Of a stretch of DNA of 64,000 nucleotides, positions 1 through 64,000 are shown piece by piece. The position numbers and the translations under genes were made by a program. The DNA is taken from contig BDTR01000030.1 of the NCBI GenBank assembly GCA_002897775.1, positions 1 through 64,000 on the forward strand. Direction: 5' to 3'. The notes under the pieces were generated by a model. The model was not told where the DNA came from. It saw only the letters and a list, made by a program, of their open reading frames with translations, and searched no databases. Origin of the DNA: a bacterium BMS3Bbin08 (GTDB lineage: Bacteria; Nitrospirota; Thermodesulfovibrionia; UBA6902; BMS3Bbin08). Positions within the stretch are counted from its first letter, which is position 1; the number at the start of each line of letters is the position of its first letter.

Positions 1-213
1 CAGATTTTCATCCAAATTTCTACCGTACTCTTCCCAGCTTACGTTGTCAATTCCTACTGCCTTATTCCTGTTCAGGCTTTTGTAGCAATCCCGAAGATAT
101 TCAACTTTTAGTAAATGAGCAAGGCTCGTAAACTGAAAATCAGGGTCTCTTCGGGCATGACCGGTTATGAGAGATAATTTCTGCCATGTTTCTCCTATAT
201 CAGTGTATGGCAT
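1..213 (-). CDS. Group II intron reverse transcriptase/maturase, N-terminal part (truncated by window edge)
   Basis: Manual translation of minus strand from ATG at 213: MPYTDIGETWQKLSLITGHARRDPDFQFTSLAHLLKVEYLRDCYKSLNRNKAVGIDNVSWEEYGRNLDENL, matching the LtrA-like N-terminal pattern (KAxGIDxxxxxxYxxxLxxNL). Confidence 0.88.
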   Translation of the reverse strand, partial: MPYTDIGETWQKLSLITGHARRDPDFQFTSLAHLLKVEYLRDCYKSLNRNKAVGIDNVSWEEYGRNLDENL

Positions 214-697
214 GACTGTCCTCATCTCTCTGCGTTAGACTGCTGACCCCTTCAAGTGCCCCAATATTCCGGGACTCATCAGGCATTACCCTGTTTACGC
301 CTCTACTATGAGTCAGTCCGACTACCGAAACGCCATACTTCCTTGTTGCCTCTTCGGCTTCTTGGAAGCTTCCTTTTGGAGCGCTTCGGTTCTCCCAAGT
401 TCCAATATAAACAGTTCGTTTGCCCGCCACGGACCCAGACCCCGGCACGTCAGTGACACTCTCACCTTTATCGTGTGTCCTGATATTGGTTTCCAGGAAA
501 TGAAACCCTTGACCCAATGCAATAAGGATAATTTCGGGGCTCAATACCTTCACTTGCGTTGTGGCTGACATTCTGCCCTCCCCATGGCTTCGTATAATTC
601 GTTGCCTCCTCATACGCATGTTTAGTTCCGTGCCGGTGGTTAGCCGCTACACGTGCTGGATTTTCCAGCTTGCTTATATTAGCTTTGCTTGGCGCAC
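1..697 (-). mobile_element. Group II intron, 5' portion (5' end at about 697 on the minus strand; 3' part beyond the window)
   Basis: Minus strand begins GTGCGCC at 697, a typical group II intron 5' end; about 480 nt of non-coding sequence follows, then an intron RT start codon at 213. Domains V/VI lie outside the window. Confidence 0.8.
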
Positions 698-805
698 TCA
701 TTCTTATCTCCTTAACACTTCTTTAATATATAGTTATACCTCGTTCCCTTTTATATATCAATAATGTTTTAAAATAAAAACTGATCTGACCAAGAGGGCA
801 GCTGG

Positions 806-1231
806 ATGGTAATTGAAGACACTATGCTCATCAACGCAACGCTTGAAAAGGTATGGGACATATTCACAGACCTTACCTGCTGGAAGGACTGGAGCACTAC
901 ACTTACCAATGTAACTTATGATAAAAAACGCCTTACCAAGGGCGAAAGCTTTGCTTTTTGTCTCCGGCCATTTAACATTCCTCTTCGCATGAAGCCGGTA
1001 GTGAAGGAGATACTGCCCCGGGAACATGTTATCTGGTCCGGAAGCAAGTACGGCATAAGCGCACGCCATGAGTTCATTTTTAAAAGCCATGATGGTAAAG
1101 TACTGTTAACCAGCAGGGAAACATTCGCCGGAGTTCTGGTACAGCCACTGGTTTTCTTTTTTCCCGCCCGCAAGATGCGCAAGCTTACTATCTCGATGCT
1201 TCAGGAACTAAAGGCTGCTGCTGAGTCATGA
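806..1231 (+). CDS. SRPBCC (START/Bet v1-like) family protein
   Basis: MVIEDTMLINATLEKVWDIFTDLTCWKDW...; typical N-terminal SRPBCC pattern. Confidence 0.75.
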   Translation: MVIEDTMLINATLEKVWDIFTDLTCWKDWSTTLTNVTYDKKRLTKGESFAFCLRPFNIPLRMKPVVKEILPREHVIWSGSKYGISARHEFIFKSHDGKVLLTSRETFAGVLVQPLVFFFPARKMRKLTISMLQELKAAAES

Positions 1232-1265
1232 TCCTTTTATGAAAGGATATGTTTGGGGGTTAATG

Positions 1266-1961
1266 CTACATGCTGAGAAGTGACTGAATAAATCTGTCAA
1301 GCTTTGCCTTGTCTTTTTCGTCCATATCAATAAACTCTATACCGGTACCGTAGCACAAGCGGCCTTCTTCACTGGTTTCAACGCATGAGGCGACCCTGCC
1401 CAAAAACTTGACAGGTTCTGTGCTCCTTGGAATGTTCATCTCCATCTTGAGCCTGTCTTCGGACTCCATCCGCTGGTCGGTCTCTATAAGCATACCGCCG
1501 GGGCTGAGTTTAACAACTGTATAGCTCTTATGGCGCGCCACTGCCGCGCCGGTTTTGGGTCTGAATATTTTTAGCCTTACACCTCTGAGCCTCAGCTTTA
1601 CGCGATGAGCAAAATTCTGCTCATCGAGAAAATCAAGGAGATTAACGCCCTTTTCAGTCAGTATATCGTTGAATTTTATTCCTGTTTCATACATCAGGGC
1701 TGCTTCTTTATCGCCTTTTTGCGGTTTATCCATTGTCTCCCAGATCACAACACCTTTCACGTTCAATTCCTTCTTCGAGCTTTTAAGGTGAAGTTCATAT
1801 TCAGTGCCTATTTTCAGCGTGCTGCCTGTACGTATGCACGCTCCGCTTAAACTGATATTTGTCAGTTTGGCGTCAGTATCAAAGTGAATTTTGCACTTCA
1901 TATCCAGGCTTTTAATGACAAGCCTTGTATACCGCCTTCGCTCTGATCTTTCAGGTTTCAT
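1266..1961 (-). CDS. PilZ domain-containing protein, probably two PilZ-like modules
   Basis: ERRRYTRL...LTNISLSGACIRTG and later VVKLSPGGMLIETDQ...YGTGIEFIDMD; PilZ-type motifs. Confidence 0.8.
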   Translation of the reverse strand: MKPERSERRRYTRLVIKSLDMKCKIHFDTDAKLTNISLSGACIRTGSTLKIGTEYELHLKSSKKELNVKGVVIWETMDKPQKGDKEAALMYETGIKFNDILTEKGVNLLDFLDEQNFAHRVKLRLRGVRLKIFRPKTGAAVARHKSYTVVKLSPGGMLIETDQRMESEDRLKMEMNIPRSTEPVKFLGRVASCVETSEEGRLCYGTGIEFIDMDEKDKAKLDRFIQSLLSM

Positions 1962-2340
1962 AGTTCAATACCCCGGAAAAGGTCTATTCCTCCCATATTT
2001 TTAACCTTAACAAGTAACAGGAAGTGATGTCAAACCGCACTCAGTGGTTAAACAGCATGTAGCTGCAAACAGCGCATAAGCCAGAGTTTAAATAAACCTT
2101 TTGATCTTTCACGGGTCTAAATAGACAAAAGGAAATGGGTATCATATCCGCCCGGCTACATGCGGTAATATTCGGCTGATTGATCTTCAGGGAGGGCTAT
2201 AGCAGCCGGGTCTTCAGGCAGCCCATCCATCTGGAATGAACGCCCTCCCTGATCTTTTCCTCTTATTTCCGTTTGCCACCTCAGGCAAACGGATCAATAT
2301 AATGTGTTACATGACGTTATATTTCTGTTAAAATCAATAA

Positions 2341-2751
2341 ATGAAGATCCTTCTTTTTTACGCGCCGTCATTCTGGTTTAAGACCTATAAAAAGGTCCTG
2401 CCTGATGTGCCGGACCAGGATGCGGAGAGTATGACAGAGAGCGCTGTTGTCGTACTTTACCACGCTGAAGCAGAAGACAGTGATAAGAAAAGCGGTGTAA
2501 TAACCAAGCTTGTAAAGAATATAAAGTGGCTGGCCGGCAAGTTCAAGACCAAGAATGTCGTACTCCACTCCTTTAACCACCTGTCTGTTTCAAAAGCCCC
2601 GCCCGAGCTTGCAAGGGAACTGATCGAGGGGGCAAAACAGCGTCTGGCCCGGGCTGACTTTAATATTGTAGAGACCCCGTTCGGCTACCTCAATGAATGG
2701 AAGATACATGTTGCCGGCGATTCCCTGGCAAAAGTGTTTAAGGAACTCTGA
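2341..2751 (+). CDS. Stand-alone threonyl-tRNA synthetase editing domain protein (archaeal-type Thr-ED fold)
   Basis: MKILLFYAPSFWFKTYKK...SAVVVLYHAEAED...KNVVLHSFNHLSVSKAPPELARELIEGAKQRLARADFNIVETPFGYLNEWKIHVAGDSLAKVFKEL; resembles the N-terminal editing domain of archaeal ThrRS. Confidence 0.75.
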   Translation: MKILLFYAPSFWFKTYKKVLPDVPDQDAESMTESAVVVLYHAEAEDSDKKSGVITKLVKNIKWLAGKFKTKNVVLHSFNHLSVSKAPPELARELIEGAKQRLARADFNIVETPFGYLNEWKIHVAGDSLAKVFKEL

Positions 2752-3207
2752 TCTCCACGCAGACGTTTCCCCCCCCTGGCAATCCCCTTTTTATCTGATA
2801 CAATTTAAAGAGAAGCATATCAATTCCCTGTAGCTGAATTCCCAATACGAAAAAACACGGCCATTTCCCAGCAGGCGGCATCAATCCCGTAACAGTTGAG
2901 GCAGAGTGGTTTGCAAGACACTCGGACCTGGATATTGATGATGTACTTGAACAGGCCCTGGAACAGAACCGTGTTTCAGAAATGCTGACAGGCCTGCTGC
3001 GGAAAATTGATCGAAAATACCCGCTTTTTTTGAGAGAGAATTCCCGCAAAAAATGGGTCTTTTAACCGCTAAAAGTTGGCATAATTAACACATTAGTATC
3101 AATTTTTTTGTCAACTTCAAATCAATATCTTTAAAAATCAATATATTACAAATTGGTGCGTTTTTTGCTATAATATGCCTGGTGTGCCTCTGGCGCAAGA
3201 GATATTT

Positions 3208-3792
3208 ATGTGTCTAAACGAAAAAGACATGAACAAGCCCATTGGATCAGGCATAAGCCGCAGGGGACTTATTAGGCTGGGGCTTATAACCGCGGCGGCA
3301 TGTGTTGTGCCCTATAAGGCCCTTGCTTCGGTTGAGGATATTCTTTCGACCGAACGGAAGCTATGTTTTTATAACCTGCATACAGAAGAAAATCTTGAGG
3401 CTGTTTACTGGAAGGACGGCAAATACGTTCCCCAGGCTCTCACAAGCATTAACCATATATTCCGTGATCATTACACCGGCGCTGTCAGACCTATAGATCA
3501 GAAGCTGATCGATCTGCTTTTTGAAATTAAGATAACTCTCGACGATGATGAACCCTTCCAGATCATTTCCGCTTACAGAACCCCAAAAACAAACGCCTAT
3601 CTTAGAAGACATCAAAAAGGCGTGGCAAGGAACAGCCTTCATATGCAGGGCAAGGCCGTGGACATTCGTCTTCCTGACCGCAGGCTGATCGATCTAAGGC
3701 GCGCGGCATTTAAGATGAAGGCCGGCGGAGTAGGTTACTACGTAAAATCCAATTTCGTTCATATTGATGTAGGCAGAGTACGCTACTGGTAG
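3208..3792 (+). CDS. Tat-exported DUF882 (YcbK-like, peptidase M15-type) protein
   Basis: Twin-arginine signal SRRGLIRLGLITAAACVV; C-terminal ISAYRTPKTNAYLRR...SLHMQGKAVDIRLPD...GGVGYYVKSNFVHIDVGRVRYW. Start codon uncertain (3208 or 3229). Confidence 0.85.
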   Translation: MCLNEKDMNKPIGSGISRRGLIRLGLITAAACVVPYKALASVEDILSTERKLCFYNLHTEENLEAVYWKDGKYVPQALTSINHIFRDHYTGAVRPIDQKLIDLLFEIKITLDDDEPFQIISAYRTPKTNAYLRRHQKGVARNSLHMQGKAVDIRLPDRRLIDLRRAAFKMKAGGVGYYVKSNFVHIDVGRVRYW

Positions 3793-3856
3793 GCATATCC
3801 CGCGGCAAAATATCCGCTATTTGATCAACTAACCTATCTAAAAGACCGCTTATCTC

Positions 3857-4387
3857 TCAGTATCCCGGAACCGCGGGTTTTTCTTCGGTCTTCGATTCCG
3901 GAACCACTGGTCCGCTCTCCTGTGTTATGGAACCTATTTTTTCAAGGGCTGATCTAAGGTTGTGGTTCTCCTCTTCCAGTTCCAGGAGCCTTTGCTGAAG
4001 GCTGTCTTTCATTACTTTCAGGTTTTCTGCTTTTTGCGCCCTTTTTTCAGCCTCGGCAAGACTGGCCCTTATACGGCCTGTCTCATCCTTATACTGCCCG
4101 GCCTTTTGAAGCTGCTCTTTCAGCGCCTTGTTCTCCCCTGACAGTCTTGCCGCTGTCTCCCTGTCTGTTCCGGTCTTTGCCACCTGTCTTTTCAGCCCCT
4201 TATTTTCCTTCTCTATCCTGTCTATCTCCTGTATCGCTGTATTTAAGAGCTGCTTTACCTCTACTTTTTTCTCTTTCTTCATCCCCCATATGGCAAATCC
4301 AGCTATTAAGCCGATCACAAATGTCACTGCAACCACTACCATTACCGTCCTGTCAAATTTCATTTTTATCTCCTCTGCAATACCCAT
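3857..4387 (-). CDS. Membrane-anchored coiled-coil protein
   Basis: Single N-terminal TM segment followed by long heptad-rich region. Confidence 0.55.
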   Translation of the reverse strand: MGIAEEIKMKFDRTVMVVVAVTFVIGLIAGFAIWGMKKEKKVEVKQLLNTAIQEIDRIEKENKGLKRQVAKTGTDRETAARLSGENKALKEQLQKAGQYKDETGRIRASLAEAEKRAQKAENLKVMKDSLQQRLLELEEENHNLRSALEKIGSITQESGPVVPESKTEEKPAVPGY

Positions 4388-4489
4388 GTAAGGTTATGCC
4401 TTTTCAGGTTAAATGTCAGGGCCCTTTGGCTCTCACCCGTTGTCTTACAACGATAAAAATGAAAAGGCCGACTGCGACTATCTGGGGTA

Positions 4490-4717
4490 CTACCTGGATT
4501 TGTTTATCAGGGTCTCTTTCTGAGCTACCCCTACGTCTGAAATATATGAAATCAGGAATAGTACAGCCAGTATAAAAGCTCCTATCAAAAACACTGACAG
4601 GAAGAATTTGGGTTCCCTGTAGATCAATATGGCTACAAACGCTAATAAGGCAACTGCAAGTATTGGATTTGCCATAAGGCCGGCAATAAGGTTGTTGATT
4701 CCCGGCAGGATATCCAT
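4490..4717 (-). CDS. Small two-TM membrane protein, unknown function
   Basis: 75 aa, two hydrophobic segments; same strand as the downstream coiled-coil gene. Confidence 0.5.
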   Translation of the reverse strand: MDILPGINNLIAGLMANPILAVALLAFVAILIYREPKFFLSVFLIGAFILAVLFLISYISDVGVAQKETLINKSR

Positions 4718-4786
4718 AAAGATCGTGTTTTAAATTATAGCATAATTGCGGAAACTCTAATTAGGAATACTCCGTGCTCGGATCGA

Positions 4787-4901
4787 CACAAAAATAGAGC
4801 CATCTTTTGGCCTGCATCATTGAACAAAACCGATGCCGAAACGTCCCAACTGCTCCGCCACTCCGTTAATATGGGTGACTTGCCTTTCAATGGCTCTACT
4901 T
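4787..4901 (-). ncRNA. Candidate structured RNA downstream of 6S (long-range stem with two internal hairpins)
   Basis: Minus strand: GTAGAGCCAT...ATGGCTCTAT closing stem; internal GTCACCC/GGAGTGGC and GCATC/GATGC hairpins; 3' TTTTTGTG tract. Confidence 0.4.
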
Positions 4902-4904
4902 AAT

Positions 4905-5078
4905 TTTAAGCGATGCCTGGAACCGGGCAACTCAGGGCTCTTTTCTAAGTGGGTGCTTCGAAAGATGCTTAAGGCTTCCTCCTGACTGCTGGAGGCCTGC
5001 TCACCGCTTCTTACTCCCGCTCCCTAAAAGAGTAACTTGGTCCCTTAGTTCAACCCGCTCCAAGGTATCGCATACTCT
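4905..5078 (-). ncRNA. ssrS: 6S RNA
   Basis: Minus strand contains GGTGAGCAGGCCTCCAGCAGTCAGGAGGAAGCCTTAAGCATC, close to the conserved 6S segment (E. coli GGTGAGCATGCTCGGTCCGTCCGAGAAGCCTTAAAACTG); closing stem GCGATacCTTGGAgCGGG / CCCGgTTCCAgGcATCGC. Ends approximate. Confidence 0.8.
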
Positions 5079-5239
5079 CTTCTTACTTTATATTTAACCC
5101 CTTTTTTCGCGCTTGTCAAGAACTATAAGTTATTTAAATAGATACCTTAAAATTATAAAATAGACCCTTAAATTTTCCCTTAATTTACAGGGTCTTTCCT
5201 CTGATCATTTATTCGTTCGCTATTCACTATTCTCAATGC

Positions 5240-5296
5240 TGAGCCTGCCTGCCGGCCCGCTTCGCCGAATCGAGGCGAGCAGGCAGGCAGGCTCAC
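5240..5296. repeat. REP-like inverted repeat
   Basis: TGAGCCTGCCTGCC...GGCAGGCAGGCTCA with a GC-rich centre; similar core at 56584-56604. Confidence 0.65.
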
Positions 5297-5395
5297 CATA
5301 GCTATTCTCTTGACTTACCCCTCTGACTTGATATATTTTTGATTAGGTTATATAAGAACAGATGCCTTTTATCGGCATAATAATAGGGGGACATT

Positions 5396-5848
5396 ATGGC
5401 TGAGACACCATCCAACAAAAAGACCACTGCAAAGTCTGCTAAAAAGGCAATACCTAAAAAAGCAACAAAGAAAAAGGCAGCCCAAAAAAGAGAAAAAGCG
5501 ATCACTTCTTATATATCAGATGAAAGGAAGGAACAGCTCAGCCAGCTTGGGGATAAATTAAGTGAGGCTACTGAGAAGGGAGTACACGTAGCTAAAGACG
5601 TAGCTGAGAGGGTCCGTCAGTTCGCGAGCGACGCTACTGAACTGACAAAACTAAAGCTTGAGATACACAGGTTGAAAAGCGCTCAGGACCAGATGTTCTA
5701 TGATATGGGTAAAAAATTGTGGGCATTATATGAGTCTAAAACCCTCCCGGAGGCGCAGACCGTATTTATAGAGGATTTTCAGGAAATGGAGAGATTAAGG
5801 GCTGCCATATCCAACAAGGAAGCCGAGGCAAAGGAAATCCACTTATAG
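5396..5848 (+). CDS. Lys/Ala-rich N-terminal tail (histone H1-like) plus coiled-coil protein
   Basis: MAETPSNKKTTAKSAKKAIPKKATKKKAAQKREK followed by a helical region. Confidence 0.55.
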   Translation: MAETPSNKKTTAKSAKKAIPKKATKKKAAQKREKAITSYISDERKEQLSQLGDKLSEATEKGVHVAKDVAERVRQFASDATELTKLKLEIHRLKSAQDQMFYDMGKKLWALYESKTLPEAQTVFIEDFQEMERLRAAISNKEAEAKEIHL

Positions 5849-5910
5849 ACCGTAACCAGTGACCAGCCCGCCCCACGTCTGGTTTTGCACTAGCAAAACT
5901 GTGGGGGTGA

Positions 5911-6513
5911 TCAGTCAGTCGACTGCTGATCTACAGCCTTTTTGATCTCGGCGCCGACCTCTTCAATCCCCCGGGCAAGAGCACTGCTCAGGCCCCTGGC
6001 AAGCTCAGTAAAGCTACTACTGCCGAGTTTTTCCTTTTTTGAGACAGCGCCTCTGTATAGACCTTCACCTGCAGGGGATGAAAGCTCAACGTCAAAGACA
6101 AGCGTGCCGAACAGCCCGGCCTGATCATCAATCCGTTCAAATTTCCTGAGATATATCTTAAGCTGGTAATTACCTTCCGTCCTGATCCGGGATATCTTAA
6201 CCGCCTTAAAAAGACCCGCTGAAGCAAGGGCTGACTGAAACTCTTTTCCCACCATCCTGTAAGGTGACGCTTCCCATTTCGAATACTTTGATATATTGAG
6301 CCGGTACGGTGAGTTCCTGTACGCGATATACGGCTGTTTAAGATAACGCTCCGCGTCCATATGTATGACAAGAGAGGTTTTGTCGCCCGCGTTGACAGCG
6401 CCACTATCAGCAGCAAGATAAAGGGTATATATCTTTGTTTCGGGCATAGAGGTTGAGCAGGCCGGGAGGGAAAAAACAATTAAAAGGAACAAGACGCCGC
6501 AGGTCCTATTCAT
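5911..6513 (-). CDS. ABC-type transport auxiliary lipoprotein (PqiC/YmbA-like)
   Basis: Lipobox LPACS; position directly after mlaD with a short overlap; PqiC/DUF330-like pattern. Confidence 0.65.
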   Translation of the reverse strand: MNRTCGVLFLLIVFSLPACSTSMPETKIYTLYLAADSGAVNAGDKTSLVIHMDAERYLKQPYIAYRNSPYRLNISKYSKWEASPYRMVGKEFQSALASAGLFKAVKISRIRTEGNYQLKIYLRKFERIDDQAGLFGTLVFDVELSSPAGEGLYRGAVSKKEKLGSSSFTELARGLSSALARGIEEVGAEIKKAVDQQSTD

Positions 6514-7312
6514 TCTCTTTTTTGCCCTCCTTGTAAATAACGCTCCACGGCTTGTTCTTTATCTCCTGAAGTACTTCCTGCAGGTCTTCAGTTGTTTCGG
6601 TCAGGGCGGCCAGCAGCTCTTTGAGGTCATCTTCTACAACTTCATCGACAGAATCCGACGCCTTGCCTACTTTTTCAGCTGTTTCCTCTATGGCCTTAAT
6701 GGTATCGCCTGTCTTACTTATTAACTGTGAAAACTCTTCTTTATTGTCGCCCACGAACCCTCCAAGTTCCTCAAGAACCACAGCCGCGTTTTCGATCATC
6801 TTATGGACGTTCTCTACGGTTTTATCGCTGAAGAGCTTGTCAATATCACCAAGCAGCTTGTCCAGTTTTTTGGATATTTCCTTGGCCTCTATCATGAAAA
6901 GCTTAAAATCAACGCTTTCCACTGACGGGATGGTTGATCCGATCTTAATTTTCTCACCTGCTGTTTTCTCTATGGAAAGCAGGAGATAGGCGTCTCCGAC
7001 AAATCCGACCTGGGTGATAAACGCCCTGGTGCCGTCATACAGCGGCGTGCCCTTTGTCAGGCCTATGGTAATGGTAACCGGCTCTCCGGGTTTCTGCGGG
7101 GGCTCGATGCTCATCACCCGACCCGCCCTGACGCCGCCCAGCCTTACCTGCGAGCCTGGCTCAAGGCCTGCCGCGTTTACGAGCTTCACATAATATGTAT
7201 CGAACTTCTCAAAGAACTGGGTTCCGCCGACAAGGATAGTAAAAGCGCTTAGAAGTATGAGGGATACAACAATTATGCCCCCTGCCTTTATCTCTTCTTT
7301 TAAGTATGCCAA
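6506..7312 (-). CDS. mlaD: MlaD/MCE family lipid-binding protein
   Basis: YVKLVNAAGLEPGSQVRLGGVRAGRVMSI: MCE domain signature; N-terminal TM. Confidence 0.9.
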   Translation of the reverse strand: MAYLKEEIKAGGIIVVSLILLSAFTILVGGTQFFEKFDTYYVKLVNAAGLEPGSQVRLGGVRAGRVMSIEPPQKPGEPVTITIGLTKGTPLYDGTRAFITQVGFVGDAYLLLSIEKTAGEKIKIGSTIPSVESVDFKLFMIEAKEISKKLDKLLGDIDKLFSDKTVENVHKMIENAAVVLEELGGFVGDNKEEFSQLISKTGDTIKAIEETAEKVGKASDSVDEVVEDDLKELLAALTETTEDLQEVLQEIKNKPWSVIYKEGKKENE

Positions 7313-7324
7313 TATTCCTCCGTG

Positions 7325-8113
7325 TTATTCTTCTCCAGCGATGATCCTGAAGTAATCTTCAGGTGAATATACCTCTTTTTCCGCCTTTCTTTCAAGAAAC
7401 ATCCTTATCCTGTCATTATCAGACGCCTTTAATTCATCTATTGTCCCGCTGAATATTACCTCACCAAAATCAAGCATTATAACATGATCGGCTATTGTGA
7501 ACACACTCGGAAGTTCGTGCGTAACAACAATGAACGTCATTTTAAATGCCTGCCTGAGTTTAAGGATAAGCTCGTCAATGCCGGCGGCGGTTATAGGGTC
7601 AAGCCCTGCTGAGGGCTCGTCGAAAAAAAGGAACTCCGGGTCCATGGCCATTGCCCTTGCGATGCCAGCGCGCTTTTTCATACCGCCTGAAAGCTGGGAC
7701 GGGTAATAGTTCTCAAAACCCGAGAGACCAACAAGTTCGAGCTTCATCCGGACCATGATCTGCATGGTGGATTCCTCGAGTTTTGTGTGTTCCCTCATAG
7801 GCAGACTTACGTTGTCCGCCAGAGTCATGGAATTAAGAAGCGCCGCTCCCTGGAACAGGACCCCGATCCTTTTTCTGACCTCGTTGAATTCCTGCTCGCT
7901 CATCCCGGCTATGTCCCGGCCGTTTATTTCTATCTTGCCGCTGGTCGGTTTTAAAAGCCCGATAAGGTGTTTTAACAGGGTGCTCTTGCCGGAGCCGCTG
8001 CCGCCCAGTATGACCGTTGTCTTTCCCCTGGGCATGGCAAAAGATATTTTCTTGAGGACCTGCACGTCCCCGTAATGCGTCACAAGGTTTTTGACTTCTA
8101 TCGCGTTTTCCAT
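7325..8113 (-). CDS. mlaF: MlaF-type ABC transporter ATP-binding protein
   Basis: Walker A GGSGSGKS, signature LSGGM, Walker B FLFFDEPSAGLD. Confidence 0.93.
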   Translation of the reverse strand: MENAIEVKNLVTHYGDVQVLKKISFAMPRGKTTVILGGSGSGKSTLLKHLIGLLKPTSGKIEINGRDIAGMSEQEFNEVRKRIGVLFQGAALLNSMTLADNVSLPMREHTKLEESTMQIMVRMKLELVGLSGFENYYPSQLSGGMKKRAGIARAMAMDPEFLFFDEPSAGLDPITAAGIDELILKLRQAFKMTFIVVTHELPSVFTIADHVIMLDFGEVIFSGTIDELKASDNDRIRMFLERKAEKEVYSPEDYFRIIAGEE

Positions 8114-8115
8114 GG

Positions 8116-8925
8116 CTAAGCAAAAAAGTAAAAAAGAGTGGTAAAGAAAAGATCAATAACGATCACTAAAAAAATGGAGGTGACGACCGACGCCGTTGTG
8201 CGCCTTCCAACCTCCTCGGCGCCCCCGGTTACCTTGAAGCCCTGATACGCGCCCACGATCGTTATAACAACGCCGAACGCCAGCGCCTTTATAAGCCCTG
8301 TAATAATGTCTTTTATGCCCAGTGCCCTGATGGTCTGCTGGAAATAACTATACGGATGTATCTCAAGTTCTGTTATCGACAGAAGAAAACCTCCAAGGAT
8401 GCCTATGAAATCGGCAAACAGCGTAAGGGCCGGGAGCATGATCATCATTGCTATCAGCTTGGGAACAACAAGGAACCTGATGGGATTGATCCCCATGCTC
8501 ACAAGGGCATCGACCTCTTCGGCTGATTTCATCGAGCCTATCTCAGCGGCAAATGCCGAGCCGCTTCTTCCCGCCACTATTATAGCCGTCAATATGGGCG
8601 CAAGCTCCCTTGTCAATGAAACACCCACAAGGTTCGCGACATATATTATCGCGCCCACCCTCTTGAGCTGGTAGGCCGCCTGAAGCGCCAGGATTATACC
8701 TATGAAAAGCGCGATAACAGATACGATCGGAATCGCGTTGTAGCCCACCTTAACCATTTCGGTTATGGTCGCCCTGAGCCTTATTGCCCTGCCTTTAAGC
8801 GGAGAGATGAATGACCAGTAAAAAGTATTGTTGATAAGCCGGGATACGTCGTTTATGTCCTTAAGTATCCGGTTGGTCTTTCTTCCGATGAAACCAAAGA
8901 CGGTCTCAGCTGTTGAAGGCTTCAT
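8116..8925 (-). CDS. mlaE: MlaE-type ABC transporter permease
   Basis: LTRELAPILTAIIVAGRSGSAFAAEIGSMKSAEEVDALVSMGINPIRFLVVPK: classic MlaE. Start at MKPSTAE (8925) preferred over the longer ORF. Confidence 0.93.
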   Translation of the reverse strand: MKPSTAETVFGFIGRKTNRILKDINDVSRLINNTFYWSFISPLKGRAIRLRATITEMVKVGYNAIPIVSVIALFIGIILALQAAYQLKRVGAIIYVANLVGVSLTRELAPILTAIIVAGRSGSAFAAEIGSMKSAEEVDALVSMGINPIRFLVVPKLIAMMIMLPALTLFADFIGILGGFLLSITELEIHPYSYFQQTIRALGIKDIITGLIKALAFGVVITIVGAYQGFKVTGGAEEVGRRTTASVVTSIFLVIVIDLFFTTLFYFFA

Positions 8926-9235
8926 CAATATTCCCGTATATCTCAAAGACCTTGTCAAGCTTGGAAAACCTGAATATCTCCATAATTGCTTCGGACAGTC
9001 CTATCAGTTTCAATCTTCCGCCGTATGATTTCATATTTTTCAGCCCCTCCACAAAGGTCGCTATCCCCGAACTGTCAATATAAGAGACATTACCGAAGTC
9101 AACGTGAAGGGCCCTGGTCTTCTTACTTATCAGACGCATTAATTCCGCCCTCAATTCGGGTGATGAGTACAGGTCAATATCACCTGTTGGTGTTATTATC
9201 GGGCTGCCTTTATAGTCCTTTATATCGATCTTCAT
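8906..9235 (-). CDS. STAS domain protein (anti-sigma factor antagonist / MlaB-like)
   Basis: TPTGDIDLYSSPELR...VDFGNVSYIDSSGIATFVEGL; retains DSSG phospho-acceptor motif. Confidence 0.9.
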   Translation of the reverse strand: MKIDIKDYKGSPIITPTGDIDLYSSPELRAELMRLISKKTRALHVDFGNVSYIDSSGIATFVEGLKNMKSYGGRLKLIGLSEAIMEIFRFSKLDKVFEIYGNIDEAFNS

Positions 9236-9657
9236 TGTACCCCCGCTTTTTTATCCAGGCGCCTGATCAGTCTGAGCCTGTTGCCTTTCTTCTTTGTTTC
9301 ATCGAATGAAACAACATCAAACGCCCTTTTGATAAGATGGACGCCGAGCCCGCCGGGTCTTATATCAGTAAGACTTCTGCCCTCTATGAGTTCAGGCTTT
9401 GCCTTAATGCCGTTATCGTCTATCACTACTTCAAACCCCTTTTTCGTTACACTGAACTTTATATCGATCTTCTGGGTCGTGTCTCCCCTGCACGCGTATT
9501 TTATTACGTTTGAACAGGCTTCATCAACAGCAAGCTTGATGTTCTCTATATCGGTCTCGGGCAAATTGTATATCTTCCCCATGCTGACCGTTACATCCCT
9601 GACCACACACAGGTATCTGGGGTGAGCCGGGATCGTAATGGCTATGGAATCTTTCAT
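9232..9657 (-). CDS. RsbW-like serine-protein kinase (anti-sigma factor, GHKL ATPase)
   Basis: N box DEACSNVIKYA, DDNG motif, GGLGVHLIKRAFD. Confidence 0.9.
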   Translation of the reverse strand: MKDSIAITIPAHPRYLCVVRDVTVSMGKIYNLPETDIENIKLAVDEACSNVIKYACRGDTTQKIDIKFSVTKKGFEVVIDDNGIKAKPELIEGRSLTDIRPGGLGVHLIKRAFDVVSFDETKKKGNRLRLIRRLDKKAGVQ

Positions 9658-9663
9658 CTTATA

Positions 9664-10965
9664 TCAGACCCTGTTTATTTCCACCAGGGTCAGGTCATCA
9701 GCCCTGTCAGTGCCCTGTGAAAAATCATTCACATGATCAATAAGCTTTTTGATGAGCTGTTTTTCAGCCATATGCTTTTCTACGAATTCAACGATTTTGT
9801 CAAAACTGAGCCTTTCGCCTTTTTTGTTTTTTGCGTCAAAAGCGCCGTCAGTCAGCAAGAGCAGCCTGTCGCCTTTTTCAAGCTGTATGCTCGTGCTTGG
9901 GTATTCTACCGCCATGATACCAAGGGGCGGACCTGAATCCACTGTCATTACTTTTACCTCTTCCTGTGTTATCCATAAGAACGGGGGATGCCCGGCATTT
10001 GCAACATTCATCTCTCCGGTTACAGTATCTATTATTGCGTACATGGCCGTGAGAAACATACCCCTTGGCGCGCCTAACAGCTGGGAATTAAGGTTTTTCA
10101 GGGTTTCGTCAGGTGTACTGTTCATACGCGCTATATACCTGAACTCACTTAAAATCTTTGCCATATAAAGCGCGGCTGACACGCCTTTGCCTGATACGTC
10201 GCCTATGAGCACCCCGACCTTACCATCGATATGCTTGATAAAATCATAGATGTCACCGCCGACCTTTTTTGCCGAGATATTGACTGCGGACGCCTTTATG
10301 CTGCCTTTTTTAAATGTCGGGGGTTCTGGAAGAAAGCTTTTCTGAACCACAGCAGCTATCTCAAGTTCCTGTCTCAGCCTCTCCCTTCCAATGGACTCCT
10401 TGTGAAACAGCGCGTTTTCAATGGCAATGGCAATTTGCGAACAGTGGGTCTGGAACAGTTCCACGTCATAATCATCAAAGCTGTCCTTGTTCCTGGGGTT
10501 CAGTATCTCGGCAACTCCTATCAGGCCGCCCCTGCCGATAAGCGGCGCGGCAATAAGACTTTTGGTTGTGAAACCCGTCAGTTTGTCGGCATTCTTATAA
10601 AAACGGCTGTCTGTTGCGGCATCCTTTACAAGCAGGGGCTTCTGCTTTTCCGCGACCCAGCCCGCGATACCCTGGCCCATTTCAAGTGAGATCTTGTCTT
10701 TGAGCTTTTCTGATGTTTCCTCCTCACGGCAAAGGGCAAGCTCAAATTCCAGCCTGTTTGTGTCCTTGTTATAAAAAAGGATCGAACAGGCCTCCGCGTC
10801 CATAATTTTTTTTGCCTTTTCCATTACAAGCTTCATAAGTTCGTTAAAATCAAGGGTCGAGGATATAATAGTGGAAACCTCTATAAGGGTCTTGAGGTCC
10901 TCAACTTTTTTTTCTAATGTTCTGAGATAGTCCCTGGATACAGTGACTTCAGGTCCTTTTGGCAT
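9664..10965 (-). CDS. GAF domain + PP2C (SpoIIE/RsbU-type) serine phosphatase
   Basis: GAF region (ACSILFYNKDTNRLEFE...GIAGWVAEKQKPLLVKDA) then KVGGDIYDFI, IGDVSGKGVSAALYMA, LLLTDGAFDAKN. Confidence 0.92.
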   Translation of the reverse strand: MPKGPEVTVSRDYLRTLEKKVEDLKTLIEVSTIISSTLDFNELMKLVMEKAKKIMDAEACSILFYNKDTNRLEFELALCREEETSEKLKDKISLEMGQGIAGWVAEKQKPLLVKDAATDSRFYKNADKLTGFTTKSLIAAPLIGRGGLIGVAEILNPRNKDSFDDYDVELFQTHCSQIAIAIENALFHKESIGRERLRQELEIAAVVQKSFLPEPPTFKKGSIKASAVNISAKKVGGDIYDFIKHIDGKVGVLIGDVSGKGVSAALYMAKILSEFRYIARMNSTPDETLKNLNSQLLGAPRGMFLTAMYAIIDTVTGEMNVANAGHPPFLWITQEEVKVMTVDSGPPLGIMAVEYPSTSIQLEKGDRLLLLTDGAFDAKNKKGERLSFDKIVEFVEKHMAEKQLIKKLIDHVNDFSQGTDRADDLTLVEINRV

Positions 10966-11002
10966 AATTTAGTTTATCCCCAGTGAGATGATATAGGTCA
11001 TC

Positions 11003-11028
11003 ATATACTATATAATTATATAGTATAT
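11003..11028. promoter_or_regulatory. Perfect 26-bp AT-rich palindrome (candidate operator)
   Basis: ATATACTATATAATTATATAGTATAT equals its own reverse complement; lies between divergent genes starting at 10965(-) and 11165(+). Confidence 0.5.
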
Positions 11029-11164
11029 AAGCTGACACTGCCATTTTCATCTTTTTTTAATCACTTTGCCCGGTTCACTTTTAAACCTTTTCTCTGTTTT
11101 GCTATCTAAACTAATAAAACCCGCAGGAACAAGCGGGCCCTGTCAAAGAAAAAGGAGGCATAAA

Positions 11165-11461
11165 ATGAAAAAGATATCTTTGTTCTTAATTACCGTGATA
11201 ATGATATCATCCTCTGCATTAATCGGTTGTACAACCGTTGTGCGCGTGCCGCCTCCGCCTGTAAGAGTAGAGGTAAGGCCGGCGCCGCCATATGCAGGAA
11301 CAGTGTGGATCGGAGGTCACTGGCAGCACAAACACCGCAAATGGATATGGGCGCCGGGTCACTGGAAAAGGCGTCCGGGACCAGGAGCCGCATGGGCGCC
11401 GGGTCACTGGAGAGAAACACCAAGGGGCTGGAAATGGGTGCCGGGCCACTGGAGGCGCTAA
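11165..11461 (+). CDS. WXXGXW-repeat lipoprotein
   Basis: Lipobox LIGC; repeats VWIGGHWQ, WIWAPGHWKR, AWAPGHWRE, WKWVPGHWRR. Start at MKKISLFLI. Confidence 0.8.
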   Translation: MKKISLFLITVIMISSSALIGCTTVVRVPPPPVRVEVRPAPPYAGTVWIGGHWQHKHRKWIWAPGHWKRRPGPGAAWAPGHWRETPRGWKWVPGHWRR

Positions 11462-11525
11462 GAAATAAACAGGCAGCCTGATAAAAAAACTTGCTTTTCT
11501 CATAGATCTGTATTAATAAGAAGTT

Positions 11526-12350
11526 ATGGGCTTACAAACAGGGCGCCTGAAAATACAAAAACTCCTTTTTCTTACTGTCGCGATCTTTTTTATCTTTTCC
11601 TGCGCGGGGTTATCAACTCAGTCTGATACCGCCGACCCTTTTGAACAGGGACTGGCGCTGTTCAAACAGGGCAAGTACGAAAAAGCCCTGCCTTTTTTTG
11701 AAAGGTCGGTTGAGAGCAGAACTGATTTTGCCAAAGGTTATCTTTACCTTGGCAGGTCTTTTCTGAATCTGAGCAAATGGCATAAGGCCATTCCACCCAT
11801 TCGCACTGCCATATCCCTTTCCACAGGAAAGATGAAACAGGAGGCTGCTAATGTCCTGCTGGACGCGCTTATGGGCGCGGCGCTTTTGGAGTTTGAAAAA
11901 GGCGACCTGGACTCCGCGGCCGGCCATCTTAAGGAAATACTCGATATTAAGCCTGAATTCATCAAGGCAAGGGATGAGCTTGTTAAAACGCTCTTTGCGT
12001 TTGCAGATAAATTAATGTCAGAGGGTTTGATAGATGAGGCTATATTAAGATACAAAGAGATCCTCGCGCTTGCCCCTGCACTGCTCAGGGCACAGGAAGA
12101 TCTTATCAGGGCACTGTCTGAATTCGCGGAAAGACTGCTGCAGGAGGGGCGTTTTGAAGATGCCATAGAACCATACAGCGAACTTATTGAGCTGGCCCCT
12201 GAAGAACCCGGCGCTTATATAGGGCTTGCAAAGGCATTACTTAAGAACGGCGACATTGTAAAGGCCCTGCAGACAATTAAGAACGCCCTTCAGAAGGACC
12301 CCGCAAGCAGTGAAGCGCTTTCTCTGTTCAGGGAAATACTTATGCAATAG
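11526..12350 (+). CDS. TPR-repeat lipoprotein
   Basis: Lipobox FSCAG; tandem TPR motifs. Confidence 0.8.
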   Translation: MGLQTGRLKIQKLLFLTVAIFFIFSCAGLSTQSDTADPFEQGLALFKQGKYEKALPFFERSVESRTDFAKGYLYLGRSFLNLSKWHKAIPPIRTAISLSTGKMKQEAANVLLDALMGAALLEFEKGDLDSAAGHLKEILDIKPEFIKARDELVKTLFAFADKLMSEGLIDEAILRYKEILALAPALLRAQEDLIRALSEFAERLLQEGRFEDAIEPYSELIELAPEEPGAYIGLAKALLKNGDIVKALQTIKNALQKDPASSEALSLFREILMQ

Positions 12351-12366
12351 ACAGCGGACAAGCGGT

Positions 12367-12981
12367 CTATTTCTTTTTACCCCATGTCCCGTCAGGATGC
12401 TGAACAAGCCAGCCGCTTTTGGCCTGCTTTATCCAGCTCTTGGCAAATATCTCTTTTATCTCTGTAACTTTATCAGGAGGAAAGTTGTTGGCCTTTGCTA
12501 TTTCTTTGTAAAGGGCGTTCCTGTCCTTGTTCTCAGCCTCTATCAGGCGCTTTAGTTCAGCCTTTTTCTTCAGGTTCAGTCCGTCGGTAGAACGGATGTC
12601 TAATAGGCCGTCGTTCGCTATGCCGACATTTGCGCTGTCCATATAAGGTTTTATAGAAGACGCCCTGTCCGCAATGGTTCCTTTTATCGCGCGTATGGCA
12701 GGAGTGGTAACCTTAATATCAGGTTCAGCTGCATATGCCTCAGAAGGCCCGATCACGCCAAGCGCAACTCTTATCCACGGCCTTAGAAAGCTTTCCGGCT
12801 CTCCTTCTATTGCCGGCTCTTCAGGTACTGCGCCCTCTTCTTCGCCCCACACTTCTTCAACTATTGTATCTGCCGCTTCTCCAACAGCAGCAGCCGGGAA
12901 ATACACGTTTATTGTCACACATGCCTGTATGATAAAAAGCGATAATAAAATAAGAGATGACCTTGTTAATAAATTCTTCAT
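12367..12981 (-). CDS. DUF1318 (YdbL-like) protein
   Basis: CVTINVYFPAAAVGEAADTIVEEVW..., C-terminal GWLVQHPDGTWGKKK. Confidence 0.8.
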   Translation of the reverse strand: MKNLLTRSSLILLSLFIIQACVTINVYFPAAAVGEAADTIVEEVWGEEEGAVPEEPAIEGEPESFLRPWIRVALGVIGPSEAYAAEPDIKVTTPAIRAIKGTIADRASSIKPYMDSANVGIANDGLLDIRSTDGLNLKKKAELKRLIEAENKDRNALYKEIAKANNFPPDKVTEIKEIFAKSWIKQAKSGWLVQHPDGTWGKKK

Positions 12982-13105
12982 ATCTTTTCCTCCTTTTTAT
13001 TGTCTATAAGTTAAAAGATACAGGATGAACAGGGGATATGTAAACCCTATGCAGGATATTTTAAAATTATCAATGCAAAATTAACAATTAACAATGATTT
13101 TGCTA

Positions 13106-15502
13106 TCACTCCACTCTTATCTTTTCCCCTTTTTCTATCTGCTTTATGCTGTTCAGCCTCTTGACCATCTCCTGAAACGATACGTTCCGGGTATGGCTGA
13201 TGATATTAACCTTTGGGGGCAGGATGCCGCCTTTTACAATGTACTCTTTGTTGCCTTCAGTCACAATGCCTCCAAGCAGGAAGTTGTCGTTTTTAAGCTT
13301 ACCCTTAAAGCCGATTTTCGCGTATTTGTACTGTTCAAACAACTTATATATTCCTGTGCTTAATATGGCAGAGGCAGACCCGGTGCCCATAATAGATATC
13401 TTGTTAATGGCCTCAACACTGATCTTTTGCGTGACTCCTTTTCTCCTGACCGTCTCTATAAGGGCCTCAAAGCGCTCTGCCTGACTGTTAGCTATAACAA
13501 GGTTCCTTACATAACCCTGCATTACTCCTGATATATGACCGAATTCAAATGTATCAGTAAGTCTGCTCAGGTCTATTTCCTTAATCTCAACCGAGGTACT
13601 TATGGAAGGCACGGGCCCGAAGATGCTGTCCACTGACAGGTCGCTTATTCTTATCTCGCCTCCAAAAAGCTCAATTTTGATCTCGCCGTTTGTAAGCAGA
13701 CTGCCCTTTGTGATACTGGCGCTCGGGATCTCGCCTGTCAGGCTGCCGCTGAATTGCGGGATATTAAATGAAGAACTTACCTGCTCAAGGTCAATTCCAT
13801 TCATATCTATTGACATGTGCAGTTCTCTGTCCGGGCTGAGAAGTTTTTCGTAACTTATGTTTTTCAGTTTTATATTGCCCGCAAAAACCGGAATCTGGAT
13901 ATCCTCCTTAAAAACCAGGGTGTTCTGCCAGACAGCCGGATAAAACTCGATTCTTTCTGCCTGCTGTTTTTTCCATGAGATATTACGGATCCTGATAGAG
14001 CCAAAACGCTCGGCCTCTTTTTTTGGGGCAGTAATCTTTGGATAGGAAAGGTCAAGAGGAAGTGACATATTCACCCCCTGAACAGATAAACCTGATTTTT
14101 CAGCAAAAACATCGGCGTCCTTAATATCTATGTTCCCCTGAATATTAAACGCGTCTTTGGTCCCATTGACTGACAGCCTTGCTGATGTTTTACCGCTTAT
14201 TCCCATCTGTGATAGAAAGGGAAATCTGTCCTGAAAGGTCTCCTGCACAAAAAAGGCAAAGGCATCTGCGTTGGCAAGTTCTTTTAAACGCACATCCAGG
14301 TCAATGCGCGGTGTTTTCGAAATACTCCTGATATCGCCTGACGCGCCGATGGTCCCTATATCTGTGATACTAAACTCTGAAGCTGATATCTTAAGTGTGT
14401 CGTTATTTTTGAAATATTTCCCCTGGACAGAACAGCTTATTTCCTTTTCTGTGAAATCACCATAAAAACTGCCCAGCAGGAGTTCAAAGTCAGAGGCATG
14501 GGTCGTGACAGAGAATTCCGTTGTGTTGTCCTTTAATGAGTATTTAAGATCGCCTGATAAGTTCACTGCTATGCCCTCGCCTGCCATAGCGCCGTCAGAA
14601 GAGGAAAAACCTCCGTTGTCTATGATCGCGCTTATTGTGCCGGATATTCCTTCAGACATGTCTACTGAAACAGCGGAGCGAAGAGCGGCTGTCCCTTGCA
14701 GAGCAAAACCTTTATCAGGCAAAATATTAACGAATTTCTTCACCACTTTGTTGAGATCAACTCTGTCAGCAGTGAGTTCAGCCTGCATTTTAAAGGGAAA
14801 CATGCTCAGGCGGCCCTTGATGTCTGCCGCTCCTGCAAGAGGCGAGGATATTGAGATATTTTCGATGTCCAGTTCGAATTTATCAATATCATATTCTCCT
14901 TTAAAAATTATCTGCAGTGCTTCTTTCCTTAATTCAGGCGCTCTGAGATCGCCGCTTGCCAGGACCTCTGCTTTTCTGCCGGGCATCTCTTTAATAGAAA
15001 GCGCAAAGCCGCTGAAACTGACCAACATGCCTGTTTCATTCCGGACAATGACCTCTCCGTCCTCTATCGAGATCTTTTTCAGATAAAAAGGAAGGGAGGG
15101 CCAGCCTTTTTTTATCTCTCCATCTTTACGGCCCTTTAAGGTTATAAACAGTTTTGGTTTTTTTATCTCTATTTCATCAATGTGTTTTTTGAACAAAACA
15201 GAAGGACTCAGGCCGATCTCTGCATAAGGAATAACGACGATCGGTTCACCTTTTTCACTTTCCCTGAGAGTAAGATCTTTTATGGCGATCCTGCCCCATC
15301 CTGTTAAAGATAATGCCCCGATCTCGATCGGCATCTTTGACTGCCTGTTTATGATCTGTTCAGCACGGTCTAAAAAGGAAGGGCTTTTAAAAAGAAAATA
15401 GACAAAAGCAAAAAAAGAAATAAGAAGGATACCACAAAAGTAAAGGATCAAAAGCAAGGCCTTTTTCAGGCCGAGCCTGCTTTTTCCGGTGGTTTTCATC
15501 AA
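13106..15502 (-). CDS. YdbH/AsmA-like intermembrane protein (DUF748/DUF3971-type)
   Basis: N-terminal TM, about 800 aa beta-rich region, adjacent to YdbL-like gene; C-terminal ISVEAINKISIMGTGSAS typical of YdbH-like proteins. Confidence 0.75.
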   Translation of the reverse strand: MMKTTGKSRLGLKKALLLILYFCGILLISFFAFVYFLFKSPSFLDRAEQIINRQSKMPIEIGALSLTGWGRIAIKDLTLRESEKGEPIVVIPYAEIGLSPSVLFKKHIDEIEIKKPKLFITLKGRKDGEIKKGWPSLPFYLKKISIEDGEVIVRNETGMLVSFSGFALSIKEMPGRKAEVLASGDLRAPELRKEALQIIFKGEYDIDKFELDIENISISSPLAGAADIKGRLSMFPFKMQAELTADRVDLNKVVKKFVNILPDKGFALQGTAALRSAVSVDMSEGISGTISAIIDNGGFSSSDGAMAGEGIAVNLSGDLKYSLKDNTTEFSVTTHASDFELLLGSFYGDFTEKEISCSVQGKYFKNNDTLKISASEFSITDIGTIGASGDIRSISKTPRIDLDVRLKELANADAFAFFVQETFQDRFPFLSQMGISGKTSARLSVNGTKDAFNIQGNIDIKDADVFAEKSGLSVQGVNMSLPLDLSYPKITAPKKEAERFGSIRIRNISWKKQQAERIEFYPAVWQNTLVFKEDIQIPVFAGNIKLKNISYEKLLSPDRELHMSIDMNGIDLEQVSSSFNIPQFSGSLTGEIPSASITKGSLLTNGEIKIELFGGEIRISDLSVDSIFGPVPSISTSVEIKEIDLSRLTDTFEFGHISGVMQGYVRNLVIANSQAERFEALIETVRRKGVTQKISVEAINKISIMGTGSASAILSTGIYKLFEQYKYAKIGFKGKLKNDNFLLGGIVTEGNKEYIVKGGILPPKVNIISHTRNVSFQEMVKRLNSIKQIEKGEKIRVE

Positions 15503-15523
15503 CGAGAAAGTTTAAATAAAAAG

Positions 15524-16600
15524 TCAGCGGCTGTTGATCTCATAAATAAGACGCCTGAGTCTGCCGTTATCCTTTAAGTTAAAATCCAGTATCAGCCTTG
15601 GAAGGTCGGCTAATTCCGGCTCATCCGCTTCCTCGGGCAAGGCCCCGGAAGTATAAATCCTGCCGTCAGGAACAAGCATATCCTCAAAACGCTTATTCAG
15701 GTCATCCACAAAATCAGCTTCAAGGCCTGTCAAAAGCCTGATAACAAGTTTTTTGTTCACGTATCTCATGCTGTGGTAGCGATGATAAAAAAGGTTGATC
15801 TTTTCAACTGCCGCGTCCACAGAATCACAGCGTTCAAACAAATTAAAATCTGATTCATGGATGTAACCTTCCCCCAGCAGTTCTTCTCTGAAAAACCTGA
15901 TCCACCTGGTCCAGTAGGTGCCTCCGGGCTCATCAATAAGAACAAGCGGCAGAGGATAACGCTTGCCGGTCTGGACAAGGGTAAGGGTTTCCATGGCCTC
16001 ATCCAGAGTGCCGAATCCGCCGGGAAAAAGCGCTATGGCATCTGCCTCTTTAACAAACGCTACTTTTCTGTTGAAAAAGTACTTGTAAGTAATAAGCCGC
16101 GGATTTCCCTTAAGTGTTGGGTTTGGTGTCTGCTCAAAAGGAAGGTCAATGTTAACGCCGAACGAGTGTTCAGGCCCTGCCCCATGGTTTACCGCCTGCA
16201 TAATACCTGGGCCGGCTCCTGTAATGACCATGTACCCTGCCTTTGTCAGCTTCTCGCCAAAAAGCCGCGCCATTTCATAGACCGGCTCATCAGGCCGGGT
16301 CCGCGCAGAGCCGAACACAGTTACTTTTTTTACGTGCCGGTACGGCCCGAATATCTTTCCTGTAAACCGCATCTCTTTCATTGTGGTTCTCATAAGCTTG
16401 AGATTCGCGGCATCGTCATCCTCCTGCCCGGCCTTTAAAGCGGCAAGGATCATCTCGCGCACAAGGCCTGAGTGCCTGATACCTCCTACCAGGTCTATCA
16501 GCTGGTCGATGGCGTCGTCTGCAGGGCCGTTGGTTCTGGTAAAGTGAAGTTCTTTCATGGCTGGTTGAATTATAAGTTTAATATTTTTCGCTCTTGACAA
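15524..16600 (-). CDS. LOG family (TIGR00730-type) protein
   Basis: VTVFGSARTRPDEPVYEMARLFGEKLTKAGYMVITGAGPGIMQAVNHGA; ALFPGGFGTLDEAMETLTLVQTGK. Confidence 0.9.
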   Translation of the reverse strand: MSRAKNIKLIIQPAMKELHFTRTNGPADDAIDQLIDLVGGIRHSGLVREMILAALKAGQEDDDAANLKLMRTTMKEMRFTGKIFGPYRHVKKVTVFGSARTRPDEPVYEMARLFGEKLTKAGYMVITGAGPGIMQAVNHGAGPEHSFGVNIDLPFEQTPNPTLKGNPRLITYKYFFNRKVAFVKEADAIALFPGGFGTLDEAMETLTLVQTGKRYPLPLVLIDEPGGTYWTRWIRFFREELLGEGYIHESDFNLFERCDSVDAAVEKINLFYHRYHSMRYVNKKLVIRLLTGLEADFVDDLNKRFEDMLVPDGRIYTSGALPEEADEPELADLPRLILDFNLKDNGRLRRLIYEINSR

Positions 16601-16802
16601 TCAACAAGGGAGAGGAACTGCCAAAATTAGAGGTATCAAAACCAGATGACCTATTCCAGCGCATCGGATCTTTTTTGCACAAAAAAAGAGGCTGTCCTGA
16701 AAATTCGGAATTTTCCCCTGAATTACTGTTTTGAAAATCCTCTTGAGAGGTCAGCTAGTAAAGAATAAAAGGGGGCGTCCCGTATTTATATCGCTTGCAG
16801 GA

Positions 16803-17330
16803 TCAAAGCCCTTTTTTCTCGATCCACACAAAAAGCGACAATCCTCCGATAACAAATGCCGTTATCACAACCCATTCATTTACCCCCAGGACCTGCGGCA
16901 GGGTTATTGAACCTTCTGTTCCCCATGTCAGGATCGTACTGCTTATTTCCGGGTAAACTTCGGCAATTATCGCCGCGCCTGTCAGCATACCGAGGATGCC
17001 CCAGAACGCGTCCACCCTTCCCTCTCCCAGCGCCCCAAGCGATGTGCCCGGACAGTACCCTATGATCGCCCAGCCAATTCCAAATATAAGCCCGCCTATA
17101 ATGTTGGCTCCGATGTTCGTAGGCAATATAAGGGGCCTGGCTATCCCAAAGTGATGAAGAACAGCCACCCCCGCCATTCCGGTCAGGATGGCTGAAAAAA
17201 AGAATTTGACGATCGTCATGTCCTTCAGGCGAAGGGCGCCCACCTGCATGTCGTAACGCACCACCCTGCCCTTTTGCAGAAGAAATCCGAACAAGATCCC
17301 TGTTATCAGACCATTTATTAATGCGCTCAT
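16803..17330 (-). CDS. YeeE/YedE family membrane protein
   Basis: GFLLQKGRVVRYDMQVGALRLKDMTIVKFF...GWAIIGYCPGTSLGALGEGR. Confidence 0.85.
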   Translation of the reverse strand: MSALINGLITGILFGFLLQKGRVVRYDMQVGALRLKDMTIVKFFFSAILTGMAGVAVLHHFGIARPLILPTNIGANIIGGLIFGIGWAIIGYCPGTSLGALGEGRVDAFWGILGMLTGAAIIAEVYPEISSTILTWGTEGSITLPQVLGVNEWVVITAFVIGGLSLFVWIEKKGL

Positions 17331-17848
17331 TGTTTTTCACCTCCGCGGTAAATGATATTCGCGAAGATTATCCCGCCCGCAAAAAAACAGACCACAACAA
17401 TGAGCCCGCTGACCGCAAGCTGTACCAGCGCTCCAAGGCCGTAGCCGCTCGGACATCCTCCTGCCAGCCGCGCCCCGAACATAAGGACCACCCCGCCTAC
17501 AAAGGCAAAAACACTTCTTTTTACCGTGCTTGGGCCAAAACGCGACTCCCACATATCCGGCACCGCCTTGACCTTAAAGCTCCCGTCGGTCATGGATGAA
17601 ATAAATGATCCTATCAAAATACCCAGGACCATCATCACCTGCCAGTCAACCCTGGGACCGAACCATCTGAAGTAGTCCATTGTAGATACCCTCTCAGCGG
17701 AAAAAAGCTGTTCAATAAAAGCGGTAACACGCACAAAACTCGTGGACGCGCCAAAATAATTGCCAGCTATCCATGCAGACGCTATAATGACCCCTCCGGT
17801 CAACGCGCCCGCCAGATAAGGGCTCCACCCCCTGCTTTCTGTTTCCAT
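17327..17848 (-). CDS. YeeE/YedE family membrane protein
   Basis: FVGGVVLMFGARLAGGCPSGYGLGALVQLAVSGLI. Confidence 0.85.
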   Translation of the reverse strand: METESRGWSPYLAGALTGGVIIASAWIAGNYFGASTSFVRVTAFIEQLFSAERVSTMDYFRWFGPRVDWQVMMVLGILIGSFISSMTDGSFKVKAVPDMWESRFGPSTVKRSVFAFVGGVVLMFGARLAGGCPSGYGLGALVQLAVSGLIVVVCFFAGGIIFANIIYRGGEKQ

Positions 17849-18008
17849 ATAAAAACCACCGCCTTTTTAACGTTGATTAAAATATATACCTGATTTGAGG
17901 TAAATGCAATGGTTGAGGTAATAAAGTAAAGAAGATGTCTTAAAACGTTATTAATCGATCAGTTCCGCTTGAAAGCGTGCAATCAGGGGATTGTTCGGCA
18001 TAATAAAA

Positions 18009-18032
18009 CAGGCGGGCTTTAGGCCCGCCCGC
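18009..18032 (-). terminator. Intrinsic terminator-like hairpin
   Basis: GGCGGGC/GCCCGCC stem followed on minus strand by TGTTTTATT, downstream of the cytochrome gene. Confidence 0.55.
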
Positions 18033-18093
18033 ACTGAAAAGCTAAACAGTTAAAGGTTGCCCGAGATTTTCATACAGATAAGCACTCTATGCT

Positions 18094-19500
18094 TCATTCA
18101 TCAGGAATATCTTTAATTATGACCGTTTTTGTTGCTGAAGCAATTTCAACAATATCAGCTTCAGGCAGGCTCAATCTTTTCGCAAAGGCACTCGGGTAAC
18201 GAAGATAATACAGGTTAGTAACCAGGGACATTGCACCTTCTGCCTCTTCCGGAACTTTAAAGCGATAAATCTCTTCCCTGATCTCTCCAGCCTTTAATCG
18301 ATTATCAAATATGATTTTAACGGCGTCGTAGGAAAAAAGGGTCTGTTTCCCTTTTTCATCAATAAATATAGTCCGATAGATACGTTTTCCTTCCGGAATA
18401 GCATCTCCTAAAATCTCTTTATCAAATTCTCCTTTGCCGGTTACATCATACGCATTTGTTGTTCCAGGACTTGTCGGAATGGAGACGACCTTATCCCCGG
18501 AATAGGCATTGAGATCAATATATAACATCCTGAGCTCCGCACTGCCCGAGGACATCTTGTGCCCTGTTTTTGAATTGTTGACACGGACATGAATCGTTAT
18601 ATCATCGCCGGGCAAAGCGGCTGCTTCCTCAACTTCTATGTTCATTGTTAATGCCCCGACAACCTGAGTTTTGGAGTGTGCCCCGGGGAAACGGTGAGTG
18701 TACAGCTTCGTCCTGAATGGTGGATCACCCAGCCTCATGTCTGCTGCCTTCCCGGCTTCATAAACCGGCTTTCCCGCGACAAGAAATCCCTGTACATTCA
18801 TATGGCAGTCCTGGCATTGAATACCCTCTTCGGCAAAGCGGCTGTTCTTCCACTCGGTAAAGGTCGAACCAATTTCAAGGCCATGATGATTAGTCCGGTT
18901 GTGGCAGATGGCGCAGAATTCACTTTTTGTCTGAAGTTCAGAATATACGTGGTGCCAGGTGGAGGCTTTTTTGAAAGGCCCTAATTTCTCATCGCCTGGC
19001 ATCGAGATGTAATTGGCATCTCCCGGACTTTTGCCTTCATATCCCCCTATAGTATGGCAAAAATCACAGGTAACCCCGGATGTGCGCTTATCAATCTGTT
19101 CTTTTGAAAGTATGTGCCGAGCTGTTGTTAAGTATGCAATTGGAGCATGGCAGGCTATACAAGCTCTTGTTTCTTCAAACAGATCTGCATCTGTGATGGA
19201 CTTTGGCAGCAGCTCCTTGAAGTACTGGGCCTGGAAAACAGGGTTCTCAAAAGATTTGGCATGCATGGATTGTGAATGTTGCTCGAAAATATTATCATGG
19301 CATTGAGCGCATCCGGATGAAGGGGAATATTCCTCAGGCTTAAAAGATTTTCTGGGCGTAAGAGGTTTTTGCGGTTCGGCGGGAGCGGGTTTTACAGTCT
19401 GGACAGAAGGAAGAACCGCGCACCCAAAAAAAAGCAGGCAGGCGATTACTGCTATAAATACATGAACTGTATTTCTTCTACGAATAAATAAAAAAATCAT
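18094..19500 (-). CDS. Pentaheme c-type cytochrome lipoprotein (cytochrome c554-like)
   Basis: Five CxxCH motifs (CAQCH, CIACH, CDFCH, CAICH, CQDCH); lipobox LFFGC. Confidence 0.85.
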   Translation of the reverse strand: MIFLFIRRRNTVHVFIAVIACLLFFGCAVLPSVQTVKPAPAEPQKPLTPRKSFKPEEYSPSSGCAQCHDNIFEQHSQSMHAKSFENPVFQAQYFKELLPKSITDADLFEETRACIACHAPIAYLTTARHILSKEQIDKRTSGVTCDFCHTIGGYEGKSPGDANYISMPGDEKLGPFKKASTWHHVYSELQTKSEFCAICHNRTNHHGLEIGSTFTEWKNSRFAEEGIQCQDCHMNVQGFLVAGKPVYEAGKAADMRLGDPPFRTKLYTHRFPGAHSKTQVVGALTMNIEVEEAAALPGDDITIHVRVNNSKTGHKMSSGSAELRMLYIDLNAYSGDKVVSIPTSPGTTNAYDVTGKGEFDKEILGDAIPEGKRIYRTIFIDEKGKQTLFSYDAVKIIFDNRLKAGEIREEIYRFKVPEEAEGAMSLVTNLYYLRYPSAFAKRLSLPEADIVEIASATKTVIIKDIPDE

Positions 19501-19627
19501 GTGCCCTTAACTAATTTTATATTATCACGTAATGCGCAGGCTGTTTATTTAAAATATTAATGGCCACATAATTAATGGGAGAGGGTATAAAAAAGGGGCT
19601 ACATGTACCGTAACCCCGATATAATGC

Positions 19628-19705
19628 TGGCGTCCCCAAGGGGATTTGAACCCCTGTCGCCGCCGTGAAAGGGCGGTGTCCTGGGCCAGGCTAGACGATG
19701 GGGAC
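19628..19705 (-). tRNA. tRNA-Glu (TTC), CCA encoded
   Basis: Minus strand GTCCCCATCGTCTAG...CCGCCCTTTCACGGCGG...GGGGTTCAAATCCCCTTGGGGACGCCA. Confidence 0.95.
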
Positions 19706-19712
19706 AGAAAAA

Positions 19713-19788
19713 TGGTGAGCCGCGTTGGATTCGAACCAACGACCCACGCCTTAAAAGGGCGTTGCTCTACCAACTGAGCTAGCGGCCC
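19713..19788 (-). tRNA. tRNA-Lys (TTT), CCA encoded
   Basis: Minus strand GGGCCGCTAGCTCAGTTGGTAGAGCAACGCCCTTTTAAGGCGTGGGTCGTTGGTTCGAATCCAACGCGGCTCACCA. Confidence 0.95.
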
Positions 19789-19899
19789 ACATATCTCTTA
19801 AATAGCCGTTTCAAAGAACAACAATTATTTTAACAAAAAAATTATCCAAAAGGAAGATTAGCAGTTTATCAAAAGACCTCATTGAAAAGCAAGAAGAGC

Positions 19900-21246
<1,347 letters not shown>

Positions 21247-21340
21247 TTACTCCTTATTTAAAAAAAACGGGAAATAAGAAAAAGGAACTAAGAAATAAAA
21301 TACCTTGACTCTTTCCATTTCTCATTTCCCAGTTCTAATT

Positions 21341-22933
21341 TCAGACAGGTAGATGTATCTGCTTTACAGAAAGCACATTTGGAAGCTTTTTTATTGCCGA
21401 CAGGGTTTGCTTTGATATGGACGCGTCAATACTGACAACTGACACAGCCTTGCCTCCCGGCTTTTCTCTTCCAAACTGCATCCTGGCAATATTGAGGTTG
21501 TTCTTTCCAAGCAGGGCGCCGATATTACCAATGACACCGGGCTTGTCTTTGTTCAAAACCACCAGCAGCTCTCCCTCGGGAACGATCTCCACGGTAAAAC
21601 CGTCAACTGCTATTATGCGCGGCTCTTTTTTGCCGTGAAGCACGCCTGAGACCGAACTCTCTTTCCTGTCGCCGGACCTGATCTTCAGAACCAGCATACT
21701 GTGGTAGTCGCCTGCGTCAGATGTGGTGATCTCCTTCACCTTAATGCCCCTTTCGCCTGCGATAAGCGGGGCATTGATATAATTAACGGTGTCCTGCAGG
21801 ATCGGTGTTAAAATGCCTTTTAGTACGGCCACTTTTATGGGCTCCAGCGCAAGGTCTATGACCTCGCCTCTATACTCCACAATAACCTCATTAATCGCGC
21901 CGTCAACGATCTGCGACATGAACCCGCCGAGTCTTTCAGCCAGGTTTATGTAAGGCTGAAGCTGCGGCAGGACATCAGCTGAAACAGACGAGAAATTTAC
22001 CGCGTTTCTGATAGTGCCGTGTTTCAGATAATCGACTATCTGTTCCGCGACCGCGACCGCAACGTTTTCCTGCGCCTCTTTTGTTACCGCCCCAAGATGA
22101 GGGGTCGCAATTACATTGTCAAGCTCCAGAAGCGGACAACCAACCGGCGGTTCTTTTTCAAAAACGTCAAGGGCTGCGGCAGCGATCTTGCCTGTCTTAA
22201 GCGCACGGCAAAGTGCCTTTTCATCAACTATCCCGCCCCTTGCAGAGCTTATGATCCTCACCCCGTTCTTCATCTTCGCTATCCGCTCGGTATTTATCAG
22301 CCCCCTTGTCTCGTCTGTCAGAGGAGTATGCAGCGTGATAAAGTCTGATTTTTTTATCAGTTCATCAAGCTTTACGCCTTTAATGCCCAGGGCCTTTGCT
22401 TTCTCACTGCTTAAAAACGGGTCATATGCCACTATGTTCATTCCCACGCCCTGCGCCATTTTAGCCACATGCGTGCCGATATTGCCAAGCCCTATGATAC
22501 CAAGGGTTTTATTGTACAGTTCGACCCCTGTAAATTTCTTTTTCTCCCACTTCCCTTCTTTCATGGAAGCTGTTGCCTGAGGTATTTGCCTTGCCATGGA
22601 AAAAAGCAGTGCTACTGTGTGTTCCGCGGTTGTAACCGTGTTTCCCCCAGGGGTGTTCATCACAACTATACCCTGTTTGGTGGCCGCGGTTATGTCAACG
22701 TTATCAAGGCCTGAGCCGGCCCGTCCGACCACCTTTAACTTTTTGGCCGAACTAATAATATCAGAGGTCACTTTTGTGGCGCTCCGTATGACAAGACCGT
22801 CATAATTGCCTATGATCTGCTGGAGTTCCGCGGGCCTGAGGCCGACCTTAATGTCTACCTTGAGCCCCGCCTTTTTAAGGATATTTATTCCCTTGGGAGA
22901 TAAGTTATCACTAACCAGAACTTTCATTTTCAC
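21341..22933 (-). CDS. serA: D-3-phosphoglycerate dehydrogenase
   Basis: 2-hydroxyacid dehydrogenase core GLGNIGTHVAKMAQ plus C-terminal ACT region; about 530 aa SerA type. Confidence 0.95.
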   Translation of the reverse strand: MKMKVLVSDNLSPKGINILKKAGLKVDIKVGLRPAELQQIIGNYDGLVIRSATKVTSDIISSAKKLKVVGRAGSGLDNVDITAATKQGIVVMNTPGGNTVTTAEHTVALLFSMARQIPQATASMKEGKWEKKKFTGVELYNKTLGIIGLGNIGTHVAKMAQGVGMNIVAYDPFLSSEKAKALGIKGVKLDELIKKSDFITLHTPLTDETRGLINTERIAKMKNGVRIISSARGGIVDEKALCRALKTGKIAAAALDVFEKEPPVGCPLLELDNVIATPHLGAVTKEAQENVAVAVAEQIVDYLKHGTIRNAVNFSSVSADVLPQLQPYINLAERLGGFMSQIVDGAINEVIVEYRGEVIDLALEPIKVAVLKGILTPILQDTVNYINAPLIAGERGIKVKEITTSDAGDYHSMLVLKIRSGDRKESSVSGVLHGKKEPRIIAVDGFTVEIVPEGELLVVLNKDKPGVIGNIGALLGKNNLNIARMQFGREKPGGKAVSVVSIDASISKQTLSAIKKLPNVLSVKQIHLPV

Positions 22934-22939
22934 GCCCGC

Positions 22940-24079
22940 TTATTTCAAAAAAAATCTTTCCACGGCTGCTACACCTGAACCGGGATCTACAGGATGGCCC
23001 ATTCCGGCCAATACCATCTCTATGCCGGCAACAGCAGTTATAATGTCAAACATGCCTGTGTAACCCAGGTGAGCGATCCTGAATATTTTGCCTCTTGCCC
23101 GGCCCTGGCCTCCGGCGGCTGTTATTCCGTATTTATCCTTAAGTGTTTTATATATCTCCTGTCCGTCGAGTCCTTTGGGAGCAACAATCGCTGTAAGGCT
23201 GTCTGACGGAGATTCCCTGGCAAAAAGCTCAAGCCCTATGGCCTTAACCGCCTGCCTTGTAGCGGCGGCAAGTTTTTTATGCCGTTTGAAAACATTCTTT
23301 AATCCCTCTTTTTGAAGCATTTTCAGGGATTCATCAAGCCCTATTATGAGTGTTACCGCAGAGGTAAAGTTTGTCTGGTTCTTTGCCTGCGACACTCTTT
23401 CTTTTTTGAAATTAAAATAGAACTTCGGCGAACTTGCCTTTTTAGCCTTTTTCCATGCCTTTTCGCTTACACTCACAAACGCAAGTCCCGGGGGCAGCAT
23501 CAGGCCTTTTTGCGAACCGCCAACCATTATATCTATCCCCCATGCGTCTGTTTTAATGTCATGGGCCACCAGGGCAGAGATGGCATCAACGACAAAAAGG
23601 GTGTTAGCCCTTTTTTTAACTATTTCGCCAACTTTCTTTATATCATGATTTACTCCTGTGGACGTCTCTGTTGCCTGGATGAAAACTCCTTTTATAGCAG
23701 GGTCTTTTTTGAGCGCTTTTTCAACTTCTTCGGGCTTTACCGCGTATCCCCATTCAACCTCGATCTCCTTTACTTTGAGCCCGTATTCCCGGCATATCTG
23801 TGTCCAGCGTTCACCGAACTTGCCGCCGTTTATCACAAGAACTTTGTCCCCTGCGCTGAAAAAGTTGTTTACAGCTCCTACCATGCCGCCCGTACCTGTA
23901 GAGCAGAGGATCAACACGTCATTCTTTGTCTGATAAAGCTTTTTAAGGCCTTTTCTGGCAGATTCAAGTATAGGGGTAAAATCTGTTGACCTATGGTGGA
24001 TAATCGGCCCGGACATTGCCAGTAATATTTCAGGCGGTATTGGTGTTGGTCCAGGCGCTAACAGATATTTTTTAAGCAT
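22940..24079 (-). CDS. Class V aminotransferase (serine/alanine-glyoxylate aminotransferase type)
   Basis: LLAPGPTPIPPEILLAMSGPIIHHRS; PLP lysine region GSQKGLMLPPGLAFVSVS. Confidence 0.92.
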   Translation of the reverse strand: MLKKYLLAPGPTPIPPEILLAMSGPIIHHRSTDFTPILESARKGLKKLYQTKNDVLILCSTGTGGMVGAVNNFFSAGDKVLVINGGKFGERWTQICREYGLKVKEIEVEWGYAVKPEEVEKALKKDPAIKGVFIQATETSTGVNHDIKKVGEIVKKRANTLFVVDAISALVAHDIKTDAWGIDIMVGGSQKGLMLPPGLAFVSVSEKAWKKAKKASSPKFYFNFKKERVSQAKNQTNFTSAVTLIIGLDESLKMLQKEGLKNVFKRHKKLAAATRQAVKAIGLELFARESPSDSLTAIVAPKGLDGQEIYKTLKDKYGITAAGGQGRARGKIFRIAHLGYTGMFDIITAVAGIEMVLAGMGHPVDPGSGVAAVERFFLK

Positions 24080-24386
24080 TAATATTGTCCCTTAACATAT
24101 ATATAATATAGTTTTTCTTTTGGGTAGATGGTTTTAATCCGGATCACAATTGTGTAAATTAAAAACCTTACCGACTTAAAAGCGTATCATTTCAGTTGTT
24201 ATTTGTCAAGATAGTATGAAGCATTTTCAACAAGGTATCCACTGCGCTTTTTTGGTTATTATTTAAGGTACTTAGGGTGGTAAACTAACATATCCACATC
24301 TCCTGTTCTCTATTAATATAATATATAAATATATATAAATAATAAAAGACTATTAGTATTTATGTTAACATCTTTTTTTGCAGACA

Positions 24387-25511
24387 ATGAAAAAAAATAA
24401 TATTCCTTTAAAACCCATAAACAATATTTATAAAGTAAACCTCAAGGTCAGGAAAAACGAAAAAGTCCTTGTTTTTACGGATAACTTTGACAAAAAACTC
24501 CAGGATATCGCAAAACTGATCGCAGAAAAAGGCAGATCACACACAACAAAAATGTGTTACATGGAAATCAGGACAACCAGCAGTCATGGGGCTGAACCGC
24601 CGGAATCCTTATGGCAGGCAGCATATGGAGAGAGGGCGGTAAGAGCAATAAAATTAAAAAAACTCTTTACCCCCCTGCTTGGAAAGAAGATAAATGACAA
24701 ACAGCTGAAAAAAATAGAGGGCATAATAGGAAGATTCAAAAAAGACTCGGTCAGGGCGGTTATAGCGCTTTCTTACCATTCAACAACCCACACAAGGTTC
24801 AGGAGCCTTCTAACAGGGATCTGCGGAACCAGATACGCAAGCATGCCCCTGTTCGATCCATCAATGCTCAGCGGAGCAATGACAGTAAACTGGCGGAAAA
24901 TGGAGAAAAAGACAAAAAAAATAGCGCAGAGAGTAAATAAGAGCGAGAAACTGGAGATAAAGACCCCGAACGGCACGTTCATCATGTTTTCAAAAAAAGG
25001 AAGAAAAGCAAAGACAGACACCGGGATCATCACCAGACCAGGCTCATCCAGTAACCTGCCTGCCGGAGAGGTTTATTTTGCGCCGATTGAAGGCACGGCA
25101 AACGGCCGGCTTGTCCTTGACTGGGCGCCGACCAGAAAGCTGAAAAGACCGGTAACGCTTCACGTTAAAAAGGGGAAGGTCACAAAGGTAGAAGGAAAAG
25201 AAAGGTTTGTTAACTACTTAAAAGCAAAGCTTGCGGAAAGAGAAGAAAACGCAAATATCGCGGAACTGGGCATAGGAACAAACGATAAAGCCTCAAAGCC
25301 GGACAATATCCTGGAATCCGAAAAAATACTTGGCACCATTCATATAGCGCTCGGAGACAACAGCTCTTTCGGTGGAAAGATCTCAACGCCTTTTCATCAG
25401 GACTTTGTTTTCTTCAGACCCACCGTAACATTAATACATAAGGACAACAAAAAAGAACTCCTGCTTAAAAACGGCAGGCTATGCAAAGCAGGCAGTGTCA
25501 AAACCGTTTAA
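24387..25511 (+). CDS. Aminopeptidase (M29-like)
   Basis: LPAGEVYFAPIEGTANGRLVLD...IAELGIGTNDKA...GTIHIALGDNSSFGG...PFHQDFVFFRPTV. Confidence 0.8.
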   Translation: MKKNNIPLKPINNIYKVNLKVRKNEKVLVFTDNFDKKLQDIAKLIAEKGRSHTTKMCYMEIRTTSSHGAEPPESLWQAAYGERAVRAIKLKKLFTPLLGKKINDKQLKKIEGIIGRFKKDSVRAVIALSYHSTTHTRFRSLLTGICGTRYASMPLFDPSMLSGAMTVNWRKMEKKTKKIAQRVNKSEKLEIKTPNGTFIMFSKKGRKAKTDTGIITRPGSSSNLPAGEVYFAPIEGTANGRLVLDWAPTRKLKRPVTLHVKKGKVTKVEGKERFVNYLKAKLAEREENANIAELGIGTNDKASKPDNILESEKILGTIHIALGDNSSFGGKISTPFHQDFVFFRPTVTLIHKDNKKELLLKNGRLCKAGSVKTV

Positions 25512-25533
25512 AGAAGTGGTAATATAAGACCCC

Positions 25534-25866
25534 ATGGACACAGAGAATATAATAGTCTATATAACCGCTCCGAATGACGAAGAGGCCGCAAAGATCGCAA
25601 AGGCCCTTGTAGAGGCAAGGCTTGCCGCATGTGTTAATATTGTAAAAAATATCCGCTCTATCTATAGATGGCAGGGCAAAATTGAGGATGATCCAGAGGT
25701 GCTGATGATCGTTAAGACCCGGACAGGTCTGTTTGAGGCCCTGGCGGCCAAGGTCAGAAAGCTTCACAGTTATGAAGTGCCTGAGATCATAGCGCTGCCT
25801 GTTGTAAAAGGCTCGGAAGCATACCTGAACTGGTTAAAGGACGCTACAGAAACCGGGAAGGACTGA
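25534..25866 (+). CDS. cutA: Divalent-cation tolerance protein CutA
   Basis: ITAPNDEEAAKIAKALVEARLAACVNIV...IYRWQGKIEDDPEVLMIVKTR...LHSYEVPEIIALPV. Confidence 0.97.
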   Translation: MDTENIIVYITAPNDEEAAKIAKALVEARLAACVNIVKNIRSIYRWQGKIEDDPEVLMIVKTRTGLFEALAAKVRKLHSYEVPEIIALPVVKGSEAYLNWLKDATETGKD

Positions 25867-25867
25867 T

Positions 25868-26233
25868 CTATTCGGAAAGCCCGAGCTCTTTTTTAAGCCA
25901 GGCCTCAAGGTCTTTAGTTAAAGGATACATGCCGGCGACACATTCTTCGGTACAGTTTAAGGCTTCTTTAAGCAGGTCCTGCGGGATATCCTCAAGATAA
26001 CCAACAGTGTCGCTCATTGAGGGAGTGTTGCGCATTATCCCGAGAGTGAGCTTGTCAGAGACCATATCAACGTATAGCATATACCCGTCTATATTAACTT
26101 TAACAGCTGACCCGTCCTCCTGTTTTGTAAACCTGGGCTGCATGAAGATCTTTGGCGTAACATCCCAGCGGATATTATCGCGAAAGTCCTTGAACACCTT
26201 AAGGTCGTTAATAGAGTAATACTTAATTTGCAT
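25868..26233 (-). CDS. Hypothetical protein
   Basis: 121-aa ORF with coding-like composition; no recognised family. Confidence 0.5.
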   Translation of the reverse strand: MQIKYYSINDLKVFKDFRDNIRWDVTPKIFMQPRFTKQEDGSAVKVNIDGYMLYVDMVSDKLTLGIMRNTPSMSDTVGYLEDIPQDLLKEALNCTEECVAGMYPLTKDLEAWLKKELGLSE

Positions 26234-26316
26234 GGTTTTTTATTATAATAGAGAATCAACAAAAAGGAAATAAGCCCGGCCCGGTTTTTTCCTCGCAAAC
26301 GCATAAAGGAGGCAAA

Positions 26317-26658
26317 ATGGATTGTCTGTTCTGCAAGATCATAGAAAAAAAGATCCCTTCAAAAATAGTCTATGAAGACAACAGGATGCTGGCTTTTGAG
26401 GACATTAATCCCCAGGCGCCGATACATATACTCATAATCCCCAAAAAACACATATCTACAGTGCTTGAAATAGCACCGGCGGATAATGAGCTGGTGGGCA
26501 GTATGCTGCAGGCAGCTAATAATATTGCGCGGGATAAAGGCGTGGCAGACAGGGGGTTCAGGCTGGTTTTTAACTGCAACCGCGAGGCAGGTCAGGAAGT
26601 TTTTCATATCCATCTCCATCTGTTCGCAGGCAGGCAGATGCACTGGCCTCCGGGATAA
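26317..26658 (+). CDS. HIT family (HINT-like) hydrolase
   Basis: DCLFCKIIEKKIPSKIVYEDN...FNCNREAGQEVFHIHLHLFAGRQM. Confidence 0.97.
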   Translation: MDCLFCKIIEKKIPSKIVYEDNRMLAFEDINPQAPIHILIIPKKHISTVLEIAPADNELVGSMLQAANNIARDKGVADRGFRLVFNCNREAGQEVFHIHLHLFAGRQMHWPPG

Positions 26659-26683
26659 AATTTTTGGCATTAAGCCAAAAATT
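26659..26683 (+). terminator. Perfect 10-bp stem hairpin, terminator-like
   Basis: AATTTTTGGC-ATTAA-GCCAAAAATT directly after the HIT stop codon. Confidence 0.45.
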
Positions 26684-26695
26684 AGCTCATAGCTA

Positions 26696-27430
26696 TTGGT
26701 TGTTAGTTCTTGGGCTGAAAAAACTGCTGGCAGAAGATCCAGGAAAGTGATAATAAATCCTCATAAAAAAAAGACAGATTATAGTAGATATCTTAAAGAA
26801 ATATACAAGTTACTCGTTAGAGCTTTCGGTCCCCAGCACTGGTGGCCCGGAGATACTCCGTTCGAAGTGGCGGTCGGAGCCATACTTACCCAGAACACGA
26901 ACTGGGGAAATGTTGAAAAAGCAATAAACAATCTAAAAAAAAGCAGGGCCTTGAGCGCAAAGGCGCTGTATAAAATTCAGGACAAAAGGCTCGCGTCGCT
27001 TATCAGACCTGCCGGGTATTACAATATCAAGTCCAAAAGGATCAAGGCGTTTCTTAAGTTTTTGACAAACCATTACAGGGGCAGTATGAAAACAATGGGG
27101 ACTCAAGAGACCGGGGACCTGAGGCAACAGCTGCTCGATGTCCATGGCATCGGCCCTGAGACAGCAGACTCGATCCTTCTTTACGCACTGGAGAAGCCGG
27201 TATTTGTGATCGACGCGTACACAAAAAGGGTACTTGAGCGGCATAACATTGTTTCAAAAAAGGCAACATATCATGAAATGCAGGAACTGTTTCATAAAAA
27301 CCTTTCTATGGACACACAGAGGTTCAATGAATATCACGCCCTGTTCGTGAAGGTGGGAAAGGACCACTGCAGGCCAAAGCCAAAATGCGAAGGATGCCCC
27401 TTGGAGCAGCTAAAAACTATTTATAATTAA
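26696..27430 (+). CDS. Endonuclease III-related HhH-GPD protein with Fe-S motif
   Basis: FEVAVGAILTQNTNWGNVEKAI...LLDVHGIGPETADSILLYALEKPVFVIDAYTKR...C-terminal CxxxxxxCxxC-type cluster. Start codon uncertain. Confidence 0.88.
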   Translation: MVVSSWAEKTAGRRSRKVIINPHKKKTDYSRYLKEIYKLLVRAFGPQHWWPGDTPFEVAVGAILTQNTNWGNVEKAINNLKKSRALSAKALYKIQDKRLASLIRPAGYYNIKSKRIKAFLKFLTNHYRGSMKTMGTQETGDLRQQLLDVHGIGPETADSILLYALEKPVFVIDAYTKRVLERHNIVSKKATYHEMQELFHKNLSMDTQRFNEYHALFVKVGKDHCRPKPKCEGCPLEQLKTIYN

Positions 27431-27467
27431 CAATTGAAAAATGCTTATTTAAATACCATGAAAAGAC

Positions 27468-28709
27468 TTAAGCTGTTTCTTTGGGGCTCCAGGGCGCGAA
27501 TTTCAGCAAAATCAGCATGCCGGGAATGGCTATCAGGACGCAGAAAATAAAAAAGCCCTCCCATCCCATATATTTGGCCAGGACGCCGGTGCCTGAAGAT
27601 CCGATAACCCTGGGGACCCCCATAAGGCTTGTCAACAGCGCGTACTGCGTAGCTGTAAATTTTTTGTTTGTAATGCTCGCCATAAATGCCATGTATGCCG
27701 CAGTACCCATTCCTCCGCTCAAGTTCTCAAAAGAGATAACAGCAGCCAGCATGGGTATGCTGTAACCAATGTGGGCAAGCACAGCAAAGCCTGCTGTTGA
27801 GATCGCCTGGAGAACACCAAATACCCAGAGAGAACGGTTAATCCCCAGCCTGATCATCAGCACCCCGCCAATAAGGGTTCCTGCCATAAGGGCGCCTAAG
27901 CCAAATACTTTAACAACCAGCCCGATCTCGGTTTTTGAAAAACCTATATCCAGATAAAAAGGGGTTGATATGAAGCTTGCCATTGAATCCCCGATCTTAT
28001 ACAAAAGGATAAATGCAAGCACCCATACTGCGCCCGAACGGCTGAAATATTCCTTCAGAGGACCGATTACAGCATCTTTCAATGTTTTTGGAGTGTCGGT
28101 CATTACCGCAGGTTCGCGCGCAAGCAATGTGGTTACAACCGTGGGCAGCATGCACGCTGCCATTACAAGGTAGACCATTGAAAAGGGTATATGATCAGCC
28201 AGCACAAGGCCGCCCCCGGAGGCCAGAAGCATACCTACCCTGTAACCGTTTACGTATAATGCGGAGCCAAGGCCAAGTTCTGCGTCTGTAAGATCTTCCC
28301 TTCTGTAGGCATCTATCACAATATCCTGGGAGGCGCTGAAGAAAGTCACTAAAAGAGCGGCAAAGGCGACGATCCACAGATTTTTCGACGGGTCAGAGAA
28401 GCCGAGCCCGACGATAGAGAGGATCAGGGCAACTTGCGCTACCAGCAGCCAGCCCCTTCTTCTTCCCAGGAATGAAAGAGTAAAACGGTCAAACAGGGGG
28501 GCCCAGATGAACTTCAGCGTATAGGGAAGACCTACCAGCGCGAAAATGCCAATAACAGACAGGTCTACTTTCTCTTCTATCATCCATGCCTGCAGCAGCC
28601 CGATCGTTAAGAGCAGGGGCAGGCCGCTGGCAAAGCCCATGACAAGGGCAACCAGCATATGGCTGCTGAAGACCAATTTCAGTATGGATCTTTTCTTTTC
28701 AGGCTGCAA
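27468..28709 (-). CDS. AmpG-like MFS muropeptide permease
   Basis: MGFASGLPLLLTIGLLQAWM...LKFIWAPLFDRF...SQDIVIDAYRREDL. Confidence 0.88.
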   Translation of the reverse strand: MQPEKKRSILKLVFSSHMLVALVMGFASGLPLLLTIGLLQAWMIEEKVDLSVIGIFALVGLPYTLKFIWAPLFDRFTLSFLGRRRGWLLVAQVALILSIVGLGFSDPSKNLWIVAFAALLVTFFSASQDIVIDAYRREDLTDAELGLGSALYVNGYRVGMLLASGGGLVLADHIPFSMVYLVMAACMLPTVVTTLLAREPAVMTDTPKTLKDAVIGPLKEYFSRSGAVWVLAFILLYKIGDSMASFISTPFYLDIGFSKTEIGLVVKVFGLGALMAGTLIGGVLMIRLGINRSLWVFGVLQAISTAGFAVLAHIGYSIPMLAAVISFENLSGGMGTAAYMAFMASITNKKFTATQYALLTSLMGVPRVIGSSGTGVLAKYMGWEGFFIFCVLIAIPGMLILLKFAPWSPKETA

Positions 28710-28715
28710 ACAACC

Positions 28716-29441
28716 TCACAAATTTCCCGGCCTGAACACTATAAGGCCCGGCCTGTTATAAATGTAGTGTTTAAAATCCTGGTCTATTACTTTATGATAG
28801 CTGCTTTTGGATGAAGCATGCCGCAGATATACCGGACCATTGTTCTTTATAATGATCCCCGCATGCGATACATCCAGCCCGTGCAGTTCTGAATAAATAC
28901 CGGCATAATCACCGGTTTGCAGGTTGCTGATAACGTCTTCATTAATGGAGCCGGAAGGAATGAACCTTATCTCTCTCTCAGCAGGCTGAACGCCATCCAG
29001 GAAAACAGAGCCGTTTTCTTTTTGGTTCAGTATTTTGGTAATGCTTTTGGTTCCCGGGCCCCCGACCTGTTCTGTAACGTCATGGACCATATCACTGTTG
29101 AACTCAAGCCAGTCTGTAAAGAAGTGGTTCCTGTTTTGAAAGGCGACATCCCCTCCCCGGTATCTTACTTTTTTTAAATTCTTTATGAATTCAAAGAAAG
29201 AGCCGGACAGTCTCATGGCCTCAACATAATCAAGGAACGTAAAACAGTCGACTTCCTGGAGATTTACCACAAGGTCTTCCGGGGTCTGAGGGTCTCCGGT
29301 CAATGTCGACCCCTTATAGGCTGTTTCGAGGAATTGCCTTGAAATAAGATCGATCCGTTCGCCTGTATCCCTGACCGCAAGCGCTTCCCGTAAGAACTGG
29401 TCCAGTTTATTCTCTGTCCATTTACCAAAGAGAATATGCAT
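28716..29441 (-). CDS. DUF1460 (N-acetylmuramoyl-L-alanine amidase-like) protein
   Basis: DPQTPEDLVVNLQEVDCFTFLDYVEAM...GDYAGIYSELHGLDVSHAGIII...YLRHASS. Confidence 0.85.
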   Translation of the reverse strand: MHILFGKWTENKLDQFLREALAVRDTGERIDLISRQFLETAYKGSTLTGDPQTPEDLVVNLQEVDCFTFLDYVEAMRLSGSFFEFIKNLKKVRYRGGDVAFQNRNHFFTDWLEFNSDMVHDVTEQVGGPGTKSITKILNQKENGSVFLDGVQPAEREIRFIPSGSINEDVISNLQTGDYAGIYSELHGLDVSHAGIIIKNNGPVYLRHASSKSSYHKVIDQDFKHYIYNRPGLIVFRPGNL

Positions 29442-29526
29442 TTAATAAAAAAGTAGCCCCGACAAGTCGGGATCTCCGCTTCGCCCTGTACCAGATGGTT
29501 CAGGGCTTCGCTACGACAAGTAGAGA

Positions 29527-29562
29527 GCCCCGTTAGATTCTCAAGAATCTGGACAACGGGGC
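29527..29562. repeat. Inverted repeat
   Basis: GCCCCGTT-AGATTCTCAAGAATCTGGAC-AACGGGGC. Confidence 0.5.
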
Positions 29563-29639
29563 AGGTAGAGAAAAAAAGTGCCCATGCTATTGCCTGTGCA
29601 CTACTACCTGTAATTTTATACTATAATACATTCCAAACC

Positions 29640-30359
29640 ATGAAATTGCTCGCCCTTTTAGCCTCAGTTCCCTTTGAGTCGGACAAGGTCCTGACCGGCA
29701 TAAGGAGTATCCGCCAGGTGACGATCGCGGGAAAAACCGCTTATAAAGGAAAACTCTTTGGCCGCGGCGTCCTGCTTATGAATACAGGCATCGGCAAGGT
29801 AAACGCGGCGCATTCAGCAACAGCTGTTATTGAACATTTTCCCATCAGGTATGTTGTTAATTTTGGGATAGGAGGCGCATATCCCGGGGCCGGGCTCGGC
29901 ATCGGAGACGTTGCAGTTGCGTCAAAGGAGATCTACGGCGACGAGGGCGTTATAACATCTAAAGGCTGGTCAGGCGTAAAAGAGATAGGCATCCCGCCTG
30001 TAAAGATCGGAGGAAAAAAATATTTTAATGAATTTCCGCTGGACAAAAAACGTACCAAAAATATCAGCAGGTCTTTAAAAATAAGATCAGGCAATTTTGT
30101 TACTGTATCCTCATCAACCGGAACGCGAAAGAGGGCATTGGAACTCGAAAGCCGGTTCAATGCCGTGTGCGAGAATATGGAAGGAGCGGCTGTCGCGCAG
30201 GTATGCGCTTTGTATAATATCCTGATGATCGAGGCGCGGGGCATAAGTAATATTGCCGGCGTGCGGGACAAGAGAAGATGGGATATTGAGCTTGCCTCTG
30301 AAAACTGCCAGCAGGCTCTTTTGGAAATGATCAAAAACCTCGTTGGTAATAAGGCCTAG
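29640..30359 (+). CDS. mqnB: Futalosine hydrolase
   Basis: Nucleosidase pattern NTGIGKVNAAHSATAVIEHF...NFGIGGAYPGAGLGIGDVAVASKEIYGDEGV...ENMEGAAVAQVC...RGISNIAGVRD. Confidence 0.88.
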   Translation: MKLLALLASVPFESDKVLTGIRSIRQVTIAGKTAYKGKLFGRGVLLMNTGIGKVNAAHSATAVIEHFPIRYVVNFGIGGAYPGAGLGIGDVAVASKEIYGDEGVITSKGWSGVKEIGIPPVKIGGKKYFNEFPLDKKRTKNISRSLKIRSGNFVTVSSSTGTRKRALELESRFNAVCENMEGAAVAQVCALYNILMIEARGISNIAGVRDKRRWDIELASENCQQALLEMIKNLVGNKA

Positions 30360-31570
30360 AAATTGTACCTGAAGGCCAGGCGGGCTGCCTGCTCCTCTGT
30401 ATCAGCTGCCTGCTTATTGTCCGTGTATTTATATTTCAGGTTCAAAGTTAACCTCAGGACTCTTTGAAACAGCAGTTTTTCAAACAGGTATCTGGCGTAA
30501 TACCGGTTCCTGTTCCGGTCTTTGTCCTCATAATCGTAGAAACTTCCATGCAGGGAGGCCGATGTTTTCCAGTTTTTCTTTCTGTTGTAGACGGCCTTGA
30601 TCAGCAGAGAATATTTTATATAGTCACTGGCCTGTTTGACAGAGTAATGCACGTCTTTGCGTTCGAAATATGAATTAAAATAAAGCGTCTTATCCGCGTC
30701 CGGGATCATAATGTATTTCAATCGGCCGAGCACATAAAAACCGCTGTGATCAAGGTCCGCGGTTAAATAGTCTTTTTTGAAGTACTGAAACTTAAGGCCC
30801 GTCTGAATTTTCTCTGTTAGCCTGCTTTCCGTTCTCAGGTGGAACCTTCTGTGTTTATAGTCAAAGTCCTCGTCGCGCGCGTCATCGTCTTTGGTGTCGC
30901 GCTGTCCGAGTTCAGCCCGCGCCGCGATTTTATGTATGAGCCGGTTTTTAAATAAATATTCAAGTCTGAGCATCAGGTCATTTTTGTTTTTTTGTCTTCC
31001 GTCGCTCTTGCGGGTGGTTGCTTCAAATTTGTAAGACGAGGCGAGCAAGAGCCTTTTTTCAAGCAGATATTTCTTTGCCCCGAGCCTGGAGAAAAACCTG
31101 AGCTGGTCTTTTGTTCCGTCGCCGGTATAGTCATAGTTGTTGACCCCCGCGGCCAGATCAATCGCGTGGGAGTCTTTTTCAGTATAGGTCAGTTTTGGAG
31201 CGAACATGACCTGGTCGTATTCTTTTGAAGGGGAATCCCGGTATCGTTTTTCCTTGTATTTAAGCTTTAAGGAAAGTTTAAGGGAATTGTTTTTCAGTTT
31301 TTTTAGATAATAGGAGCCGCCGGCCTTAAAGATCCTTGAGATATTGTCAAGGGAGTCCCGTGATCTATAGTCCCTGTCATAGATAAAAGAACTGACCTCG
31401 TAACTGAGCAGGCCGGACGGCTTATGCGTGAACTTCAAATGATAGTTCTGAAATCTGTATTCCTGGTCGCTCTCTTCTTCTTCAAAGTCCTCGGCCTGCG
31501 ACCTGTCGCCGGCCTCAACATATCCGCTTAAGGTATGATCAGCGGCAGAACAGAATGAAGGCAGGAGCAC
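30356..31570 (-). CDS. Outer-membrane beta-barrel protein
   Basis: Signal peptide; alternating aromatic/charged beta-strand pattern; C-terminal AARLAFRYNF. Confidence 0.65.
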   Translation of the reverse strand: MLLPSFCSAADHTLSGYVEAGDRSQAEDFEEEESDQEYRFQNYHLKFTHKPSGLLSYEVSSFIYDRDYRSRDSLDNISRIFKAGGSYYLKKLKNNSLKLSLKLKYKEKRYRDSPSKEYDQVMFAPKLTYTEKDSHAIDLAAGVNNYDYTGDGTKDQLRFFSRLGAKKYLLEKRLLLASSYKFEATTRKSDGRQKNKNDLMLRLEYLFKNRLIHKIAARAELGQRDTKDDDARDEDFDYKHRRFHLRTESRLTEKIQTGLKFQYFKKDYLTADLDHSGFYVLGRLKYIMIPDADKTLYFNSYFERKDVHYSVKQASDYIKYSLLIKAVYNRKKNWKTSASLHGSFYDYEDKDRNRNRYYARYLFEKLLFQRVLRLTLNLKYKYTDNKQAADTEEQAARLAFRYNF

Positions 31571-31611
31571 AAATATAGAAAAGATAAAAACCTTTATGAA
31601 GAATGGCCTGT

Positions 31612-32448
31612 TTATTTTTTCTTGTGCGGTACAGGGTTAAGTTTTTTCCGGGCGCGCTTTGCAGGATCAGAATCAGGGAACTTTTCAACAAGCCTTTCAA
31701 GGACTATCCTGCCTGTTTCTTTATCATTTATCTCAAAAAAAGCCATGCCCTGCTTCAGCATCGCGCCCGGGACCTTGTCGCTGTCAGGGTTTGTCTTCAT
31801 AAGGTCTTCATAGGCCAGAATGGCGTCCTCATAGTTTTGTTCTTTGTAATAAGTTTCGCCTATCCAGAAACGGGCATTGTCAGAGTACTCATTTTCAGGA
31901 TAGTCCTGAAGCAGGGCAAGAAATTTTCCCCTGGCCTCGGCGAACTTGTTGTCCCTAAAGGTGTTAAAGGCCTCCATGTAATCGTCCTTTGCTTTTTTTA
32001 CAGGCAGTGTTTCCTCTGTCTCCGGCGCCTGCCCGGCCCCGGGCACGGCAGATCTGTCCTTTAACGCCTTAACCGCGGTTTCCAGCTCATCTAATCTGGC
32101 GATAAGCCTGTCCCTGTCTTTTGCCAGATCTTTTGAGTTTTTTTCCGACGCGTACAGCGCTTCGTCAACACGGCCTGTCAGCATCTGTACGTCTGCTGTT
32201 AAAGACTGAACCTGGATAAGAAGGTCTGACACAGACCCGGCGGTTGCTTTTTGCCCTTCTTCAAGGTCTTTCAGGCTTCCGCCGCCCTGCCCGCCTGTCT
32301 CAAGATTTCCGACCCTGGATCTTAGCTCATTGAGTTCATACCGCATCCTTCCCGTCTCTTCTGTTGAGGCACAGCCGGCAAGAACAAGCATGAAAAGCAT
32401 TACAAGAGGCAGGAAACACAGTCCAACCTTTTTGATATGGAACCCCAC
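31612..32448 (-). CDS. Tol-Pal system protein CpoB/YbgF (start codon uncertain, GTG at 32448 or TTG at 32454)
   Basis: Lipobox VLAGCAS, coiled coil, C-terminal TPRs; in Tol-Pal operon. Confidence 0.85.
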   Translation of the reverse strand: MGFHIKKVGLCFLPLVMLFMLVLAGCASTEETGRMRYELNELRSRVGNLETGGQGGGSLKDLEEGQKATAGSVSDLLIQVQSLTADVQMLTGRVDEALYASEKNSKDLAKDRDRLIARLDELETAVKALKDRSAVPGAGQAPETEETLPVKKAKDDYMEAFNTFRDNKFAEARGKFLALLQDYPENEYSDNARFWIGETYYKEQNYEDAILAYEDLMKTNPDSDKVPGAMLKQGMAFFEINDKETGRIVLERLVEKFPDSDPAKRARKKLNPVPHKKK

Positions 32449-32480
32449 TGGCAAGCCCGTGGGGTTCTGCGAAGTCGGAT

Positions 32481-32521
32481 AAAAAAAGACAGTCCCTTCC
32501 CTGGAATTCGCGAAGGGACTG
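32481..32521 (-). terminator. Intrinsic terminator between pal and cpoB
   Basis: Minus strand CAGTCCCTTC-GCGAATTCCAGG-GAAGGGACTG followed by TCTTTTTTT. Confidence 0.7.
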
Positions 32522-32533
32522 CCGCATATTTTC

Positions 32534-33043
32534 TTATCTTGTGACAACAAAGTGCGCCCTTCTGTTCCTCTGCCAGCAGTTTTCATTGTGGGACGAGCAG
32601 ACCGGCTTTTCTTCGCCGTAGGTAATGGTGCTCATCCTTTTGGATGAAACACCCCTGGAAATAAGGTAGTCCCGTGCTGCCTTTGCCCTTTTTTCGCCGA
32701 GCGCGAGGTTATATTCGTTGGTTCCCCGCTCGTCGCAGTGGCCCTCTATAAGGACATTTATGTCTCTGTGATCATTAAGCCATGATGCCACAGAATCAAG
32801 GACCGCCCTGGTATCCGGCCTTATGTTGTACTTATTAAACTCAAAAAGTGCGTCCTTAAATTCAAACAGCGATTCTTCTTCATATGTGCTGACGTCCCCT
32901 GCTTCCCTTGGGGTCAGGGTCTCTTCAACAACCTCTTCTCTAGCCGCACCGGCTTCGTCAGTGGGCTTTACGTGTTTCTTTGCACAGCCAAAAGCAAAGA
33001 TCGTTAGACCAGCTACCAGGACCAGAATCAAGAACTTTTTCAT
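32534..33043 (-). CDS. pal: Peptidoglycan-associated lipoprotein Pal
   Basis: Lipobox FAFGCAK; OmpA motif VLIEGHCDERGTNEYNLALGEKRAKAARDYL. Confidence 0.96.
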   Translation of the reverse strand: MKKFLILVLVAGLTIFAFGCAKKHVKPTDEAGAAREEVVEETLTPREAGDVSTYEEESLFEFKDALFEFNKYNIRPDTRAVLDSVASWLNDHRDINVLIEGHCDERGTNEYNLALGEKRAKAARDYLISRGVSSKRMSTITYGEEKPVCSSHNENCWQRNRRAHFVVTR

Positions 33044-33090
33044 ATTTTAAAAACCTCCTTCCCTATTCTCCGGTTATTTTATTACAATGC

Positions 33091-34335
33091 CTATTTCTTT
33101 AAATAAGGTGACCACCGCGGATTCATGGCCTTTATTTTCCTGGGGGTGATCCGTCGTTCCCTTTCTCCGTTAATGCTCATCAGGTAAATATTTTTATTGC
33201 CGCCCCTGTCGGAATCAAACGATATGAACATTCCGTCAGGGGAAAAACTGGGATTTTCGTTATTCCCGGTGCTTGTAAGCTGTCTTAGATCAGTACTATC
33301 CGATTTTATCATGAAAACCTGATTTTTGCCATTTTTTCTTCCCACGTATGCTATCCATTTGCCGTCAGGCGACCAGGCAGGCGAGGTGTTATACGGACCT
33401 TCAAAAGTAACCCTTTTAACGCCCCTGCCGTTTGAATTCATTACGTATATCTGGGGAGAGCCGCCCCTGTCCGATACAAACGCGATCCTGGAGCCGTCAG
33501 GAGAAAATACAGGGGATACATCTATGCCATAGGACCGCGTCAGCTTTTTAATTCCGGTGCCGTTGATGTTCATAACATATATCTCAAGGCTTCCGTCCCT
33601 GGACGATGAGAACGCCACACGGTTATCCGGGGAGATTCCGCCGACAAGATTCAGACCTTTGGATGAGAACAGCACTTTTTCCCTGTAACTCTTAAGGTCA
33701 AGAGAATATATGTTCCACTTCCTGTTTCTTTCGGAGGAATAAATAAAGTAACGCGCGTCAGGTGACCAGCTGTGGCTCGCGGAGAGCCCTTTTGAAACTA
33801 TTCTTACGGGATTATAGCCGTCCCAGTCAGTGAGGTAAAGCCATTTTTTGTTCCCTGAATTTACTATGTACGCGAGCTTTGTCCTGAACACTCCTTTCCT
33901 GCCGGTAACCACCTCGAACACGTCGTTTGCAATTCCGTGGGCCAGCGCGCGGAGATATTTCCTGTCAGCCCGGTACCTCTTGTTCAATACTGTCCGGTTC
34001 GCTATCAGATCAAACACCTCTACGTCTGCTTTTATTTCTTCCAGGACCTCCACGTTTATCCTGACCCTGATCTCAGCCCCGGCAATATCAGGGTCAATAA
34101 AATAAAAGATACCTGTAAAATTCAGGTCGTCTTCAGCAATCCCCGCGATCTGCCCGGCCTCTGCCGGACCGGTGTAGTTTATGGATATGGGGAGCTTTCT
34201 AAGCGCGGGCGACGTTATGTCGATGTAGACCTTTGCGTCAGAAGCCGTGAAAAGTGAAAAGTGAAAGGTGAAAAGTGCGCAAAAGAACATTACAACTTTT
34301 AAATTCAAACTTTTAATTTTAAACTCTTTCTTCAT
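33091..34335 (-). CDS. tolB: TolB beta-propeller protein
   Basis: Repeated SPDG.IAF.SDRGG.PQIYVMN motifs; operon context. Confidence 0.96.
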   Translation of the reverse strand: MKKEFKIKSLNLKVVMFFCALFTFHFSLFTASDAKVYIDITSPALRKLPISINYTGPAEAGQIAGIAEDDLNFTGIFYFIDPDIAGAEIRVRINVEVLEEIKADVEVFDLIANRTVLNKRYRADRKYLRALAHGIANDVFEVVTGRKGVFRTKLAYIVNSGNKKWLYLTDWDGYNPVRIVSKGLSASHSWSPDARYFIYSSERNRKWNIYSLDLKSYREKVLFSSKGLNLVGGISPDNRVAFSSSRDGSLEIYVMNINGTGIKKLTRSYGIDVSPVFSPDGSRIAFVSDRGGSPQIYVMNSNGRGVKRVTFEGPYNTSPAWSPDGKWIAYVGRKNGKNQVFMIKSDSTDLRQLTSTGNNENPSFSPDGMFISFDSDRGGNKNIYLMSINGERERRITPRKIKAMNPRWSPYLKK

Positions 34336-34997
34336 AAGTGAAACCTTATGCCTATTTCCATTTCCGCGGGCGGGGGCGGCAGGGGGCCGGCTTTTGATAT
34401 AGCCTTCAGCGCTGAACGGTCAAAAAGCCTGTTGCCCGACGTTTTTTCGATCTCCTGCGAGATTATTTTACCGTCTTTATCTATTCTTATTGCAATGATC
34501 ACTTCAAGGTCAGTGTCAAAATCAGGGTATACCCACTGGCTCCATATCTTTTCAGTGATCAGGGAGTAGTACGGGTCTGAATCAGTGCTTACGCCCTCGC
34601 CCGGGATACCCGCACCTTTTTTTACAACCTCTATTTCTTCTGCTTTTTCCGCTGTCTTTTTCTTCTTTTTTGACAGTGCGCTTATGGCCCGCAGTCTTTC
34701 GATCTCCTTTGTCAGCCTCCCGGTCTTTTCCAGGGTCATATCTGCTTTTGGCGGCGTCCTGACTATCTTCTTTGGAGGAATTTTTCTTGTCCGCCTTTTT
34801 CTTGAAGGTGTCCTGCCGGTATCTGCGCGCGAAGCCAGGACCGGGCCGACCAGCTTAACCTGGTAACTCCTGAACTCCCTTTCCTTTGTTTTGATCGGAA
34901 TTATTATGAGCGCGATAAAAAGAAGGTGCAGAACGGCAGAGGCTATTACAATCTTTTGCAGGCTGGGTTCTGTCCCGATATGCAGGGAACGCTTCAT
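34332..34997 (-). CDS. tolA: TolA/TonB C-terminal domain protein
   Basis: N-terminal TM, proline/lysine-rich middle, TonB-like C-terminus; operon context. Confidence 0.85.
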   Translation of the reverse strand: MKRSLHIGTEPSLQKIVIASAVLHLLFIALIIIPIKTKEREFRSYQVKLVGPVLASRADTGRTPSRKRRTRKIPPKKIVRTPPKADMTLEKTGRLTKEIERLRAISALSKKKKKTAEKAEEIEVVKKGAGIPGEGVSTDSDPYYSLITEKIWSQWVYPDFDTDLEVIIAIRIDKDGKIISQEIEKTSGNRLFDRSALKAISKAGPLPPPPAEMEIGIRFHL

Positions 34998-35383
34998 CGA
35001 AACAGTGCTTTTGATTCAGTAACCATCCCCAGCTTTTCTATTCCTATCTCTCTCAGCTCTCCCATGACCTGTACGACAATACCATAAGGAACATCCTTGT
35101 CCGCCTTGAGAAAAACATCTCTGTCAGCAGTAGTCGCGAACAGGGTTTTCAGCTGTTCCATGGCTGTAATTTTCTTGTTCACATATATCCTGCCGTCTTT
35201 TTTTATGGTTATTACAACTCTCTCGGCCGGGGACATTTCCTTACCCTTTGCCTGGGGCAGGTTAACATCTATTCCCTGCTGAAGCAGGGGAGCTGTGACC
35301 ATAAATATTATGAGGAGCACGAGCATCACGTCTACGAAAGGCGTGACATTAATCTCCGACAGCGCCTGTTTTTGCCTCTCCAT
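34994..35383 (-). CDS. tolR: TolR/ExbD
   Basis: EINVTPFVDVMLVLLIIFMVTAPLLQQGIDVNLP. Confidence 0.95.
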   Translation of the reverse strand: MERQKQALSEINVTPFVDVMLVLLIIFMVTAPLLQQGIDVNLPQAKGKEMSPAERVVITIKKDGRIYVNKKITAMEQLKTLFATTADRDVFLKADKDVPYGIVVQVMGELREIGIEKLGMVTESKALFR

Positions 35384-36014
35384 GTCTCCTCACAAAATGG
35401 TCTATTAGCTCCTGTGAAAAATCCTCCATTAAAATAATGTTCCTTCGCGTCCTGCTCAGATAGTAGTTATATGCGATAACAGCCGGTATTGCGGCGACAA
35501 GCCCGGCAGCAGTGGCTATCAGGGCCTCGGCAATACCAGGAGCAACAACGGCAAGAGAGGCGGAGCCGACCCTGCCGATACCCATGAAGGAGTTCATTAT
35601 TCCCCATACCGTGCCGAAAAGACCGATAAAAGGTGTTGTTGTACCTGTTGTAGCGAGGAAAGTAAGGTACTTTTCAAGGCGGGAGGACTCGAGTCTCTCA
35701 ACCCTTTTCAGGGTCCTTTTTATTTCTTCCCGGTTGCCCTCCGCCTGAAGATCAACGGAGTAGGCAGCCCTGAAAACGTTTACAACAGGACTGATAGCGA
35801 GTCTTTTTGTGGACTGATAAAGCGTGTCCCAGTCAGTGCCTTTCCTGAACGCGCGATGGAACTCTTCAGATTCTCTTTCAACTCTGGAAAGAAACCTGAA
35901 CTTGTAAATTATGATTGCCCAAGAAAAAACAGAGAAGAACAGCAGGATCAAAAGAACGAGCTTTACAACAAGGCCTGCCTGAAAAATGAGATTTAATACT
36001 GTATCACCGCTCAT
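35349..36014 (-). CDS. tolQ: TolQ/ExbB (MotA/TolQ/ExbB proton channel)
   Basis: TTPFIGLFGTVWGIMNSFMGI...IAEALIATAAGLVAAIPAVIAYNYY. Confidence 0.95.
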   Translation of the reverse strand: MSGDTVLNLIFQAGLVVKLVLLILLFFSVFSWAIIIYKFRFLSRVERESEEFHRAFRKGTDWDTLYQSTKRLAISPVVNVFRAAYSVDLQAEGNREEIKRTLKRVERLESSRLEKYLTFLATTGTTTPFIGLFGTVWGIMNSFMGIGRVGSASLAVVAPGIAEALIATAAGLVAAIPAVIAYNYYLSRTRRNIILMEDFSQELIDHFVRRHGEAKTGAVGD

Positions 36015-36074
36015 AGTATAAGAGTTTAAAAGAAAGTCTTTTAAAAGTCAAAAACCACTGAACGTATGAGATTA

Positions 36075-36908
36075 TCATGGAGAGTTGACAAGGCGGGAAA
36101 CCGGTACCACGGACACCTGATTTGCAGGGAGGACTTTTTGTAAGAAATCGATCGTATTTTTTCTGGGGTGGGCAATCGCGATCGCATACCCTTTTTTCCG
36201 GGCTATGCCGATCAATTTTTCCCACTGTGCCTCTATATCAGCGGGATTGTCCTTATAGTCAAGAAAAATGTCCCTTTTCAATAAGGGGACGCCGTGTTCT
36301 TCAGCGGCCTTTGAAGCTACTGACCTTGAAGTGGTGAGGCTGTCCAGAAAAAAAAGCTTTTCCCTGCTGATACCCGACATAAGCACGTACATAGTCCGTT
36401 CATCTTCTGTAAAGGCAGAACCCATGTGATTGCTGATGCCTTTTATGTGCGGTATTGAAGCAAGGTCGTCTTTGAGGGCGTCCAGGATCTCATTGTCGGT
36501 CATCCACGTGTAAAGTCCCCCCTTGCCCAGGGCATGGGGGTCGCGCGCCTCCATGGGAATATGGCCTATGACATCCCGTCCCATTTTGTGGCCCTGCCCG
36601 GCGATCCATTTGGAAAAAGGTTCATGAGGCAGGACCGAGAGGGTAAGGGAGGCATTGATGTTCAGGACACTTAACGCGGCCTTTTTGCCTGGGCCAAGGT
36701 CGTCTATCACTATCGCGACCTCAGGCCTGGATGCGGGCCTTTTTTCAGTTTCAGGCCTGGCCTGTTCCGGAGCAGTCTGTTGAGGCTGCGGCCCGGGGGT
36801 CTCCCGGCTTGCTTCCCTGTAGAAAAAAAATATTACAACAGTAATAAAAAAAAGCATTAACAGGAAATGACGGTGACCTTTTGCTCTGCGTCGTCTTTTA
36901 GGGGGCAT
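36075..36908 (-). CDS. Divergent polysaccharide deacetylase (YibQ-like)
   Basis: VAIVIDDLGPGKKAALSVLNINASLTLSVLPHEPFSK...GHIPMEARDP...KGISNHMGSAFTEDE. Confidence 0.88.
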   Translation of the reverse strand: MPPKRRRRAKGHRHFLLMLFFITVVIFFFYREASRETPGPQPQQTAPEQARPETEKRPASRPEVAIVIDDLGPGKKAALSVLNINASLTLSVLPHEPFSKWIAGQGHKMGRDVIGHIPMEARDPHALGKGGLYTWMTDNEILDALKDDLASIPHIKGISNHMGSAFTEDERTMYVLMSGISREKLFFLDSLTTSRSVASKAAEEHGVPLLKRDIFLDYKDNPADIEAQWEKLIGIARKKGYAIAIAHPRKNTIDFLQKVLPANQVSVVPVSRLVNSP

Positions 36909-37027
36909 CTTAGAAAATCGTTAATAGTTATTTGTTAAATGTTATGTGTAATTATTTTTTTGGGCGGTATTTCTTGATTAGTTGAACCAATAACGAATAA
37001 CTAATAACGAATAACGCGTCGTTATTA

Positions 37028-37669
37028 TTACGGGTTAAAATCAAACACCTCTACGCCGGCCGGTGCCTTGAACATGAAAAAAGAATCTTCAAGGCCGGGG
37101 TTTATCCTGACATCTTTTAGTGTTATCAGGATCCTGTTGCCGTGGGTGTCGAATATTTTGAAGGTCTTTACAGGAAAATCTCCTGAGCCGGTCTCAAGCA
37201 GTATCTTCTCTATAAAACCCATCCGGTTTTTGGGTGTGAGTTCCAGGGTGTTCTCTTTTATCAGCTTTATGTCAAAATCATTCTTAAGGCTGCCCAGGCT
37301 GTTAATCAGCGCAAGCGGTACCTGGCCGTAGGAGTCCCTGCTGAAGGTGGTCCGGAGAGCCTGTTTTTCGGACCTTTTATATATCCATGTAGTGTTGCCG
37401 CTGATGGTGATCTCCTCGTCCCTGGGTTTTGAGTACGTCCATTTCATGCTGGAGGGTTTTTTTACAAAGAACTCGCCCTCATACCGTTCGACCCTGTCGA
37501 GGTCGGTTATATAACTTGTCTGCAGGAACGTTCCCCGCATGTTCTGGATCTCTTTGTCTTTGTTCTGAATTTTTTCGACGATCGTATCAACTGTGGACGC
37601 GGAAGATATCGTGGAAAGCATGAAGACAGCAAGTAATGATATGCTGATAATTGACGATTTTTTGTTCAT
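37028..37669 (-). CDS. lolA: Outer-membrane lipoprotein carrier protein LolA
   Basis: MRGTFLQTSYITDLDRVERYEGEFFVKKPSSMKWTYSKPRDEEITISGNTTWIY. Confidence 0.9.
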   Translation of the reverse strand: MNKKSSIISISLLAVFMLSTISSASTVDTIVEKIQNKDKEIQNMRGTFLQTSYITDLDRVERYEGEFFVKKPSSMKWTYSKPRDEEITISGNTTWIYKRSEKQALRTTFSRDSYGQVPLALINSLGSLKNDFDIKLIKENTLELTPKNRMGFIEKILLETGSGDFPVKTFKIFDTHGNRILITLKDVRINPGLEDSFFMFKAPAGVEVFDFNP

Positions 37670-39843
37670 TTTTTCCTCCTGAGAATTTCTCTTGGCTTTC
37701 CTGCCTCTCCCGGCGGACCCACTATACCGTCTTCCTCCATCATTTCCATTATCCTCGCGGCTCTATTATAACCTATCTTTAACCTGCGCTGGATATATGA
37801 TATGGTCGCCTGGCCTGTATTAAGCACGACGTCAAGCGCCTGCTGATATAACTCGTCCCTGTCCGTGAGATCGATCTCTGCCTGTTCCCCGGCTGCGAGC
37901 GATTCGAATATGGAATAGTCAGGCGGGCCCTGAGCCTTTATAAAATCAACGATTATCCTGACCTCTTCCTCAGACACATAAGCTCCATGCACACGCGTCA
38001 TTCTGGCGCCGGGGGTAACGTAGAGCATATCGCCCTTGCCCAGCAGCTGTTCAGCGCCGTATGTGTCAAGGATGATCCTTGAATCCAGTTTGGAGGCCAC
38101 ATTGAAAGACAGCCTGGATGAAAAATTTGCCTTGATCACGCCCGTGATCACATCAACAGAAGGCCGCTGTGTCGCCAGGATAAGGTGAATACCGGCGGCC
38201 CTTGCCATCTGGGCGAGCCGCGCGATGGAATTTTCAACTTCCTGCGGCGAGACAAGCATGAAGTCGGCAAACTCATCTATAAAGATAATAATGTATGGAA
38301 GGGGTTCTTCCTCTGAATCAGGGTTGGCCCTGATCTTTTTGTTGTATGTTTCAATGTTTCTTGAGCCAACCTCCGCCAGAAGCCTGTACCTGCGCTCCAT
38401 CTCGAACACTATGCTCCTGAGCGCGTCGGCAGCGTCTTTTACAGACGTAATGATCGGCAGCATAAGGTGGGGGATCTCTTCATACGCCGGCAGTTCCAGC
38501 ATCTTGGGGTCTATCATCAGCATCTTGACCTCTTTTGGCGTTGCCCTGTAGAGAAGGCTGAGGACCATAACGTTTATACCCACACTTTTGCCGGAGCCGG
38601 TAGCCCCGGCTATGAGCAGGTGCGGCATACGGGCCAGGTCAGCCACGACCGGTACGCCAAAGATGTCCTTCCCAAGGGCCAGCGTTAGTTTTGACGGGCT
38701 TTTTCTGTACGCCTCCGAGGCAAAGATCTCCTTCAGATATACGGTTTCCCTTTCACTGTTCGGGACCTCTAAACCAAGTGTTGATTTGCCGGCTATGGGC
38801 GAGATCCGCAGACTGGTGGTTTTCAGTGTAAGGGCAAGGTCATCCGACAGTGACAGGACCCTGTTTATCTTGACGCCCGGCGCGGGTTCGAACTCGAACA
38901 TGGTCACGACCGGCCCGGGTGATACATGGGTCACTTTGCCGTCAACTGAAAAATCCCGCAGTTTCTTTTCAAGCAGGTCCGAGGTTGAAAGCAGGTCTTC
39001 CTTTGCTGGCCTGCTTTTAACAGGCACCGGGTCTTTCAACAGTTCAAGGCTGGGCAGCTCGTATTCACCTTTTGTTTTTCGCGCTGCTCGGGTCTTTTGT
39101 TCTGCCGGATAAGCAAGGGGAAGCGGTTCCTGCCTGTACGTTGTTGTCTGAACAGAGGGCGTTTCATCCATTTCTATTTCAGGTTTTTCTTTTTTCTTTT
39201 TTCTTCTCTCTTTCAGGGTCTCCTTAAAGGGAATGGACATGGAACTGAAAGAGACCTTTTCCCTGGCGCCCTTCAGGAAATCCATAACTGAAAAAGGGAC
39301 AAGAAACATCAGCGTAACAAATAAAAGCGGAATAAAGATCATGTAAGACCCTGTTATCGAGAACAGGCTGGTTGAAAGTTTTGTTACAAGAAAACCAACG
39401 ACCCCCCCTGAATGACAGTTGATATTGCTGTAGCTCAATATCGGTTCTACTTGCCTGGGGCATTCTGCTGATCCGTTAAGAAAAACAAGGCTTAAAAGAG
39501 AAGATATCGACAGGATAAGGGTGACCGTAGCGGCTGCGGATATAATGGTTTTCCGCATTGTCTCCCTGCCGGTTTCTTTGCCGAGCAGTTTTTTGAGACC
39601 GTAAGCGCACAGCAGCAAAGGAATAATAAAGGCTGTAATACCTATTAACTGAAGCACAGCATCCGATAGATATGAACCGAAAATACCGAGAAGATTTTGA
39701 ACGTCTGCCCCTTTGGAAGAGCCGTGTATGGAAAGTGAAGGGTCCCAGCGGTTATAGGTGAGAAGGCTTAAAAGAACGATCAGGCCGCCGACAACGGCCA
39801 GGATTCCCAGTATCTCGTCTTTTATTCGTTTAGATTTATCCAT
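37666..39843 (-). CDS. ftsK: DNA translocase FtsK/SpoIIIE
   Basis: PHLLIAGATGSGKSVGINVM; IIFIDEFADFM; ATQRPSVDVITGVIKANF; C-terminal gamma winged helix. Confidence 0.97.
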   Translation of the reverse strand: MDKSKRIKDEILGILAVVGGLIVLLSLLTYNRWDPSLSIHGSSKGADVQNLLGIFGSYLSDAVLQLIGITAFIIPLLLCAYGLKKLLGKETGRETMRKTIISAAATVTLILSISSLLSLVFLNGSAECPRQVEPILSYSNINCHSGGVVGFLVTKLSTSLFSITGSYMIFIPLLFVTLMFLVPFSVMDFLKGAREKVSFSSMSIPFKETLKERRKKKKEKPEIEMDETPSVQTTTYRQEPLPLAYPAEQKTRAARKTKGEYELPSLELLKDPVPVKSRPAKEDLLSTSDLLEKKLRDFSVDGKVTHVSPGPVVTMFEFEPAPGVKINRVLSLSDDLALTLKTTSLRISPIAGKSTLGLEVPNSERETVYLKEIFASEAYRKSPSKLTLALGKDIFGVPVVADLARMPHLLIAGATGSGKSVGINVMVLSLLYRATPKEVKMLMIDPKMLELPAYEEIPHLMLPIITSVKDAADALRSIVFEMERRYRLLAEVGSRNIETYNKKIRANPDSEEEPLPYIIIFIDEFADFMLVSPQEVENSIARLAQMARAAGIHLILATQRPSVDVITGVIKANFSSRLSFNVASKLDSRIILDTYGAEQLLGKGDMLYVTPGARMTRVHGAYVSEEEVRIIVDFIKAQGPPDYSIFESLAAGEQAEIDLTDRDELYQQALDVVLNTGQATISYIQRRLKIGYNRAARIMEMMEEDGIVGPPGEAGKPREILRRKK

Positions 39844-39870
39844 ATACTGACTGCGCCGGCATGCCCGGAA

Positions 39871-40656
39871 CTATCTGTTTGTCCATACGGTTATTATGAT
39901 AACAAAAGCAAGTAAAAAACGATAATACGCGAACGGTTTCAGAGAATGGTTCTGGAGAAAACGCAGAAGATATTTTATGGCGATATACCCTGTAACAGCT
40001 GAGACGGCAATGCCTGCCAGGAAAAGATCAGGCCTGACAGCGGCATCACCGGAAAGAACCAGTTTTCTTGTCTCCAGAAATCCGGCGCCGGCAATGATCG
40101 GCGTGCTCATCAGGAATGAGAACCTGGCGGCGGCCTGTCTTTGGACCCCCCTCATAAGACCTGCCACAATGGTGATCCCGGACCGTGAAACACCGGGCAC
40201 AAGGGCCAGGGCCTGCGCAATACCTATGATCAGGGCGTCTTTCCTGCTGATCTTATCCATGCCAATGCCTTCAGAGCCTTTTTTGACCTTTTCGGTGAAG
40301 AGCATAAGCGCGGCAACAACTGAAAGGGTGAAGATTATAAGCACAGGACTTCTCAGTCCTTCAACCGCGTCACGAAATATAAGTCCGGCAACCGCGGCAG
40401 GCACTGTGGCAATGAGGATATGCCATATCATGCCGTCTTTTCGGCGGGCTGTTCTTAAGAGCTCGACCCAGTCTTTTCTGAAATAAACCACAAGCGCGAT
40501 AAGGGTTCCCAGGTGCAGAGCCACATCAAAACCCAGGGTGTTGACCACTCCCTGCCATCCGAAAAACCAGGGAAGCAGGATAAGGTGCGCGGAACTGCTG
40601 ACAGGAATGAACTCTGTCAGTCCCTGCAGGATCCCCAGTATTATAGCTTCGAGCAT
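39871..40656 (-). CDS. uppP: Undecaprenyl-diphosphatase
   Basis: LGILQGLTEFIPVSSSAHLIL; ALVPGVSRSGITI. Confidence 0.97.
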   Translation of the reverse strand: MLEAIILGILQGLTEFIPVSSSAHLILLPWFFGWQGVVNTLGFDVALHLGTLIALVVYFRKDWVELLRTARRKDGMIWHILIATVPAAVAGLIFRDAVEGLRSPVLIIFTLSVVAALMLFTEKVKKGSEGIGMDKISRKDALIIGIAQALALVPGVSRSGITIVAGLMRGVQRQAAARFSFLMSTPIIAGAGFLETRKLVLSGDAAVRPDLFLAGIAVSAVTGYIAIKYLLRFLQNHSLKPFAYYRFLLAFVIIITVWTNR

Positions 40657-40745
40657 AGGAGATTATAACAAAAGACCCGCGACTTTTTTCGTGGACCCTT
40701 CGTCAGGTTTTCTTTTTTGCGCTTCTTTCTGCTAAACTTTTTTAG

Positions 40746-41024
40746 ATGACCGATAACGCTGAAAAACAGCCCCCTCCGGAAAAAGGTTCCAGGGGAGAAT
40801 TCGTCCGTTTTCTTGGTGTTGCCAGCACAGTGGGAATAAATTTCGTTGTATGCACTTTTGTCGGTTTTGCGATCGGCTACTGGCTTCTTGACAGCTATTT
40901 GAACACGTTTCCATGGTTCACCTTTATATTTCTTGTACTTGGGATCGCGGCGGCCTTCAGATATTTATTCAGGATCGCGGCAAAGGCGGGCAAAGAGGAA
41001 GAACCTGAAGAAACGAAAAAATGA
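40746..41024 (+). CDS. AtpZ/AtpI-like ATP synthase accessory membrane protein
   Basis: Two TM; FVGFAIGYWLLDSYLNTFPWFTFIFLVLGIAAAFRYLFRIA. Confidence 0.8.
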   Translation: MTDNAEKQPPPEKGSRGEFVRFLGVASTVGINFVVCTFVGFAIGYWLLDSYLNTFPWFTFIFLVLGIAAAFRYLFRIAAKAGKEEEPEETKK

Positions 41025-41063
41025 ACACAGTATCATTACAAAACGCGGTTCCGAGTTTCTGAT

Positions 41064-41414
41064 ATGGAGATACTTAAACGGGTAATGATCAAAAGCATTA
41101 TTATCCTGCTTCCGGCGGCAGGGGCGGCGGCTTTTTTAAAATGGGAAAAAATGCCGGAAGGCATTATCGCCGGAGGCGCGCTGGGACTTTTGAACCTGCG
41201 CGGACTGGTACGCAGCGTAGAAGGGCTTGCGGGCGCTGAAAAGGCCGCTTTAAGGATGGTCATCCTCAGCATGATCAGGTTAACCGTGCTGCTGGCAGTG
41301 ATTTTTCCCCTCATATGGCTTAGAATAGTTAATGTTATAGGCATGCTTATAGGGTTTACAATAGTTTTTATGCTGATCCTGTTCGAGGGAGCAAGGGTCG
41401 GGAGATCTTCGTGA
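41064..41414 (+). CDS. ATP synthase subunit I-like membrane protein
   Basis: Four-TM pattern typical of AtpI-family proteins; adjacent to AtpZ-like gene. Confidence 0.6.
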   Translation: MEILKRVMIKSIIILLPAAGAAAFLKWEKMPEGIIAGGALGLLNLRGLVRSVEGLAGAEKAALRMVILSMIRLTVLLAVIFPLIWLRIVNVIGMLIGFTIVFMLILFEGARVGRSS

Positions 41415-41451
41415 AACCCGGCAAGACAAACAGCTGACATGGGAATGCACA

Positions 41452-42057
41452 ATGCGTAAACAGACTTCATCCGGATCAATGAAGAAAAGTCTGATCGATC
41501 TTGTTATTGCGCGCTCGTTCAAATTTACCGAAAAGCCGGCATTTAAACTCGCGTCAGGCAGAAAAAGCTGTTTTTATTTTAACTGCAAGCCGGTCACCCT
41601 CAGCCCCCAGGGCATGTTCCTTATAGGAAACCTCCTGTACAGGCTTATTAAAAAAGAGAAGTCATGGAAGGTAAAGGCCGTAGGAGGGCTCACACTTGGC
41701 GCTGATCCGGTGGCGGCCGCGGTGTGTTACACTTCGCACGTGAAAAAACAGCCTTTAGAGGCGTTTGTCGTGAGGAAAGAACCCAAAAAACACGGTACCA
41801 TGCTCTGGGTGGAAGGCCACGTTAAAAAGGGCGACAGGGTAATAATCGTGGAGGATGTTATTACAACCGGCGGTTCTACGATAAAAGCCATTAAAAGGGC
41901 CAGGCTCGGCGGACTGAAAGTCGCGGGTGTGGTCGTTCTTATTGACAGGCAGGAAGGCGGCAAAGAGGCAATAGAGAAAATGAAAGTGCCGGTCAGGACA
42001 CTGCTTACAAAAGAAGAGATATTTAAGGTTTATACAAACCTGTTTTCAGGCAAATAG
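41452..42057 (+). CDS. pyrE: Orotate phosphoribosyltransferase
   Basis: FKLASGRKSCFYFNCKPVTL; VIIVEDVITTGGSTIKAI (PRPP motif). Confidence 0.95.
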   Translation: MRKQTSSGSMKKSLIDLVIARSFKFTEKPAFKLASGRKSCFYFNCKPVTLSPQGMFLIGNLLYRLIKKEKSWKVKAVGGLTLGADPVAAAVCYTSHVKKQPLEAFVVRKEPKKHGTMLWVEGHVKKGDRVIIVEDVITTGGSTIKAIKRARLGGLKVAGVVVLIDRQEGGKEAIEKMKVPVRTLLTKEEIFKVYTNLFSGK

Positions 42058-42122
42058 CGATGACAGGTTTTTTCAGGAATTCATATAGAACCAATGACTA
42101 AAACCCAGGCAGGCCAGCCTTG

Positions 42123-44084
42123 ATGGCAGATTACGGCTTGCATAGACCTTTTCTCCATATATTATTGATCATCCTGCTCAGTCTGATCGCATATTCCAAC
42201 ACATTCCATAGCCCATTTCAGTTTGATGATGTGCGGGTTATCGTTGAAAACCCGATTATAAAAGACATACAGTTCTTTGTTGAGCCTTCAAAAGCTAAAG
42301 CATTCCCAGGAGCTTTTGGCTATGATGCGTTGAATACCAGGTTCATCGGGTATCTGACATTTGCACTGAATTATAAAATTGGCGGTCTTGATGTTACAGG
42401 CTATCATATAGTTAATTTATTAATTCATATAAGTGTGGCAGTGCTTATATATTTTTTTATTCTGCTCTCCTTCAGGACCCCTGTATTGAGTGAATCGCCT
42501 TTAAGAGCTTATCAGGTGCAAATAGCGGTTTTCACCGCGCTTCTGTTTGCCTGCCACCCTGTCCAGACGCAGGCCGTTACTTATATATGGCAGCGTGTAA
42601 CATCTCTTGCAGCCCTGCTGTATATGCTGTCATTGACAGCATATATCAAGTATAGGCTTATTAATGGCCGGGCATCCCTGAAGTCTTTATTTTTCTACCT
42701 TATCTGCATTCTTTCAGCAGTTACTGCCATGAAGACAAAGGAGACGGCCATTATGCTTCCGGTCACGATCGTCATGTATGAATTCATGTTTTTTAAAGAG
42801 AAGTTAAAGCGAAGGATGCTTTGCCTGACGCCCCTTCTCTTTACCATGCTCATTATCCCTTTGAGCCTTATAAGTTGGGATATGACCCTATTGGAAATGG
42901 CAGGAGATATTAATGAGGTAACCAGAGGCGCTTCAGTACTGCCCCGATGGGTATATCTTATCACTGAATTCAGGGTAATAATCACATATATCAGACTGAT
43001 CTTTTTTCCTGTTGGCCAGAACCTTGACTATGATTATCCGGCATACCAGAGTTTTTTCGATACAGAGGTTTTATTGTCCTTTGTATTCCTTGTCTCGCTT
43101 CTGAGTTTCAGTTTGTATTTGTATTACCGGTACAGACGGACTGCAACGCATGTGCGTCTTATATCATTCGGGGTTTTCTGGTTTTTTATCAACCTGCTGC
43201 TGGAGTCGAGCATTATACCGCTTAATAATGTGATCTTTGAGCACAGGCTGTATCTGCCTTCAATAGGGGTATTTCTTGCGATAACCACATTAATATTTAT
43301 GGCCGTAGAAAAGCTGAAAAAAAGAAATTACCAGATAGAAAAAGCAGTTGCAGCTGGACTGATGATCATAACGTTAGTACTTACAGGCGCGGCTTACGCC
43401 AGGAATGAAGTATGGAAGGATCAGAAAACCCTGTGGGAGGACGTGGTGAAGAACAGTCCCGATAAACCCAGGGGGCATATAGGTCTTGGATCTGCCTATA
43501 AATCCCAGGGTCTGATTGATGATGCAATAAAGCAGTTCGAAATTGCGATCAGTCTCGATCCTGGAAATTCAAAGGCGCATAATAATCTTGGGAATGCCTA
43601 TAGATCTCAGGGAAGAATGAATATGGCGTTGGAACAATATAAGGCCGCCATTAAATTTGATCCTGATAATTTTGAAGCATACAATAATATTGGTATAACA
43701 TATAAGTCTCAGGGGCAGCTTGGCATGGCCAAGGAGAATTATCATGCGGCACTCAAATTGAACCCGAATTATCCCAAAGCTCATAATAATATTGGAAATA
43801 TATATAAATCAGAAGGTCATCCTGAGATTGCTATAAAACATTATCAGACAGCAATCAATCTCGACAAAGACTACGCAGCCCCCTATATAAACCTGGGGAA
43901 TGTCTACATGTCTCTTGACTCTATTGATCGCGCAATAGATAGTTACCGGACCGCTGTAAGACTTGATCCGTTTAGCGCGGAAGCGCATTACAATCTTGCT
44001 GTTGCATACAGGGCAAGCGGATTAATTGAACAGGCCGAGGAGCATTACAGTGCCGCGGCAGGACTGATGAAGAAAAGAAAGTGA
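42123..44084 (+). CDS. Multi-TM TPR protein, TMTC/GT-C-like putative glycosyltransferase (copy A)
   Basis: SNTFHSPFQFDDVRVIVENPIIKD near N-terminus, about 10 TM, six C-terminal TPRs; paralog at 47317. Confidence 0.75.
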   Translation: MADYGLHRPFLHILLIILLSLIAYSNTFHSPFQFDDVRVIVENPIIKDIQFFVEPSKAKAFPGAFGYDALNTRFIGYLTFALNYKIGGLDVTGYHIVNLLIHISVAVLIYFFILLSFRTPVLSESPLRAYQVQIAVFTALLFACHPVQTQAVTYIWQRVTSLAALLYMLSLTAYIKYRLINGRASLKSLFFYLICILSAVTAMKTKETAIMLPVTIVMYEFMFFKEKLKRRMLCLTPLLFTMLIIPLSLISWDMTLLEMAGDINEVTRGASVLPRWVYLITEFRVIITYIRLIFFPVGQNLDYDYPAYQSFFDTEVLLSFVFLVSLLSFSLYLYYRYRRTATHVRLISFGVFWFFINLLLESSIIPLNNVIFEHRLYLPSIGVFLAITTLIFMAVEKLKKRNYQIEKAVAAGLMIITLVLTGAAYARNEVWKDQKTLWEDVVKNSPDKPRGHIGLGSAYKSQGLIDDAIKQFEIAISLDPGNSKAHNNLGNAYRSQGRMNMALEQYKAAIKFDPDNFEAYNNIGITYKSQGQLGMAKENYHAALKLNPNYPKAHNNIGNIYKSEGHPEIAIKHYQTAINLDKDYAAPYINLGNVYMSLDSIDRAIDSYRTAVRLDPFSAEAHYNLAVAYRASGLIEQAEEHYSAAAGLMKKRK

Positions 44085-44296
44085 GTTTTATTGACCTTAT
44101 CATGCCGGCTGATGAGTATTACGGTTTGCGGCAGAACCTATAAGCCTTTTTATGCATAAAAGACGTAACTTGTACCCGGATCAGCATAACCTGATGAGAT
44201 ATCCAGGGAGAACTTTAATATGCAAAAAACTCAGGATTGATTTAAAATACCAAAATAACATGGGCCCTATATCAGCGAAGATCAATAATAGAAATT

Positions 44297-45151
44297 ATGA
44301 ATGATGCGAGTATAATCATACCTGCATATAACGAAGAAACCGGTATTGCCGCGATACTGGACAAGCTGACGCTTATGGGGGATCAATATGAAGTTATTGT
44401 TGTTGATGACGGCTCGGAAGATAAAACCGCAGGGGTAGTCAAAAATTACCTGAATATAAAGTTGATCCGCCATGATCATAATTTAGGATACGGAGCCGCC
44501 CTTAAAACAGGCATTAAAGCCGCAACGAACGATACTATAGCGATTATAGATGCCGATGGAACATATCCGGACGGGCAGATCCCTGACCTGATTAAGGTTA
44601 TGAAAGAAGGCGATTATGCAATGGTGGTTGGGGCGCGGACCGGAAAGAATGTGAAAATCCCCCTGATCAGAAAACCGGCTAAATGGTTTATTAACAAGCT
44701 TGCCAATTATCTGGTGGGAACCAGAATACCGGATCTTAACTCCGGATTGAGAGTAATGAAGAAGTCCGCGCTTGACAGTTTCATCCATATTTTGCCGGAT
44801 GGATTCTCTTTTACCACTACTATTACACTGGCAATGCTCACTAATGGATATGCAGTGAAATATGTACCTATAAATTATTTTAGACGTGAAGGAAAATCAA
44901 AAATACGACCTGTTAGAGATACTCTTAATTTTATTCAATTGATCATCAGAACGGTTTTATACTTTAATCCCCTGAAAATCTTTGTTCCGTTGAGTATTTG
45001 TTTGGTGTTTATCGCTTTTATCGTATTGATTGTGAGCCAGCTTTATCTCGGCAGGGCCATGGATGTGACCTTCGGTGTGATTCTCATGACTGCCGTAATG
45101 GTTCTGGCTATTGGAATGCTCGCGGATCTGATAGATAAAAGGCTTCAGTAA
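44297..45151 (+). CDS. GT2 family glycosyltransferase with C-terminal TM segments
   Basis: ASIIIPAYNEETGIAAIL...VIVVDDGSEDKT...IIDADGTYPDGQIPDL. Confidence 0.93.
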   Translation: MNDASIIIPAYNEETGIAAILDKLTLMGDQYEVIVVDDGSEDKTAGVVKNYLNIKLIRHDHNLGYGAALKTGIKAATNDTIAIIDADGTYPDGQIPDLIKVMKEGDYAMVVGARTGKNVKIPLIRKPAKWFINKLANYLVGTRIPDLNSGLRVMKKSALDSFIHILPDGFSFTTTITLAMLTNGYAVKYVPINYFRREGKSKIRPVRDTLNFIQLIIRTVLYFNPLKIFVPLSICLVFIAFIVLIVSQLYLGRAMDVTFGVILMTAVMVLAIGMLADLIDKRLQ

Positions 45152-46591
45152 ATGAAAGTACTCTTAATCAATCCTCCCAGAGAAAATGAAATTATTGGGA
45201 ATAACCCCTCTATTATAGAAGAGGAAAGAGGTTTTAACCCTCCATTGGGGCTGTTGTATATTGCCGCCTATCTGGAAAAACACACAGAGCATGAAATATC
45301 AGTTATTGACGCGCAGGTTGAAAGGCTGAATTATTCTTCTCTGGCTGCGCGCATCAGTGAGTTTGCCCCCGACATTGCAGGCCTGACAACAATGACGATG
45401 ACTTTAATAGATGTAATGAAAACAGCAGGCATTATAAAACAAACGGATAAAAACATTAAGGTTGTTCTGGGAGGACCCCATGTGCATCTCTTTCCGGAGG
45501 AGTCAGTAAATCTGCGGAATGTAGATTATATTGTCCTTGGGGAAGGGGAAGAGGCATTTAAGGACCTGCTTGACCATATGGATAATAAGCAGGCATTAAT
45601 GAACATTGCCGGGCTGGTATTCAAAGAAGACGGTAATATTATTCATACTGGGTTACGTCCCCCCATTAAAGATCTTGACCGGCTGCCTTTCCCTGCCCGG
45701 CATCTTGTCCCGTATAAGAAATATACTTCACTTTTATCAAAGGGGAATATAGCTACAACCGTTTTCACAAGCCGCGGCTGTCCGTTTAAATGCACCTTTT
45801 GTGACCGGCCTCATCTTGGAAAGGTGTTCAGGGCGCGAAGCGCCGGCAATGTAGTTGATGAACTGGAGTTATGCAGCAAACTGGGAATTCATGATTTCCT
45901 GTTTTATGATGACACTTTTACCGTAAACAAAAAAAGGGTAATGGATATTTGTAACGAAATCGTAAAAAGGAAGCTTGATATCGGTTGGGACATTAGAGCA
46001 AGGATTGATACTGTCGATGAAGAGATGCTGAAAAATCTAAAAAAAGCAGGATGCCGGGGGATTCACTATGGAATAGAAGCAGGCACTGAAAAAATTCTAA
46101 AGGTGCTTAACAAGCGTATTACCATACTACAGGCACAGCATGTCTTTGACCTGACAAGAAAATACAGGATCCCGATTTTAGCCTATTTTATGATAGGCAA
46201 TCCGGCAGAAACAAGAGATGATATCTTTACAACTTTTAGTGTTATGAAAGAATTAGATCCGGATTATGTCCATATGACTATCCTGACCCCGTTCCCGGGC
46301 ACAAAGATTTACTTTGATGGTTTAAAGAACGGGATAATCAGGAAAGACTACTGGAAGGAGTTTGCGGAGGATCCGAAACCTGATTTTATCCCGCCTCACT
46401 GGGACGAGCTTTTTTCAAGGAATGAACTTAATGATTTACTTGTCAAGGGATATAAGGGCTTTTACATAAGGCCCTCCTATATATTAAAAAGAATCGGCGC
46501 GCTCCGGTCATTCTCCGAGTTGAAGAAAAAAGCAGCAGCCGGTTTAAAGGTTTTTTTTATGAAACAGTTTACCGGCAGAAATATAAAGTAG
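45152..46591 (+). CDS. B12-binding-domain radical SAM protein
   Basis: N-terminal LLINPPRENE; radical SAM motif FTSRGCPFKCTFCDRP. Confidence 0.95.
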   Translation: MKVLLINPPRENEIIGNNPSIIEEERGFNPPLGLLYIAAYLEKHTEHEISVIDAQVERLNYSSLAARISEFAPDIAGLTTMTMTLIDVMKTAGIIKQTDKNIKVVLGGPHVHLFPEESVNLRNVDYIVLGEGEEAFKDLLDHMDNKQALMNIAGLVFKEDGNIIHTGLRPPIKDLDRLPFPARHLVPYKKYTSLLSKGNIATTVFTSRGCPFKCTFCDRPHLGKVFRARSAGNVVDELELCSKLGIHDFLFYDDTFTVNKKRVMDICNEIVKRKLDIGWDIRARIDTVDEEMLKNLKKAGCRGIHYGIEAGTEKILKVLNKRITILQAQHVFDLTRKYRIPILAYFMIGNPAETRDDIFTTFSVMKELDPDYVHMTILTPFPGTKIYFDGLKNGIIRKDYWKEFAEDPKPDFIPPHWDELFSRNELNDLLVKGYKGFYIRPSYILKRIGALRSFSELKKKAAAGLKVFFMKQFTGRNIK

Positions 46592-46610
46592 ATATATAAA
46601 GAAAAGCCGG

Positions 46611-47144
46611 GTGTTTATTCGAACATATGAGGATATCGGTATTTTGGATAAAGAATATCATTCAGGAAGAAAAACAAAAAAATCTCTTATATACAGGCTT
46701 AACAGAAGGACTAAGGAAGCAATAGATTCTATTGAGAAGCATTTCTCCGGGAGCCCGTCTCTAATTCTTGACCTGGGTGCCGCTGACGGCCTTATGCCGG
46801 GAATGATAAAAAATATGTATCCCTCTGCCCTCTGTATCGGGGTTGAATCATCAAAAGAACTCATAGAAACAAACACAGACAGGCGCATCACTCTTCTACA
46901 CGGAAATGCGAACAACCTTACCATGGACAGTAATACTGTCGATATAGTACTGGCAGCAGCCGTAATTGAACATATGCCGGACCCTGAAAAATTCTTAAGA
47001 GAGGCTAAAAGAGCACTTAAGCCTCACGGACTGATCATCCTTACTTCGCCTGTCCCGTTCCGGGAAAAGGCTGCAACAATGGTTGGACACTTGCGTGATG
47101 AACAGCACTGTAATGAAATTATTTATTTGCTAATCAGCTTCTAA
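46611..47144 (+). CDS. Class I SAM methyltransferase, apparently C-terminally truncated
   Basis: ILDLGAADGLMPGMI...VDIVLAAAVIEHMPDPEKFLREAKRALKPHGLIILTSPVP; ends shortly after HLRDEQHC. Confidence 0.8.
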   Translation: MFIRTYEDIGILDKEYHSGRKTKKSLIYRLNRRTKEAIDSIEKHFSGSPSLILDLGAADGLMPGMIKNMYPSALCIGVESSKELIETNTDRRITLLHGNANNLTMDSNTVDIVLAAAVIEHMPDPEKFLREAKRALKPHGLIILTSPVPFREKAATMVGHLRDEQHCNEIIYLLISF

Positions 47145-47316
47145 TTGGAGAAAAACAGAATTCCCAAAGAGCATCTTAAAATATTTTGTGTGCTTAACTA
47201 CATAGTAAGTCCGCAGCTTACATATTAATTAATCGCGATAGACGGAATTTGAAACAAAAACAATTTTATGGGGATGTGCACAATTTATATATAGAACACG
47301 ACTGTCGGAATCATTA

Positions 47317-49176
47317 ATGAAGACAATAGACCTTCGCAGACCGTTTCTCCATATCTTATTGATCATCTTTCTCAGCCTGGTTGCTTACTCCAACACATTC
47401 CACAGCCCTTTTCAGTTTGATGACATGCCCGGAATAGTTGATAACCCGATTATCAAAGATCTGCAGTTATTTGTTAAGCCTTCAAAGGCTGAAGTATTCG
47501 ACGAATATCTGGAATACAATACGTTTAAAAGCAGATATGTGAGTTATCTGACGTTTGCGTTGAATTATAAAGCGGGCGGCCTTAATGTTGTCGGATATCA
47601 TATAGTCAATCTCATAATCCATATCAGCGCGGCGTTAGTCATATATTTTCTTATTATGCTTACTTTCAGGACGCCATATTTACGCGGGTCGCCGATCAGA
47701 GCATACAATGTTCACATAGCGTTTTTTACCGCGGTTATCTTTGCCTGCCATCCCATACAGACTCAGGCGGTAACCTATATATGGCAGAGGTCTGCGTCTC
47801 TGGCCGCGCTGTTGTATATACTCTCTTTAGCGTCCTATATCAAATGGAGACTCTCAAGTGACCGGACTTCTTCAAAAGGATTTTTTTTCTATCTGGTATG
47901 TATAATCTCCGCTATCCTTGCCATGAAAACCAAGGAGATTGCTTTTATGCTTCCTTTAACCATTGCGCTGTATGAATTTCTCTTCTTTGAGGGGAGCCTG
48001 CGCAGGAGAACTCTTTGGCTGATACCAATTATTCTCTGCATATTTATAATTCCCCTTACTCTCATTAGCATAGATAAACCGGTTGGAGAGCTTATAGGGG
48101 ATATGAGTAAAAACATAAGGGGCAACTCGGAACTTTCCAGATCGTTGTACCTTATCACGTCATTCAGGGTAATAATCACATATATCAGGCTTATCTTTTT
48201 TCCTGTTGGCCAGAACCTTGACTATGATTATCCGGTATACCAGTCGTTTTTCGATACAGAGGTTTTACTCTCCTTTGTATTCCTTGTATCTCTTCCGGGT
48301 TTGAGTGTGTATTTGTATTACCGGTACAGAGACACAGTGAAGCACATACGTCTTATATTATTTGGGGTTTTCTGGTTTTTTATTAACCTGCTTCTTGAGT
48401 CGAGCGTCATACCTCTTAACAACGTAATCTTTGAGCACCGGTTGTATCTGCCTTCAATAGGGGTGTTTCTGGTGATAACCGTATTGCTTTTTATGGCTGT
48501 GGAGAAGCTGAAGAAAAGAAATTTCCAGATAGAAAAAGCGGTTGTAACGGGACTGATAATTATAACGTTTGTACTTACAGGGGCGGCTTACGCCAGGAAC
48601 GGAGTGTGGAAGGATGAGAAAACCCTGTGGGAGAACGTAGTGAAGAACAGCCCCGATAAACCGAGAGGCCATATTAATCTGGGCAACGTTTTCCTTTCTC
48701 AAGGTAAATCTGACAAAGCAATGGAACAATATCTGATCGCCTTGAAACTCGATCCGGAAAGTTCAGAGGCGTGTTATAATCTTGGGAATGTTTTTATCGC
48801 TCAGGGAAAGTTTGACAAGGCAACAGAGCAGTATCTGATGACCATAAAACTTGATCCACATAATTATTCGGCACATTATAATCTGGGCAACACCTATCAA
48901 TCGCAGGGCCTTACTGACAAGGCAATAGAGCAGTACCAGACTGCCATTCGACTCAAGCCGGATCATCAGGGAGCGTATAATAATCTGGGCATTGCCTATC
49001 AATCACAGGGTCTTACTGACAAGGCAATAGAGCAGTACCGGACCGCGATCAGGCTTAATCCCGGATTTTCAGGGGCATATTATAATCTGGGCACTGCTTA
49101 TCAGACAAAAGGGTTGATCAGTAAGGCAAGGGAACATTACGAGATGGCCGCAAAGCTTCTGAAGGACAGGAAGTAA
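47317..49176 (+). CDS. Multi-TM TPR protein, TMTC/GT-C-like putative glycosyltransferase (copy B)
   Basis: Paralog of 42123-44084: SNTFHSPFQFDDMPGIVDNPIIKD; C-terminal TPRs. Confidence 0.75.
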   Translation: MKTIDLRRPFLHILLIIFLSLVAYSNTFHSPFQFDDMPGIVDNPIIKDLQLFVKPSKAEVFDEYLEYNTFKSRYVSYLTFALNYKAGGLNVVGYHIVNLIIHISAALVIYFLIMLTFRTPYLRGSPIRAYNVHIAFFTAVIFACHPIQTQAVTYIWQRSASLAALLYILSLASYIKWRLSSDRTSSKGFFFYLVCIISAILAMKTKEIAFMLPLTIALYEFLFFEGSLRRRTLWLIPIILCIFIIPLTLISIDKPVGELIGDMSKNIRGNSELSRSLYLITSFRVIITYIRLIFFPVGQNLDYDYPVYQSFFDTEVLLSFVFLVSLPGLSVYLYYRYRDTVKHIRLILFGVFWFFINLLLESSVIPLNNVIFEHRLYLPSIGVFLVITVLLFMAVEKLKKRNFQIEKAVVTGLIIITFVLTGAAYARNGVWKDEKTLWENVVKNSPDKPRGHINLGNVFLSQGKSDKAMEQYLIALKLDPESSEACYNLGNVFIAQGKFDKATEQYLMTIKLDPHNYSAHYNLGNTYQSQGLTDKAIEQYQTAIRLKPDHQGAYNNLGIAYQSQGLTDKAIEQYRTAIRLNPGFSGAYYNLGTAYQTKGLISKAREHYEMAAKLLKDRK

Positions 49177-49179
49177 GAG

Positions 49180-50013
49180 CTAACTTCCCCATATTCTGGG
49201 ATCCAGGGCGTCCCTTAGACCCTCGCCCAGCAGATTGTAGCCCAATACGGTCACCAGTATCGCAAGGCCCGGAAACACCGAGAGCCACCATGCTATCTCA
49301 ATGTTGTCCTTGCCCAGCGTGAGGATATTGCCCCAGCTTGGTATGGGCGGCTGTACACCCAATCCCAGAAAACTGAGCGCAGATTCCACAAGGATCGCGC
49401 TGGCTACGCCCAGTATGGCTGATACGAACACAGGCGTCATGCTGTTCACCATGATATGTTTAAAAATGATCCTCATATTGCCTGCGCCCAGGGCCTTCGC
49501 GGCAAGGACAAATTCCCTTTCCTTTAGAGACAGGAACTCCGCCCTTACGAGCCGTGCCACACCCATCCACGATGTGATCCCTATAATGATCATGATATTC
49601 CATATGCTTGGGCCCACAAAGGCGATCACCGCAAGGATGAAAAAGAAAGAAGGAATGGACAGCATGATGTCTATGAACCGCGTGATGATCCTGTCTGTCC
49701 AGCCGCTGTAGTATCCTGCCAGCGCGCCGAGGACCATACCGATGATAGTTGCTATGCCTACAGCAACAAAACCAACGGCAAGCGATATACGGCTGCCGTA
49801 CATCATCCTTGAAAGCACGTCCCTTCCAAGATCATCGGTGCCCATGGGGTGTTTTATGTTTGGAGACTCAAGAACGTGTCTTCTGTCGATCTCATGCGGG
49901 TCAAAAGGAGAGATAACCGACGCGAACCCGGCTATTAAGAAAAGGACGACAACAATAATTCCTCCTGCGACCGCAAGCCTGTTCTTTTTTAATCTGCGCC
50001 AGATCAATTTCAT
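49180..50013 (-). CDS. Dipeptide/oligopeptide ABC transporter permease (DppC-like)
   Basis: HPMGTDDLGRDVLSRMMYGSRISL; VESALSFLGLGVQPPIPSWG. Confidence 0.95.
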   Translation of the reverse strand: MKLIWRRLKKNRLAVAGGIIVVVLFLIAGFASVISPFDPHEIDRRHVLESPNIKHPMGTDDLGRDVLSRMMYGSRISLAVGFVAVGIATIIGMVLGALAGYYSGWTDRIITRFIDIMLSIPSFFFILAVIAFVGPSIWNIMIIIGITSWMGVARLVRAEFLSLKEREFVLAAKALGAGNMRIIFKHIMVNSMTPVFVSAILGVASAILVESALSFLGLGVQPPIPSWGNILTLGKDNIEIAWWLSVFPGLAILVTVLGYNLLGEGLRDALDPRIWGS

Positions 50014-50181
50014 AACTCTTTGCTCATAGTCCTCAAATTTTACATTGCTGATTTAGTGGTCACCCTTCGGGCAAGCACAATGTAAGGAATAATTATTATT
50101 AAATTCACTCGCCACGACTACCTACCGGTAGTCAGCCTCGCTATGCATTTATAAATTATTATTCTCGCTACTCGGTTCTTT

Positions 50182-51180
50182 TTATTTAGCTTTTATCCTC
50201 GGGTCCGCGAACATATAGCCCAGGTCTGCCAGCAGGTTTCCGATCAAGGTCAGTACCGCGCCGATGGTCAGAATACACATTACCAGCGGATAGTCCCTTG
50301 TCATGACGCCCATATAAAATAATTGCCCCATTCCGGGAATGCTGAAGATGCTCTCAAAAATAACGCTGCCGCCGATAAGCCCGGGCAATGAAAGGCCGAG
50401 CAATGTAATAATAGGCAGTAAGGCGTTCTTAAGGGCGTGTTTGTATATCACTTTTCTTTCCGGCAGGCCCTTTGCCCTTGCTGTTGTTATGTAGTCCTGC
50501 CTGATAACTTCGAGCATGCTGCTGCGCATAAACCTCGAGAGCCCGGCGAACCCTCCGACCGCCGACACAAAGACCGGCAGAATAAGATGCTGCGTTCTGT
50601 CCCAGAATTTGCCGAACAGGGAAAATGACTCATAGTCCATGGATTTAAGTCCTGATATCGGAAGCCAGTCAAGCTGAACACCGAAAAATATCATCAAAAG
50701 CAGGGCGAGCCAGAACGCGGGGACGGCAAAGCCCACAAAAACAAATACAGTGGTTATTTTATCGTACAGTGAATACTGGTGCGCGGCTGATGAAATGCCT
50801 ATCGGGATCGCGATAATAAAGATAATGAACATGGAAAGTATATTGATCAGAAATGTTATAAAGAGACTTCTGTCCGGCAGGGGCTGTTTTGTGTCCCATA
50901 TCTTCTCCATTACAGGCCTTCTGTCTGTGGAGAAAGACTCTCCGAAATCCAGCCTGACGACCCTTTTCAGCCATAGGCCGTACCGGACTATGACAGGTTT
51001 ATCAAGGTGATACATTTTTTCGAGTTTTTCACGCGCCTCAGGCGTCATCTTGGGGTTCAGCTCGGTAAGCACGTCAGTGGGCTTGCCAGGGGCGAGCTGT
51101 ATGATAAGGAATGAAATAAGCGTGATACCGAACAGGGTCGGGATCATCTCAAGATGACGCTTGAAGATATAAATTAACAT
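50182..51180 (-). CDS. Dipeptide/oligopeptide ABC transporter permease (DppB-like)
   Basis: [12 protein letters not shown]...[39 protein letters not shown]. Confidence 0.95.
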
Positions 51181-51181
51181 T

Positions 51182-52894
51182 CTATTGTTCTATGCTGTAT
51201 CTCTGTAAATTTTTCGGCACATACCATTGATGCAGATTATAGCCTATGCCTATGGTCGTGGGCCTGATGCCCCTGAACCTTGAATGCACAATCGGGAGCG
51301 CATCCGGTACATATAAAAATATGTACGGTAATTCTTCGGCAAGTATTTCCTGAAATCTGAAATATGCTTTCTTTCTTTCTTCAATATCAAAGGTCCTCCG
51401 GCCTTTTTCAAGGAGCTTGTCAACTTCTTTATTACTGTAACTTACAAAGTTAAATTCCTTTTCTCCTGTTTTGTCTGAATGCCAGATGATGTACTGGTCC
51501 GGATCGCGGTCCAGGCTCCAGCCGAGCAATACTGCTTCAAAACGGCGTTTATCAATAAACTCGTTTATGAATGTGCTCCATTCCAGCACCCTGATGTTCG
51601 TCTTTATTCCAATTTTTTTGAGCCGGTATTGTATGATGGTCGCGGTTTTAATTCTTGATTGATTACCCATGTTAGTAAGCACTGTAAACTCAAAGTCCTT
51701 CCCGTTTTTATCAACTATGCCGTTAGCGTTCGTATCCGCCCAACCAGCTTCTTTAAGCAGGGCCCTGGCCTTGTCCGGGTCATATTCATACTTCTTAACG
51801 TCCGGGTTATAAGCCCAGGTGTCCGGGACAAAGGGACCGGTTGCCGGGCGCCCAAGACCGAACAGGACCACATCAACAATTTCATTTTTATCAATAGCGT
51901 ATGCTACTGCCTGCCTTACGCGCTTATCCCTGAACCATGGATGTTTAAGATTAAAGCCCAGATAGGTATATGAAAATACAGGATATCGGAATTTCTGAAA
52001 GTTCCTTTTGAAAAGATCGGTGTCTGTCTGTTTTGTATACTGGGTCGGGGTCAGCGCCATCATATCTATACTGCCTGCCTGCAGTTCAAGGAACATTGTC
52101 GCGGGGTCGGGTATTATTTTAAAGATATACCGGTCTATATAAGGCCTTCCCTCGAAATAGTCCCTGTTCGAGTCAAGCACCACTTCCTGGCCCGGGGTCC
52201 ATTTCCTGAACTTGTAAGGCCCCAAACCTATCGGGTTCCGGCCGAAATCGACCTTTGTCAGGTCTTTGCCTTCAAGCAGGTGTTTGGGAAGAACTACCAG
52301 GCTTCCCCATGTTGTAAGCGCGGGCGCGAAAGGTTTATCATAAGTGACCCTGAAGGTGTATTTATCCAGGACCTCGGCCTTTTTAACCTGGAGGAAATCT
52401 TCTTTATAAGGTGTGGGTGTTTTTTCATCTATTATGGTCTTATAGCCGAACATCACATCCTGCGCTGTAAATTCAACACCGTCCGTCCACTTCACCCCTT
52501 TTCTTAAGTGGAAGGTAATGACAAGGCCGTCTGAAGAGATGTCCCATGACTCGGCAAGATCGCCGATAACACTGAGGTCTGTATCGTATTTGACCAGGCC
52601 GTTGAAGATCAGCCCTGCCACGGAGTGAGATGCGCTGTCGCCCGCGAGCATGGGGATAAGAACGCTGGGCCTTCCGCCCATGGCCTCTATAAGGGCGTCG
52701 CCGTAGGCAGGCGCGTCATGATATGACGGCTCTGCAGGGCCAGCCTCAGGGGACGTGGTTTGACTGTGCGTGCTCTCCGTGTCCGGCAGAGAACCTCCCC
52801 TGCACCCGGAAATAATAATGCTTATCAGAAAAACAAGATAAATCAGATATGTCTTTTTGGTACATCCGGGGAAACGGCAAGAACATGGAACCAT
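51182..52894 (-). CDS. Peptide ABC transporter substrate-binding lipoprotein
   Basis: Lipobox ISGCRG; SBP family 5 pattern ([34 protein letters not shown]). Confidence 0.95.
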
Positions 52895-53024
52895 GGGGTT
52901 AAATTAATAGATAAGATGTAATTTGTCAATGAACCAGTTGGAAACCCGCTTGACTATCTTTTAAATATATCTCTATAAGTTAATGGTTTTTATTTATGAC
53001 GCATTATTAAACAGGAGGAATAAT

Positions 53025-53529
53025 ATGCTCAATGTAACAGACAGGCAAAACAGGCAAAAAGGTTTTACCCTGATCGAACTACTCATCGTTGTTGCGATTA
53101 TTGGTATTCTCGCAGCTATTGCCTTAGCAGGGTATATCGGCATGCAGGATCGGGTAAGAAACACAGTACTCATTGCGACTTCAGCCTGAGATACAGTCTT
53201 GGCTGAATTCAGCGCTTAAGAGCCAGGCTGAGCTTATTGAGGTTGACTCTACAGGAGACGGAGAGATAACTACCGCTGACGCCGACAACGCGCAATTAGC
53301 CGCGTGGCTTGTTTCAGGAGACCTTGATGCCGCATATGTGAACTCCAGAATAGCGATGTATGGAGAACGATCTCCGTGGTTTCCCGGTGTAGATCTGTGG
53401 AAGCCCGATGACGCGGCTGCCGGACAGATCGCTGTCAAATCTAATAACTCGCCTCCGTTCGAGATAGAAATACGGGCATGGGATAGACTAGAAAAGATAC
53501 TTTACCTGAAAAAAATTTATGCTGACTAA
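53025..53529 (+). pseudogene. Frameshifted type IV pilin (PilA-like)
   Basis: Frame 1 KGFTLIELLIVVAIIGILAAIALAGYIGMQDRVRNTVLIATSA*, continued in another frame by LQPEIQSWLNSALKSQ...LYLKKIYAD; aligns with intact 53897 paralog apart from about 8 nt missing. Confidence 0.85.
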
Positions 53530-53735
53530 CATCGGGCTTATTACCCCGGATTTACAGGCGGATTCCATAGTGAACCGTAAGCCCTGTTTTTTGCGCCTCG
53601 GGGTATTAAAGCGATCAGGCGTGAATTGCCGGGATATATTAAAGTAGGTGGCAAAATTTGTCAACTCTGACAAGCAGTGTTTAGGAACAGAAAAAAAACA
53701 GGGGAAAATGTATTTAAAATAAAGCGGTTTTAAGC

Positions 53736-53751
53736 TGGCATAGAAAATGCT
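53736..53751 (+). promoter_or_regulatory. Sigma54 (RpoN) promoter upstream of pilin gene
   Basis: TGGCAT-N5-ATGCT with GG/GC at -24/-12 spacing; about 145 bp upstream of the pilin start codon. Confidence 0.7.
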
Positions 53752-53896
53752 TGATACAGGGTAAAAAATGACTATGATAAATAAAAGGGGGTGGTAAAAA
53801 AAAGACGTAAATAGTAATATATGGAGCGTATGATGTTTTCTGTCAATGGCTTACCATTGGCAAAGGGGCATAAAATATAAATAAGGAGGAAACGCA

Positions 53897-54418
53897 ATGT
53901 TTAAAGCAGTAGAGAATTTAAGAGAGCAAAAAGGTTTTACGCTTATCGAGCTGCTGATCGTTGTGGCGATCATTGGTATTCTCGCAGCTATTGCTATACC
54001 AGGCTACCTCGGCATGCAGGAGAGAGGAAGAAAAGGTGCAGTAATAAGGGCTTCATCCGCCATTGAGCCTGAGGTCCAGGGATGGCTGAATTCAGCGTTA
54101 AAGGGCACTGGAGCGCAGGCGAGCGTTATAGAAGTCGACAGTGATGGCGACGGCGACGTTGATTCAACTGACGACACTAACGCTACACTTAACGGCTATC
54201 TGATCGCTGGAACTCTCGGCTCTGCTTTTGTTAAAGCCAGACAAAATATGTATACTGAAATGTCTCCCTGGGATTCCAATACATCCCTGTTCACAGATAC
54301 TATTGATTCTTCTGTGATAGCGATCAGTGATTCAGGCTCATCTCCGTGGTCGGTCCGGATCGAAGCCAAGGATGCACTTGGCAATACTCTTCACCTTAAG
54401 ACGATTTTTTCAGATTAA
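53897..54418 (+). CDS. pilA: Type IV major pilin (PilA-like) with EF-hand-like loop
   Basis: QKGFTLIELLIVVAIIGILAAIAIPGYLGMQERGRKG; DSDGDGDVDSTD loop. Confidence 0.93.
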   Translation: MFKAVENLREQKGFTLIELLIVVAIIGILAAIAIPGYLGMQERGRKGAVIRASSAIEPEVQGWLNSALKGTGAQASVIEVDSDGDGDVDSTDDTNATLNGYLIAGTLGSAFVKARQNMYTEMSPWDSNTSLFTDTIDSSVIAISDSGSSPWSVRIEAKDALGNTLHLKTIFSD

Positions 54419-54475
54419 TTAAAGAGTTTTTTCCCGACTCGCAGGCCAGGGTAACCCCTTGGCCTGCTTACCTTT

Positions 54476-56296
54476 ATGCATAAAACAAGAGTCAGTGTAC
54501 TGGCCGCAGTATTGCTTTTTCTCCTTTTATTTTCTGTTTTTGCCTATTCCTATCTGTCGCTGGACCTCTGGGATTATGATTTCTGGTGGCATATTTCTAC
54601 CGGCAGGCTCATAGTAGAGACAGGTTCACTGCCGGATGCAGACCCTTTTTCTTTTGTATCAACCCTTCAGGAAAATGAAAACCTCCGTCCAAAATGGGAG
54701 AATTTTGTATTAAAGCAGTACTGGCTGTGCCAGATATTGTTTTATTTTATTTTCATTAAGGCCGGACCGGCCGGGATAATAATACTAAGGACAGCACTGC
54801 TGTTACTGACTATCCTGGTCGTGCTTTGGCAGTTAAGGAGGTGGGGTGTAAGCTTTTATATCTGCTTTGTGTTGGTCTTTCTGCTCTTTCTTGTTACAAC
54901 ACAATTTACCGGTGAACGGCCTGTTCTGTTCAGCATATTGTTTACACCGGTTGTGTTTATAATGCTGGAGGATTTTAAGCACAGGCGGGGAAAGCTTTTG
55001 TATCTGTTGCCGCCACTGATGCTTTTATGGGCGAACATTCATGGAGGTTTCATAATCGGCAACATCATGATCATGGTGTACATGGCAGTGGAAGGGCTGA
55101 AGGCGCTTTTTAAAAAGGTGGAATACCCAAAGAACAGATTAGCCCTGTTCTACGGCATTACAACATTGTCTTTGGCCTTTTCATATATTAACCCCACAGG
55201 CTGGGATGCCTTTTTAATCGCCCTGTCACCCAAATACGCGTTTCTTCAAAAGGATGTGCAGGAATATGCTTCGCCCTTTTTTCACTATTTAAATAAATTG
55301 CAGGGGATTAACACAGGTTACGCGGTACTGGCCTGTTTATTCCCGATATTATTGATAATAAGGAATAAAAAGATGGATTTAGCCCAGGCAATTCTTGTTG
55401 CCGGCCTTTTTATAATGGCTGCGAAGTCGTCGAGGTTCATTGCCTTTTTTGGCCCTGTCGCGGTAATGGTGACAGGGAAAGAGACAAATATATTATTGCA
55501 GGATCTGCTCAAAAACAGGGCAACAAAAAGAATTCAAAAAGCAGGGGCGTCTGTATTCATCCTTTTTTTGCTTTCCATCACTGTATTCTTTCTGGCCTAT
55601 GGCAATTTTAGAGGCATTAACTTTGGCGTTGCAAAAAACCGCACTGTTCCGGTACAGGCCGTTGATTTTATGGAGCGAAACAGGTTGCCGGGAAATATAT
55701 ACAACAGCCCTGCATTCGGCGGGTATATAACGTGGAGAGCATATCCGGATAGAATGACATTTATTGATACCAGGTGGATCAACAGTACAGTACAGTTCGA
55801 ATGGCGATGGATAAATGATGCCCTGGATTCTATTTACAGTGAAGAACTGCATGAAGGCAGACAGCCTCTGTGGAGAAGACTGCTGGACCATTATAACATT
55901 AACTTGATCATGATTAATCTTATGGACGCGTACGGAACCGCCCCGGAACTGCTTTTAAAATTGCCCGAAGACAGGCAGTGGGCCCTGGTTTATGCAGATT
56001 CCATATGCGCTATTTTTGTCAGAAACGTACCTGCTTATGAACATATTATTGAGCAGTTTGAACAGCCGAAAGAAAATATTTATAATATAATCATTGCTGA
56101 GAGCGCGTATAAATCAGTTTATAAGCAAAATCCCAATTATCTCATTACCCTTGGCAAAACGTTTTATGCAATGGGCAGGCTTGAAGATGCCGTTACAGCA
56201 TACAGGTATGCTTCAAAAAGGATGCCCGGAAATCTCTGGATAAAAAAGAAAGTGGATGAAACAGAGGCCGAACTTAAACAGAAAAACGAAGATTAA
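54476..56296 (+). CDS. Polytopic membrane protein, putative GT-C-like, with C-terminal TPR-like segment (copy 1)
   Basis: LDLWDYDFWWHISTGRLIVETGSLPDADPFSF; multiple TM; C-terminal YLITLGKTFYAMGRLEDAVTAYRYA. Paralog at 61777. Confidence 0.7.
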   Translation: MHKTRVSVLAAVLLFLLLFSVFAYSYLSLDLWDYDFWWHISTGRLIVETGSLPDADPFSFVSTLQENENLRPKWENFVLKQYWLCQILFYFIFIKAGPAGIIILRTALLLLTILVVLWQLRRWGVSFYICFVLVFLLFLVTTQFTGERPVLFSILFTPVVFIMLEDFKHRRGKLLYLLPPLMLLWANIHGGFIIGNIMIMVYMAVEGLKALFKKVEYPKNRLALFYGITTLSLAFSYINPTGWDAFLIALSPKYAFLQKDVQEYASPFFHYLNKLQGINTGYAVLACLFPILLIIRNKKMDLAQAILVAGLFIMAAKSSRFIAFFGPVAVMVTGKETNILLQDLLKNRATKRIQKAGASVFILFLLSITVFFLAYGNFRGINFGVAKNRTVPVQAVDFMERNRLPGNIYNSPAFGGYITWRAYPDRMTFIDTRWINSTVQFEWRWINDALDSIYSEELHEGRQPLWRRLLDHYNINLIMINLMDAYGTAPELLLKLPEDRQWALVYADSICAIFVRNVPAYEHIIEQFEQPKENIYNIIIAESAYKSVYKQNPNYLITLGKTFYAMGRLEDAVTAYRYASKRMPGNLWIKKKVDETEAELKQKNED

Positions 56297-56440
56297 AGAA
56301 AATTAGAGAAGAACAGGGGGAAAGGATTTATTAATGACAGAATGTGCCCGGGCACGGTCATTTTCCTCCTGCCCGGCTATCCGGATATGAATAAATTTTT
56401 CACAAAGTCACTGGTTCTGGCAGCTTTTTTTATGAAAATC

Positions 56441-56483
56441 GAACTTTGAATACCCCGTTTTGTAAACGTGGTATTCAAAGTTC
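56441..56483. repeat. Long near-perfect inverted repeat
   Basis: GAACTTTGAATACC-C-CGTTT-TGT-AAACG-T-GGTATTCAAAGTTC. Confidence 0.75.
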
Positions 56484-56495
56484 ACCTTTCAGGTC

Positions 56496-56624
56496 TCCCC
56501 CTTTGGAAAAGCCGAGCAGGCTCGATCCCGAGGGGGATTAAGGGGGATTTTGCGAATAATTTCTTTAAAAAATCTCCCATAGCCCTGCCTGCCGGCAGGC
56601 AGGCCCTCTTTGCCAAAGAGGGGA
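56496..56624. mobile_element. MITE-like element
   Basis: Imperfect terminal inverted repeats TCCCCCTTTGG...CCAAAGAGGGGA bounding 129 bp, with internal CCTGCCTGCCGGCAGGCAGG palindrome. Confidence 0.45.
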
Positions 56625-56867
56625 ATACAGACTGAATTATCATTAATAAAGTTATTCTTTTTGATGCCCCGCCTTGTAGTCGGGGAGCTTCACTGTATAT
56701 TACTCGGCAATGGCCACTGTAATACTGGGTGGCGAACTAAATTTACTAATCGAGAGGTTGCTTTATAAAAAAATTTCCACGGGACAGGGGCAAAAGATGG
56801 CCATAGGCATGACTTTAGCTGTATTTTTATTTGCTGCTTTGTTATACCCCTGGATGTATAAGGAGAT

Positions 56868-57236
56868 GTACCGGAACTGATTTTTAAACTGGCTGAAAAT
56901 GATAATTGGGTGCCAATATATACCGACATTCTGAGCATTATATTTATAAGAAATACAGAAGATAATAATGATATAATACAAAAATTCAGGCGAACTAGGG
57001 AGGAAGTCTATAACACGGTTCTTTTACAGGGCGCTTTGAGGGCTTCTCATGATAAGATCAACCCTCGATATTTAATAAGCGCGGGAGCTGCTCTATATAA
57101 ACCGGGAAGGTTAGATGACGCCCTTACGGCATACCGGTATGCTGAGAAGAGACTCTCAAGTTATCCTGGCATACAGGAAAAAATAAAGGACATAGAGACT
57201 GAACTTAAAGAGAAAAACGAAGATAAAAGGTCTTAA
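56868..57236 (+). pseudogene. C-terminal remnant of a 'DYDFWWHISTGR' membrane protein
   Basis: VPELIFKLAENDNWVPIYTDILSIIFIRNTEDNNDIIQKF...NPRYLISAGAALYKPGRLDDALTAYRYAEKRLS aligns with the C-termini of 54476 and 61777 ORFs; upstream in-frame TAA at 56859. Confidence 0.75.
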
Positions 57237-57247
57237 AAAGGTATTGT

Positions 57248-58234
57248 ATGCCGGAGAACAAATGGCTTAACAAGAGTGTCTTTGTCACAGGATGCACCGG
57301 TCTTTTAGGCTCATGGCTGACCGAGGACTTGATCAGCCGCGGGGCTAATGTAACTGCCTTGATCAGGGATTTTATCCCCGGGTCAAGGGTCTATAAAGAG
57401 AACTTTATAGACAGGATAAATGTGGTATCCGGCAACCTGGAAGATTATTATGTTGTTGAAAGGGCCTTGAATGAGTATGAGATAGAGATTGTTTTTCATC
57501 TGGCTGCCCAGACCATTGTCCCAATCGCAAATAATAATCCCCTCTCCACTTTTGAATCAAATATTAGAGGGACGTGGACTTTGCTCGAGGCATGCCGCAG
57601 GAACAGTCAGATCAGGAAAATAATCGCCGCGTCAAGTGACAAGGCATATGGTGAGCAGAAGACACTGCCTTATACTGAGGATATGTGCCTTTCCGGCAAA
57701 AACCCCTATGATGTTTCCAAAAGCTGTTCAGACCTGATCACCCGCATGTATTATCACCATTATGGACTTCCTGTATGCGTTACCAGGTGCGGTAACCTGT
57801 TCGGAGGCGGTGACCTTAATTTTAACAGAATAATTCCCGGTACTATCCGGGCTGTTTTTTATAACGAGAGGCCGATTATCAGGAGTAACGGCAAATACGT
57901 CAGAGATTATTTCTATGTAAAGGATGCTGCCGAAGCATACATTGTGCTTGCCGAGAAGATGGATGACAGCAGCCTTATGGGCGAGGCATTCAATCTTGGT
58001 AATGACATGCCAAAGACCGTCCTGGAAATTACCGATGACATCCTTTCTTTGATGAAACGAACTGATTTGGAACCGGTTATTCTGAATGAGGCTAAAGGAG
58101 AGATCCTGGAGCAGTATCTTTCTTCGGAAAAGGCCAGGAAGAAGCTTGGATGGGAGCCAGGGTTCTCTGTACGCGACGGCCTTGCTGAAACAATAGAGTG
58201 GTATAAGAACTATTTTACCGAAACCGGGAAATAA
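57248..58234 (+). CDS. NAD-dependent sugar 4,6-dehydratase/epimerase (RfbG-like SDR)
   Basis: [31 protein letters not shown]...[17 protein letters not shown]...NPYDVSKSC. Confidence 0.88.
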
Positions 58235-58239
58235 GCTTA

Positions 58240-58977
58240 GTGGACCAATCTTACTCCTTTAAATATCATAAGCTGGAAGAGAATCATTGGTGGTTTATAG
58301 GGCGGCGGGATATAATAAGCGAGCTTGTAAAAGACTTCCGTAGAGATGCCGAGACCCTTGAAATCGGATGTTCCGGCGGAGTTTTGATAGAAGCCTTGAA
58401 AAGGCATGGTTTTACAAGACTGCAGGGCATTGATATTGATGAGGAAGCAGTAAAAATATGCAGGCAGAAAGGACTGGGCGACATTAATTTTGCCGACGCC
58501 GAAAACACGGAATTTAATAATCAACAGTTCGACGTTCTTATAGCCTCTGACGTACTGGAACACATCAGAGACGAAGAAAGAGCGCTTCAGGAATGGCAAA
58601 GAATTCTGAAATCAGGCGGGAAATTAATCATATTTGTTCCTGCTTTTCAGTTCTTGTGGAGCGGGCATGACGAAGCTAACCGCCACTACAGGAGATACCG
58701 CAGATCAGGGCTGATCAGGACCCTTGAAAAAAATGGCTTCAAGACAGACCGGGCTTCATACTGGAATTTAAGCCTGTTCTTACCTGTAAGCGCGGCAAGG
58801 CTCTTTCGGAAAATCTTCCCAGGCAGTAAAAAAACAGAGGCGGACCAGCTTTTTGAAGTGAACCCGTTTATCAACAAAATATTGGTCTATGTGCTAAAAC
58901 TTGAAAATAAACTATTATCATGGGACATAAATCTTCCTTTAGGAGTAAGCGTGTTTGCGGTAGCAACCAGGTTATGA
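58240..58977 (+). CDS. Class I SAM-dependent methyltransferase
   Basis: LEIGCSGGVLIEALKRHGF...FDVLIASDVLEHIRDEERALQEWQRILKSGGKLIIFVPA. Confidence 0.9.
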   Translation: MDQSYSFKYHKLEENHWWFIGRRDIISELVKDFRRDAETLEIGCSGGVLIEALKRHGFTRLQGIDIDEEAVKICRQKGLGDINFADAENTEFNNQQFDVLIASDVLEHIRDEERALQEWQRILKSGGKLIIFVPAFQFLWSGHDEANRHYRRYRRSGLIRTLEKNGFKTDRASYWNLSLFLPVSAARLFRKIFPGSKKTEADQLFEVNPFINKILVYVLKLENKLLSWDINLPLGVSVFAVATRL

Positions 58978-59942
58978 GAAAGATCGGTTTACTGTCAGTG
59001 GTGGTTCCATGTCATAACGAAGCAGAGGTTCTGCCGGCTACCCATGAGAGGCTGGGAAGAATACTCGGGAACCTGGTTTCTTCCGGCAGGATTTCTAACT
59101 ATGAGCTTGTTTATGTTGACAACGGTTCAACAGACAATACACTGTCAGTTTTAGAGAATATCTTTTCATCTGACCGTTATGCACGTGTGATCGCTCTCAG
59201 GCGCGATTTTGGTTTTCAGGGCTCTATCTCAGCAGGCCTTTTTTATGCACAGGGTGACGCTGTCGTGACAATTGATGCAGACCTCCAGGACCCGCCTGAA
59301 AAGATCGAGGAAATGCTAGCTCATTATGGACAGGGTTATGACCTGGTCCTTGGCGTCCGTTCCGACAGGTCCACAGATTCCTTTATAAAGAGATTCTTCT
59401 CAGAAAATTACTACAGGCTTATGAGATTAATGGGTGTAAGTGTTGTATATAATCATGGGGATTTCAGGCTTATGTCAAGATCACTGGTTCAGGAGTTCAA
59501 CGCCCTTCCAGAGAGGCGTCGTTTAATCAGGGCGATGATCCTGCAGTTAGAGTCACGGTTCGCTGCCGTATCCTACAAAAGGGAGCCGAGAAAAGCAGGG
59601 AAATCAAAGTTTAGCGTGGGATCGCTTTTTTCTCTCAGCCTTGACGGGATCGTATCGTTTACTTATGTGCCTCTAAGACTGGCATCTGTGACAGGCATAT
59701 TATTTTCTTTTCTGGCGCTGATAGGCATATTATGGGTTGTGTATATAAAATTCTTTACCGATAAGTTCATTCCCGGCTGGGCATCGACATTATTGCCTAT
59801 TCTAATACTTGGAGGGCTCCAGCTCTTCTTTCTGGGTTTGATAGGCGAATATATCGGAAGGCTCTATATGGAGGTTAAACATAGGCCGTTATTTATTGTC
59901 AGACAGGAATATAAACATACTGCTGAAAAGAATTCGTCGTAG
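58974..59942 (+). CDS. GT2 family glycosyltransferase (DPM1/GtrB-like, two C-terminal TM)
   Basis: LSVVVPCHNEAEVLPATHERL...VTIDADLQDPPEKIEEML; GLIGEYIGRLYMEVKHRPLF; start overlaps previous stop (ATGA). Confidence 0.93.
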   Translation: MRKIGLLSVVVPCHNEAEVLPATHERLGRILGNLVSSGRISNYELVYVDNGSTDNTLSVLENIFSSDRYARVIALRRDFGFQGSISAGLFYAQGDAVVTIDADLQDPPEKIEEMLAHYGQGYDLVLGVRSDRSTDSFIKRFFSENYYRLMRLMGVSVVYNHGDFRLMSRSLVQEFNALPERRRLIRAMILQLESRFAAVSYKREPRKAGKSKFSVGSLFSLSLDGIVSFTYVPLRLASVTGILFSFLALIGILWVVYIKFFTDKFIPGWASTLLPILILGGLQLFFLGLIGEYIGRLYMEVKHRPLFIVRQEYKHTAEKNSS

Positions 59943-59954
59943 AATGAGAGGATA

Positions 59955-60746
59955 ATGAAAAATATACCGGTAGTTATTTTAGCAGGCGGTTTCGGGACAA
60001 GGCTCAGGGAACAGACAGAGTTTATACCAAAACCCATGGTGCCGGTCGGGACAAGACCTATCCTTTTGCATATTATGAAGATATATGCGCATTACGGATA
60101 TAAGCGCTTTATCATATGTCTTGGATATAAGGGCGAGATTATCAAAGACTATTTTTTGAATTACAAGGTGAGAAACAGTGATTTCACTATAACCCTCGGA
60201 AATCATGAGGCCATTAAAATTCACAATTCCTTTGATGAAGAAGACTGGGATGTAACGCTTTCGGATACAGGCCTCAGGGCTATGACCGGCACAAGGATAA
60301 AAAGGATAGAAAAATTCATAGATACAGATTATTTTTTGCTTACATACGGCGACGGCGTTGCTGATATTGATCTGAAAAAACTTATGGAATTCCACAGATC
60401 CCACGGGAAAACAGCTACTATAACAGGGGTGAGGCCGCCGTCAAGGTTCGGTGAACTGATCATTGAAGGAAACCGTGTTGTTGAATTCGGGGAAAAGCCG
60501 CAAGCCGGCGGCAGCACAATCAACGGCGGCTTTTTTGTTTTTAACCGCGGGGTATTTAAGTACCTCTCAGAGGAAGAGAATTGTACCCTTGAGAAAGAGC
60601 CCCTTGAACGGCTGGCTAAGGACGCCGAACTGATGATCTATGAGCACGCGGGTTTCTGGCAGTGCATGGACACACTTCGCGACATGAACCTGCTTAATGA
60701 ATACTGGAAGAGCGGAAACGCGCCGTGGAAACGCCGGGAACAGTAA
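59955..60746 (+). CDS. rfbF: Glucose-1-phosphate cytidylyltransferase
   Basis: VVILAGGFGTRLREQTEFIPKPMVPVGTRPILLHIMKIYAHYG; CTLEKEPLERLAKDAELMIYEHAGFWQCMDTLRD. Confidence 0.95.
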   Translation: MKNIPVVILAGGFGTRLREQTEFIPKPMVPVGTRPILLHIMKIYAHYGYKRFIICLGYKGEIIKDYFLNYKVRNSDFTITLGNHEAIKIHNSFDEEDWDVTLSDTGLRAMTGTRIKRIEKFIDTDYFLLTYGDGVADIDLKKLMEFHRSHGKTATITGVRPPSRFGELIIEGNRVVEFGEKPQAGGSTINGGFFVFNRGVFKYLSEEENCTLEKEPLERLAKDAELMIYEHAGFWQCMDTLRDMNLLNEYWKSGNAPWKRREQ

Positions 60747-61699
60747 ACTCCATAAATGGTAAGGCGGTACTTATAACCGGTGCATCCGGCTTCATAGGCT
60801 CTCATCTAAGCCGGAGGCTTCTTTCCCTGGGAGCGGAAGTCCATATATTACTTAAGAAAAACAGCCCCGAGTTCAGAATTAAGGACATTCTTGATGACCT
60901 TACTGTATGGTATGGTGATATAACCGATTATAAATCGGTTCTTTCCTGCATCAAGAATTCAAAACCCAGGATAATATTTCACCTTGCCGCGTTCACAAAT
61001 GTCACAAGGGATCTTTCACTGGCTGAATCCATGATTGAAGTAAACACAAAAGGCACCATAAATCTTGTTCGCGGTATCCTTGAAAAGAGAATCGAGCTTG
61101 ACAGTTTTATCAATACCGGAAGTTCTGAAGAATACGGAAATAGTAAGGCCCCGTTCAGAGAGGAGCAGAGGGAGGTCCCGGTTTCCCCTTATTCAGCGAG
61201 CAAAGTGGCCGCGACCTATTTTTGCCAGATGGTGAATAAAACAGCCGGAGTGCCCATTGCCACACTTAGGCCGTTTCTCACTTATGGCCCTTTCCAGAGT
61301 ACGGACATGTTTATCCCTTCTCTCATAACCCACTGTCTTGACGGAAAGGATTTCTCCATGACAGAAGGTGATCAGACCAGGGAGTTCAATTATGTAGACG
61401 ATGTTGTTGACGCCTACGTACTTGCATCATGTCATCCCGAAGTTGCCGGAAAGATTATAAATATTGGAAACGGGATCGAGTACAGGGTCCGGGATGTAGC
61501 AGAGAAAATTGTTAAACTGATGGGTGATCCCATCAGGCTGCTTGTCAATGTTTTGCCTAAACGCAGGGGGGAGGCGGAACACTTTTTCTGCAATAATGAA
61601 AGGGCCAGGAGACTGCTCGGGTGGAACCCGAAGGTTAATCTTGATGAAGGGCTGGGAAAAACAATTCAATTTTATAGAGATTATCCGCCCAAGTTTTAA
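60725..61699 (+). CDS. NAD-dependent epimerase/dehydratase
   Basis: VLITGASGFIGSHLSRRLLSLGAEVHILLK...SSEEYGNSKAPFREEQ...SPYSASKVAA. Confidence 0.92.
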   Translation: METPGTVNSINGKAVLITGASGFIGSHLSRRLLSLGAEVHILLKKNSPEFRIKDILDDLTVWYGDITDYKSVLSCIKNSKPRIIFHLAAFTNVTRDLSLAESMIEVNTKGTINLVRGILEKRIELDSFINTGSSEEYGNSKAPFREEQREVPVSPYSASKVAATYFCQMVNKTAGVPIATLRPFLTYGPFQSTDMFIPSLITHCLDGKDFSMTEGDQTREFNYVDDVVDAYVLASCHPEVAGKIINIGNGIEYRVRDVAEKIVKLMGDPIRLLVNVLPKRRGEAEHFFCNNERARRLLGWNPKVNLDEGLGKTIQFYRDYPPKF

Positions 61700-61776
61700 T
61701 GGTGATGAAAACTGCAATATTCCCGAAAAGTTCGGAAAAAAATTATTATGTTGGCGTTATTAACCGGTAATACTAT

Positions 61777-63594
61777 ATGAAAAAAAAAATCAATCTGTTA
61801 ATTCCAATATTACTATTTTGTGTTTTATTTTCCGCATTTGCCAATATTTTACTTTCAACAAATCTCTGGGATTATGACTTCTGGTGGCATATATCAACGG
61901 GCAGGTATATAGTCGAGACCGGCTCATTGCCGGATAAAGACCCGTTTTCTTTCGCGTCAAATCTCGATGAAAATAAAAATCTCTATCCAAGGTGGGAAAA
62001 TTTTGTATTAAAACAGTACTGGCTGTCTCAGGTATTGTTTTACCTTGTTTACAGTTGGGCAGGTCCCCCGGGAATGATCATTTTAAGGACTGTGCTTCTT
62101 TTGACCGCAATTGCCATAGTTTTATGGCAGCTCAAGAGGTGGAACGTAAACTTTCTGGTTGCGTTTGTTTATGTATTTTTTGCGTCGATTGCTCTTTTAG
62201 AATTTTCCGGTGAGAGGCCTGTGCTGTTCACAATACTGTTCACTCCCCTTGTGTTTGTAATGCTTGAAGATATCAAGTGCAGGAAAGGGAACCTGATATT
62301 TCTGCTTCCTCCTCTGATGGTCTTATGGGCCAACATTCACGGGGGGTTCATAATAGGCAATATTATGATCATGGTTTACATGGTTATGGAGGGGCTGAAG
62401 ATTGTACTGAAGAAGGCGGATTATTCAGGGAAACAGATCCGTATCTTTTACGGAGCTACGGTCCTGGCCCTGGCAGTGTCATTTATAAACCCGGCGGGCT
62501 GGGACGCTTTAATAATATCTTTTTCACCAAAATACGCTCATATACGAAAGGGAATACAGGAGTATGCATCGCCATTCTTTCTCTATATAAACAAACTCCA
62601 GCCTGTAAATATAGGCTATGCGGCTCTGGCACTATTATTTCCTGTGGTATTGATAATAAGGAACAAAAAAATTGATTTAACGCATGTAGTGCTTCTTACC
62701 GGACTTTTTGTAATGGCTGCAAAGTCGTCCAGATTCATAGCCTTTTACGTTCCTATAGCCGCAATGGTCATTGGCAAAGAATCGAATATTTTATTGCAGG
62801 ATCTGTTTAGAAACAGAGGCATGGAAAAGACTCATAAAAAAATAGTAAATGTTTTTAACGGGGTCGCTCTGCTGTCTATAACGATATACTTTCTTGGGTA
62901 CGGCAATTTTAAAGGGTTTGATTTTGATGTTGCAAGAAAAAGTACTGTTCCGGTACGTGCTGTTGATTTCATAGAGGAAAACAGGCTGCCTGGAAATATA
63001 TTGAATACCCCGGCATTCGGAGGGTATATAACGTGGAGACTGTACCCCTGGAAAAAGACATTTACTGATAACAGGTGGCTTAACAGTCAGGTTACGACAG
63101 AGTATAAATGGATAATAGGCGCTGTTGAATCCGTCTACAATAAAGAACTGCCTGAAGGCAAACAGCCTTTGTGGAAAAGATTGCTGTATCATTATAATAT
63201 TCATTTAATTATGCTTGGTCTGGCTGATTCCTACGGATCTGCGTCCTATCTTCTTTTAGAGTTGACTGAAGACAGGGAATGGACACTTATTTATAGTGAT
63301 TATGCGGGGGTTATTTTTCTAAGGAACTCTCCCGAGTATAAAGATATAATTAAGAAATTTGAGCAGCCGAAAGAAAATGTTTATAATGCGATTATAGCTC
63401 GAAGCTCGCAAATGGTGCTTTATGGGAACAACCCTATTTACCTAATAACTCTTGGCAGAACTTTTTATAAAATGGGCAGGCTTGAAAATGCCCTTAAAGC
63501 ATATAAGTATGCATTAAAAAGAATGCCGGGCAATGAGTTTATAAAAGGGCAGATAAAAACAATAGAGACCGAACGGCAGGAGCAGCCGAATTAA
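61777..63594 (+). CDS. Polytopic membrane protein, putative GT-C-like (copy 2)
   Basis: TNLWDYDFWWHISTGRYIVETGSLPDKDPFSF; full-length paralog of 54476-56296. Confidence 0.7.
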   Translation: MKKKINLLIPILLFCVLFSAFANILLSTNLWDYDFWWHISTGRYIVETGSLPDKDPFSFASNLDENKNLYPRWENFVLKQYWLSQVLFYLVYSWAGPPGMIILRTVLLLTAIAIVLWQLKRWNVNFLVAFVYVFFASIALLEFSGERPVLFTILFTPLVFVMLEDIKCRKGNLIFLLPPLMVLWANIHGGFIIGNIMIMVYMVMEGLKIVLKKADYSGKQIRIFYGATVLALAVSFINPAGWDALIISFSPKYAHIRKGIQEYASPFFLYINKLQPVNIGYAALALLFPVVLIIRNKKIDLTHVVLLTGLFVMAAKSSRFIAFYVPIAAMVIGKESNILLQDLFRNRGMEKTHKKIVNVFNGVALLSITIYFLGYGNFKGFDFDVARKSTVPVRAVDFIEENRLPGNILNTPAFGGYITWRLYPWKKTFTDNRWLNSQVTTEYKWIIGAVESVYNKELPEGKQPLWKRLLYHYNIHLIMLGLADSYGSASYLLLELTEDREWTLIYSDYAGVIFLRNSPEYKDIIKKFEQPKENVYNAIIARSSQMVLYGNNPIYLITLGRTFYKMGRLENALKAYKYALKRMPGNEFIKGQIKTIETERQEQPN

Positions 63595-63642
63595 AATATA
63601 ATATTTAACACCGTCTAAAAAACAGCTCAATGGAGATGTATA

Positions 63643-64000
63643 TATCACGGGCCGCACTTGCTAATTGTCTATCGGGGAACTATTTCCCCTAACCCTTTAC
63701 CCACATGGAAGCTTTATGAAGAACGGCTGTCTGACATTGCCGGAATAAATATGCTTAAAGCAGTGCCCAATTCAAAGCACGCGAGACATATGTTCACTAT
63801 TCTTGTTGACCCGGTCAGAAGAAACGATATTCTCGGCAATCTTCAGGAAAAAGGGATAGGTGCTGCGGTCAACTATAGGGCAATTCATCTTCTCAAGTAC
63901 TACAGGGAAAAGTTCGGCTACAAGGAAGGAGATTTTCCTGTGGCTGAGGATATAGGCAGTCGAACGATAACACTTCCGCTATATTCGAAATTACGGGGAA
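63643..64000 (+). pseudogene. DegT/DnrJ/EryC1 aminotransferase C-terminal fragment, N-terminus absent, runs off the window
   Basis: Manual translation: NPLPTWKLYEERLSDIAGINMLKAVPNSKHARHMFTILVDPVRRNDILGNLQEKGIGAAVNYRAIHLLKYYREKFGYKEGDFPVAEDIGSRTITLPLYSKLRG. Confidence 0.65.

Follow-up and report, generated by a model that had tools for sequence, protein, structure and literature searches.

A putative partner-switching phosphatase–kinase–STAS module encoded in one operon with an Mpc-like lipid transporter in the Nitrospirota bacterium BMS3Bbin08

A seven-gene operon on the minus strand (positions 10965–5911) of the window, that is, the whole 64,000-nt stretch of contig BDTR01000030.1 analyzed here, combines genes of a partner-switching module (U, W, S) with genes of a lipid transporter: a permease of the MlaE family (E), an MlaF ATPase (F), an MCE protein (D), and a PqiC-like lipoprotein (C). 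We consider it likely, with a probability of about 0.66, that these genes encode an Mpc-type inner-to-outer-membrane lipid transporter, whose STAS subunit also serves as the RsbV-like switch in a partner-switching module of its own. The operon anatomy, the conserved gene order, the intact catalytic residues, the correlation of the MlaF handshake motif with a free STAS protein, and the lack of other partners in the genome are shown directly, while docking, phosphorylation, the sign of the effect, the signal, and the cargo are inferred.

The first gene, U (9664–10965), encodes a 433-aa GAF-PP2C phosphatase of the SpoIIE/RsbU type (Pfam SpoIIE, 164 bits; GAF, 72 bits), and is followed, after a gap of 6 nt, by W (9232–9657), a 141-aa Ser/Thr kinase of the RsbW/SpoIIAB type from the GHKL superfamily (HATPase_c_2, 90.6 bits). 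W overlaps by 4 nt (ATGA) with S (8906–9235), a free STAS protein of 109 aa (STAS, 70 bits), and S in turn overlaps by 20 nt with E (8116–8925; MlaE, 264 bits; TIGR00056, 246 bits), given the ATG start of the latter at 8925; the start of the mechanically defined ORF is a TTG at 8958. Downstream, at a junction of 2 nt, lies F (7325–8113), an MlaF-type ABC ATPase with the C-terminal handshake motif PEDYFRII and the M123-K124 pair, and, after 12 nt, D (6506–7312; TTG start), a MlaD/Mce-type protein of 268 aa comprising the MCE domain and a C-terminal segment (MlaD, 47 bits; TIGR00996, 75 bits). The last gene, C (5911–6513), overlaps D by 8 nt and encodes the PqiC-like lipoprotein (ABC_trans_aux, PF03886, 41 bits), with the lipobox LPAC seen in the translation; all junctions were read from the sequence. 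The sequence-only reading had placed these genes in one minus-strand run (10965–5911), with coordinates for U, W, and S, and assigned them to these families, and all of that has been confirmed, as has its statement that no sigma factor gene is found among the seven genes. A 26-nt perfect palindrome upstream of U (11003–11028) was considered as a conserved operator and rejected, as it is not found in relatives. We also rejected the possibility that the contig had been misbinned and came from a different phylum: the genomes with loci L001, L002, and L009 (G017, G004, and G045, respectively) belong to the window's own order.

The transporter had initially been described as Mla-type, and this has held only in part, as it is Mpc-like, that is, a Mla–Pqi chimera closer to the Mpc system (MpcEFDA) of Brucella abortus than to canonical Mla. 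Like Mpc (PMC12436622), the operon lacks MlaC and encodes MlaF and MlaE together with a PqiC-like lipoprotein, an MCE protein that exceeds MlaD in length, and a STAS domain associated with the permease; indeed, the profile search yields no MlaC among the seven genes, and MlaC is found in the C61 operon. On the other hand, in Mpc the STAS domain is fused to MpcE, and neither a phosphatase nor a kinase has been reported (PMC12436622), whereas in BMS3Bbin08 the STAS protein is separate, RsbV-like, and accompanied by its own kinase and phosphatase. With MlaFEDB of Escherichia coli the operon shares the ABC permease and ATPase, the MCE protein, the free STAS protein, the MlaF handshake, and the correspondence of T52 of MlaB to S55 of S (PMC5016091, PMC7367683, PMC7784689), but the E. 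coli system has MlaC and MlaA in place of the PqiC-like lipoprotein, and neither a kinase nor a phosphatase acting on MlaB is known.

The order U-W-S-E is retained in 53 of 54 MlaE loci of near relatives, and is also observed in deeper Nitrospirota families, one Acidobacteriota genome, and two Desulfobacterota genomes, that is, in three phyla. A chance neighborhood is therefore rejected, and the search for this gene order across genomes, proposed together with the initial reading, has shown strongly conserved co-occurrence. The sensor domain of the phosphatase varies (GAF, REC, or FHA-GAF), while W-S-E-F remains constant, and in five loci U-W-S-E-F is retained without adjacent genes for the MCE protein and the lipoprotein. 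All operon kinases (36/36) fall on one side of a single branch (SH-aLRT 85). Some loci deviate from this arrangement: in L050 and in genomes of one genus (g36), S-E with the DSSG motif is present without adjacent U, W, or F, and in one relative (L116) W, S, and C are present, while E, F, and D are gone.

The catalytic residues of the module are intact, including the PP2C metal-binding Asp motifs, the N-box Glu/Asn and glycine motifs of the GHKL kinase, and the D-S-x-G acceptor of the STAS protein. In the aligned orthologues of W, E46 and N50 are conserved in 53/53 sequences, and D81 and G102-G103-G105 in 52/52; the Asp residues of U (D238, D241, D256, D373, and D423-D424) occur in 51 or more aligned orthologues. 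The acceptor Ser55 of S lies within D54-S55-S56-G57 and is found in 54/54 aligned relatives; in the AlphaFold2 model (pLDDT 95.7) it is located at the N-terminus of helix alpha-2 (residues 55–70). Hence the initial claim that all these motifs are kept has held, and they are near-invariant in relatives.

The description of S as MlaB-like has held in part. In both sequence and fold, S resembles RsbV more than MlaB: its best matches are RsbV and SpoIIAA, the best fold match is RsbV, with MlaB ranking 49–50, and the score against the mlaB_1 model is 20.7 bits, far below the cut-off of 90. Moreover, MlaB is a minimal STAS protein, whereas S carries the C-terminal strand and helix of the SpoIIAA type. 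This RsbV-like character of S counts against the main reading.

The handshake of MlaF suggests a link between S and the transporter. In E. coli, the C-terminal handshake of MlaF clasps MlaB, with contacts at M127/K128 (PMC7784689), and M123-K124 of F correspond to M127-K128. The handshake is observed in 58 of 60 MlaFs associated with a free STAS protein, compared to 1/15 for fused STAS and 0/34 for STAS-less systems; among the free-STAS MlaFs, the handshake together with the M127/K128 contacts is present in 54/55 cases with U-W and in 4/5 without. That the handshake accompanies free STAS proteins supports docking of S on MlaF as a transporter subunit, the motif being observed and the contact inferred. 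Still, the F tree provides only two independent contrasts for this correlation, so that a phylogenetically controlled test has no statistical power. In the same tree, the MlaFs of U-W-S-E-F operons form two groups; as the E tree places E among STAS-linked MlaEs and keeps all of these from our sample together, except that of E. coli, we do not claim capture by two transporter lineages.

Other candidate partners were sought in the genome. It contains two STAS matches, S and C42; the latter is degenerate, has no acceptor motif, and is located in the vicinity of rpoD and a two-component pair, and the other Mla operons of the genome have no STAS, so that a second MlaB is rejected and the STAS count suggested at the outset gives no canonical MlaB elsewhere. 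W is the sole RsbW-type kinase at E ≤ 1e-6, and no sigma factor of the SigB/F/G type is found genome-wide above the TIGR02980 cut-off, with only three RpoD-like matches, which rejects an anti-sigma role for W. The single W, the degeneracy of the only other STAS, and the lack of SigB/F/G-type sigma factors all speak for the main reading, as do the fused STAS–MlaE proteins of sister systems and of Brucella (MpcE; PMC12436622). These data also bear on a rival explanation, that U, W, and S act on some other, as yet unidentified target (a sigma factor not of the SigB type, an enzyme, or operon transcription), S only sequestering W and the transporter being merely co-regulated. In its favor are the RsbV-like sequence and fold of S, the fact that targets of known partner switches are often unknown or transcriptional (PMC8256260), and L116 with its W and S but no E, F, or D. 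Against it are the missing SigB/F/G-type sigma, the linkage to MlaE–MlaF, which is maintained in different phyla and also where D and C are not adjacent, the MlaB-clasping handshake on MlaF, and the STAS–MlaE fusions in sister systems, and we regard it as unlikely.

Under the main reading, unphosphorylated S would use its alpha-2 face to dock on MlaF, at the helical subdomain and the C-terminal handshake, as MlaB does, and would keep MlaF in the active complex. W would phosphorylate S55, whose equivalent is at the center of the MlaF-docking face in the MlaB structure; phosphorylated S would be unable to bind F, and transport would stop, to resume once U, under the control of its N-terminal sensor domain, has removed the phosphate from S. 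W and F would thus compete for one face of S, and the output would therefore be post-translational rather than a sigma factor. As this switch-operon arrangement recurs in several lineages, it suggests, by inference, a pump turned on and off by a phosphate on its own part. By analogy, the mechanism is supported by T52 of E. coli MlaB (equivalent to S55), a residue at the interface with MlaF: binding to MlaF is weaker in the T52E mutant (PMC7367683), and ATPase activity is abolished in T52A (PMC5016091). However, MlaB remains bound in the T52A mutant, which does not fit simple release upon phosphorylation. The main reading is also opposed by the acceptor Ser in acidobacterial S-E-F operons without a linked kinase (one such genome has no W at all), by S-E alone in g36 and L050, and by L116. 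The initial proposal that one STAS protein serves both as the MlaB-like subunit and as the RsbV-like switch is supported, with dual docking and phosphorylation still inferred. None of the outcomes named as refuting it (a separate MlaB, no co-occurrence, a STAS docking only with the kinase and a sigma pathway) has appeared, although the docking of S is itself inferred.

Two further rivals concern the roles of W and S, and both seem very unlikely. In the first, by analogy with anti-sigma factors, W would be the effector: free W would inhibit MlaF or MlaE, and unphosphorylated S would bind W and relieve the inhibition. Such a scheme would conserve the identical gene set and catalytic residues, and canonical RsbW does hold its output protein (PMC8256260), but it accounts neither for the MlaF handshake nor for the STAS–MlaE fusions and the S-E-F operons without a kinase, in which it is STAS that invariably accompanies the transporter. 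In the second, S would be a structural MlaB-like subunit, its acceptor Ser serving ATPase coupling (cf. T52), and phosphorylation by W would be weak or physiologically unimportant. This agrees with the loss of ATPase activity in T52A (PMC5016091) and with the Ser retained by kinase-less acidobacterial S. Against it, the acceptor is mostly gone in fused STAS–MlaE proteins without a kinase (S/T at that position in only 2/17), so systems of the same clade mostly work without it, and full catalytic sets of U and W stand beside S in tens of genomes.

Phosphorylation of MlaB in E. coli has remained an open hypothesis since 2016, with no kinase (PMC5016091, PMC7367683). Next to an MlaB-like STAS, the operon supplies candidates for a dedicated kinase and a dedicated phosphatase, and the idea thus becomes testable with seven genes of one locus. 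If the main reading is true, a transporter becomes an output of partner switching that can be tested directly, and lipid traffic to the outer membrane would be under rapid post-translational control, with sensors that can be exchanged. We found no paper on this operon, and no described kinase–phosphatase–MlaE operon, in the open-licence PMC literature searched.

A bolder reading, which we offer as no more than a possibility, is that MCE lipid transporters linked to STAS were ancestrally under kinase/phosphatase control. In the MlaE tree, U-W-S-E operons form a paraphyletic group; S-E-F operons without the kinase and STAS–MlaE fusions, which correspond to the architecture of Mpc, are nested inside it and might represent later losses, the fused STAS having then lost the acceptor Ser. 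If so, a partner-switching kinase phosphorylating an ABC-transporter subunit would be an old and widespread gate for outer-membrane lipid flow.

Among known partner switches, RsbU-RsbW-RsbV and SpoIIE-SpoIIAB-SpoIIAA share with the operon the PP2C phosphatase, the GHKL kinase, and the STAS protein with D-S-x-G; the operon differs in having no sigma factor partner and in its constant association with a lipid ABC transporter. SypE-SypA and BtrU-BtrW-BtrV also have a STAS output protein under linked kinase and phosphatase activities, but what they target is either not known or related to biofilm or type III secretion, and no ABC transporter has been reported among these targets (PMC8256260). In one locus, L185, U is fused to W, which joins both activities in one protein, like the dual kinase/phosphatase SypE (PMC8256260).

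The sequence-only reading had described seven minus-strand ORFs, and both their positions and their family assignments held: a GAF-PP2C phosphatase (U), an RsbW-type kinase (W), a free STAS protein (S), an MlaE-family permease (E), an MlaF-type ATPase (F), an MCE-domain protein (D) and a PqiC-like lipoprotein (C). The spacing is 6 nt between U and W, 2 nt between E and F and 12 nt between F and D; overlaps are 4 nt for W and S, 20 nt for S and E (provided that MlaE starts at ATG 8925) and 8 nt for D and C.

An MlaE-anchored scan of GTDB genomes yielded 80 loci, with a close set of 54, the window counted. W and U are found in 53 of these 54, the sole exception being L050, and loci L042–L045 and L047 retain U-W-S-E-F, though MCE and lipoprotein genes were not found downstream; in L044, smpB lies directly 3' of MlaF. 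A close S orthologue is present in 27 of 246 sampled genomes of the window's phylum, with U-W-S-E in 24 and S-E only in the other three (genus g36), and in families f25 and f32 the remoter S orthologues lie in a U-W-S-E operon at every site inspected. The full U-W-S-E-F order occurs in 1/149 genomes of Acidobacteriota (phylum of L053) and 2/198 of Desulfobacterota (phylum of L066). All 36 of the operon kinases tested fall on one side of a branch, versus 44 other kinases (SH-aLRT 85). The U sensor varies by lineage, being a GAF domain, a response-regulator receiver or FHA-GAF, and a single L185 protein combines phosphatase with kinase.

Distribution is patchy in the window's own order, with the operon in G000 (the window's genome), G004, G017 and G045, the last with fragmentary U and D. 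Genome G030, also of this order, carries a decayed operon (L116:7748-10137): the phosphatase gene is fragmented and the MlaE, MlaF and MCE genes are gone, while intact kinase and STAS genes and the lipoprotein gene are retained. Orphan S-MlaE pairs with DSSG and no neighbouring U, W or MlaF are observed in genus g36 (L050, L146, L147, L150, L193, L199), these genomes carrying other U-W-S systems elsewhere (L200-L203). A different, second W-S pair adjoins the U-W-S-E-F operon on the opposite strand at L195:6185-7020 and L049:13222-14057.

G000 is a Nitrospirota-type genome (2.7 Mb, 95% complete), the nearest loci (L001, L002, L009) coming from genomes within its own order, and it has no alternative partners for the module. 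Three good and one weak MlaE matches were obtained; the other two clear Mla systems, C57 and C61, have no STAS, and the C61 operon encodes MlaC. Window S is one of two STAS matches, the second (98 aa, motif DMTC) having an rpoD-like gene and a paired histidine kinase and regulator in its vicinity. Window W is the sole RsbW-type kinase at E<=1e-6, and the SigB/F/G model found three RpoD-like proteins only (491-553 aa), none above the cut-off. A 472-aa MlaD-like protein (L111:6557-7975) is encoded in an MlaFED operon without STAS in the same genome; its C-terminus resembles an outer-membrane beta-barrel and recalls the Veillonella trans-envelope MlaD.

Aligned relatives show essentially no variation at E46, N50, D81 and the glycines in W, at the Asp residues of the PP2C domain in U, or at S55 in the S acceptor motif (D54-S55-S56-G57). 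Alignments show that RsbV, SpoIIAA and E. coli MlaB carry their phosphosite, or the residue equivalent to it, immediately after this Asp; in MlaB that residue is T52. S was modelled with high confidence (pLDDT 95.7), with helix alpha-2 beginning at S55; its top PDB fold match is RsbV bound to RsbW, and MlaB appears only at rank 49-50. The acceptor is Ser in 54/54 of the window operon group, and Ser or Thr in just 2/17 fused STAS-MlaE systems without a linked kinase, which have mainly Asp or Gly. Kinase-less acidobacterial STAS proteins retain Ser (DSAG), hence acceptor loss is not automatic without a kinase. Asp at this position (DDFG/DDYG) in the fused proteins of L066-L071, L074, L076 and L080 resembles a fixed phosphomimic.

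E. coli MlaF grips MlaB via its helical subdomain (M127, K128, T114) and via the C-terminal handshake of the other subunit (Y261, L265, L266); MlaB T52 is central in this contact, and T52E weakens binding (PMC7367683, PMC7784689). Window MlaF has T110, M123-K124 and PEDYFRII. With a pattern relaxed once, as a stricter first version had missed YLxxL variants, the handshake is found in 54/55 MlaFs from U-W-S-E-F operons, 4/5 from kinase-less free-STAS operons, 1/15 fused systems and 0/34 STAS-less systems. At the position of M127, 48/48 UWSEF proteins carry M and 5/5 SEF proteins carry L or I, but 31/35 proteins from STAS-less systems have E, Q, R or K. Thus, MlaF bears the MlaB-clasping feature where a separate STAS is encoded alongside, a relationship shown as a correlation, the F tree yielding only two independent contrasts. 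A second line of evidence for S in the transporter is that STAS forms the N-terminal part of MlaE in sister systems; Brucella MpcE is likewise a STAS-permease fusion (PMC12436622).

Anatomy, conservation, intact catalytic sites, the handshake correlation and the absence of alternative partners are shown; the mechanism is inferred. W would phosphorylate S55 and U would reverse this, unphosphorylated S would bind F, and W and F may compete for S. Transport is predicted to run when U is active, with signal and cargo not identified. The individual parts are of known kinds, the transporter being best named Mpc-like, after the Mla-Pqi chimeric system of Brucella, and the module is RsbUVW-like, but lacks a sigma factor. 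MlaB phosphorylation was proposed in 2016 and 2020 with no kinase named, and no description of the operon was found in the literature searched.

The MlaE tree shows U-W-S-E as a paraphyletic state that encloses both the fused and the kinase-less clades; loss of kinase and phosphatase is therefore favoured over repeated gain, tentatively, because of midpoint rooting and the long E. coli branch.

Upstream of U in L002, L003, L005, L007, L011, L013, L018 and L030 we observe a similar promoter-like stretch, TTGAAA ... AATCTGTTATCCAATAAG, stopping a few bases short of the called U start. At 11003-11028, separated from U by 37 nt on its upstream side, the window has a perfect 26-nt AT-rich palindrome that is not conserved in relatives. 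A same-strand gene some 2 kb upstream encodes an AsmA/DUF748-like protein (798 aa, 13106-15502), possibly a second intermembrane lipid-transfer protein. A PAS-GAF-HD protein gene lies immediately upstream of U at L012:5303-7912 (domains checked), L014:1510-4119 and L058:5240-7879.
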